Positions 1 to 64,000 of a DNA stretch of 64,000 nt are shown here, one piece after another (the first letter of the stretch is position 1; the number at the start of each line of letters is the position of its first letter). Made by a program: the position numbers and the translations under genes. Where the stretch lies: positions 36,177,739 to 36,241,738 of the forward strand of contig NC_079223.1 of NCBI RefSeq assembly GCF_029633865.1, given 5' to 3'. The notes under the pieces were generated by a model. That model saw nothing but the letters and a program-made list of their open reading frames with translations. It was not told where the DNA came from and searched no databases. Origin of the DNA: Lampris incognitus (lineage: Eukaryota > Chordata > Actinopteri > Lampriformes > Lampridae).

Positions 1-972
1 CTACACAACGACTTTTGCGGTGCTCATGTGGAAGTTGGATGTGGCTTTTAAAGAAGAGGTGAATATATGGACCACCTTTTGAATGTGTATTTGAAATCGT
101 TTTATTTTTTCCTTTGCTGTGCTTTCTGATGTCTATTTTGGATGGATAACTGTGGCCCTGCTCATTAGCAGCTCATTCAGTAGTTCCTAGCTTTCATTAC
201 TTGCAGCCATTTAGCTTAGTTCCTGAGATTTTCCGTTGACGTTTTACTTTTCCTCTTTATGGAAGAACTTGCGGCACTTAAATGTCAAGAACAAAAGAGA
301 AGGGTTAAGCCAGGGTTTTTGTGAATGTACAGTACCATCATAGCATATCACACCCACTGATCTAGCCAAAGAGACAGACATGAATTGTACCGGGGTAACG
401 GAAAGAAGTGTATATCTTTTCAACTTTTTGCTTTATCCTTATTTCGCAGAATTCTCCAAAGCTTTCATTATGCAACTTTTTTTTTTTTAGTCACAATGGT
501 GATTCTCAACATCTCGTCCATGTCAACACACACACACCCATCAATGCCACCTTCATTATGGCAAAGTCTCAGCATATCTGACCTCATTCCACGGTTATCA
601 GTGAACCAGAGCCACTGATGCATGCCATAGAAACTGCCACAACATCTATTCATGCTCGCAGCACAAATAGAAAGACGACCTATGTTATGGCTACACTCCA
701 TATCCGTTTTCTTCTTAGTTAACAGTGTGCACACACAACCCTGTTATATCCAAATACTCCTGTCAGTATTGCTGAGCAGTACCTGTTCTCTCCTTTTATT
801 TTGTGCTGTGTTGAAAGACGATTCCTTACAATGAAATGTATTTACTGAGAGCAATAGAATAAAGTACATAACTGAAATGTCTAAATCTCTCCTCCATTGT
901 CTTATTTTTTCAAGTTCAACAAATGGATTTTGACCGGTGCATACTGTAGTAGAAAAGCCTAAAGAATTCCTA
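1..972. other. No gene recognised
   Basis: No exon with a recognisable family, no transposon end and no RNA gene is visible. Short open frames here have no familiar motif. It is AT-rich low-copy sequence. Confidence 0.5.
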
Positions 973-1430
973 TCCAGGGGCGTCCGGGTGGCGTGGTGGT
1001 CTACTCTGTTGCCCAACAACACAGGGATTGCTGGTTCGAATCACTGTGTTACCTCCAGCTTGGTCGGGCATCTCTACAGACACAACTGGCAGTGTCTGCG
1101 GGTGCGAAGCCGGGTTTGGGTGTGTGTCCTGGTCGTTGCACTAGCGCCTCCTCTGGTCGGTCGGGGCGCCTGCTTGGGGGGGACTGGGGGGAATAGCGTG
1201 ATCCTCCCACGCGTTACGTCCCCCTGGCGAAACTCCTCACTGTCAGGTGAAAAGATGCGGCTTGTGACTCCACATGGATCGGATGAGGTATGTGGTAGTC
1301 TGCAGCCCTCCCCGGATCGGCAGAGGGGGTGGAGCAGCGACCGGGACAACTCAAAAGAGTGGGCTAATTGGCTAGATACAATTGGGGAGAAAAAGGAAAC
1401 CCCCCCCCCCCAAAAAAACATTTTTTTTCA
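973..1430 (+). mobile_element. tRNA-derived SINE
   Basis: A GC-rich block in AT-rich surroundings. It begins with a tRNA-like head: an A-box-like stretch at about 990-1005 and a B-box (ggttcgaatc) at about 1032. A body of over 300 bp with the CTCCTCTGGTCGGTCGGGG type of motif follows, then gggagaaaaagg and a C/A-rich tail. The same arrangement is a common SINE in teleost genomes. I did not find a clean target duplication. The family name is not assigned. Confidence 0.75.
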
Positions 1431-2811
1431 TATCCAATGCAGACACTAACTTCAATACAATGAACTTATATGGCCTCTGCTGGGCTCCTTAATATGTTAG
1501 TTCAGGAGCCAGGAAAGGAAGCAAGGAGTTAGATAAACAAAGCTTTACAGGAAAGTAGCTATGTGGTATGTTTTGGCTACAACTACAACAAGTGCTCAGA
1601 TTAGAAATGTGTGTCATGCAACCAGGAAATGTTTAGTCTTATACAGTCTTGTCTCAGCAGAAATGGCTCTATTATACAAGATAGAGGTTGTTGCAGGTAT
1701 GCAGAGAAAGTGATAGAAACAGAACTGAAATTGTTCCCCATCTTGCAACAGAACTAGAAGCTGACCTTTTTAAATGATCGCGATTATTCACTGGAAGATC
1801 TTGATTGTTTGAAATACGGCACAGAATTATTTCTGTTATTTTGATTGTTAGTAGAGCGTGTGCATTTTGCATTCTTTGAAAACTGTAACTCATAAAGCAG
1901 AGCTGGGTTTTTAACGAAAGAAACATTTGATGGAAATTTAGCTAGAGAAAACTGCAGCAAAGTTTTTGGCAAATTATTGAACTTTATCCACTTTTCATAA
2001 ACTTCTTTCAAAAAGAAAGCAAAAAAATATACGCGACTCCCAAATTTAAATTGACACCAGAACTCGGGCTTCTCAAACCTTCTGCTTATGCATGCTGGGA
2101 TTCATATTTTTTGGCTTCATCCAATGTCTGACTTCTACCAGTAACTACAAGTGCGAATCAGGTCTTTAACTAATTACACAGAACGTAGATCTCACCCAGC
2201 CATAGGTATGCTTAATAATTCCCGCTCACCCCAATGTATTAAATGTAGAATACTAATAAAAATTATCACAAGCTGCAAATATATTAGGCTAAGATAGTTC
2301 ATGTAGTGAGCAGCATCTTTGATATTTAAGTGGGCTTGGATCTTCTGTCTTTATTTTAGGCCCCCCCCCCCCCCCCCAGTTGAACAGTGATGTATTCAAA
2401 TGGGAGAACGTGATATGTTTACCTTTGCTTTGCAGCTACAAATAACATCTTAGTGCGGTGGGCTGTGATGAGATTCCCACTGGGAAAGGACGGCACACAA
2501 TTTTAATGGACTTAATACCACTTGAGCATCTGACCTGTGTACTTAAATCAGCGAATAGACCAATTTGATAAGGTGTCGGAGCCTTACATTAACTCCGTAG
2601 AGCCAAATCTGTGGGTCATTATGGATTTCCCTGTTACCTAGTCAGAAGCCACTCGAGATCATATAGTTTAAGACGTATAGATAATTTCTTTTCACTGTAT
2701 GTAAACTGACCTGCATCTTTTTTTCTGTTTAAAACTTTTTTCTGTTTAAAACTTAGTTGTTTTTGTCTCTGAATTTTCTGTGTTGCTGCATTTGAGTGAT
2801 TTGTTTTATTT
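1431..2811. other. No gene recognised; poly-C tract
   Basis: AT-rich sequence with no recognisable coding or RNA gene. A C homopolymer of about 18 bases lies near 2361-2378. Nothing else stands out. Confidence 0.5.
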
Positions 2812-3167
2812 AAACTATAAAATTCAATAAAACTGTATATAAAAAAGATCAATTAACACGAGGATACTTGAAGTGATATTTTATCCATTGATAATAGATT
2901 ATTTATGGTAGCAATAAAAAAATAGTATACAAATTATCTGATGTAATTATTCCAATGATAACTATGGGTTGGGTGTAAAAGGGATAGAGAATGGTATGGA
3001 TGGATATATTAGGTATATCATGTATTTAAGTATTGACTGGGATACTCTCATCAAAGCTGTTGAAACAACAAATTTTACATTTACAACTCCGATAAGACCC
3101 ATATACTCTCCTATGCTACACTTACACTGTTCAGATACCAGAACCATCACTCACTCAACAATTTCTA
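2812..3167. repeat. Left copy of a ~350-bp direct repeat flanking the RTE LINE
   Basis: This block (starting aaactat, ending near atttcta) is matched nearly base for base, in the same orientation, by 6039-6390. By eye the copies differ at roughly one position in twelve, with a few small indels. The LINE lies exactly between them. It is either an extraordinarily long target duplication or an older tandem duplication. Confidence 0.85.
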
Positions 3168-6038
3168 CTATTACTACTTTCGGCTGCTCCCGTTAGGGGT
3201 CGCCACAGCGGATCATCCGTTTCCATCTCTTCCTGTCCTCTGCATCTTCCTCTGTCACATCAGCCACCTGCATGTCCTCCCTCACAACATCCGTAAACCT
3301 CCTCTTTGGCCTTCCTCTTTTCCTCTTCCCTGGCAGCTCCATATTCAGCATCCTTCTCCCAATATACCCAGCATCTCTCCTCCACACGTCCAAGCCATCT
3401 CAATCTTGCCTCTCTTGCTTTGTCCCCAAACCGTCCAACCTGAGCTGTCCCTCTAATATAATCGTTCCTAATACTGTCCTCCTTTGTCACTCCCAGTGAA
3501 AATCTTAGCGTCTTCAATTCTACCACCTCCAGCTCTGCCTCCTGTTTTTTCATCAGTGCCACTGTCTCCAAACCACATAACATAGCTGGTCTCACAACTA
3601 TCTTGTAAACCTTCCCTTTAACTCTTGATGGTACCCTTCTGTCGCAAATCACTACTGACACTATTCTCCACCCACTCCACCCTGCCTGCACTTTCTTCTT
3701 CACCTCTCTTCTGCACTCCCCGTTACTTTGGACAGATGACCCCAAGTATTTAAACTCATATGCCTTCATCACCTCCACTCCTTGCATCCTCACCATCCCA
3801 CTGTCCTCCCTCTCATTCACGTATAGGTATTCTGTCTTGCTCCTACTGACTTTCATTCCTCTTCCCTCCAGTGCATACCTCCACCTCTCCAGGCTCTCCT
3901 CAACCTGCAACCTACTCTCGCTACAGATCACAATGTCATCCGCGAACATCATAGTCCACGGAGACTCCTGCCTGATCTCGTCCATCAACCTGTCCATCAC
4001 CATTGAAAACAAGAAAGGGCTCAGAGCCGATCCTTGATGTAATCCCACCTCCACCTTGAACCCATCTGTCATTCCAACTGCACACCTCACCATTGTCACA
4101 CTTCCCTCATACATATCCTGCACCACTCCTACATACTTCTCTGCAACTCCCGACTTCCTCATACAATACCACACCTCCTCTCTCGGCACCCTGTCATATG
4201 CTTTCTCTAAAGACACAATGTAACTCCTTCTGGCCGTCTCTGTACTTCTCAATCAACATTCTCAAAGCAAACATCGCATCTGTGGTGCTCGTTCATGGCA
4301 TGAAACCATACTGCTGCTCGCTAATTGTCACCTGTCCTCTTAACCTAGCTTCTATTACTCTTTCCCATATCTTCACGCTGTAGCTGATCAACTTTATACC
4401 TCGGTAGTTGTTACAGTTCTGCAGACTGCCCTTGTTCTTGAAAATTGGTACCAATATGCTTCTTCTCCACTCCTCAGGCATCCTCTCACTTTCCAAGATT
4501 GTGTTAAACAGTCTAGTTAAAAACCCCACTGCTAGTCCGCGGTGGTGTAGCGGTCTAAGCATCGGCTTTGTGTCGATGCAGTTGCCCACTGGGGACTGGG
4601 TGTTCGCGCCCCGGTCTCGTCAGATCCGACCCTGGCCGGACTCGATGAAGCAGCAATCATTGGCAACGCTGTCTTCGGGAGGGGGACGGAGTCGGCTTGT
4701 GTTCGTCACGTGAATGCGTCTCTGTCTGTGTCGGAAAAAAACAGTGGTTCGGCTTGGAGTCGCCTTGTCACGAAAGTGGGGAGGTGGTCTCCTTCGAGAC
4801 TGCCGGCCGGAGAGATGCAGTTGGCGAACACATGCAGTACGAGGTTGGGTGTTTGAATTAAAATAGGGATCGATTGGCCACTAAATTGGGAGAAAAAAGG
4901 GGAAAATCAGAAATAAATTTAAAAAAAACCCCACTGCTATCTCTCCTAAACATTTCCATACCTCCACAGGTATATCATCAGGACCAACTGCCTTTCCACT
5001 CTTCATAGCTTCCCTCACGTCCTCCTTGCTAATCCACTGCACTTCCTGATTCACTATCCCCACATCATCCAACCTTCTCTCTTTCTCTCTCTCTCTCATT
5101 TTCTTCATTCATCAGCCCTCAAAGTACTCCTTCCACCTTCTCAGCACCCTCTCCTCGCTTGTGAGCACATTTCCATCGCTATCCTTGATCACCCTAACTT
5201 GCTGCACATCCTTCCCAGCTTGATCCCTCTGTTTAGCCAATCGGTACAAGTCCTTTTCTCTTTCCTTAGTGTTTAACCTGTCATACAACTCACCATACGC
5301 CTTTTCCTTTGCCACCTCTCTCTTCGCTTTATGCTGCATCTCCTTGTACTCCTGTCTACTTTCTTCATCTCTCTTACTATCCCACTTGTTCTTTGCCAAC
5401 CTCTCCCTCTGTATACTTTGCTGTACTTCCTCATTCCATCACCAAGTCTCCTTGTCTTCCTTCCTCTGTCCTGATGACACACCGAGTACCTTCCAAACTG
5501 TCTCCCTCACTATTTCTGCAGTGTCTGCCCAGCCATACCACAACAGTCTTCCTTCTTCAACTTCCACCATTTGATCTTTGGCTCTGCCTTCACTCACTTC
5601 CTCTTCTTGGTCTCCAAAGTCATCCTACAGACCACCATCCAATGCTGCCTAGCTACGTTCTCCCGTCACCACCTTGCAGTCTCCAATCCCTTTCAGATCG
5701 TGCCTTCTACATAAGATATAGTCCACCTGTGTGCACTTTCCTCCACTCTTGTACGTCACCCTGTGTTCCTCCCTCTTCTTGAAATATGTATTCACCACAG
5801 CCATTTCCATCCTTTTTGCAAAATCCACCACCATCTGTCCTTCCACATTTCTCTCCTTGACACCATACCTACCCATCACCTCCTCATCACCTCTGTTCCC
5901 TTCACCAACATGTCCATTGAAGTCCGCTCCAATCACCACTCTCTCCTCCTTGGGTACCCTCTCCACCACATCATCCAACTCCCTCCAGAATTCTTCTTTC
6001 TCTTCCATCTCACACCCAACTTGCGGGGAATTTCCCTC
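3168..6038 (-). mobile_element. RTE-type non-LTR retrotransposon (LINE), 5'-truncated
   Basis: Read on the minus strand this is the 3' two thirds of an RTE-like LINE. It holds the end of the APE endonuclease ([14 protein letters not shown], about 5,940), reverse transcriptase with KAVGPDDIPVEVWK (about 5,000), NYRGIKL (about 4,400), AYDRVPREEVWYCM (about 4,200) and FADD (about 3,950), and the C-terminal MELPGKRKRGRPKRR region (about 3,320). The 3' end is the cggctgctcccgttaggggtcgcc block followed by a short attact-type tail at 3168-3180. The frame is broken in several places and a SINE sits in the RT domain. It is not a host gene. Confidence 0.9.
4535..4922 (+). mobile_element. tRNA-derived SINE inserted in the RTE LINE
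   Basis: The tRNA-like head (gcggtggtgtagcggtctaa, then gttcgcgcccc as B-box) starts at about 4538. The 3' end is gggaaaatcagaaataaatt plus an A run. A 16-bp target duplication (aaaaaccccactgcta) flanks it at 4519-4534 and 4923-4938. A second copy of the same family lies at 60502-60892 on the other strand. Confidence 0.9.
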
Positions 6039-6390
6039 AAACTATCAACTTCAATAAAAATGTATATAAAAAAGTTCAGCTGACACGGGATACTTGAAGT
6101 GATATTTTGTCATTGATAATAGGTTATTTATGGTAGCAATAAAAAATAGTATACAAATTATCTGATGTAATTATCCCAATGATAACTGTGGGTTGGATGT
6201 AAAAGAGATGGAGAATGGTATGAATGGATATATTAGGTATATCATGTACTTATTATCAACTGGGATACTCTCATCAAAGCTGTTGAAACAACAAGTTTTA
6301 CATTTATAACTCCGATAAGACCCATATACTCTCCTATGCTACACTTTTGCTGTTCAGATACCAGAACCATCACTCACTCAGCAATTGCTA
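6039..6390. repeat. Right copy of the ~350-bp direct repeat
   Basis: Same orientation and content as 2812-3167, from aaactat to gcaattgcta. It begins where LINE homology stops, so the pair brackets the LINE. Confidence 0.85.
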
Positions 6391-6640
6391 ACCTTACCAA
6401 ACTCAAAACCTATGAGCAAGTAAGAAAATATATCATGCATTGTGAAAAAACTACATGCAAACTGTACAGTTAAAAGTGAAAAGCTAAACATTGCTACCAC
6501 GTTATGATAAATCAAGTCTCCTGTTTATGTTAGATGGCTTTCCAAACTCCAGAACCAAAAGTTTGTCCTTTTTCAGTCGGAGAAACTCACTGCTTTTTCT
6601 AGCTACTTGCATAATGGTAGTCTTCAGTTTTCAATATATC

Positions 6641-7008
6641 CATCCGTCCATTATCCATGCTGCTTATCCCAATCGGGGTCACGGGAAACTGAAGACTATC
6701 CCAGCAGTCATTGGGCAGCAGATGGGGAAGACACCTTAGACAGGCTGCCAGGCCATCACAGGGCCGACACATTCACACCTAGGGACAATTTAGTATGGCC
6801 GATTCACCTGACCTACATGTCTTTGGACTGTGGGAGGAAACAGGAGCACCCGGACGAAACCCACGCAGACACGGGGAGAACATGCAAACTCCACACGGAG
6901 AACGACCCAGGATGACCAACCCCCAAGGTTGGACAATCCCAGGGTTCGAACCGAGGACCTTCTTGCTGTGAGGCGACCGCGCTAACCACTGCGCCACCGT
7001 GCCGCCCA
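6641..7008 (-). mobile_element. tRNA-derived SINE, nearly full length
   Basis: The minus-strand head reads ggcggcacggtggcgcagtg with a B-box ggttcgaaccctgg (about 6945). The body contains the widespread teleost stretch around 6,800-6,900 (tttggactgtgggaggaaac read in the plus sense), and the tail ends in gatggatat-like sequence near 6641. The same family recurs at 10031-10444, about 12125-12338 and 34605-35763. Confidence 0.85.
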
Positions 7009-7178
7009 ACAAAAACAGCCAAAACAAAAAATGTATTTATAAATGTACTGCACACTAGTACTTTTACTTTCAATTTCAGAGTAAATGGTTTGGGACATAA
7101 AACATTACAGTTAAATAAGAATTTCAAAATAAATAGTTGTAAAGAAGGACACAGACTGATGTGTTGAGGTCTCTGCAA

Positions 7179-7184
7179 TTTATT
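7179..7184 (-). terminator. Poly(A) signal AATAAA of gene A
   Basis: A canonical AATAAA on the minus strand lies about 115 nt downstream of the SECIS, with no competing signal between them. Confidence 0.6.
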
Positions 7185-7296
7185 GTAGTTGGTGCTACTA
7201 CTGACATTCTGTCCCTCACGCACATACACACACTCACACACAAAACATCTGCTTCAAGCACCAAGCCTACCGACCAACATAGCAGTTATGGCTTGA

Positions 7297-7370
7297 CCTA
7301 TGCATGTTTGGGCATCAAACCTGCTCCTCTCATGGTAGAGTTTCAAGTCAGGTTTTCATTATCACATACA
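7297..7370 (-). promoter_or_regulatory. SECIS element (form 2-like), gene A
   Basis: On the minus strand the SECIS quartet is visible: AATGA at 7356-7360 and TGATG at 7313-7317. These are joined by a helix AAACCTG/CAGGTTT plus CTT/GAG. An unpaired AAA lies about 12 nt above the quartet, and a small apical hairpin CTCT/AGAG makes it form 2. A basal helix TATGTG/CATGCATA lies below. A SECIS in the 3' UTR directs insertion of selenocysteine at UGA. Assigned by eye, without folding energy. Confidence 0.85.
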
Positions 7371-8175
7371 GAGAACACACACACCTGCTTCATTTAGCGG
7401 CATGCTTGAGTACCTTCCGAGATGCATCACACGGTTCACAACTAAAGATGAAAAAAAAAAACTTGTGGATGCTAATATGAGTGACTTCAGCTTTGCACAA
7501 CATTTTAATCAAGTTTATAATCCAGCATTCTGTTAGTCGTGTTGCTGTACAAGGACAGGAGACTGAGTTTACTCAAATATTAAGTTCTTTAAGTTAATTT
7601 ACCTGAATGAAAATTATGCTGCCATGAGGTGCCTTATTTGTTTAGATACCCGTTTTAAAAGCCCTGGCCTCGACATTAGCTTTTTGGCGTTTGGCGGAGA
7701 TAAAGGAACCATCAGTTATATGTGACGGTGACTTTGTTTTGCACTCAAGTGCTTTGTTTTGCTCAACTATCAGTTCCTTCACCTGCACACACTATAGAAG
7801 GCAATCCACTTCTGAAGTTGATTTGACAATAAAAACAGAGAAGCGCCAAGATCACCTGAACAAATTTCACATTATTGACTTACAACTGCAGGCCAGCGAC
7901 AGAGAGAGCGTTGCGACATCACTGAATGATTGCAACTTTATGTAAACAAGAGAAAATTGCCAATGCCACTGCCCTTGATTCAAAATGATAGTATTACATA
8001 CAGCTCTAGCAATAACAGAAAACCGTGCAACATCAGATGCAATGAGTAAATTCAAAACGGTAAACAAATATATTTGTGTTGGAGAATTAATCCTAAAACA
8101 TTTTCTTAGTCCTTTCCCTAATGCCGTGTCTTTGTGAGAACAACGCTAAATCAACTGTTGGTGACAAAAACCAAA

Positions 8176-9817
8176 TTATTTCACCGGCACAATTTTCTTA
8201 ACAGCCTCGAGGACATCTGCGTTTTCCACCTTATTCCCAAACTCCTTCTCACGGTGCTCCAGAAGTACCCCCTGCAAAACAGGAGACAGTTAAAACATGC
8301 ACACACACACACACAACAGTGCTTCCAGTTGTATTACTGAGACGTCTCAACTTTAAACAGAAACCATTGTGCGGTCTGCACAATCTGTCATATTTCGGTT
8401 TGCTTTGCTACCTGGTCCCCTGCTCCGATGACAAACACCCCCCCTAAGATGAAGCCCTCGCCGTTCATGTTGCCCTGGTAACCCGACCTCCAGGCCCGCA
8501 TGAAGTTCTGCCACACTCCCAGACGGATGAAACCCAGCCCCCCCATCTTTCTCTGTATGGGGCCGTAGAAGTGTTTCTACAAGGGGCACAGTTCAGCTCA
8601 GTTTGAGAAGGAGTTTACAGGAGAGTGGGGATGACTTACGGGAATTTGTGAATGCAGATAAAAAGGAACTTACATTTTCATCGATGTAGATGTCTCCGGC
8701 AAAGTGTGGTCTGAAGTCTTGGATCTCTGTGCCGATGTTTTCTTTGACCACAGCAACCAGAGGGACCCCAAGCTCTTCCAGCTGGGGCTTTAGAGAGGAC
8801 AGCTCCGTGGCCTCCTGCAGATTGAGAAAGAGAGAAGTGCAGACAGACAGATATAAAAGGAGACTGACAGTGAGCTAGATAGAGGGAGTGAGTTCGCTGT
8901 CAAATGTTAGCATGCATTGTCGGTTGCTGTAACTCCCATTAGTAATGAGATGCCCTGTGTCACCTCTCTGCACAAAAATCATCCAGGTCGCCGCACAGCC
9001 ATGACCACAGCCCCGTTCTTTTCCCACAGGCTCTTGGCTTTGATGACCTCGTCATCTGCACAGAAAGATGCAACCAGAGCTTAAACAAGCATGCACTTTG
9101 GCACAATCTTAACAAGGATGCTTTGCTTGCAAAGAATCAAGGATATTTATTTTGATGCATGTATTATACCCAGAGTACTTGAACAAAGACAAAACGGTAG
9201 ACCTTACATATGATTTGACCTAAGTTCTACTACGGAAACCGAAACAAACACGCTCACAGATAAATGGGTAACATGCACATCAGAGTGTACTGAGTAAGGA
9301 TAATCATCTAATACAACGTTGAGCATTAATATTCTTTCTTCCTTTACAGTTAGCTAATCCAGAGAAAGCCACCAGTGGAGTTTAAGGTAAACATGAGATT
9401 TGCCTGGGAGGTTATACAAGGCCTCATTCAATGCATGTGCAATGCATTTAAACATTAAGTTGTAAGACAGTTTTGATCGGCTTACTCTTGCACTGACATA
9501 ATGCTATAATTCCCCTCACTCAAATATGTTTTACTCATGGGTGAACTATCCTATAATGTATTCTCATACAATAACGACTTCTTCCAACTGAATAAATGGG
9601 ACTGTTATTGAGTGACACTAGTAGGTATTCAATCAGAAAAGTCTGATAGATGATAAAGAGCATTTTCCCCACCATCCGAGGTGGATCGCAGGTCAGCATC
9701 CTCCAGGTACTCCAGCGATGCCTGGGCAGCTTTAGATAGACACAGGTCGGTGTTGGCCAGAAAGATCCCTGCCAGCGCTGCTCCGAGTGCCCCTAGACCC
9801 AGGGACCACATCCCCAT
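8176..9817 (-). CDS. selenou1: Selenoprotein U1 (peroxiredoxin-like 2A family), gene A
   Basis: Five coding exons (9817-9673, 9055-8964, 8814-8674, 8576-8412, 8271-8176) with GT-AG borders and matching phases give about 212 residues ending ..KKIVPVK. The protein is a thioredoxin-fold redox protein orthologous to mammalian PRXL2A/FAM213A. Residues 1-22 (MGMWSLGLGALGAALAG..) form a hydrophobic N-terminal anchor as in the mammalian protein. The redox motif is RRPG-U-FLCRE: TGA at 8979-8981 is codon 74, where mammals have Cys, and the partner Cys is residue 77 (UxxC). The TGA lies mid-exon with conserved coding on both sides and a SECIS downstream, so it is read as selenocysteine. ATG 9817 matches the internal MGMW start of the human protein; an upstream start in an unseen exon is possible, because the exon (acceptor near 9853) is open upstream. 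Introns include one of 617 bp (9056-9672). Confidence 0.92.
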
Positions 9818-10030
9818 ATCAAACACCTCTCTCTCCAACCCAGAAGAAAACACTGCAGCACAAAAATACAACATGAGATTAATAATAACAACACAAAGAA
9901 TTGCTGACCAAAATTCTTAGTCTGTGCTGATGGCTTCAAAGCTCAGAAACACAGCAAGTCCAAATGTGCATTAAAAACATAGATATTTCAAAGGTTACCT
10001 CTGAGGTAATCGATTTAAAATTAATCCTCA

Positions 10031-10444
10031 ACTGTATTCATAGCACCCAGAGGAAACCCACACAGACACGGGGAGAACATGCAAACTCCATACAGAGGAC
10101 GACCCAGGACAACCCCCAAGGTTGGACTACCCCAGGGCTCGAACCCAGGACCTTCTTGCTGTGAGGCGACCGCGCTAACCACTGTGCCACCATGCATGGG
10201 TTTCCTCCAGGTGCTCCGGTTTCCTCCCACAGTCCAAAGACATGTAGGTCAGGTGAATCGGCCGTACCAAATTGTCGCTAGGTGTGAATGTGTGTGTGTG
10301 TGTCAGCCCTGTGATGGCCTGGCGGCCTGTCCAGGGTGTCTCTCCGCCTGCCGCCCAATAACTGCTGCGATAGGCTTCAGCATCCCCGCAACCCTGACAG
10401 CAGGATAAGCGGTTTGGATAATGGATGGATGGATGTATTCATAG
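10031..10444 (+). mobile_element. SINE copy with inverted 5' part (twin-priming-like)
   Basis: The tRNA-like head lies antisense at about 10042-10196 and the body-to-tail part lies sense at about 10197-10432, ending aatggatggatg. The head's 5' end abuts the sense part, the order expected when the 5' segment of a retrocopy is inverted. An 11-bp direct duplication (tgtattcatag) flanks the whole at 10031-10041 and 10434-10444, so it entered as one event. Confidence 0.8.
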
Positions 10445-11964
10445 CTGGTGAAAGTGGGCTAAAATTGAGGTATCTGGAGATACTTTACTCTGCCAGCTGA
10501 GACAGGTCCAGAGGGAGTTACGAGAGTCAGGACATGACCAAATAAAAGCATGGATCAGTTTTAACAAAGAGAGAAAGCTTTACAGATAAAACATATTTGA
10601 TGAACTTAAAGAAAGACAAATTCTTTACTGTGATATTTTAGCCTTCACTGCTTATTTTCAAAACAACCAATCTCAGCCAGACAGGCTGCTGGGAAAGCAA
10701 ACTGTTTGACTTTTGGAACAGTTTTGCATTTCTCCACATATTTTCTCTCACAATGACAGCTCAGTTTGCCCAAGACAGACGGAGACGAAACAATACCCAG
10801 CTAGTGCACACGGCCTGGCGTCAGACTGCTGCATTATCAGTCTGTGACGGTGATATCCGTAATCACGAACAAACTGGGGGTTGAACTGATTTTTGGTATG
10901 GCTCGGTAATCGTCAACTGAGGCAAAGCAAAGATAACAGACGGTAGCTCAAGGTTGGCAGACAAATAAAAGTTTATCAGTGGCTGATATGTCTATGTGCC
11001 AGCTACTTTAGATGGCAATCAACCATTATTTGGATGTTCTATTGTATTACAAGGACATTGTAATACAAAACGTTTCAGGTGTTTGGTGATGTCTTTTTTT
11101 AAATCCATCTGCCATTGAGAATGGTGTTTGTTTTGGTTCTGATTCTCCTTTGAGATAAAAATCAGGGTTATGAAAGACATTTCAACACATCATAGAGGCT
11201 TGTATACTGTAAAATCATGGAGAGAACAGACTAAAGAAAGGTTGACTGGAGAGGCAATTAAACATATCTTGCCTGAGGTGGGCTTGTTTGGGTCAGGACT
11301 GGCTTTGGTTTTACTTTGGTGGAATAGAGAAGCTGGGGTTCTTAAAGAAGGGGGCCTGGGTGTGTGGGAGTGCTGGCTGTTCAGAGTAGCACCCCCTACA
11401 AGGAGGGCAGGGCTGTGCGAGGACAGTCTCCACCTCAGGGTTGTTGAACACCTGGACAAAGCCTGCACCAAAGCCATGGACTGTGTCTGACTCGTTACAC
11501 ACTGCCAGGTATTCACTGCAAAGGAGAAACACAAGTCTACGATGGAGTCCAACTGCTTGCCACACCACGGACCATGCCACACAAACACAATACAACCCGT
11601 GGTTACATGAAACCAAGCTGTCATCTCCAGTGGGTTCTCTCTGGCTTTTAGGAGAGATTAGGGTACGAGTGTTACCAGCGTGGTGAATCTAATTTAAGAA
11701 TAGTGTAGGAGAAGACAACATCCTTTATGGGGGAAAAAAAAACAAAGTAGAATTCACTTTATTATATACTGTGAGGAGGGAATTTGCACTGCTGCATAGT
11801 TAAACCCTTGCCTTATACAATAGAAAATAATAAAAGTAACTAAAAATATGGAGTACAGAGTAAGATAACCCCTGCTTTTCAGCCTTTCTATAGAAGCCAG
11901 CTTCCAATCATAGTACTGAAAGGTAGGCTACAGTTACAAGACCACTTTACTGTCATTGGATTGA
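10445..11964. other. No gene recognised
   Basis: Low-copy sequence between gene A's first coding exon and the next SINE. It may include a 5' non-coding exon of gene A, but nothing specific can be pointed to. Open frames around 11.2-11.7 kb have no recognisable motif. Confidence 0.45.
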
Positions 11965-12338
11965 AAATTAAGTTTCCTTTATTAATCCCCTTGGGGAAAT
12001 TCAGTTACTGTAAATTAACCCATCCTAGCTGTGATGTGTGTAGCTAGGAGCAGTGGGCTGCCGCCTTCATGCTGCACCCAGGAACCAACTCCAGTTCTTT
12101 TCCCATTGCCTTGGTCAGGGGGACAGACAGGAGTATAAACCCTAACATGCATGTTTCTTTTGACGGTGGGGGAAACTGGAGCATCCGGAGAAAACCCACG
12201 TAGACATGAGGAGAACATGCTAACTCTACACAGAGGACGACCTGGGATGACCCCAAGGTTGGACAACCCCGGGGTTCGAACCCAGGAGCCTTCTTACTGT
12301 GAGACGACAGCGCTAACCACTGGGCCACTGTGCCGCCC
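11965..12338 (-). mobile_element. SINE composite (tRNA-head SINE next to another repeat end)
   Basis: The right part (about 12150-12338) is the antisense head and body of the SINE family at 6641, with a B-box-like ggttcgaacccagg. The left part starts with tttattaatccccttggggaaattcag, the edge of another common fish repeat. A short relative of that edge is near 62965. Boundaries are approximate. Confidence 0.65.
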
Positions 12339-14489
12339 AAAACGGGCTAAACCATGTCATTATGTCATCAAGTAATCTAGTAGACCAACCAAAACATGCA
12401 AGCTATTTCACACAAACAAAAACTGCTTGCTTTTGTATCTTTATAATGAGACTGTTTTGAAAAATGTTATAGAAAATACAGAATACATTTAAGTGTATTA
12501 TCATTGCATTATCAGATGCACTATTATTGTTACTGATACACCAGTCCAAGTCTAAGTTTAGTTATATTCAAAAAAGCTTGCCAAGTTCCTTAGCTTAAAA
12601 GTTGTTGAGGAACATAAAGGACAGGAGAATATATACTTGCACAAACATAATATGTATTGATTTGCATTCTTCATACTATGGTGGCTGACTATCAAAATTG
12701 TGTGGTGTTATAAAGTATAATACAGACTGTAATACACCTGCACACAACTTGTTACAACATGCATTTTGATGTTATTTGGGTGTGATTTAAGCGCTGGCTC
12801 CTCTAGCACATCATCATTAAATTCTATTTGACCTTACATGTGTTAGAGAGACCAGCATAAAAGTTAGTTCTGCCTATAGCACAAACAGAAAAAAAGGTAA
12901 ACTTGAGAAAAGGGTGCATATAATTACTACATTCAGACAATATAACAATAACTTGGCTACATTTGCCAAGCAACGTGACTTAAAGTCCTCCTCTCAAAGA
13001 CTTTTAAAACCACAATTTGAAAGCTCACCTCTAAAACACGTTCCTTCTTCAGGACCCCATGAGAATAAACAAAACGCAAGCCAATTCAACAAATTCAATG
13101 TAAAAATTAATAGTATACTAACTTGCCACTGTCTCCAACACGTAAGCAATTCAGGGCTTTGCAGACATATATAGCTAATGTAAATCCAAACCCCACACCA
13201 TCCCAACGCACTTAAGTATTGCCTCTCAAACCTTTTGCAGATTGGAGGTCAGAACTGAAAGATATATAACATGGAGATTGTCTGGCATCCATCTATGGCT
13301 GTGTTGTGGCTAGATTCACTTCAGTCACTGCAGTGCCGATCAGATTGCAAGCAGTCCTGGCCACTGATAATATGAGTAAGATTTAGCCACGAAATTAAAG
13401 TTCATACATACAAATTGTCGACTGACAAAAGTTAGCCATAAATTACTTACTCATAAACGTTAGTGAGCAGGTGGGACCATAAACAACTAGATTACAAAAC
13501 CTAGACTTACAGAAACAGATGGAGTCGGTGTTAAAAAAAATCGAATTAATTATTGAGACAGCTCTGCTAAAATGGGTGTCATGATGTCCTTGATAGCGAA
13601 TCGATAGTACCACGTGACACCAGAATTTGTATCCCCGAAAGAATGTATAGCCCATATAATCCGTGGCGTGCATTCAAACTCAAAGCGGACCTTTTATAAC
13701 TAGATTTGCCCGATGTCTGTAAAACGGATTACTTAAAAATAGTTTAAAAGATTAAAAAAATAATCTATAAACAGAAGAAAAAAAATACATTTCTCATAGA
13801 GCCTTTCCGTGGCGTCGCGGAAGCGCGAAACATTATTTGGGGTTACAACATGTGACGCAACACCGTTCAAAGTGCAGCGTCATACCCAATGACATAAACA
13901 TGAGATAGCAAATGATTTAGACTATGAAGGTATATGGTTTTAAAAAACGCAACAGACCGCATACTTTAGAGTCGGTCTATGTAAAATGGACACGTTTAGC
14001 TTACTAGCCTGACCACATCCTCTCCTATACAGAGCTGACAGCGTTTGTTTAGTGGCTGGCCAATGACTAAAGATTAGGTCTGACATAAAGGAGGTCTACC
14101 TATTAAATTTAAATTGTAAATTATGAAACCGTCATTCTGAACATTTATGCTCAGTCCTTACCGAAATCAATGATTGGAGACTCAGCGCCTCCTTGCGAAC
14201 GTCAGGTAACAGGTTTCGACGCAGGCTTACTTGTAGATTCAGATTCCAGGGAAACTAATCGCACCAGATGACCTGAGTATATCGCTCATACCCTGGTACA
14301 AATGTCCAAAACACGACCAGGTGAAATACATCATACGTTACAAAAATGGAAAAAATAAATAAATAAAAATAAGATGACAGATTCATTTATTTGCATTTTA
14401 CATTACTGTCCTACCCAGTACAAATCTTTCTTGTAATGGTAAATCAGATTTAATTTTATAACAAGTTAATAACACTGGGGTCATGCAAT
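12339..14489. other. No gene recognised; CpG-bearing patch
   Basis: Mostly AT-rich. A small patch near 13800-13880 (ggcgtcgcggaagcgcg) is unusually CpG-rich for the area. It lies upstream of gene A in transcription sense and could mark its promoter. That is inference; no exon was identified. Confidence 0.4.
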
Positions 14490-14985
14490 GCTCTAAGGAA
14501 ACCAGTTAAACGTTTATTTCATTACTTTCCTGATGTCAAGTGTATTTGTCTGAAAAGCTAAGGATTTGCATGTAAGCATCAGAGCTGCTCTCTCTGCAGA
14601 GTTTAGAAAACAGCCCATCATTAAAACACACAGGAATCCATCACATTAACACAGGACAGGCAAGCAATCGGACATTACACAGTTACAGCTGGTACACATG
14701 CGCAGAAAATGCCCCACCATGGTATTTGAAATATGTATGGCATGGCCATAAGGTAAAAACTGATGCAACCAGAAAAAAAAGAAGAAAAAAAAACAAACTT
14801 GAGTTGCATGCAAATGCATTCCATAACAGACAGTTCTAGATTTGCAGAGAGATTGTAAGAGGCTTTGATAGTGAAAATACATTCCTGATCTGTGTTATGT
14901 TTCAGTAAAGAACTATCAACGTTCAGCTAGAAAAATACCCCAAACACTATTATACGACATCACATCCATAAAACAAGCATTTCAT
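14490..14985 (-). other. 3' UTR of selenoprotein U1 gene B
   Basis: The span runs from the gene B stop (14986-14988) past the SECIS to a minus-strand AATAAA at about 14513-14518. The end point is inferred. Confidence 0.6.
14560..14635 (-). promoter_or_regulatory. SECIS element, gene B
   Basis: On the minus strand ATGA (14618-14621) and TGATG (14576-14580) form the quartet. Between them a helix GGGCTGTTTTCT with AGAGAGAGCAGCTC gives about 12 pairs including wobbles, and AAAC opens the apical loop about 13 nt above the quartet. It differs in sequence from gene A's SECIS but has the same architecture. Confidence 0.85.
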
Positions 14986-16197
14986 TCATTCACATTCTAT
15001 ATTTTCTTTTGCAGAGGTGAAGCCATGTTGGATCTTGCGGGCTGTATTGAGTACTGCCAGCTTGTTGACTTTATCCCCAAACTCCTTCTCACGGTGTTCC
15101 AGCAGTATACCCTGGAAAAGAACAGATATATGTCCCATGAAGAGATCTGATCACTCGTTGTAAGTCTCAGTGGATATGACTCTCAGCTAACTGCATGGAT
15201 TGTAAAAACAGGGATACATAGGTCATACCATTAATTATGCAAGCTTACCCTACCTGATTCCCAGGCCCGATGACAAAGACTCCCCCGAGGACCAGTCCTT
15301 CACCCTTAAGATTGCCTGTGAAGCCCCTCCGATAGGCCCGCCAGAGGCTCCTCCACACCCCAATACGGAAACACACAGAGAGGAACATCCACCGCTCTCG
15401 AGGGCCATAGAAATTTCTCTAATAAAGCAGAACAATAAAGGGGATTAAAGACTTTTCACTCCATTGCAGTGGTAAAAGGTCAGCCAGAGGTTTTGTAAAA
15501 CAGACCTTCTGATCCACGTAGACCTTCCCAGTGAAGTACTTCTTGAAGCAATCCAGCTCCTTACCAATATTTTCTTTGACTATGGCAAAGAGTGGGACCT
15601 CAAGATCCTGCAGCTGGGACTTTAAAGAGGACAGCTCGGCAGCTTCCTAAATTAACAACGAAAAGGAGAGGGAGGACTAGACTTTAAAAAATGCCAGTAA
15701 AAATCAATTATTTTAGCTTCAGAGCACTGGTAACTAATATTAGCTGGATGTGTCCCAAAAATAGTCACATACCTCTCTGCACAGTAATCATCCAGGTCGC
15801 CGTACAACCATGACCACTGCTCCCATTTTATCCCAAAGAGTCTTTGCCTTGTGTTTCTCATGGACTGAAAAGAAACCCATGAAACGTTATAGTTAATCTC
15901 CATCTTCATGTCTGGTTAACTCATTCATCAAGTGCCAAGTATAGTAAGACCAATACAGAAGAAAAGGTCGAAGATAAACTCAAGCACTCAAATTTTTGGC
16001 CCATTCTGTAACTATTTTCTGTTTGACTGAACATGTCTGTCCTCTGGCTTACTTCCTCCAGTGGTCTTGAGCTCTGTTTCTTCCAGCACCTCCAGGTCGG
16101 CCCATGCTGGTTTAGTTTGGAACCAGTCTGTGAAGGAGCTGATGAGCTCTGCAACAAACAGGCTCAATGCCTTCAGGACAGCAGTCACAGTCACCAT
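14986..16197 (-). CDS. selenou1: Selenoprotein U1 (peroxiredoxin-like 2A family), gene B
   Basis: Five coding exons (16197-16053, 15864-15773, 15646-15507, 15418-15254, 15111-14986) with GT-AG borders at the same codon positions as gene A. ATG 16197 has a good context (ggccATGg). The N-terminus is a hydrophobic segment (VTAVLKALSLFVAEL). The motif is RRPG-U-LLCRE, with TGA at 15788-15790 as codon 74 and Cys 77. The C-terminus is longer than in A (ends ..SAKENIECE). About 222 residues are expected. By my count the third coding exon has 140 bases where A has 141; the missing base falls near 15540, in KKYFTGKVYVDQK. This could be a real frameshift, an assembly error or a reading error, so intactness is not settled. 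The gene lies about 5 kb upstream of A on the same strand, a tandem duplicate. Confidence 0.87.
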
Positions 16198-17094
16198 GGC
16201 CCTGTACTCTGTGCATGGACGACCTTTCCTGGAAGCAATATGTGCAAGTTTACATTCCCTGCTAAGTGTCTGCCTGTAGCATACTAAATAAATAATGATC
16301 AGTCATGTTTTGTGAGTGCATGTCTTTGCTTTTTGTGCCAGACAGGTGGGCTTATACGTTGATTATTTTCCTCATAAAATGTTTGCTATACTAGATTATC
16401 ATTTTAGCTAGGTTAACATCTGACTGTGGTGGTTACAAACCATTACACCCCACAATATACCAACCCTCCTAAGAGCTTGTAACTGCAGCACATTATTTCT
16501 ACTGCTAAATTCATCTGCTCGTTTCTTCATTCGCACATTTGTTTTGATTAGTGGCACAAATGCACCTACGCATTAACTTTAGCCAGTAAATGACCAAAAA
16601 AAAAATCACAAAAGATTTGATGGATTTGCAGGATTTGACAAACTGAACGTGAAATTGAATTTGACAACTAAACATGAAACATATTCATACTCACCAGTCT
16701 GTGCCTTCCAGCTACTAAGATGAGAATGAATCTCCTCAATCTGTTTGGCCCCTTAAGTACCATAAGCCCACTACATTCCCACCAGTCCGATCACAGTAAA
16801 AGCCTCGCTTACGTGAACTTACTGTGATAGAAATTCAGCTGAGTCTCACGTTGAGCTGTCAAACGTGGATATGGGATTCAGAGTAAAAGCCTCGTTGGAG
16901 AACACGTAGGCTGCCAGTGAGTTTTTCATCAGAGAGCCAGTCTGTATCGTCACCTTAATGCCAGTCAGGGGGAAAGCCTATTTAACACTTACACTGTCGA
17001 AGAAATTACCCTGCTGTTACTTGGAGCAAATTTATTCATTTACCTTAAATAATGGTTGAGAAAAACAATGTTAGTTGTAGTTTAGAGTTGATTT
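16198..17094. other. No gene recognised
   Basis: Upstream side of gene B. It probably includes 5' UTR or promoter sequence, but no motif fixes it. No repeat was recognised. Confidence 0.45.
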
Positions 17095-17665
17095 TGATAC
17101 AGACTTCCTTGTTCCGGGTCTCCCTCTTTGTTGTGGTCAAGACCATTGTGGTGAAGAGGGAGCTCAGCTGGAAGGCAAAGCTCTCAATTTACCAGTCAAT
17201 CTTCATTCCAACCCTCACCTATGGTCATGAGCTCTGAGTAGTGACCAAAAGGGTGAGATTGTGGATACACGCAGCTGAAATTAGTTCCCTCCATAGGGTG
17301 TTTGGGCTCAGCCTTAGAGATAGGGTGAGGAGTTCAGACATCCGGAGGGAGCTCGCAGTAGAGCTGTTGCTCCTTCGTGTCGAAAGGAGCCAGCTGAGGT
17401 GGTTCGAGCATCTGATTAGGATGCCTCCGGCGCGCCTTCCTTTGGAGGTTTTCCAGGCATGTCCAACTTGGAGGAGACCCTGGGGTAGACCCAGAACTCG
17501 CTGGAGGGACTACATGTCCAATCTGGCCTGGGAATCTCTTGGGATCCCCCAGGAGGAGCTGGAGGGCGTTGCTGGGGAGAGGGACGTCTGGAGTGCCCTA
17601 CTTAGCTTGCTGCCACTGCAACCCGATCCGGGAGAAGCAGCTGATGATGAGATGATGATCAAATT
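17095..17665 (+). mobile_element. 3' end of a LINE (family X), sense strand
   Basis: Encodes the C-terminus of a non-LTR polyprotein: RELSWKAKLSIYQSIF, then LTYGHEL, RDRVRSSDIRREL, RWFEHLIRMPP, GRPRTRWRDYMSNLAWE and the ERDVWSALLSLLP end. One in-frame stop lies after LTYGHEL (17235-17237), and then the same frame continues. It ends in a gatgatgagatgatgat-type tail at about 17645-17660. Truncated copy. Confidence 0.85.
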
Positions 17666-17934
17666 ATATGCGTATATAAATTATTCCAAACAAAAACAGA
17701 AGTAGGTTTACTAATTGTGCTATTCTGGATTATTCCCCTTATATGTGTATTATTAGTTTTTCTACTCAAAAAAGGATCTGAATTCCCTATGTATAATTCT
17801 AGTGGAATAGTTTGAATGATAATATCTCTGGTTGAAGATGACAACAGAGATTTAATACCTGATGGAATAGCATCAAAGACAATAGCGAATTCTCTAGGAA
17901 GTACAGGAATGTTATATTCTGATAAGAATTCATC
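17666..17934. other. AT-rich spacer between two LINE tails
   Basis: Unidentified AT-rich sequence separating two oppositely oriented copies of the same LINE 3' end. No gene seen. Confidence 0.5.
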
Positions 17935-18640
17935 TCATCTCATCTCATCTTCAGCCACTTTTCCGAGGTCGGGTCGCGGTGGCAGCAAGCTAAGTAGGGC
18001 ACTCCAGACGTCCCTCTCCCCAGCAACACCCTCCAGCTCCTCCTGGGGGATCCCAAAGCGTTCCCAGGCCAGATTGGACATGTAGTCCCTCCAGCAAGTT
18101 CTGGGTCTACCCCAGGGTCTCCTCCCAGTTGGCCATGCCCGGTAAAACTCCAAACGAAGGCGCCCAGGGGGCACCCTAATCAGATGCCTGAACCATCTCA
18201 ACGGGCTCCTTTCGATGCGAAGGAGCAGCGGCTCTACTCCAAGCTCCCTCCGGATGTCCGAGCTCCTCACCCTATCTCTAAGGCTGAGCCCAGACACCCT
18301 ATGGAGGAAATTCATTTCAGCCGCTTGTATCCGCGATCTCACCCTTTCGGTCACTACCCAAAGCTCATGACCATAGGTGAGGATTGGAACGAAGATTGAC
18401 TAGTAAATTGAGAGCTTTGCCTTCCGGCTCAGCTCCTTCTTCGCCACAACAGTCTGGTACAACATCCACATTACTGCTGATGCTGCACCAATCCGTCTGT
18501 CAATCTCCTGCTCCATCCTACCCTCACTCGTAAACAAGACCCCAAGATACTTGAACTCCTTCACTTGGGGCAGCAACTCATCCCCAACCTGGAGGGAGCA
18601 ATCCACCATTTTCTAGTAGAGAACCATGGCCTCAGACTTG
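17935..18640 (-). mobile_element. 3' end of LINE family X, antisense
   Basis: The minus strand encodes MVDCSLQVGDELLPQVKEF, KYLGVLFTSEGRM, then SLRDRVRSSDIRREL and RPWGRPRTCWRDYM. The tail is catctcatctcatct at 17936-17950. It is tail to tail with the copy at 17095-17665. The 5' side stops at about 18640. Confidence 0.85.
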
Positions 18641-18864
18641 CTTATTTTTTCAATCAATAAATATACCCCAATTACCTTATCTAATAAATCACAGATTGGG
18701 CCTTGCCTTTAGGATGACTTTAGATAAACTTCAGCTTGGCCTTTTTTCCCCAGTAGACATGTAGAGCTTCGGGACTCGTCAATTCCTTTACTGAACAGCG
18801 TATTATTTTCATACCACTGGTCTGCATAAATGTCCGTGTTCAAATACATTCACAACAAGCATAC

Positions 18865-20183
18865 CTGCAGCTGCAGCACCTGCTGAGCCCTCTGGGCCTT
18901 CTGAGAGGCCTGCTTCATCTTGGTGGAGCAGCTCTGCCTCAGCTCCTCCATCTCCTTTTCACAGCGCCGCTGCTTCTCCTCATACACCTTTCAGACAAAA
19001 GGGTGAAAGCTCAGTTAGGCTACTGCTAACATAACTTGTGCCAAGTCATCTCCGACTTGACCTTTTGAAACAAGGATAATATTAGCAAGCCTTTTCTTTT
19101 GGGCAGTGTAGGCGAGTGTAGCAATGACAGAGCATTCTGTAGTGAATGAATATTGTTATGGAATGAATTCTCAACACAGTCAAAAGTGTAATGAGTAAAG
19201 AATTACAAAAACATATATGCTATTATAGTATAAACAAAAGGGGAATCTAATCACAAAACTAATCCACAAGGCCAGAGGATTGATTTTTTTTCTGCGCTCT
19301 CAAATTGTTTTTAAATACACTTGGTGTAAGAAAATCTTTAATAGTAATGGTTAAAGCTGAACTGCAGTATTCTATGTACACAAACATGGATTTGTTTACA
19401 TTCATAAATTAACCCATGCAGACGTATGGTTTGTTGTTACACCACTGACTATGTTGAGAAGTTATTACCTTCAAAGAAGTTTGGAAATCTTAATTTTCAT
19501 ATTTAGATGGCTACAGTGTTTATATCCAGATTTTAGCGGTGGCTTGGAAGCTCGCGTGATGTTAAGTGTTTTTGTTAAGCTACAGGGACCCATTTTGCTC
19601 AGTAGTGCTACTAGTAGCCATACACTCTATAGTACATCTTTAAGACTATATATGCCTAAAACTAATTTAAAAGATGACTGTGGGTTTTTGGAGTGACCCC
19701 CTTCGCCCCCCCCCCCACCAGGATAGTTGTTCTCACTGTTCTCCACCATATCCCTTGAAAATCTTTCACAAAATCGACTGCTGATTACAGTGACGTCAAC
19801 AATAGCAACAACAACAAGTAATCATATCATTATTGTTGTATTCATTTATATGGCTAGCTGGTAAATTCTGTGTAGCACCTCACCTGGCAGATGGCAGCCT
19901 CATTCTCATCCAAGTTTTCCCGGAGCTGCTGCAGCTCCAAATCTCTCTCACTCAGTTTCTCCTCCAGTTCCCTCACCACCGCCTCATAGCCCTCCACTGG
20001 AGGTGGGGAGTGCCCACAGAAGCCACTGTCTGACAGGGGCTGTCCACGCCTGCTCAGCGACCCAGAGCCAGAGCTCTTGCTCTGATGCATGTTCATGGAA
20101 ATATATTGGACAGTTTGGGCACTGATGCCCTCATGAGGGGCTTTATCAGCGCCAACCCGGAGAGAAAGGCCACGTTTGGAGTT
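18865..20183 (-). CDS. LZTS-family leucine zipper protein, two internal exons (partial)
   Basis: Exon 20183-19884 (100 codons) has a Ser/Gly-rich stretch (SKSSGSGSLSRRGQPLSDSG) followed by the start of a coiled coil (LEEKLSERDLELQQLRENL, DENEAAICQ). After an 896-bp intron, exon 18987-18865 (41 codons) continues VYEEKQRRCEKEMEELRQSC to AQRAQQVLQLQ. Both borders are GT-AG and phase 0. The order and wording match LZTS1/LZTS2-type proteins, cytoskeletal and centrosomal coiled-coil factors. The next exon in that family (FQLQQEKKxLQEDF type) is not seen before gene B, nor is a first exon upstream. The gene is therefore either spread over long introns beyond repeats or a remnant. Which paralogue is unclear. 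Confidence 0.75.
18988..19883 (-). other. Intron of the LZTS-like gene
   Basis: AT-rich and without recognised repeats apart from a short C run near 19708-19717. Confidence 0.6.
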
Positions 20184-20229
20184 CTGCATGCAGGCTGACA
20201 GTAAGGCAAGACAATTATATATTTCTTGA

Positions 20230-20500
20230 TTGGAGACCGTGGCTGATAGGTCTATGTGTATGGATGGGTTGATTTTTATATGCCGTCGCCATGCAGCCTG
20301 CAGTTGTGTTTGGAGATTGCATGTGGCTGATAAGCCCATGTGTTACTATAGGTTGATTTTTAGGCTAGATGCTGCCGCCGCGCAGCCTGCAGTTGTGTTT
20401 TGGAGATTGTGCTTTGGCTATAGGCATACATATTACGTGTCTTTATGTGTTTGCTTTTTTAATGCTGCCGCCAAGCAGTCTGCATTTGTGTGGTGATGTG
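20230..20500. repeat. Minisatellite, about three units of 80-93 bp
   Basis: Three successive units share gagattg..ggctgata at the start and gctgccgcc..gcagcctgcagttgtgttt at the end (starts near 20234, 20310 and 20402). The units have diverged, so expansion is not recent. Confidence 0.7.
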
Positions 20501-20603
20501 CTTTTATGTGTCATCCATAAATGAGTGTTGATGTTCAGCATCACAGTCAGCGTACAAGCACTTCGCATAGCAAAGCAGCGCCCATAACGTTAGGCCTGAC
20601 ACC

Positions 20604-20605
<2 letters not shown>

Positions 20606-20688
<83 letters not shown>
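20606..20688. repeat. Compound (GT)n(GA)n microsatellite
   Basis: About 42 bp of GT followed directly by about 42 bp of GA. Confidence 0.98.
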
Positions 20689-20690
<2 letters not shown>

Positions 20691-22007
20691 GTGAGTCTAT
20701 TTGTCCCTCAGCAGCAACTAACTTGCATTCTAGTCATTTATCAATGTTTTAAGCGTCTAGGCTATGCAGTCATAATGTCAATCCTGGCAAAACTCGACCC
20801 CCCTTTTTTCTCAGCCCCCCCGCTCAAAATATGTTCCCGCGGCTATGCATCCTACCCTCACTCGTGAACAAGACCCCGAGATACTTGAACTCCTTCACTT
20901 GGGGCAGCAACTCATCCCCAACCCAGAGGGAGCAATCCACCATTTTCCGGTAGAGATCCATGACCTCAGACTTGGATGTGCTGACTCTCATCCCGGCCAT
21001 TTCACACTCAGCTGCAAACCGCCCCAGTGCGTGCCGGAGGTCGCGTTCTAATGAAGCCAACAAAACCACGTCATCTGTGAAGAGCAGAGATGCAATTGTG
21101 AGGTTCCCAAAGCACACACACTCCTCATCTTGGCTGCACCTTGAGATCCTGTTCATGAATATCACAAACAGAATCGGAGACAAGGGACAACCTTGGCGGA
21201 GTCCGACACCCACCGAAAACGTGTTTGCCTTTGTGCCAAGAATGCGGACACAGCTCTCACTTTGGTTATACAAGGACCGGGTAGCTTGTAGCAACTGTCC
21301 CGGTACCCCATACTCCCGCAGTACCCCCCACAGAGTGCCCCGGATTACATGGTTGTAAGCCTTCTCCAAGTCCACAAAACACATGTAGACTGGCTGGTCA
21401 AACTCCCGTGCCCCCCCCCCCACTTCCGCAAGGGTAAAGAGTTGGTCCGTTGTTCCACGGCCGGGATGGAATCCGTATTGTTCCTCCTGGATCTGAGGTT
21501 TGACAATCAGTCAGAGCCTCCTTTCGAGCACCCTAGAGCAGTGGTTCTCAACCTTTTTGGGGTCCTGGACCCCCTGCGTATTTTTGATCTACCCTGAGGA
21601 CCCCTCCACCTGATCTTGGGGGAGGGGGGTTGCAATTTGATAGAAACAGTAGAAACTGCATTTTAAATTGCATTATAGCATTTATTCACTCTTTGGGGCA
21701 AAAATAAGAGCTTTCAGTTGTAACTTAGATATAGTTAACAAAACAGAATTCTTATGCAGTAACTTTCAGATATATGTAACAAAACAGAATGTGTATTCAG
21801 TAACTTTCAGATATATGTAACAACAGAATTTTTATGCAGTAACTTTTAACAATGCAAACGGGAGCGAGATCTCGTATTAAAATACAATAAATTACACTTG
21901 TGAAAAATGTAATTAGAGAAAAAAGTCCTGTTACCCTTTATAGTTTAGGTAGATAAAGGTCTCAGTCACATTTGAGTAAAATAATCCTATTTCTATAAAT
22001 GTCATAG

Positions 22008-22223
22008 TGTGGTGACCCACATCTATATATCGAGAGACATTCACCTAAGAGGACGGTGTACCTTTAAGGGAAGAGGCGAGGGGTCAGATAATGCACTTCC
22101 GCTTCCGGTTCACAGTCAGTTCAGTGTCGTTGTCGAACGTATGACATGCAAAGTTGGAGCTAGTAAACTACCTCGACTACGTCTACTCTCACGTCTCCTG
22201 TCTCGTTGTTTTCTAACTCCACA
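22008..22223 (+). repeat. Left LTR of Gypsy A
   Basis: Begins TGTGGTGACCC and ends CTCCACA; 216 bp. Confidence 0.9.
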
Positions 22224-22260
22224 TTGGTGACCCCGACGTGATCGAACTACTAATACGAGT

Positions 22261-23010
22261 ATGTCTGACAACGACGACGCCGGTGCTAACAACATGGCTA
22301 TTGCTAACGCTAGCATTTATGCCGCTACTGTGAAGCTACCCGACTTTTGGCAGCATAATCCACGGCCGTGGTTTCAACATGTGGAAGCCCAGTTCCAGCT
22401 GAGAGGGATAACGCAGGATGCAACGCAGTACTTCCACGTAGTGGCGGCGTTAGACGCATCGACAACAGCGCGAGCAATGACACTGTTGGAAGCTCCGCCA
22501 GCTGCTGGCAAGTACGATGCTATAAAGACATTCCTCCTGAAACTATTTGAACTGTCGGAGCTGGAGAAGGCAGACCGTTTACTGTCCCCGAATGGCCTCG
22601 GCGACGGCAAACCGTCTGAGTTAATGGAAAAAATGCTGTCTGTGCTGGGATCGGCTGATCCGGCCTTTCTTTTCACACACATTTTTCTGAGGCAGCTCCC
22701 CGCACCTGTACGCACAGCACTGGCCAGTTCTCCTCTCGCCGCCTCCAAGGACTACCGTTCTCTGGCTGCTGAAGCAGACAGGGTTTTCCTGGCCAACCGG
22801 CAACAGTTTGTGCATGCCCTGCTACCCCACCAGACCGCCCCACCACCACCTGTGTACGACTATATGGACACCGCGGCTGCGGTGACAGCCCGCCGCCAAC
22901 CTGACGACGGGCTCTGTTATTACCATGCCAGGTTTGGGGCAAAAGCAAAACAGTGTCGCAAACCCTGCAGTTACAGGGTTCAGGGAAACGCCAAGGCCGG
23001 CGCTCGTTAA
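22261..23010 (+). pseudogene. gag of Gypsy A (fossil)
   Basis: Mag-type gag: KLPDFWQHNPRPWFQ near the start and a C-terminal variant zinc knuckle ([16 protein letters not shown]). Part of the LTR element at 22008-26448. Confidence 0.85.
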
Positions 23011-26000
23011 CGGCTATGGGCGCCGGCCGTGACTGCAAGCTGTTGTTCATCAGAGACTCCTTGTCGGGCCGACGGCTGCTGGTTGACTCTGGCGCTCAAC
23101 GCAGCATACTACCAGCACAAGCTGTGGACACGATGACCGACAGTCACGGCCCCCAGATGGACGCCGCCAACGGCACGTCCATTCGGACGTACGGTATCAG
23201 ACATGTAGACGTGTGTTTTGGCGGCCGACGTTTCGGCTGGGACTTTGTGATGGCTGCTGTATCCACCCCGCTCCTAGGTGCGGATTTCCTCTGTGCTTTC
23301 AACCTGCTGGTGGATGTTAAAAACTGTCGCGTGATTGATGCCGTCTCTTTTGCGTCATACCCCTGCACGCTTGGGGGCGCAGGAGCGCTGTGCCTCGCTA
23401 ACACACTCTCCACCGGGGATCCATACCAACGCCTGCTCGCAAATTTCCCCGAGCTCACCACACCCACCTTCTCCTCGGCGGTGGCCAAGCACGGCGTGGA
23501 ACATCATATCACCACAGTGGGCCCCCCAGTTTACGCCCGGGCCCGACGCCTCGACTCGGCCAAGCTCGCAATAGCCAGGGAGGAGTTTTCGACTATGGAG
23601 CGCCTCGGCATTGTCCGCCGTTCTGACAGTCCGTGGGCTTCCCCTCTTCACATGGTTACTAAGGCCGACGGGGGTTGGCGCCCGTGCGGGGACTACCGTC
23701 GCCTAAACAATGCCACGACCCCCGACCGGTACCCCATACCGCACATACAAGATTTCTCTACCCACCTGGCGGGCGCTGCCATCTATTCCAAAATTGACTT
23801 AGTGCGGGGGTATCACCAAGTGCCGGTCCACCCACTGGATGTCCCAAAAACGGCTGTCATCACACCCTTTGGGCTCTTTGAGTTCTTACGTATGCCTTTC
23901 GGCCTTAAAGGGGCGGCGCAGACGTTTCAACGCCTTATGGATTCTGTGCTCCGCGACATGCCATTTTTGTTTGTGTACTTAGACGACATCCTCGTGGCCA
24001 GCGCGTCGGCGGAGGAACACATGACGCACCTCAGACAGCTGTTCGACAGGCTCAGCGAACACGGCCTCATCATCAACCCAGCTAAGTGTCAGTTCGGGGA
24101 GTCATCCATCACCTTCCTCGGGCACCACATCACTCCACAGGGGGCCGTTCCCCTCCCTGCCAGGGTTGAGGCTGTCACCATGTTCCCCCGCCCCCGCACT
24201 GTACAGTCGCTGCAGGAATTCCTGGGCATGGTGAACTTTTATAACCGTTTCCTGCCCCGTGCCGCCCACATCATGCGTCCCCTGTATGAGGGCCTGCGGG
24301 GTAAGAAGTCTAAGGACGAGCTGGACTGGTCTTCGGGGATGGACGAGGCTTTTGTGGCCGCCAAGACCGCACTGGCCAACGCTGCGCTGCTAGCTCACCC
24401 GTCGCCTGCCGCCCCCATAGCCCTTACAACGGATGCCTCCGACTACGCCGTGGGGGCCGTGTGTGAGCAGTGGGTGGGGGGGGGGCTGGCAGCCGTTAGC
24501 GTTCTTCAGTAAACAACTCCGTGAGAGCGAGCGCAAATACAGCACCTTTGATAGGGAACTACTGGGTCTCTTCCTCGCAACCAGACACTTTAGGTTCCTA
24601 TTGGAGGGCCGACAGTTCACCGCTTTCGTGGACCACAAACCGCTGACGTTCTGTATGGCCAAAACCTCAGAACCGTGGTCTGGGCGTCAGCAGCGCCATC
24701 TCGCGGCGGTTTCCGAGTTTACCACGGACATACAACACGTGTCGGGCAAGGATAACTTCGTCGCCGACTGCCTTTCACGGGCGGTTGTTAACGCCGTTCA
24801 CTTGGGACTCGACTACGCCGCTATGGTAGCGGACCAAGCCAAGGACGCGACCGTTCAAGGCTACCGGTCGACCCCTACCTCGCTACCGCTGGAGGACGTG
24901 ACGTTCGACGCAGCCAACACCACCCTCCTCTGTGACATCTCCACCGGTCAACCGCGCCCCCTGGTGCCTACTTCCTGGCGGCGCCGAGTTTTCGACACCG
25001 TCCACGGCCTTTCCCACCCGGGAGTGAAGGCCTCGATCAAGCTGGTGAGCATCAAGTTCGTTTGGCCTGGGCTCCGTAAGGATGTTAGAGCCTGGGCTGG
25101 CTCGTGTGTGGCGTGCCAACGCGCCAAGGTGCACCGCCATACCAAGGCCCCTTTGGCGCCGTTTGTGGTTCCAGAGAGGCGGTTTGACCACGTCAATGTT
25201 GACCTGGTGGGTCCCCTGCCCCCCTCCCGTGGTTATACGTTCCTCCTCACTATTGTGGACAGGGCCACCAGGTGGCCAGAGGCTATTCCCTTGTCCTCCT
25301 AGACGGCAGCAGAGGTAGCACGGGCGTTCATCGGCTGCTGGGTGGCCCGTTTCGGCACGCCTGGTGACATCACGAGCGACCGGGGCTCCCAGTTTACCTC
25401 GGAGCTCTGGACTGCGGTCGCTGAGCACCTGGGGGTGAAGATCCACCGCACTACGGCGTACAACCCGCAGAGCAACGGACTTTGTGAGCGGTTCCATCGG
25501 GACATGAAAGCCGCTCTGCGGGCAAGCCTCACTGGCTGCGACTGGATGGACCGGCTCCCGTGGGTCATGCTCGGCCTGCGTTCGGCCCCGAAGGAAGACC
25601 TCCAGACCTCCTCCGCTGAGCTGGTGTATGGCCAGCCCCTGCAGGTTCCGGGGGAGTTTCTTCCGGATGCTACAGCTCCCTGGTCGGCCGCCTCTCACCT
25701 CAGTGCGTCCCGGAGCGCTGCCGGTGCCTTCGCTCCCGTTCTGATGTCTCAACACTGCCTCCCCCGGTCCTACGTCCCCAAGGATCTGCCATCGGCGAGG
25801 TACGTCTTCATTAGGCACGACAGCCATCGGTCCCCGCTGCAGCCCCCATACGACGGGCCCTTCCGCGTCCTGGAGGCGGGGGATAAGAACTTTGTGGTGG
25901 ACATGGGGGGCAGGCCGGAGCGGGTCGCTATAGACCGTCTCAAGCCCGCTCACTTGGACATTGGTGAGCCAATGCAATTGGCCCTACCCCCGCGGCGGGG

Positions 26001-26130
26001 GCGCCCTCCTAGGTCGGCCCCGGCACCTGCCTCTGTTCCTGCTTCGGCCCCATCTGTTTCCCCTCCTGTGAAGCGCAGCCGTTATGGCCGCAGGGTCCGC
26101 CTCCCGACTCGTCACCTGTTTTCCCCGTGA
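22953..26130 (+). pseudogene. pol region of Gypsy A (fossil, broken)
   Basis: Domains in order: aspartic protease (VDSGAQRS), reverse transcriptase (YLDD box), RNase H (DASDYAVGA), H2C2 zinc-binding and integrase core (SDRGSQFTSELW), then a Pro-rich tail. It carries about two interruptions and is not expected to be made as one protein. Confidence 0.85.
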
Positions 26131-26237
26131 CTTTGCACTATGTCATTGACTGTTCTGTTGTAGAGTCTATTTTTATGTTCATAACTTGCACTTTTGCTGT
26201 TTTGCATTGTTTTGTGTAGGTGAATTCTGGGGGGGCC

Positions 26238-26448
26238 TGTGTGGTAACCCACATCTATATATCGAGAGACATTCACCTAAGAGGACGGTGTACCTTTAAG
26301 GGAAGAGGCGAGGGGTCAGATAATGCACTTCCGCTTCCGGTACACAGTCAGTTCAGTGTCGTTGTCAGATGTATGACATGCTAAGTTGGAGCTAGTAAAC
26401 TACCTCGACTACGTCTACTCTCATGTCTCGTTGTTTTCTAACTCCACA
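26238..26448 (+). repeat. Right LTR of Gypsy A
   Basis: Begins TGTGGTAACCC and ends CTCCACA; 211 bp. It is preceded by gaattctgggggggcc. Confidence 0.9.
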
Positions 26449-26641
26449 ATAGGATCTTTTTTTTAAAGATATTTTATTTTCACCGACCCCTTGCAATTAC
26501 ACCACGGACCACTAGGGGTCCGCGGACCCCCGGTTGAGAAACACTGCCCTAGAGTATACTTTCCCAGGGAGACTGAGCAATGTGATGCCCCGATAATTGG
26601 AGCACACCCTCCGGTCCCCTTTTTTAAATTTATTATGAAAC

Positions 26642-26879
26642 TTTGGTGGACACGTATTGGGGATAGAATTCAACCCAGGAACTAAGGGTTAAGTCATGGT
26701 TGCCCTGGCAGGTTAACGCAGGGTGAAGTTATGGTTGTTCAGCCAGTTTTCTGGTTATTCTTGCCGCCTCCACTCAGTCGAGCTGTGGTTTTGTTGTCTC
26801 TCTGATTTACCGTTGATTAAAGAAAGTTGCCTACACGGCTAAAGTGTGAACCTACGGTCTTCGTTCCTTCGGCTCTACA
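26642..26879 (+). repeat. Left LTR of Gypsy B copy 1
   Basis: 238 bp, similar throughout to the LTRs at 42423-42663 and 46522-46762, with scattered differences. Confidence 0.88.
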
Positions 26880-26931
26880 CTGGTGACCCCGACATCGGTT
26901 TTCGGGTAAGTTTTCTGAAACCACACACATT

Positions 26932-27624
26932 ATGGCTACGAACGCCGTTGCAATTAAACTGCCGGAGTTTTGGGAGTCTTCCGCGGCTACATGGTTCGCA
27001 CAGGCTGAGGCACAGTTCGCGCTCAGAGACATAACAGCAGACGACACCAGGTACTACTACGTAGTGGCAGCGCTGGGGGGCGCTACGGCTTCCAGGATAA
27101 GCGGTTTCATAACCAACCCACCGGCCGATGGTAAATACGCCGCACTTAAAAATCTCCTCCTTGAAACTTTTGAACTGTCAACAACGGAGAGAGCACGTCG
27201 CCTCTTCGCAATTCAGGGCTTGGGAGATGGCAAACCATCGGAGCTAATGAGCAGGATGTTAAACCTACTGGGTCAAGAAAAGCCATGTTTCCTGTTTAGG
27301 GAGCTGTTTCTGCGCAACATGCCGCCCCACGTCCAGACTGCGCTCGCTAACTCCACCATCACTGATCCCCGTGAGCTGGCAAAGGAGGCTGACCGATTCT
27401 TCGTCGCTACACAACGTTCCTCCCATGCCGGGTTGCTGGCTCCTACCTTCACTGGCCCCCCGCCGACATCGCGGGCGTGGCCCGACGGTGGCGCCACAGC
27501 GTCAGACCGCTACAAGCCCTCTGGACTCTGTATGTACCACGCTCGATTTGATGCGAAAGCTAAACGGTGCCGTTCCCCCTGCAACTACAGGCCGACGGGA
27601 AACGAGAGGGCCAACACTCAGTAG
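26932..27624 (+). pseudogene. gag of Gypsy B copy 1 (fossil)
   Basis: Starts KLPEFWESSAATWFA within the first 25 residues and ends with the variant knuckle CMYHARF..AKRC..PC. Nearly identical to the gag of copy 2. Confidence 0.85.
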
Positions 27625-27764
27625 TGGCCATGAGTGTTGGCGATACGAGCAGGCTACTCTTCATCCTCGACACCATCTCCGGTCGGCGATTTCTCTGTGA
27701 CACGGGCGCACAGAGAAGCGTGCTCCCTGCTACTGACGTCGACATCATGGGCGGGGAGCGGGGC

Positions 27765-27957
27765 TGTAGTAGACCAACAGCGCTACCTAGTGGTGGTTAA
27801 GCTAGGCTCTCATATACCCCGGATGTTGACTGCTGTGACAGTCGGAGAGCTACAATAAAGAGGACAAGACGTTGGGAATTGGTCTTCGGCTCAAATCACT
27901 GTTATGGATATATTAGCAGTATAAAATACATCCAGATAATATAGCGAATATATTACA
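27765..27957 (+). repeat. Left LTR of element C
   Basis: 193 bp, TGTAGTAG to ATTACA, matching 30411-30605. Confidence 0.9.
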
Positions 27958-28119
27958 GTGGCGACGACGGATGGGATACCTTTAATGTGAGAAGGTAATC
28001 CCGGTAGTTAATAAAAGCGGACGAAGCAACGTGACGCTACAAGCTAGCTTCCAGCCAGCTAGCAAGAAAAGACTAGCTAGCCAAGCCAAGCACAAGCATG
28101 GCGCATTTCATCAGCAATA

Positions 28120-30246
28120 TTGCTAAATACAAGGAAGGTAAAGAGGACTTCGAGTCGTACCTTGAAAGATCTGTCGACCGTATTGCAGCCACTACACCAA
28201 CTCCTGAAGAAGGAAGTCGAATGGAAATGGACACCAGAGTGTGCAGCAGCATTCAAGGCTGCCAAAGAACAGTTAGTGAAAAGCTCAGTAGTAGTACACT
28301 ACGACACGCAGAAACCACTGAAATTAGCTTGTGACGCATCCCCTTATGGGATAGGGGCGGTAATGTCACACATAATGGAAAATGGGGACGAGAAACCAAT
28401 CGCCTTTGCGTCACGTACGTTGACAGAGGCAGAGAGTAAATATAGTCAGATAGAGAAGGAGGCGTTGGCCATAATATTTGGCGTGACCAAATTTCATAAA
28501 TATCTCTATGGCCGCAAATTCAGTTTAATAACTGACCACAAACCCCTCCTTGCCATCTTAGGACCCAAGTCAGAAATCCCTACACTAGCCGCTTTGCATA
28601 TGCAGAGATGGGCACTGAGGCTTATGGCTTATGACTACAGTATAGAGTACAGAACGTCAGCGGACAATGCAAATGCGGATGCGTTATCTAGACTGCCGGG
28701 GAAAGAAAAGGACAAAACAGCGGAGGAGAACAGCATTTTTTATTTCTCATTAGTAGATGCGCTACCCGTGCAGGCTACAGAGATTGCACAGAGCACTCTC
28801 AAGGACCCAGTCCTATGCAAGGTACTGGAACTGACCCGGTCTGGATGGCCAAGTTACATCAACAATGACACACTGAAACCGTACTTCAACCGAAGGAATG
28901 AACTGTCTGTGGAACAAGGATGCATTCTGTGGGGAATTCGAATTATCATCCCACCAGCACACAGAGAACAACTACTGTACGACCTACACCAAGGGTGCAG
29001 GATGAAAAGTTTGGCGAGGGGCTATTTATGGTGGCCTCAGTTGGACAGTGATATCGAACGTGCAGTACAGCAATGTGATGCTTGTCAGAGTGTGAGGAAG
29101 CTACCAGCAGTAGCACCACTACACTGCTGGCAGTGGCCTACGAGAGTGTGGCAGAGGCTACATATTGACTTTGCAGAGAAGGATCAGCAACACTTCCTAG
29201 TGTTAGTAGACAGTCATTCAAAATGGCTTGAGGTGATCCCCATGGCAACAACTACCGTCGCCAAAACGATCGAAGTGCTGCGGAGCATCTTTTCGTCCTA
29301 CGGTCTTCCTGAGGAGATCGTCTCGGACAACGGTCCACAATTCACCTCGCTGGAGTACAAAACATTCCTGAAAAGCAACGGCATTAAGCAGACCTTGGTG
29401 CCAGCTTACCATCCTGCTTCTAATGGTGCCGCAGAGAGAGCAGTCCAGACGGTGAAAGCTTCACTTCTGAAACAGCTGCTCGATGAGAAGAAACAAAACG
29501 TCACTATTACAGTAAAACACAGGCTCGCCAACTTCCTGTTGTCATACAGGACCACACCACACAGCGTTACAGGTTGCACACCAGCAGAACTGTTCCTCAA
29601 ACGTCAGTCTAGGACCAGGTTCAGCCTGCTGAAGCCAGACCTCGCTCGAGTGGTGGGGGACAAACAACAAAAGCAGAAGGACTATCATGACCAACCCGCC
29701 TCGAAGCTGAGACATCTGTCAGAGGGGGACTCAGTACTGATCCGAAACTTCCGTGGAGGAAAGGAGAGGTGGACGAAAGGGACAGTGGAAAAGAGACTCG
29801 GACCAGTCACCTACCTGGTGTGGAATGGAGTGAACCGACGTTCAGTCCACATTGACCATCTGCTGTTCGACCGACCCTCCAGTCCTCCTGAGGCATTTCA
29901 GTTTCAGGATGACCAGATGGGTATCAGCAACACCTACCCTGCAGTTGCGGATTTGGGGGGGAAAGGCACACCTGGAGCCATAGGTGCTAGCCCGTACTCA
30001 CCTGAAGATACACCCGTTCCAAGGATGCAGGCTCCGGAGAAGCTTGCAACACCCTTACGAGGTTCAGTGGGCAAGGCCGTGTCGCCTCCTCACCGAGCAT
30101 CCACTTCCCCTGAGGTGGTTGAGCGCCGATACCCTCAGAGAGAGAGGGCACCTCCAAAACGACTCTTTGTAAGATCAGCCAAGTTCCTGAATAAAAGAGT
30201 TCCTGAGAGACTAAATTGTTCAACTCCTGTTCAGAAAAAAATGTGA
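28120..30246 (+). pseudogene. pol remnant of element C (RNase H and integrase; fossil)
   Basis: A long open stretch with RNase H (ACDASPYGIGAV), the H2C2 zinc-binding region, integrase core (SDNGPQFTS) and a C-terminal IDHLL motif. The K02A2.6-like type of Gypsy pol. It is not a host gene: it lies wholly between the LTRs. Confidence 0.8.
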
Positions 30247-30410
30247 AAAACAGTTCCTGAGACTGATATGTAAATGGGCAAATGTGGGTCGAAGTGGGTT
30301 GTGTAACCAGTAATGACCAAGTAAAAGATGCTGAAAGTAATTTGCCATATCAGCATGTTTTAGAGTGATAATATTTTATTAGGGGAACTTCATAGTTTAA
30401 GGGGGAGGAG

Positions 30411-30605
30411 TGTAGTAGACCAACAACGCTACCTAGTGGTGGTTAAGCTAGGCTCTCATATACCCCGGATGTTGACTGCTGCGACAGTCGGAGAGCTACA
30501 ATAAAGAGGACAAGACGTTGGGAATTGGTCTTCGGCTCAAATCACTGTTATGGATATATTAGCAGTATAAGATACATCCAGATAATATATATCGAATATA
30601 TTACA
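30411..30605 (+). repeat. Right LTR of element C
   Basis: 195 bp. It differs from the left copy at about three bases and one small indel. Confidence 0.9.
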
Positions 30606-33565
30606 GGGGCCCCCAGTTGGCGACGGCTGACGGCAGCCCTATCCACACCTACGGCGTGCGGTCTGTAGAACTGTGTTTTGGTGGACAACGTTTCACGTGG
30701 GAGTTCGTCATGGCCAATGTAACGCTTCCCCTGCTCGGAGCTGATTTTTTGTGCGCTTACGGTTTGCTAGTGGACATTCAGAACAGCCGTCTGGTCGACG
30801 CCTTAACCTTCTCCTCCTTCGCATGTACGCGGGGGGAAGCGGCCTATGCAGGTCTAGCCAACTCTCTCTCAGAGGCAGACAAGTTCAACCGCCTCCTCGC
30901 TGAGTTCCCTGACCTCACCCAGCCTACCTTCTCTGCACCCGCCGCTAAGCATGGGGTGGAGCATCACATTGCTACGAAGGGGCCCCCGGTCTACGCCAGA
31001 GCCAGACGTCTCGACCCCGCCAAACTCGCCATTGCCAAGTCTGAGTTCGAGCACCTGGAACGCATGGGGATCATCCGCCGCTCTGACAGCCCGTGGGCGT
31101 CCCCACTCCACATCGTCGCTAAGCCTGATGGAGGTTGGCACCCATGCGGGGACTACCGCCGACTAAATGACGCCACCACGCCCGACCGCTATCCTGTCCC
31201 GCATATCCAGGACTTTTCTGCAAACCTGTCTGGCAAACGCGTCTTCTCAAAAGTCGACCTGGTCCGTGGTTATCATCAAGTTCCCGTGCACCCCTCGGAC
31301 ATCCCCAAGACAGCGGTGACTACCCCATTCGGCCTATTTGAATTCCTACGAATGCCATTTGGACTCAAAAATGCGGCCCAGTCCTTTCAGCGGCTGATGG
31401 ATGCAGTGCTCCGTGGCCTTCCTGTCATCATCGTATATTTGGACGACATACTCTTCGCCAGCGCCTCCGAGGAAGAACACCTGTCCCATCTTCACGCCCT
31501 CTTCACACGCCTCAGCCAGCATGGGCTGATCGTCAACACGGCGAAGTGCCGGTTCGGGCTGACGGCCACTGATTTCCTCGGGCACCGCATCACTGGGGAC
31601 GGGGCGGTCCCCCTGCCCTCAAAGGTGGAAGCAGTGGCGGCCTTTCCGCGCCCCCAAACAGCTCGTGCGCTCAGGGAGTTCGTCGGGATGGTGACATTCT
31701 ACCACCGCTTCATTCCCCGAGCCGCCTTTATCATCCAGCCACTGTACGAGGCGCTGAAAGGCAAGTCCCCCAACCAGGCGGTCGACTGGACAGCAGAGCG
31801 GGACCGTGCGTTCACCGAGACTAAAGCTGCGCTCTCCCAGGCTACCCTGCTAGCGCATCCTTCACCTACAGCGCCTATTTCCATAGCCATGGATGCATCG
31901 GACTATGCTGTTGGTGCGGTTCACGAGCAGTGGGTGGGGGGGGCTTGGCAGCCTTTGGCCTTTTTCAGTCGCCAACTTACACCCCGAGAGCGCAAGTATA
32001 GTACTTTTGACAGGGAACTACTCGGTCTCTGGCTCGCCGTCCGGCATTTCCGGTTCCTGCTAGAGGGCCGCGAGTTTACTGCGCACGTGGACCACAAGCC
32101 CCTCACGTTTGCCATGTCCAAGACGGCCGAGCCATGGTCCGCTCGCCAGCAGCGACAACTCTCCTACATTTCGGAATTCACTACCGACATCCAGCACGTC
32201 GCTGGTAAGTCTAACCAGGTAGCTGACTGCCTCTCTAGGGCAGTGATTGGAGCGGTCCACCTAGGCCTGGACTATGCACAGATGGCCGCTGACCAGGCCA
32301 CTGACCCGAGCATCCTCCGTCTCCGGACCTCCGACACGGGGCTCCGCCTGCAGGACGTTCCTTTCAGCGACACAGGTGTCACCCTCCTGTGTGACGTCTC
32401 CACAGGACAGCCCAGGCCCATCGTCCCGGACAGCTGGAGACGCCCCGTGTTTGAAGCTGTGCACGGCCTCTCTCATCCAGGCGGTAAGCCATCCGTGCGC
32501 CTGACCTCTGCTAAGTTTGTGTGGGAGGGACTTAAGAGAGATGTGAAAGTGTGGGCCGACTCGTGTGTTGCCTGTCAGCGGGCTAAGATACACCGCCACA
32601 TTAAGGCGCCCCTGGAACGCTTCGCAGTGCCGGAGAGACGATTTGACCATGTCCACGTCGACCTGGTCGGTCCCCTACCCCCCTCCCATGGGTTCACCTA
32701 CCTCTTCACTATGGTGGACAGGACTACGTGCTGGCCTGAAGCTGTTCCCCTGGCATCCACGACGTCTGCTGATGTGGCCCGGGCTTTTATTGGGTCGTCG
32801 GTCTCACGTTTCGGTACGCCTTCCGACCTTTCATCTGACCGCGGGCCACAGTTTACCTCAGAGCTATGGAATGCTGTGGGTGAGGCTCTGGGCGTCAAGC
32901 TTCACCGCACTACCGCCTACCACCCTCAGGCGAACGGCCTATGTGAGCGCTTCCACCGGTCCACGAAGGCTGCGCTTCGGGCTACTCTCAAGGACTGCAA
33001 CTGGGTCGACAAGCTCCCATGGTTCATGCTGGGCCTGCGGACCGCCCCGAAGGAAGACCTACAAGCCTCCTCTGCAGAGCTGATGTACGGCACGCCACTG
33101 CGAGTCCCAGGCGATTTCATGCCCAACGCAACGCATCCCTGGTCAGCTGTGGACCAACGAGCCTCCTTGCTGGACGGGGTCAGAGCTTTCACACCCGTCC
33201 CTACCGCCCAACACGGCGCTCCGGTGTCCCAGGTGCCCCCAGGTCTGCAGTCAGCGGACTACGTGTTCATCCATCACGACGCACACCGCCCCCCTCTGCA
33301 ACCCCCTTATGACGGCCCCTTCCGCGTCCTGGAACGGGGAACTAAGCACTTGGTGGTGGATTTTGGGGGCACGGCCGAGCATGTTTCAGTGGACCGAGTT
33401 AAACCCGCACACCTGGACTTGACGCAGCCGTTGGAGTTGGCCCAACCTCCTCGTCGCGGTCGTCCCCCGGCTCCGCCTCCTCCCCCCGTGGAGGCCCGCG
33501 CTGCCTCTTCTGCTCCTCAGGCCGACCTCCACAGGCCCGCGTCAATGTCTCCCAGAGACATTGAC
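30606..33565 (+). pseudogene. pol region of Gypsy B copy 1 (fossil)
   Basis: Reverse transcriptase, RNase H and integrase domains in the usual order, closely matching copy 2. Part of a copy that is broken by an inserted element and lacks its right LTR. Confidence 0.85.
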
Positions 33566-33574
33566 GCGGGCCTC
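33536..33574. repeat. Palindrome at the right end of Gypsy B copy 1
   Basis: Two perfectly complementary arms of about 18 bp (ggcccgcgtcaatgtctc and its reverse complement) around a 3-bp spacer. A second small inverted repeat (atgcatgt/acatgcat) follows at about 33588-33616. It suggests a fold-back or template-switch end. Confidence 0.85.
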
Positions 33575-33632
33575 TCTGGTAGGTGCTATGCATGTAAATT
33601 AACCAGATAACATGCATGACGCGTGTTTGTGG

Positions 33633-34417
33633 CAGAGGTGGGAAGTAACAAAGTACAAATACTTCATTACTGTACTTAAGTAGATTTTACAGGTATCTGT
33701 ACTTTACTTGAGTATCGATTTTTCTGATAACTTTTTACTTTTACTCCCTACATTTTAACACAAATTTCTGTACTTTCTACACCTTAAATTTTCAAAACAG
33801 ATTTGTTACTTTAGTTTTAATGCATTTGAGGGGAATTGTCAATTATTAACATTATAACCTTGTAGACTCTTAAGTCAGTCTCTAAATGGTTAACGGAGAT
33901 GATCTCTGATAGTCTTGCGATACCAGACACGTAATTTTATTTGAAGTTCGAATGGTTAAGATAATAGTAGAGCTAAACGATTTGGGGGGGGGGACTATAC
34001 CGGTGTTGTTGCATGATTTTTTTCTTCATATTTTCAGGGGATAGGCCTATTATAAAATGATCTACTTCTCTGGCGAATATTTACGGTGCCTTGATGGAAG
34101 TCATGGATGTTTGAATTCATAAAATCTTTTCTCCAAGGACTACTTTTGGGCTAGACTTTTCAAATTAATCTGTGCCTTCAACTAAATTAAAACGCAATGA
34201 TAATGTAATTTTGACCAAAAAATAAAGGTGACATGGTGAAATGGCTGAGCCTGTACTTTTTACTTTTATACTTTGAGTACATTTCAGAGCCTGTACTTTT
34301 TACTTTCTACTTGAGTAAAGAAGTTGAGTCAGTACTCTACTTTTACCAGAGTCCATTTTTACACAAGTATCTGTACTTCTACTTGAGTAGAGAATGTGTG
34401 TACTTTTGCCACCTCTG
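33633..34417. mobile_element. hAT-type MITE
   Basis: Inverted ends cagaggtgg..agtac and gtacttttgccacctctg, with an 8-bp target duplication gtttgtgg at 33625-33632 and 34418-34425. The 785-bp interior has no transposase and contains repeated gtacttttactt-type motifs near both ends. Confidence 0.88.
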
Positions 34418-34805
34418 GTTTGTGGTGATCACGCAAGGGACGGGCAGCACTTCAGTTTAGGTGCGTTTGATGAATGTTTGGCACGTTTCGGCTCCGCTAC
34501 CCTTTGTGAGCGGTGATCACATGAGAGCTAGCACACACGTCCTAGCCTTCTTTTGTTTTTTTTACACCTACATCAAGTTTATTCATGTCAACATAGTATT
34601 TGAAATGTCCATCCATAATCCAAACCACTTATCCTGCTGTCAGGGTCGCGGGGATGCTGGAGCCTATCCCAGCAGTCATTTGGCGGCAGTCGAGGAGACA
34701 ACCTGGACAGGGCACACGCACGCACGCGCACATGCACACGCACACGCACACACACACACACACCTAGGGACAATTTAGTACGGCCAATTCACCTGACCTA
34801 CATGT

Positions 34806-34876
34806 CAACTGTCATTGTAAAGCACTTTGAGTGGCTGTTGCAGCTAGAAAACCGCTATATAAAATGCAACTTGATT
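34806..34876 (+). mobile_element. Short 3' tail of another SINE inside the SINE
   Basis: It replaces the usual tttggactgtggg segment. It reads tgtaaagcactttgagtg to gctatataaaatgcaacttg, the 3' end of a different common fish SINE type. No target duplication was resolved. Confidence 0.55.
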
Positions 34877-35031
34877 GACAGAGGAAACCAGAGCACCCAG
34901 AGGAAACCCACACAGACACGGGGAGAACATGCAAACTCCATAGATGACAACCCAGGATGACCCCCAAGGTTGGACTACCCCAGGGTTCAAACCCAGGACC
35001 TTCTTGCTATAAGGCAACCACAGTAACCACT

Positions 35032-35739
35032 TGCTTGCTTGCTGGTTGTCCATCGTGCCCGATGATGACCATCTTCTTCTATTTGTGGGTCCTTTGAGGA
35101 CTCAGATAGCAGAAGATACCTGCGCAGAGATGGTTTTTAAAGTGGCATGGGGGGTGCGCTTCTCCCAACGCCACATGACTTGATTGTAGAGGAGATGGTT
35201 CCGATGGCAAGGGGGATCCCTAGACGACCGGCACCTCCACACAACTGCAGGGGGCTGCCGGAAATCCAGTTTTTTGGAAACCGCCTCGAAGCGTGCCGCC
35301 ACAGCTTGCTTTTCTGTTGGGGTAAGCTCCCTTAGCCTTATGTCTTCCAGACTCACCCACAAGGCAGCGGGGCAGTGGTTGATAGGTGCCAGGGTGTGTC
35401 CACCAGGGTGGGCCTGCACACCATATCTCTGGGGCCCACTGCTGCTCCAAGATCCCCTGCCAAGTTAGCCTGGGGCCGCAAGACCCCAGTTACCATGTGT
35501 GGCCACGGGGAGGCCTGGCAGGAGTCTTGGTGAAGGAGAGGCTATGTACTGGCAAGGGAAGGCTTACACGCTAGGATGCTTCCCTATTTGCCACAAAGGC
35601 TAGCCAGCGGCAGCAAGCTAAGGGCAGGAAGGACACAAGCGGGTTGGAAGAACACGTGCACCCTCCCTCCAACTACACACTGCTGCACTAGACGCATCAC
35701 AACACTCTGTGTGTATGTACACACACACACACACACACA
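35032..35739. mobile_element. Unidentified ~708-bp insertion in the SINE
   Basis: A 13-bp target duplication (cacagtaaccact) lies at 35019-35031 and 35740-35752. One end has ttgcttgcttgct repeats and the other an (AC)n run. A minus-strand open stretch (such as LREGELTPTE-like residues near 35,330) is not a family I recognise. It could be a LINE 3' end. Orientation is uncertain. Confidence 0.6.
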
Positions 35740-35763
35740 CACAGTAACCACTGTGCCACCATG

Positions 35764-36549
35764 CACTATACGAAATGTAAAAAACAAAAAACATGTACGT
35801 ATCGCTCTACAATTCGTGTTACTGAGTGGGTCAAAAACCATTAAAGTACAGCTGGTTAAAAACTACACTGAACAGCATGCAGTCCAATATTAAGATATTA
35901 CAGATTTTTAGAACACGATTTTATTCAACATATATAAAAAGAATTTAAAGACTGACCATAAGTGTTAGAGTGAGCTGGTACCAGCGTGAAAGTATTGTGG
36001 TGAACCAGCGTGGAAGAATGGAGAGACAGAGATCTTTAACAAGTAACAGTCATGGTCCTACAGTCAGTCAGTCAAATGGTCGTCTACCCAGTCCGAGTCA
36101 AACTTCAAAACAACAACAATCAAAACATGAACCCAACATTTGAACACATAACAATCCGAACATGAACGTTAACAGTCCAACAATCCCTTGCCCCTCCTCA
36201 GCACATAGCCCTCTGTCCAGAGACCATCTTCTCCTGTCGCTACAGTATTTACAACTTTGCAGATAAAGAGTGTACTGTTAATTCCATCTGTAGGCAAATA
36301 ATTGTCTTTCAACTTGAAACCATCAAGATTGTGGGAGTTGTTCAGTCAGTCTTTGAAATACTGTCTTGGCTGCGTGTTGTCAACACTCCAAAAGGCAATA
36401 AAAGAGACAAACTCTTTTAATGTAAAACCCCTAGATAAAGGCAAAGGTAATAAACATCACAACCTAAAGCCTGCCCTGTTAATGTTCTTTGTGGCATATA
36501 AAAAAAAAGTCAACTAAACAACAAGACTGACAACATATTTTCTTGTTGT
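35764..36549. other. Flank downstream of the cdk9 retrocopy; nothing recognised
   Basis: Low-copy AT-rich DNA. No poly(A) remnant or target duplication that would mark the retrocopy's 3' end was found. Confidence 0.45.
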
Positions 36550-37665
36550 TCATACAGGATCTAACTCAGTCTGGCTTGTGGTAGCTGGACTTTTGTTCTG
36601 ATTAGGCTGTTGCTGGCGCATATGTCCTCTCCGTCTGGGTGGAGCCAGGTATTCAAACATGGAAGTATTGTGGGCAGAGAGCATGTTCTTGAGGTCAGAT
36701 GGCATGGGGTCAGACCAAAAGAAATCATGATTGAGCGCATCATCGCTGTCTGTGCGCTGTGCTGGGTCTAGCACCAGCAGTTTGTCAATTAGGTCTAGGG
36801 CATAAGGGTCTTTAACATAAGCTTTGAGCTTATCCTTGACTTTCCTCTTTTGGCCTTTAGGTAGTTCCATTTTCTGATAGAGCCCATATTTCATGTCCAC
36901 ACCAGGCCATACTTCAGCAGTGATGGATCCGCAAAGTTGGCTGATAAGAGTAAGCTGGTGCTGCTCAGTGTTCCCTTGCATAATAGGACATCTGGTCCAC
37001 AGCTCTGCCATGATGCAGCCTGCACCCCAAAGGTCAATTGGGGGTCCGTAGTCTCGTTCACCTAATAGCAGCTCTGGGGGTCTGTACCAGAGAGTGACCA
37101 CACGACTAGTGTAGCAGTTACCCTGGCTGATTTTGGCCAGATTAAATGCCCGTGCCAAACCAAAATCTGCCAGTTTCAGTACACCATCTCCGGTGATGAG
37201 CACATTGGCTGACTTCATATCTCTGTGGAGGATCTTGTTTCTGTGTATGTAGTACAGTCCATTGAGCAGCATCTGCATGACCTTCTTTATCTCTGCCAAG
37301 GTGAACCTGACATTTGCATTGCTTAAAAGCCCTGCCAGGTCATGCTTACAGAAGTCAAACACCAGGTAGATGCTCCCTTTGTATCTAGTAAATTGATTGG
37401 CTTCGGTTCGACAAATCTCAATCAGATTCACAACATTGTCATGTTTCAGATGCTGCAGGATCTTGATCTCCCTAAGAGCTGTGATCGGAAACCCTTCTTT
37501 CTCATTTTCCATCAAAACCTTCTTCAGTGCAACTTTCTTTCCAGTTTGTCTGTGCTTTGCTTTGAAAACTTCACCGAATGTCCCCTGGCCGATTTTAGCA
37601 AGCTTTTCATATTTGGACAACTCATCGCAGAAAGGAAATTCAACGCCGTCACAGTATTTCAACAT
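36550..37665 (-). CDS. cdk9: Intronless cdk9 (cyclin-dependent kinase 9) retrocopy, apparently intact
   Basis: A single open frame of 371 residues collinear with CDK9, the kinase of P-TEFb that phosphorylates RNA polymerase II and release factors. ATG 37665 is chosen because its context is ideal (gccaccATG), the length matches CDK9 (about 372) and VEFPFCDELSKYEKL follows at once. The frame is also open 23 codons upstream to 37734, probably old 5' UTR. Numbering from the 37734 ATG, kinase elements are present: G-loop GQGTFG (49-54), Lys71, PITALRE (83-89), HRD (170-172), DFG (190-192), T-loop Thr209 and WYRPPE. In the hinge, FDFC is followed by Lys instead of the usual Glu. The end is ..QTELDPV, where CDK9 usually ends ..FxRVF. 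Vertebrate cdk9 has several introns, so this is a retrocopy; expression is unknown. Confidence 0.85.
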   Translation of the reverse strand: MLKYCDGVEFPFCDELSKYEKLAKIGQGTFGEVFKAKHRQTGKKVALKKVLMENEKEGFPITALREIKILQHLKHDNVVNLIEICRTEANQFTRYKGSIYLVFDFCKHDLAGLLSNANVRFTLAEIKKVMQMLLNGLYYIHRNKILHRDMKSANVLITGDGVLKLADFGLARAFNLAKISQGNCYTSRVVTLWYRPPELLLGERDYGPPIDLWGAGCIMAELWTRCPIMQGNTEQHQLTLISQLCGSITAEVWPGVDMKYGLYQKMELPKGQKRKVKDKLKAYVKDPYALDLIDKLLVLDPAQRTDSDDALNHDFFWSDPMPSDLKNMLSAHNTSMFEYLAPPRRRGHMRQQQPNQNKSPATTSQTELDPV

Positions 37666-38240
37666 GGTGGCAAACTCCACATCTGGCTTTTCTGCCCCGA
37701 CAGCATTACTGGCCTTGTCCCGTTGCATTTCCATCTATTTGATGATGATGACGATGATTTATTTTGAACATGTAAATAAGCAGGATAGAACATACAGATG
37801 AGTCATTGCCAAAAATCTGAAGTGATCAACAAAATCGACACATCCAACTCAGCAAAGAAATTGCCTTATGCATCAAATTATTTGTTACATGTTCGAAAAG
37901 GAGTACGAGGAAGTATACACTTGTTTTTTTTTCCTACCTCTTCTCACCTACTCTTAGGCTAATTCAGCTACTATACATCTAAAACTCAATTACCACTGTA
38001 CTGTATAGTTCAAATTCAATGCAAGTTGTGCTGCACAATACAAACTCACCTACTGTGAACAATAAGAGAGAAGAAAAAAAACATCAAAAAGACATGAGAG
38101 AAAGAAAAAAAGAAAACACATCCTGTCATCTACCAAGAATAAACAAATCTCAATGCAACGTACAACCCAAATATCCACTCGGTGTCATAGAAAGAAAAAT
38201 GAAAAAAAAAATTAATAAATGTTTTTTAGATACATAAAAT
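37666..38240. other. Upstream flank of the cdk9 retrocopy; A-rich low complexity
   Basis: No promoter motif is recognised. A purine-rich run occupies about 38,060-38,220. A short gatgatgatgacgatgat stretch lies at about 37,740. Confidence 0.45.
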
Positions 38241-40912
38241 TTAAGACCGTTAACACAACTCTTTGTCATCCCTATGTCTATTGATAATCAGTCCTTTGTA
38301 CTTCTTGAACTGCATAAAGTTTGTACTTTGTTTGAGTTCCATGCTCAGAATGTTCCACAATTTTACCCCTGTTTGAAACACCCATGCTCTTCAAAGCTGT
38401 ACAAACACATAATTTCTTGAAGTTTAGTTTCCCTCTCAAATTATACTCCCCTTGGTAGTAGATTGTTTCTCGCTTTGAACATTATTTGTGCTGTGTTGAA
38501 TTCTACCAAGTCCCTGAACTTCAAGGCACTTGACTTTAAAAACAGCATGTTGGTGTGTTCACGACATCCTACATTATTAACCATCCTTATGGCTTTTTTG
38601 TAGCATACATAATGGTTGCAGGTTGGTTTTGTAGGTGTTACCCCATACTGCCACACAGTAGATCAGATATGGTAAAATAAATGAACAATACAGAGTGTAC
38701 AATGATTTATGATCCAGCTGCAATGCTACTTGCCAGCTTTGCTTGCACATAGTATGTTATGTGAGGTTTCCAGCAGAGTTTGTGGTCTCGTAACACACCT
38801 AGGAATTAATTTTCATGTACTCTTTCCAGTTGGACATTGTCTATCACTATTTTTACTTTGGTGTTTATTTTATAATTTCCAAACAACATAAATTTTGTTT
38901 TGTCCAGATTTAAGGATACTTTGTTTTTGTCAAACAACCGTTTTTTTTTCCCATTTCATTTTTCCATTTCTATTGCGGTAACCACCCTGCAAATAAAACA
39001 AATTTCAATGCTTTTGATACCATGCATTCATCATTTAAGTACAGAATGAACAGTTTTGGACCCAAAACTGACCCCTGGGGTACACCACAAGTAATATCCA
39101 TGCATGACGATTTACGTTCGCCTATCTTTACAAACTACTGCCTGTTACTTAAATAGCTTCTTAGCCAATTCTGCACCACCCCTGTGAAACCATACCTTTA
39201 GAATTTGTCTATTAACTATTGTGATTAGTAGTGTCAAAAGCTTTTTTTTTTTAGATCCATAAATATTCCCACAGCAAACTTTTTTGGTCTATGCAATTAG
39301 TTATTTCTTCAATTAATTCAGTGAGCGCCAGAGATGTCGATCTGTTTGGTTGAAACCCGTACTGGCTATCAGAAAGCTGATTGTGCTTCTCAATGAATTT
39401 GTCTAGTCTAGCAGCAAATAGTTTTTCCAATATTCTGGAGAATTGTGACAATAATGAAATTGGACTGTAGTTTGTAAATTGGTGTCTAACTCCGGTTTTA
39501 CAGAAGAGTATGACTTTTGTGATTTTCATTTTGCTTAGAACTTTACTAGATTGAAAGGACATGTTATAGATTTGGGTTAGTGGTTTTGCAATACCTTCGA
39601 TCACTTTAACTATTGTCATATCAATATCATTCCAGTCAGTAGATCTTTTGTTCTCACATATGTTTACAGTGTCCATGATTTCCTTCTCTTCTACCGCTCT
39701 AAGAAAAATTTAACTTGGATTTCTATCCCCATAATCACTATCATTCCCCTCCGATTGTTTGCATGTCATTGATTTTTTTTTCTCTGTTTTGGGTCCACAT
39801 TTACAAAGAATCTGTTGAAGCCATTGACTACATCTACCATGTTATTCATAGTCTTATCATTATCTGTAAAATATTGAGGGCAGCTTGGCCTTCTAGATCA
39901 GTTTCTAATAACGCTGTTCCAACACATTCCATATACCTTTGGTGTTGTTTTTATTGGTCTCCAATTCTTTGTTGTAGTATTCCTTCTTGCATATCCTCAT
40001 AATGTTAGTTAGCTTGTGTTTATGTTTTGTATTTTATTTTGGCTTCAATGGTCCTGTCCTTTATGAATTCTTTTATAGAGCTTTTTTTTTTATGACAAGC
40101 GTTACGTAGTCCTTTTGTGATCCATGGACTATCTTTATATTTCTGTTTACTGTTGAATTGTTCAGTTGGGCAATTTTTGTCATATAAGGATTGAAATATG
40201 TTTAGGAATGAATCGTAACTTTTGTCAGTGTCTTTTTCTTTGAATACTATATTCCAGGTATGTGTTAGTAATTCATTTTTGAAAGCATTCATGGATTCCA
40301 CGGTTCTTACTCATATATTTAATGTTGTTGGGAACTTTGTTCTCCCTAAAATTACAGTCATAGACTGTTAAAACTGGCAGATGGTCACTGATGTCATTTA
40401 TTATAAGTCTGAGCTCAGTGTTGCCTTCTATAATGTTTGTGAATATATTGTCTATTAAGGTGGCACAGTGCGGTGTGATTCTGCTAGGTCTAGTGAGATT
40501 TTAGGATATAAAGTTAACCTATACATTGTATTAATGAACTCTTCTATCTTTTTGTGCTTATTTGGATTTAATAGGTCTATATTGAAATCCCTACATATGA
40601 ACATATCCTTTTGTGTTGATTTTGAATGCATTTCTTCTATCCAGTCCTTAAATATTTTAATATTTGATCCCGGTGATCTGTATATACAACTTACAATTAC
40701 ATTTTTTTTCCATACAGATTTCAATTGTAATAAATTCCAGCACATTATCACCAGCTGTTGACGTAACTTCTACCACCTTGTAATTGAGGCTGTTACTCAT
40801 ATACAAAGGAACACCCCCTCCATTTTTGTTCCTCCTGTTCTTATAAGACAATTCGTATCCAGCTAACTCAAACTCAACACGTTTCTCAGGGCTCATCCAT
40901 GTTTCAGATATA
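38241..40912 (-). mobile_element. Degenerate LINE (CR1/Rex1-like), 5' side cut by Tc1
   Basis: Minus-strand pieces in order: endonuclease (CISETWMSP at about 40,915-40,880; IYRSPGSN; RDFNIDLLNP at about 40,590), linker (SPWITKGLRNACHKKK at about 40,110), RT (FTNYSPISLLSQFSRILEKL at about 39,450; QYGFQPNRSTSLAL), and the C-terminus (KKAIRMVNNVGCREHTN at about 38,590). Many stops and frameshifts make it old. The adjoining Tc1 interrupts the endonuclease. Confidence 0.8.
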
Positions 40913-42283
40913 CAGTGCATCCGGAAAGTATTCACACCCCTTCACTTTCCCCACATTTAGTTATGTTACAGCCTTATTCCAAAATGGATTAAATTCATTT
41001 TTTTTCTCATCAATCTACATACAATACCCCATAATGGCAAAGCAAAAGAGGTTTTGTAGAAATTTTTGTAAATTTATTAAAAATAAAAAACTGAAATATT
41101 GCATGTACATAAGTATTCACACCCTTTACTCAGTACTTGGTTGAGGCACCCTTGGCAGCGATTACAGCCTCAAGTCTTCTTGGGTATGAAGCTACAAGCT
41201 TGGCACACTTAAATTTGGGGTATTTCTCCCATTCTTCTCTGCAGATCCTCTCGCGCTCTGTAAGGTTAGATGGGGGGCGTCGCTGCACAGCTATTTTCAG
41301 GTCTTTCCAGAGATGTTCAATGGGGTTCAAGTCTGGGCTCTGACTGGGCCACTCAAGGACATTCACAGACTTGTCCCGAAGCTACTCCTTTGTTGTCTTG
41401 GCTGTGTGCTTAGGGTCATTGTCGTGTTGAAAGGTAAACCTTCGCCCCAGTCTGAGGTCCTGAGCGCTCTGGAGCAGGTTTTCATCAAGGATCTCTCTGT
41501 ACTTTGCTCCATTCATCTTTCCCTCGATCCTAACTAGTCTCCCAGTTCCTGCCGCTGAAAAACATCCCCACAGCATGATGCTGCCACCACCATGCTTCAC
41601 TGTAGGGATGGTATTAGCAAGGTGATGAGAGGTGCCTGGTTTCCTCCAGACGTGACGTTTGGCATTCAGGCCAAAGAGTTCAATCTTGGTTTCATCAGAG
41701 AATCTCGTTTCTCATGGTCTGAGAGTCCTTTAGGTGCTTTCTGGCAAACTCCAAGCGGGCTGTCATGTGCCTTTTACTGAGCAGAGGCTTCCGCCTGGCC
41801 ACTCTACCATAAAGGCCTGATTGGTGGAGTGCTGCAGAGATGGTTGTCCTTCTGGAAGGTTCTCCCATCTCCACAGAGGAACGCTGGAGCTCTGTCAGAG
41901 TGACCATCGGGTTCTTGGTCACCTCCCTGACCGAGGCCCTTCTCCCCCGATTGCTCAGTTTGGCTGGGCGGCCAGCTCTAGGAAGAGTCCTGGTGGATCC
42001 AAACTTCTTCCATTTACGAATGATGGAGACCACTGTGCTCTTCGGGACCTTCAAAGCTGTAGAAATTTTTTGTACCCTTCCCCAGATCTGTGCCTCGATG
42101 CAATCCTGTCTCGGAGGTCCACCGACAATTCCTTTGACTTCATGGCTTGGTTTCTGCTCTAACATGCACTGTCAACAGTGGGATCTTATATAGACAGGTG
42201 TGTGCCTTTCCAAATCATGTCCAATCAATTGAATTTACTACAGGTGGACTCCAATCAAGATGTAGAAGCATCTCACGGGTGAT
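40913..42283 (-). mobile_element. Tc1/mariner transposon, one end lost
   Basis: The left inverted repeat starts cagtgcatccggaaagtatt after a TA at 40911-40912. The transposase on the minus strand has the N-terminal HTH (VPKSTVVSIIRKWKKFGS), a GRP-type hinge (RAGRPAKLS) and the catalytic end SPDLNPIEHLW (about 41,330). It carries one frameshift between about 41,700 and 41,600 and a TAG at a Trp position near 41,380. The far end is missing where the hAT at 42284 begins. Confidence 0.88.
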
Positions 42284-42422
42284 TAGAGATGTAACGGTAT
42301 GAAAATTTCTTATCACGATTATAGTGACCAAAATTATCACGGTTATCAGTATTATCGCGGTATTGTTAAAATGTGCTGAAAATGTTCAAAAAGTACTGAT
42401 ACACACACGGAAATCATTTCAC

Positions 42423-42663
42423 TGTGGTGGACACGTATTGGGGACAGAATTCAACCCAGGAACTAAGGGTTAAGTCATGGTTGCCCTGGCAGGTTAACGC
42501 AGGGTTAAGTTATGGTTGTTCAGCCAGTTTTCTGAGGATTCTTGCCACCTCCGCTCAGTCGAGCTGTGGCTTGGTTGTCTCTCGGATTTACCGTGGATTA
42601 AAGAAAGTTGCCTACACGGCTAAAGTGTGAACCTACGGTCTTCTCCGTTCCTTCGGCTCTACA
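42423..42663 (+). repeat. Left LTR of Gypsy B copy 2
   Basis: TGTGGTGG to CTCTACA, 241 bp. Confidence 0.92.
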
Positions 42664-42735
42664 CTGGTGACCCCGACGTCGGTTTTCGGATAAGTTTTCT
42701 GAAACCACACACATTATGGCTACGACGCCGTTGCA

Positions 42736-43407
42736 ATGAAACTGCCGGAGTTTTGGGAGTCTTCCGCGGCTACATGGTTCGCGCAGGCTGAGGCACAGTT
42801 CGCGCTCAGAGACATAACAGCAGACGAGACCAGGTACTACTACGTAGTGGCAGCGCTGGGGTGCGCTACGGCTTCCAGGATAAGCGGTTTCATAACCGAC
42901 CCACCGGCCGATGGTAAATACGCCGCACTTAAACATATCCTCCTTGAAACTTTTGAACTGTCAACATCGGAGAGAGCACGTCGCCTCTTCGCAATTCAGG
43001 GCTTGGGAGATGGCAAACCATCGGAGCTAATGAGCAGGATGTTAAACTTACTGGGTCAAGAAAAGCCATGTTTCCTGTTTATGGAGCTGTTTCTGCGCAA
43101 CATGCCGCCCCACGTCCAGACTGCGCTCGCTAACTCCACCATCACTGATCCCCGTGAGCTGGCAAAGGAGGCTGACCGATTCTTCGTCACTACACAACGT
43201 TCCTCCCATGCCGGGGTGCTGGCTCCTACCTTCACTGGCCCCCCGCCGACATCGCGGGCGTGGCCCGACGGTGGCGCCACAGCATCAGACCGCTACAAGC
43301 CCTCTGGACTCTGTATGTACCACGCTCGATTTGGTGCGAAAGCTAAACGGTGCCGTTCCCCCTGCAACTACAGGCCGACGGGAAACGAGAGGGCCAACAC
43401 TCAGTAG
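42736..43407 (+). pseudogene. gag of Gypsy B copy 2 (fossil)
   Basis: KLPEFWESSAATWFAQAEA at the start; variant knuckle [16 protein letters not shown] at the end. Confidence 0.88.
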
Positions 43408-46400
43408 TGGCCATGAGTGTTGGCGATACGAGCAGGCTACTCTTCATCCTCGACACCATCTCCGGTCGGCGATTTCTTTGTGACACGGGCGCACAGAGAA
43501 GCGTGCTCCCTGCTACTGACGTCGACATCATGGGCGGGGAGCGGGGCCCCCAGTTGGCGACGGCTGACGGCAGCCCTATCCACACCTACGGCGTGCGGTC
43601 TGTAGAACTGTGTTTTGGTGGACAACGTTTCACGTGGGAGTTCGTCATGGCCAATGTAACGCTTCCCCTCCTCGGAGCTGATTTTTTGTGCGCTTACGGT
43701 TTGCTAGTGGACATTCAGAACAGCCGTCTGGTCGATGCCTTAACCTTCTCCTCCTTCGCATGTACGCGGAGGGAAGCGGCCTATGCAGGTCTAGCCAACT
43801 CTCTCTCAGAGGCAGACAAGTTCAACCGCCTCCTCGCTGAGTTCCCTGACCTCACCCAGCCTACCTTCTCTGCACCTACCGCTAAGCATGGGGTGGAGCA
43901 TCACATTGCTACGAAGGGGCCCCCGGTCTACGCCAGAGCCAGGCGTCTCGACCCCGCCAAACTCGCCATTGCCAAGTCTGAGTTTGAGCACCTGGAACGC
44001 ATGGGGATCATCCGCCGCTCTGACAGCCCGTGGGCGTCCCCACTCCACATCGTCGCTAAGCCTGATGGAGGTTGGCGCCCATGCGGGGACTACCGCCGAC
44101 TAAATGACGCCACCACGCCCGACCGCTATCCTGTCCCGCATATCCAGGACTTTTCTGCAAACCTGTCTGGCAAATGCGTCTTCTCAAAAGTCGACCTGGT
44201 CCGTGGTTATCATCAAGTTCCCGTGCACCCCTCAGACATCCCCAAGACAGCGGTGACTACCCCATTCGGCCTATTTGAATTCCTACGAATGCCATTTGGA
44301 CTCAAAAACGCGGCCCAGTCCTTTCAGCGGCTGATGGATTCAGTGCTCCGTGGCCTTCCTTTCATCTTTGTCTATTTGGACGACGTACTCATCGCCAGCG
44401 CCTCCGAGGAAGAACACCTGTCCCATCTTCACGCCCTCTTCACACGCCTCAGCCAGCATGGGCTGATCGTCAACCCGGCGAAGTGCCGGTTCGGGCTGAC
44501 AGCCATTGATTTCCTCGGGCACCGCATCACTGGGGACGGGGCAGTCCCCCTGCCCTCAAAGGTGGAAGCGGTGGCGGCCTTTCCGCGCCCCCAAACAGCT
44601 CGTGCGCTCAGGGAGTTCATCGGGATGGTGACATTCTACCACCGCTTCATTCCCCGAGCCGCCTTTATCATCCGGCCACTGTACGAGGCGCTGAAAGGCA
44701 TGTCCCCCAACCAGGCGGTCGACTGGACAGCAGAGTGGGACCGTGCGTTCACCGAGACTAAAGCTGCGCTCTCCCAGGCTACCCTGCTAGCGGATCCTTC
44801 ACCTACAGCGCCTATTTCCATAACCACGGATGCATCGGACTATGCTGTTGGTGCGGTTCACGAACAGTGGGTGGGGGGGGCTTGGCAGCCTTTGGCCTTT
44901 TTCAGTCGCCAGCTTACACCCCGAGAGCGCAAGTATAGTACTTTTGACAGGGAACTCCTCGGTCTCTGGCTCGCCGTCCGGCATTTCCGTTTCCTGCCCA
45001 TGGTCCGCTCGCCAGCAGCGACAACTCTCCTACATTTCGGAATTCACTACCGACATCCAGCACGTCGCTGGTAAGTCTAACCAGGTAGCTGACTGCCTCT
45101 CTAGGGCAGTGATTGGAGCAGTCCACCTAGGCCTTGACTATGCACAGATGGCCGCTGACCAGGCCACGGACCCGAGCATCCTCCGTCTCCGGGCCTCCGA
45201 CACGGGGCTCCGCCTGCAGGACGTTCCTTTCAGCGACACAGGTGTCACCCTCCTGTGTGACGTCTCCACAGGACAGCCCAGGCCCATCGTCCCGCACAGC
45301 TGGAGACACCCCGTATTTGAAGCTGTGCACGGCCTCTCTCATCCAGGCGGTAAGCCATCCGTGCGCCTGACCTCTGCTAAGTTTGTGTGGGAGGGACTTA
45401 AGAGAGACGTGAAAGCGTGGGCCGACTCGTGTGTTGCCTGTCAGCGGGCTAAGATACACCGCCACATTAAGGCGCCCCTGGAACGCTTCGCAGTGCCGGA
45501 GAGACGATTTGACCATGTCCACGTCGACCTGGTTGGTCCCCTACCCCCCTCCCAGGGGTTCACCTACCTCTTCACTGTGGTGGACAGGACTACGCGCTGG
45601 CCTGAAGCTGTTCCCCTGGCATCCACGACGTCTGCTGATGTGGCCCGGGCTTTTATTGGGTCGTGGGTCTCACGTTTCGGTACGCCTTCCGACCTTTCAT
45701 CTGACCGCGGGCCACAGTTTACCTCAGAGCTATGGAATGCTGTGGGTGAGGCTCTGGGCGTCAAGCTTCATCGCACTACCGCCTACCACCCTCAGGCGAA
45801 CGGCCTATGTGAGCGCTTCCACCGGTCCATGAAGGCTGCGCTTCGGGCTACTCTCAAGGACTGCAACTGGGTCGACAAGCTCCCATGGGTCATGCTGGGC
45901 CTGCGGACCGCCCCGAAGGAAGACCTACAAGCCTCCTCTGCGGAGCTGGTGTACGGCACGCCGCTGCGAGTCCCAGGCGATTTCATGCCCAATGCAACGC
46001 GTCCCTGGTCAGCTGTGGACCAACGAGCCTCCTTGCTGGACGGGGTCAGAGCTTTCACACCCGTCCCTACCGCCCAACACGGCGCGCCGGTGTCCCAGGT
46101 GCCCCCAGGTCTGCAGTCAGCGGACTACGTGTTCATCCGTCACGACGCACACCGCCCCCCTCTGCAACCCCCTTATGACGGCCCCTTCCGCGTCCTGGAA
46201 CGGGGAACTAAGCACCTGGTGGTGGATTTTGGGGGCACGGCCGAGCATGTTTCAGTGGACCGAGTTAAACCCGCACACCTGGACTTGACGCAGCCGTTGG
46301 AGTTAGCCCAACCTCCTCGTCGCGGTCGTCCCCCGGCTCCGCCTCCTCCCCCCGTGGAGGCCCGAGCTGCCTCTTCTGCTCCTCAGGCCGACCTCCACAG

Positions 46401-46500
46401 GCCCGCGTCAATGCCTCCCGGAGACACTCCGGCCCCTGTTATCCGGAGCCGCCGCGGACGGCCTGTCGTCCCCCCGCGCCTGCCTGACTTCGATTACTAG
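43350..46500 (+). pseudogene. pol region of Gypsy B copy 2 (fossil)
   Basis: Protease (CDTGAQRS), reverse transcriptase (YLDD), RNase H (DASDYAVGA), H2C2 and integrase ([12 protein letters not shown]), then a Pro-rich tail ending before gcgaattctggg. Broken by about one or two changes. Confidence 0.88.
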
Positions 46501-46521
46501 GGCGAATTCTGGGGGGGCTCA

Positions 46522-46762
46522 TGTGGTGGACACGTATTGGGGACAGAATTCAACCCAGGAACTAAGGGTTAAGTCATGGTTGCCCTGGCAGGTTAACGCA
46601 GGGTTAAGTTATGGTTGTCCAGCCAGTTTTCTGAGGATTCTTGCCACCTCCGCTCAGTCGAGCTGTGGTTTGGTTGTCTCTCGGATTTACCGTGGATTAA
46701 AGAAAGTTGCCTACACGGCTAAAGTGTGAACCTACGGTCTTCTCCGTTCCTTCGGCTCTACA
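46522..46762 (+). repeat. Right LTR of Gypsy B copy 2
   Basis: TGTGGTGG to CTCTACA, 241 bp, about 99% like the left LTR. Confidence 0.92.
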
Positions 46763-47518
46763 TCACCAAGTTTTATTTTGAAAACCACAAATAAAATTAG
46801 CAGCACTATGCACTTTTTGTTTGCATAAACATTAAAATAATAAAAATAAATAAAATAATAACATTCCTTATGTAAACATATGAAAAAAACATACAAATGT
46901 GCATTAAAGATGTCACCTTGCGGCCATGAGAGGTAACTGCACTTTTGCGCATTACAAATAAGAAAACAGCAACCAAAAAGAAATGTCTTCACATTTTAAT
47001 AAGCTTTGGATATAATCTGCATTAGGAATGCTGTTTTGGTATAGATACGCATATGAAACAGTTTTATTTAGCTCAGTGCTCATGTTGAACATTAGGGCTA
47101 CTGTCACTTTAAGAAGATCGCAAATTTCTGTGTACGTGAACCAGGATGCGTCTAGATTTGTTAGTTTTGAGTCGGCGGTGATTTTGGAGACTGAAGCTAT
47201 ACAGTTTTCTTACCGTAGCCGTAGTAATAACGTGGCAGCAATAGCCAGCCTTAGTTATTGTTTAGGAAATTATTATTTGATTACTCCTGTATGAAGATGT
47301 CGCTGTGGAACCGGAATACATTTTCGTTTTGTTATCTTTTTACACCGGAGTCCTGTGGAGGTTTTTTCCTTGCTTTTCCTTAAGAACGTACTACGCACGA
47401 GTAGCTAACTTTAGCCAGTGGAACGGACCGTCGGCCCTCACAAAGAGTAACATTTGGTTACATGAAAGCTCAAGTTTACATTATTGACAAGCTATTAGCA
47501 AGTTAGACCTGCAAACCA

Positions 47519-47947
47519 TGACATTTTCCCCCATTCGGGGGACAAGGCAACCACAAGAACTGCCGCGGCCGGGAAGCGAACCCGTATCGCCCGCACCGCA
47601 GGAGACGTCGCTAACCGCTCGACTAAATGGTCAGAGCCGCGAGGTAGCGGCCAGCGTGTCTCCTTATCCATGCACGTTACACTACCCCTCCTCCTTCGGG
47701 AAGCGCGTCCCCGCGCTTAAGCATATCAGCTCCTTCACGCCTCAGGGCGCCTACGCTTCCGATGGCCTTACGGTCGCTCCATCCCACTTCTGACACCAAT
47801 GTAGCGGATTCGGGGGACAACGCAACCACAGGAACTGCCGCGGCCGGGAAGCGAACCCGTATCGCAGGAGACATCGCTAACTGCTCGACTAAAGGGTCAG
47901 ACCCGCGAGCCAGCGGCCAGCGTGTCTTCTTATCCATGCACGTTACA
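47519..47947 (-). mobile_element. TRIM-like miniature LTR element whose LTRs contain a tRNA-like core
   Basis: Read on the minus strand. The first LTR (47947-47800, 148 bp) runs TGTAACG..CGCTACA. It is followed directly by ttggtgtcagaagtgggat, which fits a primer site for tRNA-Leu. About 118 bp of internal sequence with no coding follows, then a purine tract (aaggaggaggggtag) and the second LTR (47681 to about 47519). Each LTR has an A-box-like TAGTCGAGCRGTTAG and, roughly 35 nt on, a B-box-like gggttcgcttccc. No clear target duplication. Non-coding fossil. Confidence 0.75.
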
Positions 47948-47982
47948 TTATCTTGCATTCGCTGTAAAGTTGTGGATGGTGG

Positions 47983-48180
47983 TCACGGACTCGTAAGATT
48001 AGAAGTATTGCCCCCTTTCGCAGCGATTTTCTTTCTGCATGTTCTGCAGACAGGGTAACCATCTTCGATCAGTTTTCCCTCAGCACTCTTATAAAAACCA
48101 AAATACGGCCACACTTCAGACTTAGTCCTCTTAGTAGGCGAAAAAATCTCCCGAGCGCCGTCACTGCCTGTGCCTTCCAT
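47983..48180 (-). pseudogene. BED-type zinc finger remnant of hAT transposase
   Basis: SEVWPYFGFYKSAEGKLIED then CRTCRKKIAAKGGNTSNL: the ZBED/hAT N-terminal DNA-binding finger, with the Cys pair visible and the final His pair missing. The rest of the transposase is absent. Confidence 0.8.
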
Positions 48181-48367
48181 GTTTCATTGAGGCAAAACAA
48201 ACCCGCTGCGTCTGAGAGACTATGCTGGACAGTATTTACCGTGAGGTTTTCAAAGCGCGGTAATCAAACACGGTTTTAACGATAATTAAAATTTAAAACG
48301 GTAATACTAACCGTCGGGAATTTTACCGCGGTTAATCATTAAAGCGGTGTTAACCTGTTATTTTTTT

Positions 48368-48470
48368 GCCCGGTGCGGGATTCGATACTAGGTGTATTGC
48401 ACCAGAAGGCGACGTCACTAACCGCTCGGCTAAAGGGTCAGACTCATTAGCTAAGGACTAAACGTGTCTT
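48368..48470 (-). repeat. Diverged relative of the TRIM LTR (tRNA-like core)
   Basis: The minus strand shares GTCTGACCCTTTAG, CGAGCGGTTAG and GACACG with the TRIM LTR, with a B-box-like tatcgaatcccgc. It lies just inside the hAT end. Probably a solo LTR or a related SINE; ends are not defined. Confidence 0.5.
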
Positions 48471-48505
48471 ATTAGTAGTTTACACCGGTAACCGTTACAT
48501 CCCTA

Positions 48506-49079
48506 GCCGTGACAATACCATATTTTTTTTTATCCAATTCATCCCCTCCCCACGTTCGCCCTGTATTTCACGTTCAAGTTCTTTCATTTGTCAAATGCAA
48601 AACAATAGTGTGACAGGCATTGCTGACAATTAAATTATTAGGTATCAGTTCAACTTCAAAAAAGCTAAGGAATATGACAAAATAATTGAAACCACTAAGC
48701 TAAAAAACAAAACAAAACAAAAAAGAAACAACAACAAAAAAACGAATACCCGGTGTCTCTCATTTTCTTACAAAACAAGTGTAACAGTACGTAACACTAT
48801 TTACCGTGTTCGCCTGGCAGAGCAGCAGTAGGACTATTAGACGGGAGCATGAAGATCGGCGTGTTCATCCGGTATTTCCCCGCCTTTTCTGAACTTTGCG
48901 CAAAACTTCCGGGGCATGTGGTCATGTGACTTACAATTTAAAAACTTGTTCGTCGTCATGAATGTAACTAAAGACAAAATAATAATGAGTTTAACAAGAA
49001 TAAACTGTGTGGTTAATTTCAACTACTAAAATAATCCACCGACCTAAATTATCTATATCATGTCTCAATATTTGACTTC
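48506..49079. other. No gene recognised
   Basis: AT-rich sequence with an A-rich low-complexity run at about 48,700-48,740. Nothing identified. Confidence 0.45.
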
Positions 49080-49290
49080 CAAACTTTCCGTTTTAAATTG
49101 CGACCCCTGCTGACCGAATAGTGCCAAAAGAGAACCAAACATCACTTCCCCATTGGTTTTTCCAAAATAAAGCGTCTTCTGGACAAGCATGACTTTCCTG
49201 AATAAAACAAAAATCAGCACCTTTTTCTTGGCAGTGAACATAAAACCTTTCTTTTTAGCAGATCCCTAATACCCCTGGCATTAATTCGCA
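49080..49290 (-). mobile_element. Fragment of an L1-type LINE endonuclease
   Basis: One minus-strand frame reads ADFCFIQESHACPED, FWKNQWGSDVWFSFGT and SAGVAI, the QE(T/S)H and W..(W/Y)G..FS.G..SAGV pattern of L1/Tx1 APE domains. A 5' fragment only. Confidence 0.65.
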
Positions 49291-49710
49291 AACTCGCAAC
49301 TCGTAAAAAATAAACAAGTAAATAAATAGGTGGATAAATAATGAGTTTAACCCACAATGTACCCAAAATTATAGCAAACAAGATGTAAGATAATTACATC
49401 AAAAAGAAATCATAAAATATCGCACTTTTGACTTCTGGTGTTGTCATGGCAACATGTATACACTGATCTTTCTTTTTTATTGGACAATATTTTTTGCAAA
49501 CAACAAAGCAAGTCAACCATGGTATAAAACGTGTGGGCATGTGTCTGAGTATGACGAAACAAACAAACAAACAAACGAAGAGGAAAAAACATCCGCAATC
49601 AAAATTCTGAAAAACAAAAGTGAATTAAAATATATAAATGAAACAATACCACACAATCAGTAAAGCTAAGATGATAAAGTCACATAATTTGGTCTTCAGT
49701 ATGAATTACA
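49291..49710. other. No gene recognised
   Basis: AT-rich, with a short (aaac)n run near 49558-49578. Nothing identified. Confidence 0.45.
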
Positions 49711-49964
49711 TGTTGATACTGTGGTGATACACATTTGAGGGTAGATTCACCAGGGGCTGCTGCTCCTTTAAGGCAGACATTTTAGAGTGCTGACGTAGGC
49801 ACTGCTTGGGGTTTCCGGGGAGCCCTGTTTGCAGCAGCCTAGCGGTGAGCTGGTTGCCACGAGGGATTGTGGTGTATCGGTGTTATGTGTGGCGAGTGAA
49901 CGGAATTGACTCCCACAATACATTCAGGGTCTATTAATTTGTAAGATTGTACACATTTCAGCAG

Positions 49965-50162
49965 TTCTTTTACAGATTGGGAGTGGCGAAGAAGGACAGG
50001 ATTAGGAACGATTATATTAGAGGGACCGCTCAAATTGGACGGTTTGGAGACAAAGCAAAAGAGGCAAGATTGAGATGGCTTGGACATGGGTGGAGGAGAG
50101 ATGCCGAGTATATTGGGAGAAGGATACTGAATATGGAGCTGCCAGGAAAGAGGAAAAGAGGA
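49965..50162 (+). mobile_element. RTE-type LINE 3' fragment joined to Gypsy sequence
   Basis: Encodes DRIRNDYIRGTAQIGRFGDK, EARLRWLGH and YIGRRILNMELPGKRKRG, the same LINE family as 3168-6038 but on the plus strand. It ends abruptly at about 50162, where Gypsy integrase sequence begins. Confidence 0.8.
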
Positions 50163-50550
50163 ATGAATGCCCGGGCCACCTCGGCAGACGTGGTGAATGA
50201 CAACGGAATAGCCTCTGGCCACCTGGTGGCCCTGTCCACCACGGTGAGGAAGTGAGTGAAACCACGGGAGGAGGGAAGGGGTCCCACTAGGTCCACATTG
50301 ACATGGTCGAAATGCTTCCCGGGCACCAGGAACAGCGCCAAGGGTGTCTTGGTGGCGTTGAAACTTGGAGCGTGGACACGCCACGCAGGTGCCTGCCCAG
50401 TCTTTGACGTCCTTCCTGAGGCCATGCCACACGAACTTGGCCCCCACCAACTTCGCTGACGCCTTCACGCCTGGGTGTGAAAGGCCATGGATGGCGTCGA
50501 AAACCCGCCGCCGCCAGCGTGGCCCGGGCGTCGTCGAACACAACGTCCTT
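50163..50550 (-). pseudogene. Ty3/Gypsy integrase fragment (fossil)
   Basis: The minus strand encodes RRRVFDAIHGLSHPGVKASA and the start of the integrase core ([13 protein letters not shown]), close to Gypsy A. A broken fragment without LTRs. Confidence 0.8.
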
Positions 50551-51184
50551 CAACTCGACTTGGTTTGCAGACCACGATGCGGGGGAAGGATGACGACAGT
50601 CAAGAGGTGGCAGACCATACGGTAAAACTATTGTACATGTTCTATTAAGACATTAGAGAAATCATAAAAGTGCAACTTGCAACACTGGTGGTGTCGAAGC
50701 CCACATAACGTGTTTGCTTGCGAGACGAGCCACGGTTTCCAGTGAGCCTTTAACCACGTTTGCTAGCTAACTTAGCCATTAGCCATGTTTGCAACCAGGC
50801 TAACTGTAGCAGCTTAACTGTGTGTGTACGGTAACAACGTTACGGTACAGAACAGCCGCAGAAGAATAGTGGTGGGGTCGTTTTGTTGAAGCGTGTTTTG
50901 CTTGGTAATAATAACTTGTGTTTCTGGGGCGGATTAAACCTGACTAAAACTAACGTAAATATTCACCGGTCTTTCTGCGTGTCTCTGGTTTTGGGGCAGG
51001 CAGCTGACGTTACCAACATCTCTGAAACTGCTCATTCTGCAGACATTTTGACAAACATGTCCAAATTTCACGTCAGTCATGCAAGTGTATTAAGTTATAC
51101 AAAAGCACACAGTTTAAAAAGCACTTAGGTCCGTCTGAGATATAATTTTTTTTAACGTTTGCGATGTTCCTAAATCACTCAAGA
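50551..51184. other. No gene recognised
   Basis: Low-copy sequence with gctaac-rich stretches. No coding signal or repeat end. Confidence 0.45.
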
Positions 51185-51542
51185 AATGCCTACATGCTAT
51201 TTCATACAAAAGGTTAAGGCATCAATGGACATAGGCGAGGCTGTAGGGGCCGTGTTCCTTGATCTACGGAAAGCATTTGATACCATTAATCATAAAATCC
51301 TACTGCATAAACTACTCAATTTCAATCTTTCCACAGAATTTGCCAACCTTGAGGGGGCGCTGGTGAGCAGTAACATGTGAGGACGTCTTTAGATTGAGCT
51401 CCTGATCAGGGCGAACTTTTCATTAATATTTTAACTTTTCAGATCAAACACAGATAAATTAGGTTTAACACACACGATACTTAACCGCTAGCACACCGGA
51501 CTCACAACCCTGTACTTGCATATTGATCATCTAGAAGACGCA

Positions 51543-52379
51543 ATGGGCAAAAACAAATCCAGCAGTGACCAGGCCGCTAAAGCCTCGGGCTCTGTGAAAG
51601 CCCCGGACGAGGAGTCTACAGACCTATCTGGGGTGATGGCTGCCATCGCGAGCAGTGAGAGCAAGATCTTGGCACGGATCGATTCATTCACAGAGGATCT
51701 GAATGCAAAAATAGACGCTATAAAGGCCGGCATGGCGAAACAAGAGACCCATCTGAAAGACGTGGAGGACGGCCTGAACACATACTCAGACAAGACCACG
51801 AATATGGAGGAGGACATCGGCCAGCTAAAATCTGAAGTCGCTATGCTACGCCAGAAGGTAGACGGTATGGAGGGGCGACAACGCCGGTGTAATGCACGCA
51901 TTGTCGGGATAAAGGAGGGATTCGAGACCAGCGGAGGCCAGCAGCCTACTATTAGCATCGCTAAACTACTGCAGGAGTTACTAGGCCTCAGCTTCACCCC
52001 GACCCTAGACTGGGCTCACCGCGGCCTGCGGCACTCGACCAACAAAGGAGAACCCCCCAGGATCATCGTGGTGAAGTTTCACTATTTCTCAGAGAGGGAG
52101 GAGGTTTTCCGCAAAGCTGCCCGTTCAGCTCCGTTGAGCCTGCACGGCAAGAGAGTGAGCATCTTCCCGGATTACACCGCGGCAGTGGCGAAGAAGAGAG
52201 CGGCCTTCTCCGAAGCTAAGCGGCTCCTCCGGGGCTGCCAGGGCGTCAAGTTCGGGATCCTGTTCCCGGCGGTGCTTCGTATCACTTCATCGTCCGGCCA
52301 AGAAAAGCGGTTCGAAGACCCATCTAAGGCGATGGGTTATATCAGGGAGAATCTAAAGCCTCAGGACAATGTACAGTAA
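51543..52379 (+). CDS. L1 ORF1 protein (RNA-binding coiled-coil)
   Basis: 278 residues from ATG 51543 (MGKNKSSSD). It starts with a charged N-terminus. A coiled coil runs from about residue 40 to 115 (IDAIKAG, EDIGQLKSEVAMLRQKV). An RRM-like part follows, with NARIVGIKEG (about 123-132), and then the C-terminal domain with PPRIIVVKFHYFSEREEVF. This is the L1 ORF1p layout: it trimerises and binds L1 RNA. Intact frame. Confidence 0.88.
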   Translation: MGKNKSSSDQAAKASGSVKAPDEESTDLSGVMAAIASSESKILARIDSFTEDLNAKIDAIKAGMAKQETHLKDVEDGLNTYSDKTTNMEEDIGQLKSEVAMLRQKVDGMEGRQRRCNARIVGIKEGFETSGGQQPTISIAKLLQELLGLSFTPTLDWAHRGLRHSTNKGEPPRIIVVKFHYFSEREEVFRKAARSAPLSLHGKRVSIFPDYTAAVAKKRAAFSEAKRLLRGCQGVKFGILFPAVLRITSSSGQEKRFEDPSKAMGYIRENLKPQDNVQ

Positions 52380-53087
52380 GATGTTGATAAACTCCAATAT
52401 ATTTGTGGCTAACTGGTAGTGGCGGCTAATTGATATTAGCTGCTAAGTGCCAACAGCTAGCGGAAGTAACTAGCTAAGACACCAAGACAACAGGGTAACG
52501 TTATGGTTTAACTTTATCTATTTACTTTAACATTTGTAATTTGAGACTCACAGATAATGTTACATTTTTCATTTAATAAGAATGTCTCATACCTGCTGCC
52601 CATTTAAAAAAGCTATTTTTCTGTTTTATTATCGTGTGTGTGCATGTATATGTGTGTATGGATGCTAATTATTATGAGACCCGTAACAGTGCTTTGGTGA
52701 CGACTGCTAGGGCGACACCCAGGTCAGTGTCACTTACCTACAAAGGAACTGTATTATAACTGCTGTTATATGGGTGTAGATATATTTTCCTTCCTTTTCT
52801 TTTTTTTTTAATTTTTAAACATTTTTTTTAATATGGGTGTTGATATATAGTTCTTAGGTATATAAATACTTTTTGGATTTAATATAATCTTAACAAGACC
52901 ACTGTTCGCCCTGGTTGGGGCTTGTTAGAGGGTTTCTATATGGTTATTTGCCAGGTTATACTAGAAATGGGGGATGCGATCTCTAGGGAATTAGTAGATC
53001 AGCATGGGTTCTCAAGGCTCTGTTTTTGTTTTGTAGCTAGTAGGCAGGGACTTTTTCTTTTCTTTTCTCTTTTCATTTTTAGAAAAA

Positions 53088-56000
53088 ATGTTTGACACTC
53101 AGAATACAGGTTATCTTCGTTTTTTGAGCTGGAATATAAAGGGAATTCACAATCCAGTAAAGCGTAGTAGGGTTTTTGTACATTTAAAATCTTTGAGAGC
53201 TGATGTCATGTTCTTACAGGAAACCCACCTTCGGTCAAGTGAACACACAAAACTAAAAAAAAGCTTGGATAGGACAAATTTTCTGTTCCAGGAATGAGAA
53301 CAGAACGCGGGGCACGGCCATCTTGATCAGGAAGGGTATCCCATTCGTTCCACTACTGACTATTTCTGACCCCAGGGGAAGGTATGTGATAGTGACGGGT
53401 AACCTGTATGGTACACTTGTGGCACTGGCAAATGTATATGGACCAAACTGGGATGACCCACTTTTTTTCTCTAGTTTCATAGCAGCCCTCCCAGACTTAA
53501 ATAATTACCGATTAATATTGGGGGGAGATTTTAATTGTGTATTACATCCATATTTGGACAGATCAAACCCAAGACCTAATAGTAAAGTTTTGAAGGCAGG
53601 TGCTGTTATCCATTCATTTATGGAATCCTACTCTCTTTTTGATCCCTGGAGAAGAAACAACCCAACTACTAAACAATACTCCTTTTTTTCCCCAGTGCAC
53701 CATTCTTACTCAAGGATTGATTTTTTTCTCCTGGATAGTAGGGTCCTTCCTATGGTTAGGGGGAGCCAATATAATAGTATTGTTATTTCGGATCATAGTC
53801 CTGTACATCTAGATATAGGTTTCATAGACTGCCCTAAACCCGTACGCACCTGGCGATTTGATCCTCTATTACTGTCCAGGGACTCCTTTAAAATTTTTCT
53901 CTCCCAGCAGATAGATATCTTTATGGAATTCAACCATACTCCGGATATGCCACTAACTATTGTTTGGGAGGCTCTCAAAGCCTACCTTAGAGGCCAAATA
54001 ATCTCATACACAGCACATGAGAGAAAGAAACATAAACAACGTCTAACAGAACTGTCCCATAGTATAGCGGAAGTGGACCGTTCATATGCCGATTCCCCAA
54101 CACCTGAACTTTATAAGAAAAAATTATTATTAAAAACAGAATTCGACAATCTCTCCATTAAACAAACAGAACAATTATTCTTTAAATCAAAACAGACATT
54201 TTATGAGCATGGAGAGAAAGCTGGAAAACTATTAGCCCATCAGGTTAGACAGTCCATAGCCGCTAACACTATTTCTGAAATTTGCACAGCAGCTGGGGTA
54301 AAGACTGCCGACCCTGACACCATCAATAACCAGTTTAAACAATTTTATATTACCCTTTATAGTTCAAAACTGCCCAGCGACTTGTTGCATATTTCAACTT
54401 TTTTAGACGGTCTGACCACACCAAAAATTGCCCTTGAAGACAGAGCACAGATAGACAGAGAGATATCAACAGAGGAAGTGATACAAGCAATTAAATCCAT
54501 GCAGAGCAACAAAGCACCAGGTCCGGATGGTTTCACAATTGAAATGTATAAAGAATTTGCTACCAAGCTGGCACCAATACTTAACCTGATGTATCAGGAA
54601 ATTTTTAACCAACAGAAATTGCCCCAAACTATGATGCAGGCAATCATATCAGTGTTACTTAAAAAAGAAAAAGATCCCCTAATGTGTGGCTCCTACCGTC
54701 CTGTAAGCTTGTTGAATTGCGACTACAAAATCCTTACAAAAATCTTGGCCACCCGTATTGAAACTGTTGTCCCAACGGTTGTTAACCCTGATCAAACTGG
54801 TTTTATACCAGGCAGGCAGTCATTCTATAACATGCGCCGCCTATTTAATGTACTATACACACCACATTCTGTAGAACAGACAGAAGTAGTGATTTCTTTA
54901 GATGCTGAGAAGGCATTTGACCGCATCGAATGGCAATATCTATTTGCTGTTCTAGAAAGGTTTGGCTTTGGTTTCACATTCCTAGCATGGGTTAAAATAT
55001 TGTATTGCTCACCAACAGCCGCAGTGCGGACGAATAATATTATTTCTGATTATTTTTCACTCCATAGGGGCTGCAGACAGGGCTGCAGCCTCTCTCCTTA
55101 CTTGTTCGATTTGGCAATTGAGCCACTCGCTATAGCTCTTAGGGCAGAGGATGGCATTAAAGGTATCTCAAGAGGTGGTAAATTGCATAAGGTATCACTT
55201 TATGCAGATGACCTGTTGTTATATATATCCAACCCAATAGAATCTATACCAAGACTATTACTTACCCTGGATAACTTTGGTCGCCTGTCAGGTTATAAGA
55301 TAAATTATTCAAAGAGCTTGCCTTTTCCGATTAACCACACTGATAGAGACTACTCTAGCTTTCCATTCAAACTTGAACATAATGTATTTACATATTTAGG
55401 AATCAAAGTCACTCATACAATGGGGGGGTTATATAACCATAACTTTAAAACACTAATAGAACGAACAAAACAAGATTTTAAAAAGTGGTCAATGCTACCA
55501 ATTTCATTAGCGGGCCGCATTAATATAGTTAAAATGACAGTCTTACCCAGATTTCTCTATCTTTTTCAAATGATTCCCATATTCATACCTAAGACAACTT
55601 TTCAACAATTAGATAGATTAATTTCATCATTCATCTGGAACAATTCAAACCCCAGGATGAAGAAAATATACTTGGAGGTCCCTAAGGAGACAGGGGGATT
55701 AGGTTTGCCTAACTTTATTTGTTACTACTGGGCTGCGAACATTGTGAAACTTTTACATTGGGCATTTACATATGAGAATCAACAGGGTACAGATTGGGTT
55801 CACATGGAACTCTTATCCAATCCTTTACCGATACTCACCTCTCCACTACCACATAATCGTAACATACAAATAACAAACCCAGTGGTTAAAGCTTCACTTA
55901 GGATATGGCTCCAGTTTAGGAGGCATTTTGGATTAAAGCATGCTAGCGGTCTTTTTCCAGTAGCAAATAATCAATCCTTCTTGCCATCTGTGTTAGATAA

Positions 56001-56877
56001 CACATTTCAACTTTGGCATAGAAATGGACTGGTGTTTTTCTGTGATCTATTTAAAGATGGAACATTCGCCTCATTTGAAACACTTACCAAAGACCATAAC
56101 ATACCCAGATCCCATTTTTTTAGATACCTTCAAATCCGTAGTTTTGCCAAGGAAGTGTTTCCCTCATTTCCGTATCTGCCAACCAGGAGCCAATTAGATG
56201 TTATTCTAGAGAAGGATCCCTTTGGGAAAAAACGGGTCTCTATAATTTACACATTGATACAGGGATTGAAACAGATATCCTGGGACAAAACAAAAACTGC
56301 ATGGGAGAGAGATTTGGGTGTGGACCTTTCTGAAGAGGCATGGCGGGACAGCTTAACTCGTATTCATATGTCTTCATTGTGTATACGACATGGGTTAATT
56401 CAGTTTAAGGTGCTTCACCGTCTTCACTACTCGGGGGACAAGCTTGCCAGAATCTTTCCCACCACAGACCCTAGCTGTCCGAGGTGCAGTCATAGTCCAG
56501 CCTCGGTGGGACACATGTTCTGGGCATGCCCCTCCCTCAACAGTTATTGGGGACAGATATTTAATGTATTCTCACATATCTGTAAACAGACCATAAACCT
56601 CGATTTTCACACAGCCGTCTTTGGCATACCACCCCCTAACTGTAAGGTCACAACTTTGCAGGCAAATGCTCTAGCATTTGCCTCATTACTAGCACGCAGA
56701 CTTATCCTATTTAACTGGAAGTCAAATAAAGCGCCATCATTTTTGCAGTGGTTGAGGGAGGTGCTGTCCTTTCTACCTTTAGAAAAGCTCCGATATAAAA
56801 TATGTAAAACCCGCAAAAACTTTACTTTGACCTGGAGTCCTTTCATAGACTTTATTGAAGGGTTTCCCTTTTATTGA
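53088..56877 (+). pseudogene. L1 ORF2 (endonuclease-reverse transcriptase), one frameshift
   Basis: ATG 53088 opens MFDTQNTGYLRFLSWNIKGI with endonuclease motif FLQETHLR. The frame shifts between about 53,265 and 53,322, and 1,184 or so codons then run unbroken to 56877. Seen in order: endonuclease GGDFNCVLHP and the SDHSPV motif, RT with NKAPGPDGFTIEMY, GFIPGRQS, SLDAEKAFDRIEW, RQGCSLSPYLF and YADD (55201-55212), then a C-terminal Cys/His knuckle CPRCSHSPASVGHMFWAC. All catalytic boxes look conserved. Confidence 0.88.
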
Positions 56878-58299
56878 ATGTACTTTTTATTTACCTGGTT
56901 GTAACGAAAATACTTATAGATATAGTATGTGTACAACTTTATATTTTCTTCAAAAATATGGTTATTATGTGGAATTGGAATAAGAAATCCCTGCGTAGTC
57001 TTTTTTTTTTTTTTTGAGCCTTGGGGGGAGGGGGGATTCCTGCATGTTTATTTTTGTTGTTGTTGTTCGTGTGCTTTGTATACCTGTTCCAAAAAAACTT
57101 GAAAATTGGAAAATAAAGTTTATAAAAAAAAATTAAAAAAAAAGAATTTGCCAACCTTATCAGATCCTACCTCTCATCTTACTCCCAGCTTGTCAAAATC
57201 GATAATTATACATCCAATTCTCTAGATCTGTCAACTGGTGTCCCACAGGGCTCTATACTGGGTCCAGTCCTATCCAGCATGTACATCTACCTTCTGGGTT
57301 TGGAAAATGTGACTTCTTAATGTATGCTGATGATAGGTTTTTTTCTCACGGTAAAACTACAAGAACAGGTAGCAATCAAGTTAACAAATCATATGTTGAA
57401 GGTCACATCGTCGTCGCAATATTCAACAACGTTATCGCATATCGCATGTTTTCCTAATATCGTGCAGCCCTACTCTACAGCATCAAAACCACTGGACTCA
57501 TTATACAAACAAGCACTCAAAACCTTAGACAAGAATCCATTCACTTTTTGTCATTGCTATATTCTAAAAGTATAATCTACTTAGTTGAGAAAACCTCATC
57601 AAATACAAATATTTCTACCTAGTTTATAAGATCATGCATTGGTTTAGCTCCTCCTCCTCTGTCCAGCTTCATCAACTTCAAATCTACCACAAACAGAGCT
57701 AGTAGAGGTTGATCTAGAGGGGACTGCACAATCCAACTCAGGTGAACTGCATTTAGTCAGGCCGTCTTCTTCTTTAGAGCATCACATCAGTGGAACTCAG
57801 TATCACAATCAATTAGAGTCCCCATCCTATTATTAATTTAATTGTAATGTCAAGAAATGGCTTATTAAGAACCAACAATGTCAACATTGATGCTATTTGC
57901 ACACACCTTTAACATGTTGTTCAACTGTACTGTGCATTAGCTGTGTTGTATGTCTGCTTTTTATATATATATATAATTTTCTATATTATCTTTATTATCT
58001 TTTTCTACATTATTTGTATATTCTGTATATATTTTCTTGTTTGTTTGCTCTTGTTCTTGTGTGTTAACTGTGTTGTATGTTTATTTTATTTTTGTACTAT
58101 TTTATTATCCTAGGATGCCTAACAACATCAGGCAAAGGAACTGCCAATGAAATTTAGAAAGCAGCAGCAGTTTCCGTGAGAGCTTGGCCTGTTTCAGCTT
58201 CCTGAGGAAGAAGAGTCATTGTTCCCATTCGGATTGAAAAACCTGAAACCACCTACCCTGTGGGGAGATTTTATGGGTCCCCATGAGGAAAAGGGTCTA

Positions 58300-58400
58300 T
58301 TTTAGGGTTAGGGCTTGTTTTTAGGGTTAAGGTTAGAATTAGGATTAGATTAAGGTTAGGCATGTAGTTAAGATGGTTAAAGTTGGGGTTAAAGGCTGCA
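58300..58400 (+). repeat. Degenerate telomere-like (TTAGGG) stretch
   Basis: Repeated ttagggttaggg, ttagggttaaggttag and similar variants. An interstitial, decayed array or part of a dispersed repeat. Confidence 0.6.
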
Positions 58401-58444
58401 GAATGAACGTAGTCTGTGAGGGGTCCCGGCAAGTATAGAGTGAC

Positions 58445-58446
<2 letters not shown>

Positions 58447-58476
<30 letters not shown>
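58447..58476. repeat. (GA)n microsatellite
   Basis: About 30 bp of pure GA. Confidence 0.95.
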
Positions 58477-58477
<1 letters not shown>

Positions 58478-60443
58478 AATTAATTAATTGGGGATCATAT
58501 GGAGATCAAATACATTCTCATTGAAATATGATTAAAATGCTCTCCCCAAGACAGGGGCAGAACTCTTTTTTTTTCATAATCCAATCACAGGTACATAATC
58601 ATCACTACAACCCTATCTGTCAATGAGATGTTAGCAAAACCAACCGCTATCTATCATCTGTTTTCTAGTTTGTCCTCCACTCTCAACACCAACCAGCTCA
58701 AGAGGCTTTTTGTCATGATTGAATCCAACCAGGTTAATGAAATGGACTGATTATATGTGCACTTCCTCTATCCTCCGTGCACTGGAGTGATTGACTACCC
58801 GTTAGTACTGTAAAATACCTTCCCAATGGCATCACATGTGCAATCCGTTTTCATTTATTTTTTATGATGCAAGAGCAGATTGTTTAGCATGTTCACTTTA
58901 TCCAAAAACTTTGGCCACGCTTTCAGTTCAGTTCAGTTCAGCTGAATGTGCAGAAGTAATATAGCATGAGTAAAACAGGTGTAGTTGAACTATGATGACA
59001 CGTAATTTCAGAGTAATTGATGAATAAACATGTTTTTTTCTTTTCCTCTATTTGCTACCTTGTCATTATAATGTCCGGTTTAATATAATCTACATTAAAC
59101 ACTGTATATAGGCCCTGTGGCGTGTCATGGTTCAGTGTCCTCTGTAACAAGTGCGCTCTCAGCAGGAAACTCTGGGGTATTACAACATAAACTGAGGACT
59201 TCTCGCCTGCTGAGTTTACTACTCCACCAAGCTGGCCATGGATGCATGGACATGACTCGATAAACAGATTATTTGTTGGCCAAATCCAAGATTATCAAAG
59301 ACACAGGTATTTCTAAAATGAAATAGGCAACTCTACATTGTTTATTAAAATGTAAATCTTTATTGCAGCCACAACACAGCAGCATGTACATCTTGGAAGT
59401 CTGCATCCCTTTACTTGTGACCCAGTGATGTTTTGAGCACTGCTGTGTGCCGGCCTGACATAATCAAATCAACTACCATGTGAAGTCTGTGGGCACCCAG
59501 AAAAGTAAACAAATAATAATGAATTATAACCAGTCATTGCTGGTGTCACGTAACACAAATGCTCTTATCAGGGTATGTCTCTTATCAGCTTCTTAAAAGC
59601 TGCTGAATCAATGAATCCATTCATGTCCAAGTAATTATGCTTTTTATCATCCACTTTTAATACCTTTAATATCTACCTCTAATACACCGCCCACCTAATA
59701 AGCTCAATGTCACTTCTCCTACCACCTATGGTAAACTTTGAACCCAGTGGTTGAACCATGCTGTTCTAGAAAAACAAATAAATGTCCTCTGACTGTGATA
59801 TCAGCTACCGACCGAGTCTATTAGTGTCTCTGCTTGTGCGGGAAATGTTGGCCCTTCTCAAGCCAGCTCCAGGGCACATTTCATGCCAGTTCTGTTATTT
59901 TACCTTAGTATTGATGACTTGGCAGATTCTCTCTCACCTTTAATATCTTTGACGACATCGTAAACGAAGCAATGAGGGAGAAACAAAAATCAAAAACAGG
60001 TCAAGTTTCTCATTTTAAGAGGAACCGTCACACAGAAGGAAATTGTCAAACCGTCATCAGCCTGTCTGGATGTGTCGGGATCACGATGACCTGCATTTAC
60101 GTTCCTGTACTGAACTCCAAATGGAAAAGGCATTTGCTGACGTTGACTGTCACATAATGACAATTACAAGGGGAGATGAACACAGGAAAATAACTTAGGC
60201 TTTAAAACGGACCATTCTTTTGAGACTTGCAGAAGGGAGTTTGGGATTCTGCTGGGGGTCCTGAGTGTGGATTGCAGGTCAAGCTGGTGCAGTTTAAATG
60301 AAGTGTGTACACCAGCACCCAGAACTAACTCCAGTGTATATTGTCAATCCCCGTGACACTAGCAGAGCTTTTGGAGTGTGCTATACATGCAGTCAAGTGT
60401 GAAGCAACATTCTGCACCTCAAGAACATTATTATATACATGTA
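58477..60443. other. No gene recognised; possible minus-strand 3' end near 59,340
   Basis: Low-copy sequence. Two minus-strand AATAAA motifs lie close together at about 59,338-59,365, which might mark the 3' end of a transcript from the right. No exon was recognised to support it. Confidence 0.35.
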
Positions 60444-60501
60444 CACTCACCGGCCACTTTATTAGGAACACCTGTCCAACTGCTCGTTAACGCAAATTTC
60501 T

Positions 60502-60892
60502 TTTTTTTTTTTTATAAATTTATTTCTGATTTTTCCCTTTTTTCTCCCAATTTAGTGGCCAATCGATCCCTATTTTAATTCAAACACCCACCCTCGCATT
60601 GTATGCGTTCGCCAACTGCATCTCTCCGGCCGGCAGTCTCGAAGGAGACCGCCTCGCCACTTTCGTGACAAGGCGACTCCAAGCCGAACCAGTGTTTCTT
60701 CCGACACACACAGAGACGCATTCACGTGACGAACACAAGCCGACTCCGCCCCCCTCCCGAAGACAGCGTTGCCAATGATCGCTGCTTCGTCGAGTCCGGC
60801 CATAGTCGGATCTGACGAGACCGGGGCGCGAACTCCAGTCCCCAGTGGGCAACTGCATCGACACAGAGCCGATGCTTAGACCGCGGACCCCA
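60502..60892 (-). mobile_element. tRNA-derived SINE inserted in Tc1
   Basis: Same family as 4535-4922, in antisense: T-rich tail at 60502, tRNA-like head ending ccgcgg near 60886. The 16-bp target duplication gttaacgcaaatttct lies at 60486-60501 and 60893-60908. Confidence 0.92.
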
Positions 60893-60997
60893 GTTAACGC
60901 AAATTTCTAATCAGCCAATCACATGGCAGCAACTCAATGCATTTAGGCATGTAGACATGGTCAAGACGATCTGCTGCAGTTCAAACCGAGCATCAGA

Positions 60998-62041
60998 ATG
61001 GGGAAGAAAGGTGATTTAAGTGACTTTGAACGTGGCATGGTTGTTGGTGCCAGACGGGCTGGTCTGAGTATTTCAGAAACTGCTGATCTACTGGGATTTT
61101 CACGCACAACCATCTCTAGGGTTTACAGAGAATGGGCCGAAAAACAGAAAATATCCAGTGAGCGGCAGTTCTGTGGGCGAAAATGCCTTGTTGATGCCAG
61201 AGGTCAGAGGAGAATGGCCAGACTGGTTCGAGCTGATAGAAAGGCAACAGTAACTCAAATAACCACTCATTACAGCCGAGGTATGCAGAAGAGCATCTCT
61301 GAACGCACAACACGTCGAACAACCTTGAGGCAGATGGGCTACAGCAGCAGAAGACCACACCGGGTGCCACTCCTGTCAGCTAAGAACAGGAAACTGAGGC
61401 TACAATTTGCACAGGCTCACCAAAATTGGACAATAGAAGATTAGAAAAACGTTGCCTGGTCTGATGAGTCTCGATTTCTGCTGCGACATTCGGATGGTAG
61501 GGTCAGAATTTGGCGTCAACAACATGAAAGCATGGATCCATCCTGCCTTGTATCAACGGTTCAGGCTGGTGGTGGTGGTGTAATGGTGTGGGGGATATTT
61601 TCTTGGCACACTTTGGGCCCCTTAGTACCAATTGAGCATCGTGTCAACGCCACAGCCTACCTGAGTATTGTTGCTGACCATGTCCATCCCTTTATGACCA
61701 CAGTGTTCCCATCTTCTGATGGCTACTTCCAGCAGGATAACGCACCATGTCATAAAGCTCGAATCATCTCAGACTGGTTTCTTGAACATGACAATGAGTT
61801 CACTGTACTCAAATGGCCTCCACAGTCACCAGATCTCAATCCAATAGAGCACCTTTGGGATGTGGTGGACCGGGAGATTCGCATCATGGATTTGCAGCCA
61901 ACAAATCTGCAGCAACTGCGTGATGCTATCATGTCAATATGGACCAAACTCTCTGAGGAATGTTTCCAGTACCTTGTTGAATCTATGCCACGAAGGATTA
62001 AGGCAGTTCTGAAGGCAAAGGGGGGTCCAACCCGGTACTAG
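60998..62041 (+). pseudogene. Tc1 transposase with one in-frame stop
   Basis: From ATG 60998 the frame reads through an HTH pair (SISETADLLGFSRTTISRVY), linker, then TAG at 61442-61444 in WTIED-*-KNVAWSDESRF, where the family has Trp. It continues in the same frame to 62041. The catalytic DDE residues lie in WSDESRF, QQDNAPCH and SPDLNPIEHLWD, all after the stop. About 347 codons, full family length, with no other break seen. Confidence 0.93.
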
Positions 62042-62075
62042 CAAGGTGTACCTAATAAAGTGGCCAGTGAGTGTA

Positions 62076-64000
<1,925 letters not shown>

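What the first reader, a model, noticed from the sequence alone, without database searches (positions are those of the whole stretch)
47519..47947. Miniature LTR element whose LTRs hold a tRNA-like Pol III promoter
Two LTRs with TG..CA ends, an adjacent tRNA-Leu primer site, a purine tract and only about 118 bp of non-coding interior make a TRIM. The LTR core has A- and B-box-like motifs at tRNA spacing. I know of plant Cassandra TRIMs with 5S rRNA in the LTR; a fish TRIM with tRNA-like LTRs would be a parallel and may be undescribed.
Basis: partly seen in the sequence, partly recalled or inferred. Interest (0 to 1): 0.75.

Follow-up and report, generated by a model that had tools for sequence, protein, structure and literature searches.

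The report
Fish mini-retrotransposon with tRNA-like ends
A short, protein-less jumping element with a tRNA-like sequence in both of its ends is present in very many copies in this fish-like genome; it is real, but it belongs to a kind (Helenus) that was described in 2024.

Summary
On the minus strand, 47533-47947 holds a 5' LTR (148 bp), a primer site complementary to the genome's own tRNA-Leu(CAA), a 118-bp interior, a purine tract and a 3' LTR. The 3' LTR lost its last bases in a small deletion, so 47519 is not its end. The genome holds 745 exact copies of the primer-site junction and 1707 of an LTR core (reversed-pattern controls 0). Sampled copies are paired, many carry 4-bp duplications at an RTAY target, and a pattern for the same insertion site without the element occurs 52 times. 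Two independent SINEs are excluded.

The kind is not new: Kojima 2024 (PMC10886601) named TRIMs with tRNA-like LTRs 'Helenus', including zebrafish LTR-11_DR with thousands of LTRs and tandem arrays. This is a new member, or a relative already covered by that lineage; Repbase was not available to decide.

What I add: a second co-resident family with another primer site; a candidate autonomous Ty3/gypsy partner sharing primer site, LTR ends, purine tract and target; and no T4 Pol III terminator in nearly all main-family copies sampled. Pol III transcription is inferred, not shown.

The parts
47800..47947 (-). 5' LTR, 148 bp (157 in 59 of 68 LTRs measured; 9-bp internal deletion here)
47533..47681 (-). 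3' LTR, last 8 bases lost in an approx. 52-bp deletion at a GAAT repeat
47682..47799 (-). non-coding interior, 118 bp
47781..47798 (-). primer-binding site TGGTGTCAGAAGTGGGAT, complementary to the 3' end (with CCA) of tRNA-Leu(CAA)
   Evidence: tRNA-Leu(CAA) gene in L096 (G000:C3:14301330-14301550)
47682..47696 (-). polypurine tract AAGGAGGAGGGGTAG next to 3' LTR
   Evidence: 1363 exact copies of the commoner form AAGGAGGGGGGTAG joined to TGTAACG
47881..47891 (-). A-box-like motif in 5' LTR
47847..47857 (-). B-box-like motif in 5' LTR (1 mismatch)
47615..47625 (-). A-box-like motif in 3' LTR
47572..47582 (-). B-box-like motif in 3' LTR (1 mismatch)
48348..48484 (-). solo LTR of a second TRIM family (F2) with the same tRNA-like half; inserted in the same DNA transposon
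   Evidence: empty site in L003 and L004
42284..48505 (.). hAT-like DNA transposon (ends TAGAGATGTAACGGT / ACCGTTACATCCCTA; hAT by recall) that carries this TRIM copy; itself interrupted by a gypsy element at 42423-46762
   Evidence: 8-bp duplication CTTGACAG around the copy in L004

Best explanation
It is a TRIM of the Helenus kind: a non-coding LTR retrotransposon of about 430 bp whose LTRs carry a tRNA-like internal promoter. Shown here: paired LTRs, tRNA-Leu primer site, purine tract, integration as one unit with a 4-bp duplication at an RTAY target, at least 745 primer-site junctions and 1707 LTR cores, tandem LTR-interior-LTR arrays. Inferred: Pol III starts just upstream of the A box in the 5' LTR and reads through primer site, interior, purine tract and 3' LTR. 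Because nearly all main-family copies sampled have no T4 run inside, the RNA probably ends in flanking DNA. A Ty3/gypsy element then packages it, reverse-transcribes it from tRNA-Leu and integrates it. The best partner candidate is the gypsy family seen at L072/L074.
For: 745 exact 28-bp PBS junctions, 1707 exact LTR cores, 1363 exact PPT/LTR junctions, control 0 each. Exact 4-bp duplications in 20 of 30 groups of two or more LTRs (shuffled pairing mean 8.2, maximum 15 in 2000 shuffles). These 30 come from a score-ranked list; they hold two arrays twice, three copies inside one DNA transposon, and L022 and L023 share a 5' flank. In 13 of the first 15 places in contig order: 13 of 13 have two LTR matches (one partial in three) and 6 have a clean duplication (the script flagged 7, but L050 has a truncated 5' LTR). 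RTAY target: 33 of 48 5' flanks and 41 of 49 3' flanks kept by the script's filters, background 1.4%. Empty-site pattern: 52 places within two mismatches, 7 exact, control 0 (not fetched). PBS matches a tRNA-Leu(CAA) gene of the same genome. Partner: same 18-nt PBS, LTR TGTAGCG..TTCGCCACA against TGTAACG..TTCGCTACA, PPT GGAGGGGGTAA against GGAGGGGGGTAG and duplication ATAA in one copy, RTAY in 8 of 11 flanks, RT, RNase H and integrase domains. LTR conservation over 31 rows (30 diverged plus the reference): ends 0.86 and 0.93, B box 0.88, A box 0.79, positions 111-140 0.52.
Against: No transcript data. No tRNA-finder or Rfam hit. Exact B box in 0 of 102 main LTR hits (85 of 102 within one mismatch; exact A box 87 of 102; overlapping loci counted twice); among 30 diverged LTRs, A box 23, B box within one mismatch 19, exact 1. 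T4 is absent from 101 of 102 main LTR hits and 35 of 35 interiors, though present in 5 of 30 diverged LTRs, so the main family lacks a Pol III stop. The A box is not more conserved than its neighbour 48-56 (0.79 against 0.82). A second Leu-primer gypsy family (L056-type) also targets RTAY in 6 of 8 flanks (counted by eye), so the target alone does not single out the partner. The TRIM interior shares only the primer site with the L072/L074 gypsy (one further 20-base match in L072 lies in an F2 TRIM there).
Confidence: 0.85

Rival explanations
1. An ordinary Pol II-driven TRIM: the tRNA-like stretch is a relic of a SINE captured by an ancestral LTR and is no longer a promoter.
For: The B box departs from the recalled canonical motif in all 102 main LTR hits, no T4 in 101 of 102, no tRNA-finder hit.
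Against: A- and B-box-like motifs at tRNA-like spacing persist in diverged LTRs, and a second family (F2) keeps the A-box half; positions 111-140 diverge much more.
Confidence: 0.25
2. Two independent SINE insertions that happen to lie side by side.
For: tRNA-like sequence; SINEs are common in fish (recalled).
Against: Primer site and purine tract in hundreds of places, shared 4-bp duplications around the pair, a site pattern without either LTR.
Confidence: 0.01
3. A different Leu-primer gypsy lineage (L056-type, L064 or another) is the partner rather than the L072-type.
For: 1082 further Leu-primer junctions in the genome; of 30 sampled, 13 are diverged TRIMs (11 by an LTR match reaching the primer site, L076 and L078 by eye) and 17 are not. 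L056-type also targets RTAY; L064 has the same T spacer as the TRIM.
Against: L056-type LTR ends in CGACA with a 2-base spacer, unlike the TRIM; L072-type matches better at both ends and the purine tract. L064 was not followed to its 3' LTR.
Confidence: 0.35

Closest known systems
Helenus (Kojima 2024), in particular zebrafish LTR-11_DR and its fish relatives
   Same: TRIM, tRNA-like LTR, PBS and PPT, 4-bp TSD, tRNA-Leu among vertebrate primers, high copy number, tandem arrays.
   Different: Sequence relation to LTR-11_DR untested (Repbase and the supplement were not available). Box A here is TAGTC, not the paper's common TRGCY; the second family has TAGCC.
Cassandra (plant TRIM with 5S rRNA in LTR)
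   Same: Small-RNA-derived promoter in a TRIM LTR; tandem arrays (title of PMC7215508 in the listing).
   Different: tRNA-like, not 5S; no T4 terminator in nearly all main-family copies sampled, whereas Kojima states that Cassandra RNA ends in the 5S of the 3' LTR.
tRNA-derived SINEs (SINE2)
   Same: A/B-box tRNA-like module.
   Different: LTRs, PBS, PPT and 4-bp integrase-type duplication instead of LINE-type tail and target-primed insertion.

Membership tests
Helenus | TRIM: two LTRs, no protein coding, under 1000 bp | tested here: met
   157-bp LTR in 59 of 68, 117-bp interior in 27 of 35
[quoted passage not shown] most have TRGCY) | tested here: met
   CGG and GGTTC present; TRGCY off by one base in this family; exact A box 87 of 102, B box within one mismatch 85 of 102; no tRNA-finder hit
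Helenus | PBS complementary to a tRNA | tested here: met
   tRNA-Leu(CAA) gene L096: ARAGORN with introns and Rfam 48.8 bits; ARAGORN without introns found none, and the other 3 of 4 fetched sites were not recognised as tRNAs
Helenus | PPT next to 3' LTR | tested here: met
Helenus | 4-bp TSD (animal Helenus) | tested here: met
   20 of 30 groups, 6 of 13 in contig order, empty site
Helenus | dependence on a Gypsy element | tested here: inconclusive
   shared PBS, LTR ends, PPT and target with L072-type gypsy; no functional test
Helenus | Pol III transcription (not validated for Helenus in the paper either) | not testable with these tools
   no RNA data
LTR-11_DR lineage | sequence homology to LTR-11_DR | not testable with these tools
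   Repbase not held; supplement look-ups capped at 0
Cassandra | 5S rRNA sequence in LTR | tested here: not met
   no Rfam hit at gathering score in the window
SINE | independent LINE-type insertions | tested here: not met

The most novel reading that the evidence does not exclude
The L072-type Ty3/gypsy family is the autonomous partner of a vertebrate Helenus, recognising only primer site, LTR tips and purine tract, and may be the first one supported by more than the primer site (the supplement of Kojima 2024, which compares vertebrate primer sites, was not read). The Helenus RNA has no Pol III stop of its own and runs into flanking DNA, so strand transfer uses an internal R region.
Probability: 0.35. 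Interest if true: 0.45.

Novelty: new member of a known kind. Interest (0 to 1): 0.3.

Why it matters
It shows the Helenus type as a large family in a genome that also holds a gypsy family with matching primer site, LTR tips, purine tract and target. That makes the open question of who mobilises Pol III-type TRIMs, and through which short signals, easier to test. Two families with different primer sites sharing one tRNA-like half also bear on how such LTRs arose.

Tried and rejected
Two-SINE reading: rejected (empty site, paired copies). A functional tRNA: rejected. RNA structure: the minimum-energy fold of one LTR (L015) is a long hairpin, not a cloverleaf (z -2.5), but its pairs 18-82 are not kept above shuffles (0.819 against shuffle maximum 0.826). 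A short hairpin at LTR positions 26-44 is kept in 203 of 228 cells (0.89) against shuffle maximum 0.877, on related sequences only, so weak. LTR pairs more alike within than between copies: median 3.8% against 5.1%, own partner ranked first in 6 of 25, suggestive only. F2 primer: a tRNA-Leu of another isoacceptor is recalled, but 0 of 6 fetched loci (of 7 places) gave a tRNA. Zebrafish tRNA expression paper PMC11417395: 4 passages read, nothing on these LTRs.

Full report
What is there. The minus strand of 47533-47947 reads LTR, primer site, interior, purine tract, LTR. The LTRs are 148 and 149 bp here and 157 bp in 59 of 68 LTRs measured; the interior is 118 bp here and 117 bp in 27 of 35. 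The 3' LTR lost its last 8 bases in a deletion of about 52 bp between two GAAT words, seen by comparison with L003.

It is a family. The genome that holds the window (1.48 Gb, 537 contigs, unnamed) has 745 exact copies of TTGGTGTCAGAAGTGGGATGGAGCGACC, 1707 of a 27-bp LTR core and 1363 of the purine-tract/LTR junction, with zero in each reversed-pattern control. A DNA search with the whole element gave 3699 first-look candidates, of which 40 were scored; its 47 matches are the window itself, 45 nearly full-length ones at 90-94% identity, and one 50-base piece. Arrays of LTR-interior-LTR-interior-LTR occur (L007/L030, L017/L025, L023, L031, L033, L036, L037), and one LTR-only array of 9.7 units of 142 bp (L054). 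Exact-pattern counts miss mutated copies, so they are lower bounds.

It inserts as one unit. Of 30 groups with two or more LTRs, 20 carry identical 4-bp flanks; shuffled pairing gives 8.2 on average and at most 15 in 2000 shuffles. That set is the top of a score-ranked list; it holds two arrays twice, three copies inside one DNA transposon, and two loci (L022, L023) that share a 5' flank. Of the first 15 places in contig order, 13 were fetched as L038-L050 (the other two lie in L032): 13 of 13 have two LTR matches on one strand, one of them partial in three loci, and 6 have clean 4-bp duplications. Targets are RTAY: 33 of 48 5' flanks and 41 of 49 3' flanks, background 1.4%; the script kept flanks next to a TGT start or CA end, once each, and dropped those that continue into element sequence. 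The window copy, L003 and L004 lie in a hAT-like DNA transposon with an 8-bp duplication in L004. The site without the TRIM, GAATGCAAGATAAGTTAACTTTTAGC, occurs 52 times within two mismatches, 7 exact, control 0; those places were not fetched. L003 has ATAA before the element and TAA after it, one A short of a perfect duplication. LTR pairs differ by 1.3-9.5%, with the window pair the most diverged of 25.

Primer. The PBS complements the 3' end plus CCA of tRNA-Leu(CAA), a gene found in this genome with a 17-nt intron (L096). ARAGORN without introns missed it, and three of the four loci fetched for this test were not recognised as tRNAs.

The tRNA-like part. A box TAGTCGAGCGG and B box GGTTCGCTTCC start 43 nt apart. 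The A box is exact in 87 of 102 main LTR hits; the B box is never exact there, and within one mismatch in 85 of 102. Among 30 diverged LTRs the figures are 23, 1 and 19. In 31 rows (30 diverged LTRs plus one reference, median pairwise identity 0.78) the LTR ends and the B box are the most conserved parts, and the A box is about average. No T4 run occurs in 101 of 102 main LTR hits or in any of 35 interiors, but 5 of 30 diverged LTRs have one; in 30 loci the first T4 downstream of the element lies 9 to 1129 bases away, with none in the flank held in two. If Pol III transcribes the main family, termination must lie outside or use another signal.

A second family. The window stretch 48348-48484 is a solo LTR of another TRIM (F2). 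In L072 this family has two 135-bp LTRs, an interior starting TTGGTGGCAGCGGTGGGAT, and ATAT on both sides. F2 shares with the first family the stretch from LTR position 16 to about 85-112, including the A box. Its junction TTACATTGGTGGCAGCGGTGGGAT occurs 1726 times, control 0, though other elements with this junction cannot be excluded. Its insertion in the hAT-like transposon has an empty counterpart in L003 and L004. Its primer tRNA was not confirmed.

Candidate partner. Of 30 further Leu-primer loci (from 1082), 13 are diverged TRIMs (11 by an LTR match reaching the primer site, two by eye) and 17 are not. One family (L072, L074; 609 first-look candidates, 40 scored) has 327-bp LTRs TGTAGCG..TTCGCCACA, the same 18-nt PBS, PPT GGAGGGGGTAA, and ATAA on both sides in L072, the one copy seen at both ends. 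Pieces of it, searched apart, match reverse transcriptase, RNase H and integrase domains; a gag-like piece matches nothing in Pfam at E 0.001. In L072 another gypsy fragment seems to be inserted (by eye), so assigning the integrase to this family is an inference from its place before the 3' LTR. Its 5' flanks are RTAY in 8 of 11 (one truncated locus dropped, one duplicate merged, L072 added). A second Leu-primer family, L056-type, is RTAY in 6 of 8 but has a different LTR end and spacer. No blastn match beyond the primer site links the TRIM interior to either.

What is known. Kojima 2024 (PMC10886601; outline, parts 1-4 of 6 of the text, and the figure legends and tables read; the rest and the supplement not) describes Helenus: TRIMs with tRNA-like LTRs in fungi, animals and a plant, 4-bp duplications in animals, tRNA-His, -Leu or -Lys primers in vertebrates, zebrafish LTR-11_DR with 5575 LTRs and 2618 interiors, tandem arrays, and relatives in Cypriniformes, Hemibagrus and Chanos. 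It infers mobilisation of animal Helenus by Gypsy from primer-site similarity and calls such elements TRIMp3; Pol III function is stated as unvalidated. Five searches of the paper library (20 of 349, 6 of 6, 1 of 1, 4 of 4 and 10 of 49 papers listed) showed no other paper on this kind in their listings, apart from Cassandra and general TRIM work. The present element meets every Helenus feature that could be tested; dependence on Gypsy stays open.

Verdict. A well-founded observation of an already described kind. The added points (second family, partner candidate, missing terminator) are useful but not transforming.

Noticed in passing
window 48348-48484 (-); L072, L078, L041, L021, L018: Second TRIM family with the same tRNA-like half but another primer site (TGGTGGCAGCGGTGGGAT, seen in L072 and L078); 1726 exact junctions.
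   Followed up: partly
window 42284-48505; L003; L004: hAT-like DNA transposon that carries the TRIM at three loci (window, L003, L004); the site pattern without the TRIM occurs 52 times.
   Followed up: partly
L054:1550-2930: Satellite-like tandem array of 9.7 LTR-only units of 142 bp, running up to a primer site.
   Followed up: no
window 42423-46762, 22007-26448, 26640-33610: Gypsy regions; in the first two the primer site reads TGGTGACCCCGACGT, unlike tRNA-Leu, and the 4-bp duplications read by eye are TCAC and ATAG. The third was not looked at for this.
   Followed up: no
window 36550-37734 (-): Uninterrupted 394-aa kinase frame that looks like CDK9 by eye (no database search); an intronless retrocopy is possible.
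   Followed up: no
LTR positions 26-44 (window 47904-47922 and 47638-47656): Short hairpin just upstream of the A box, partly kept by paired changes among diverged LTRs; weak evidence.
   Followed up: partly
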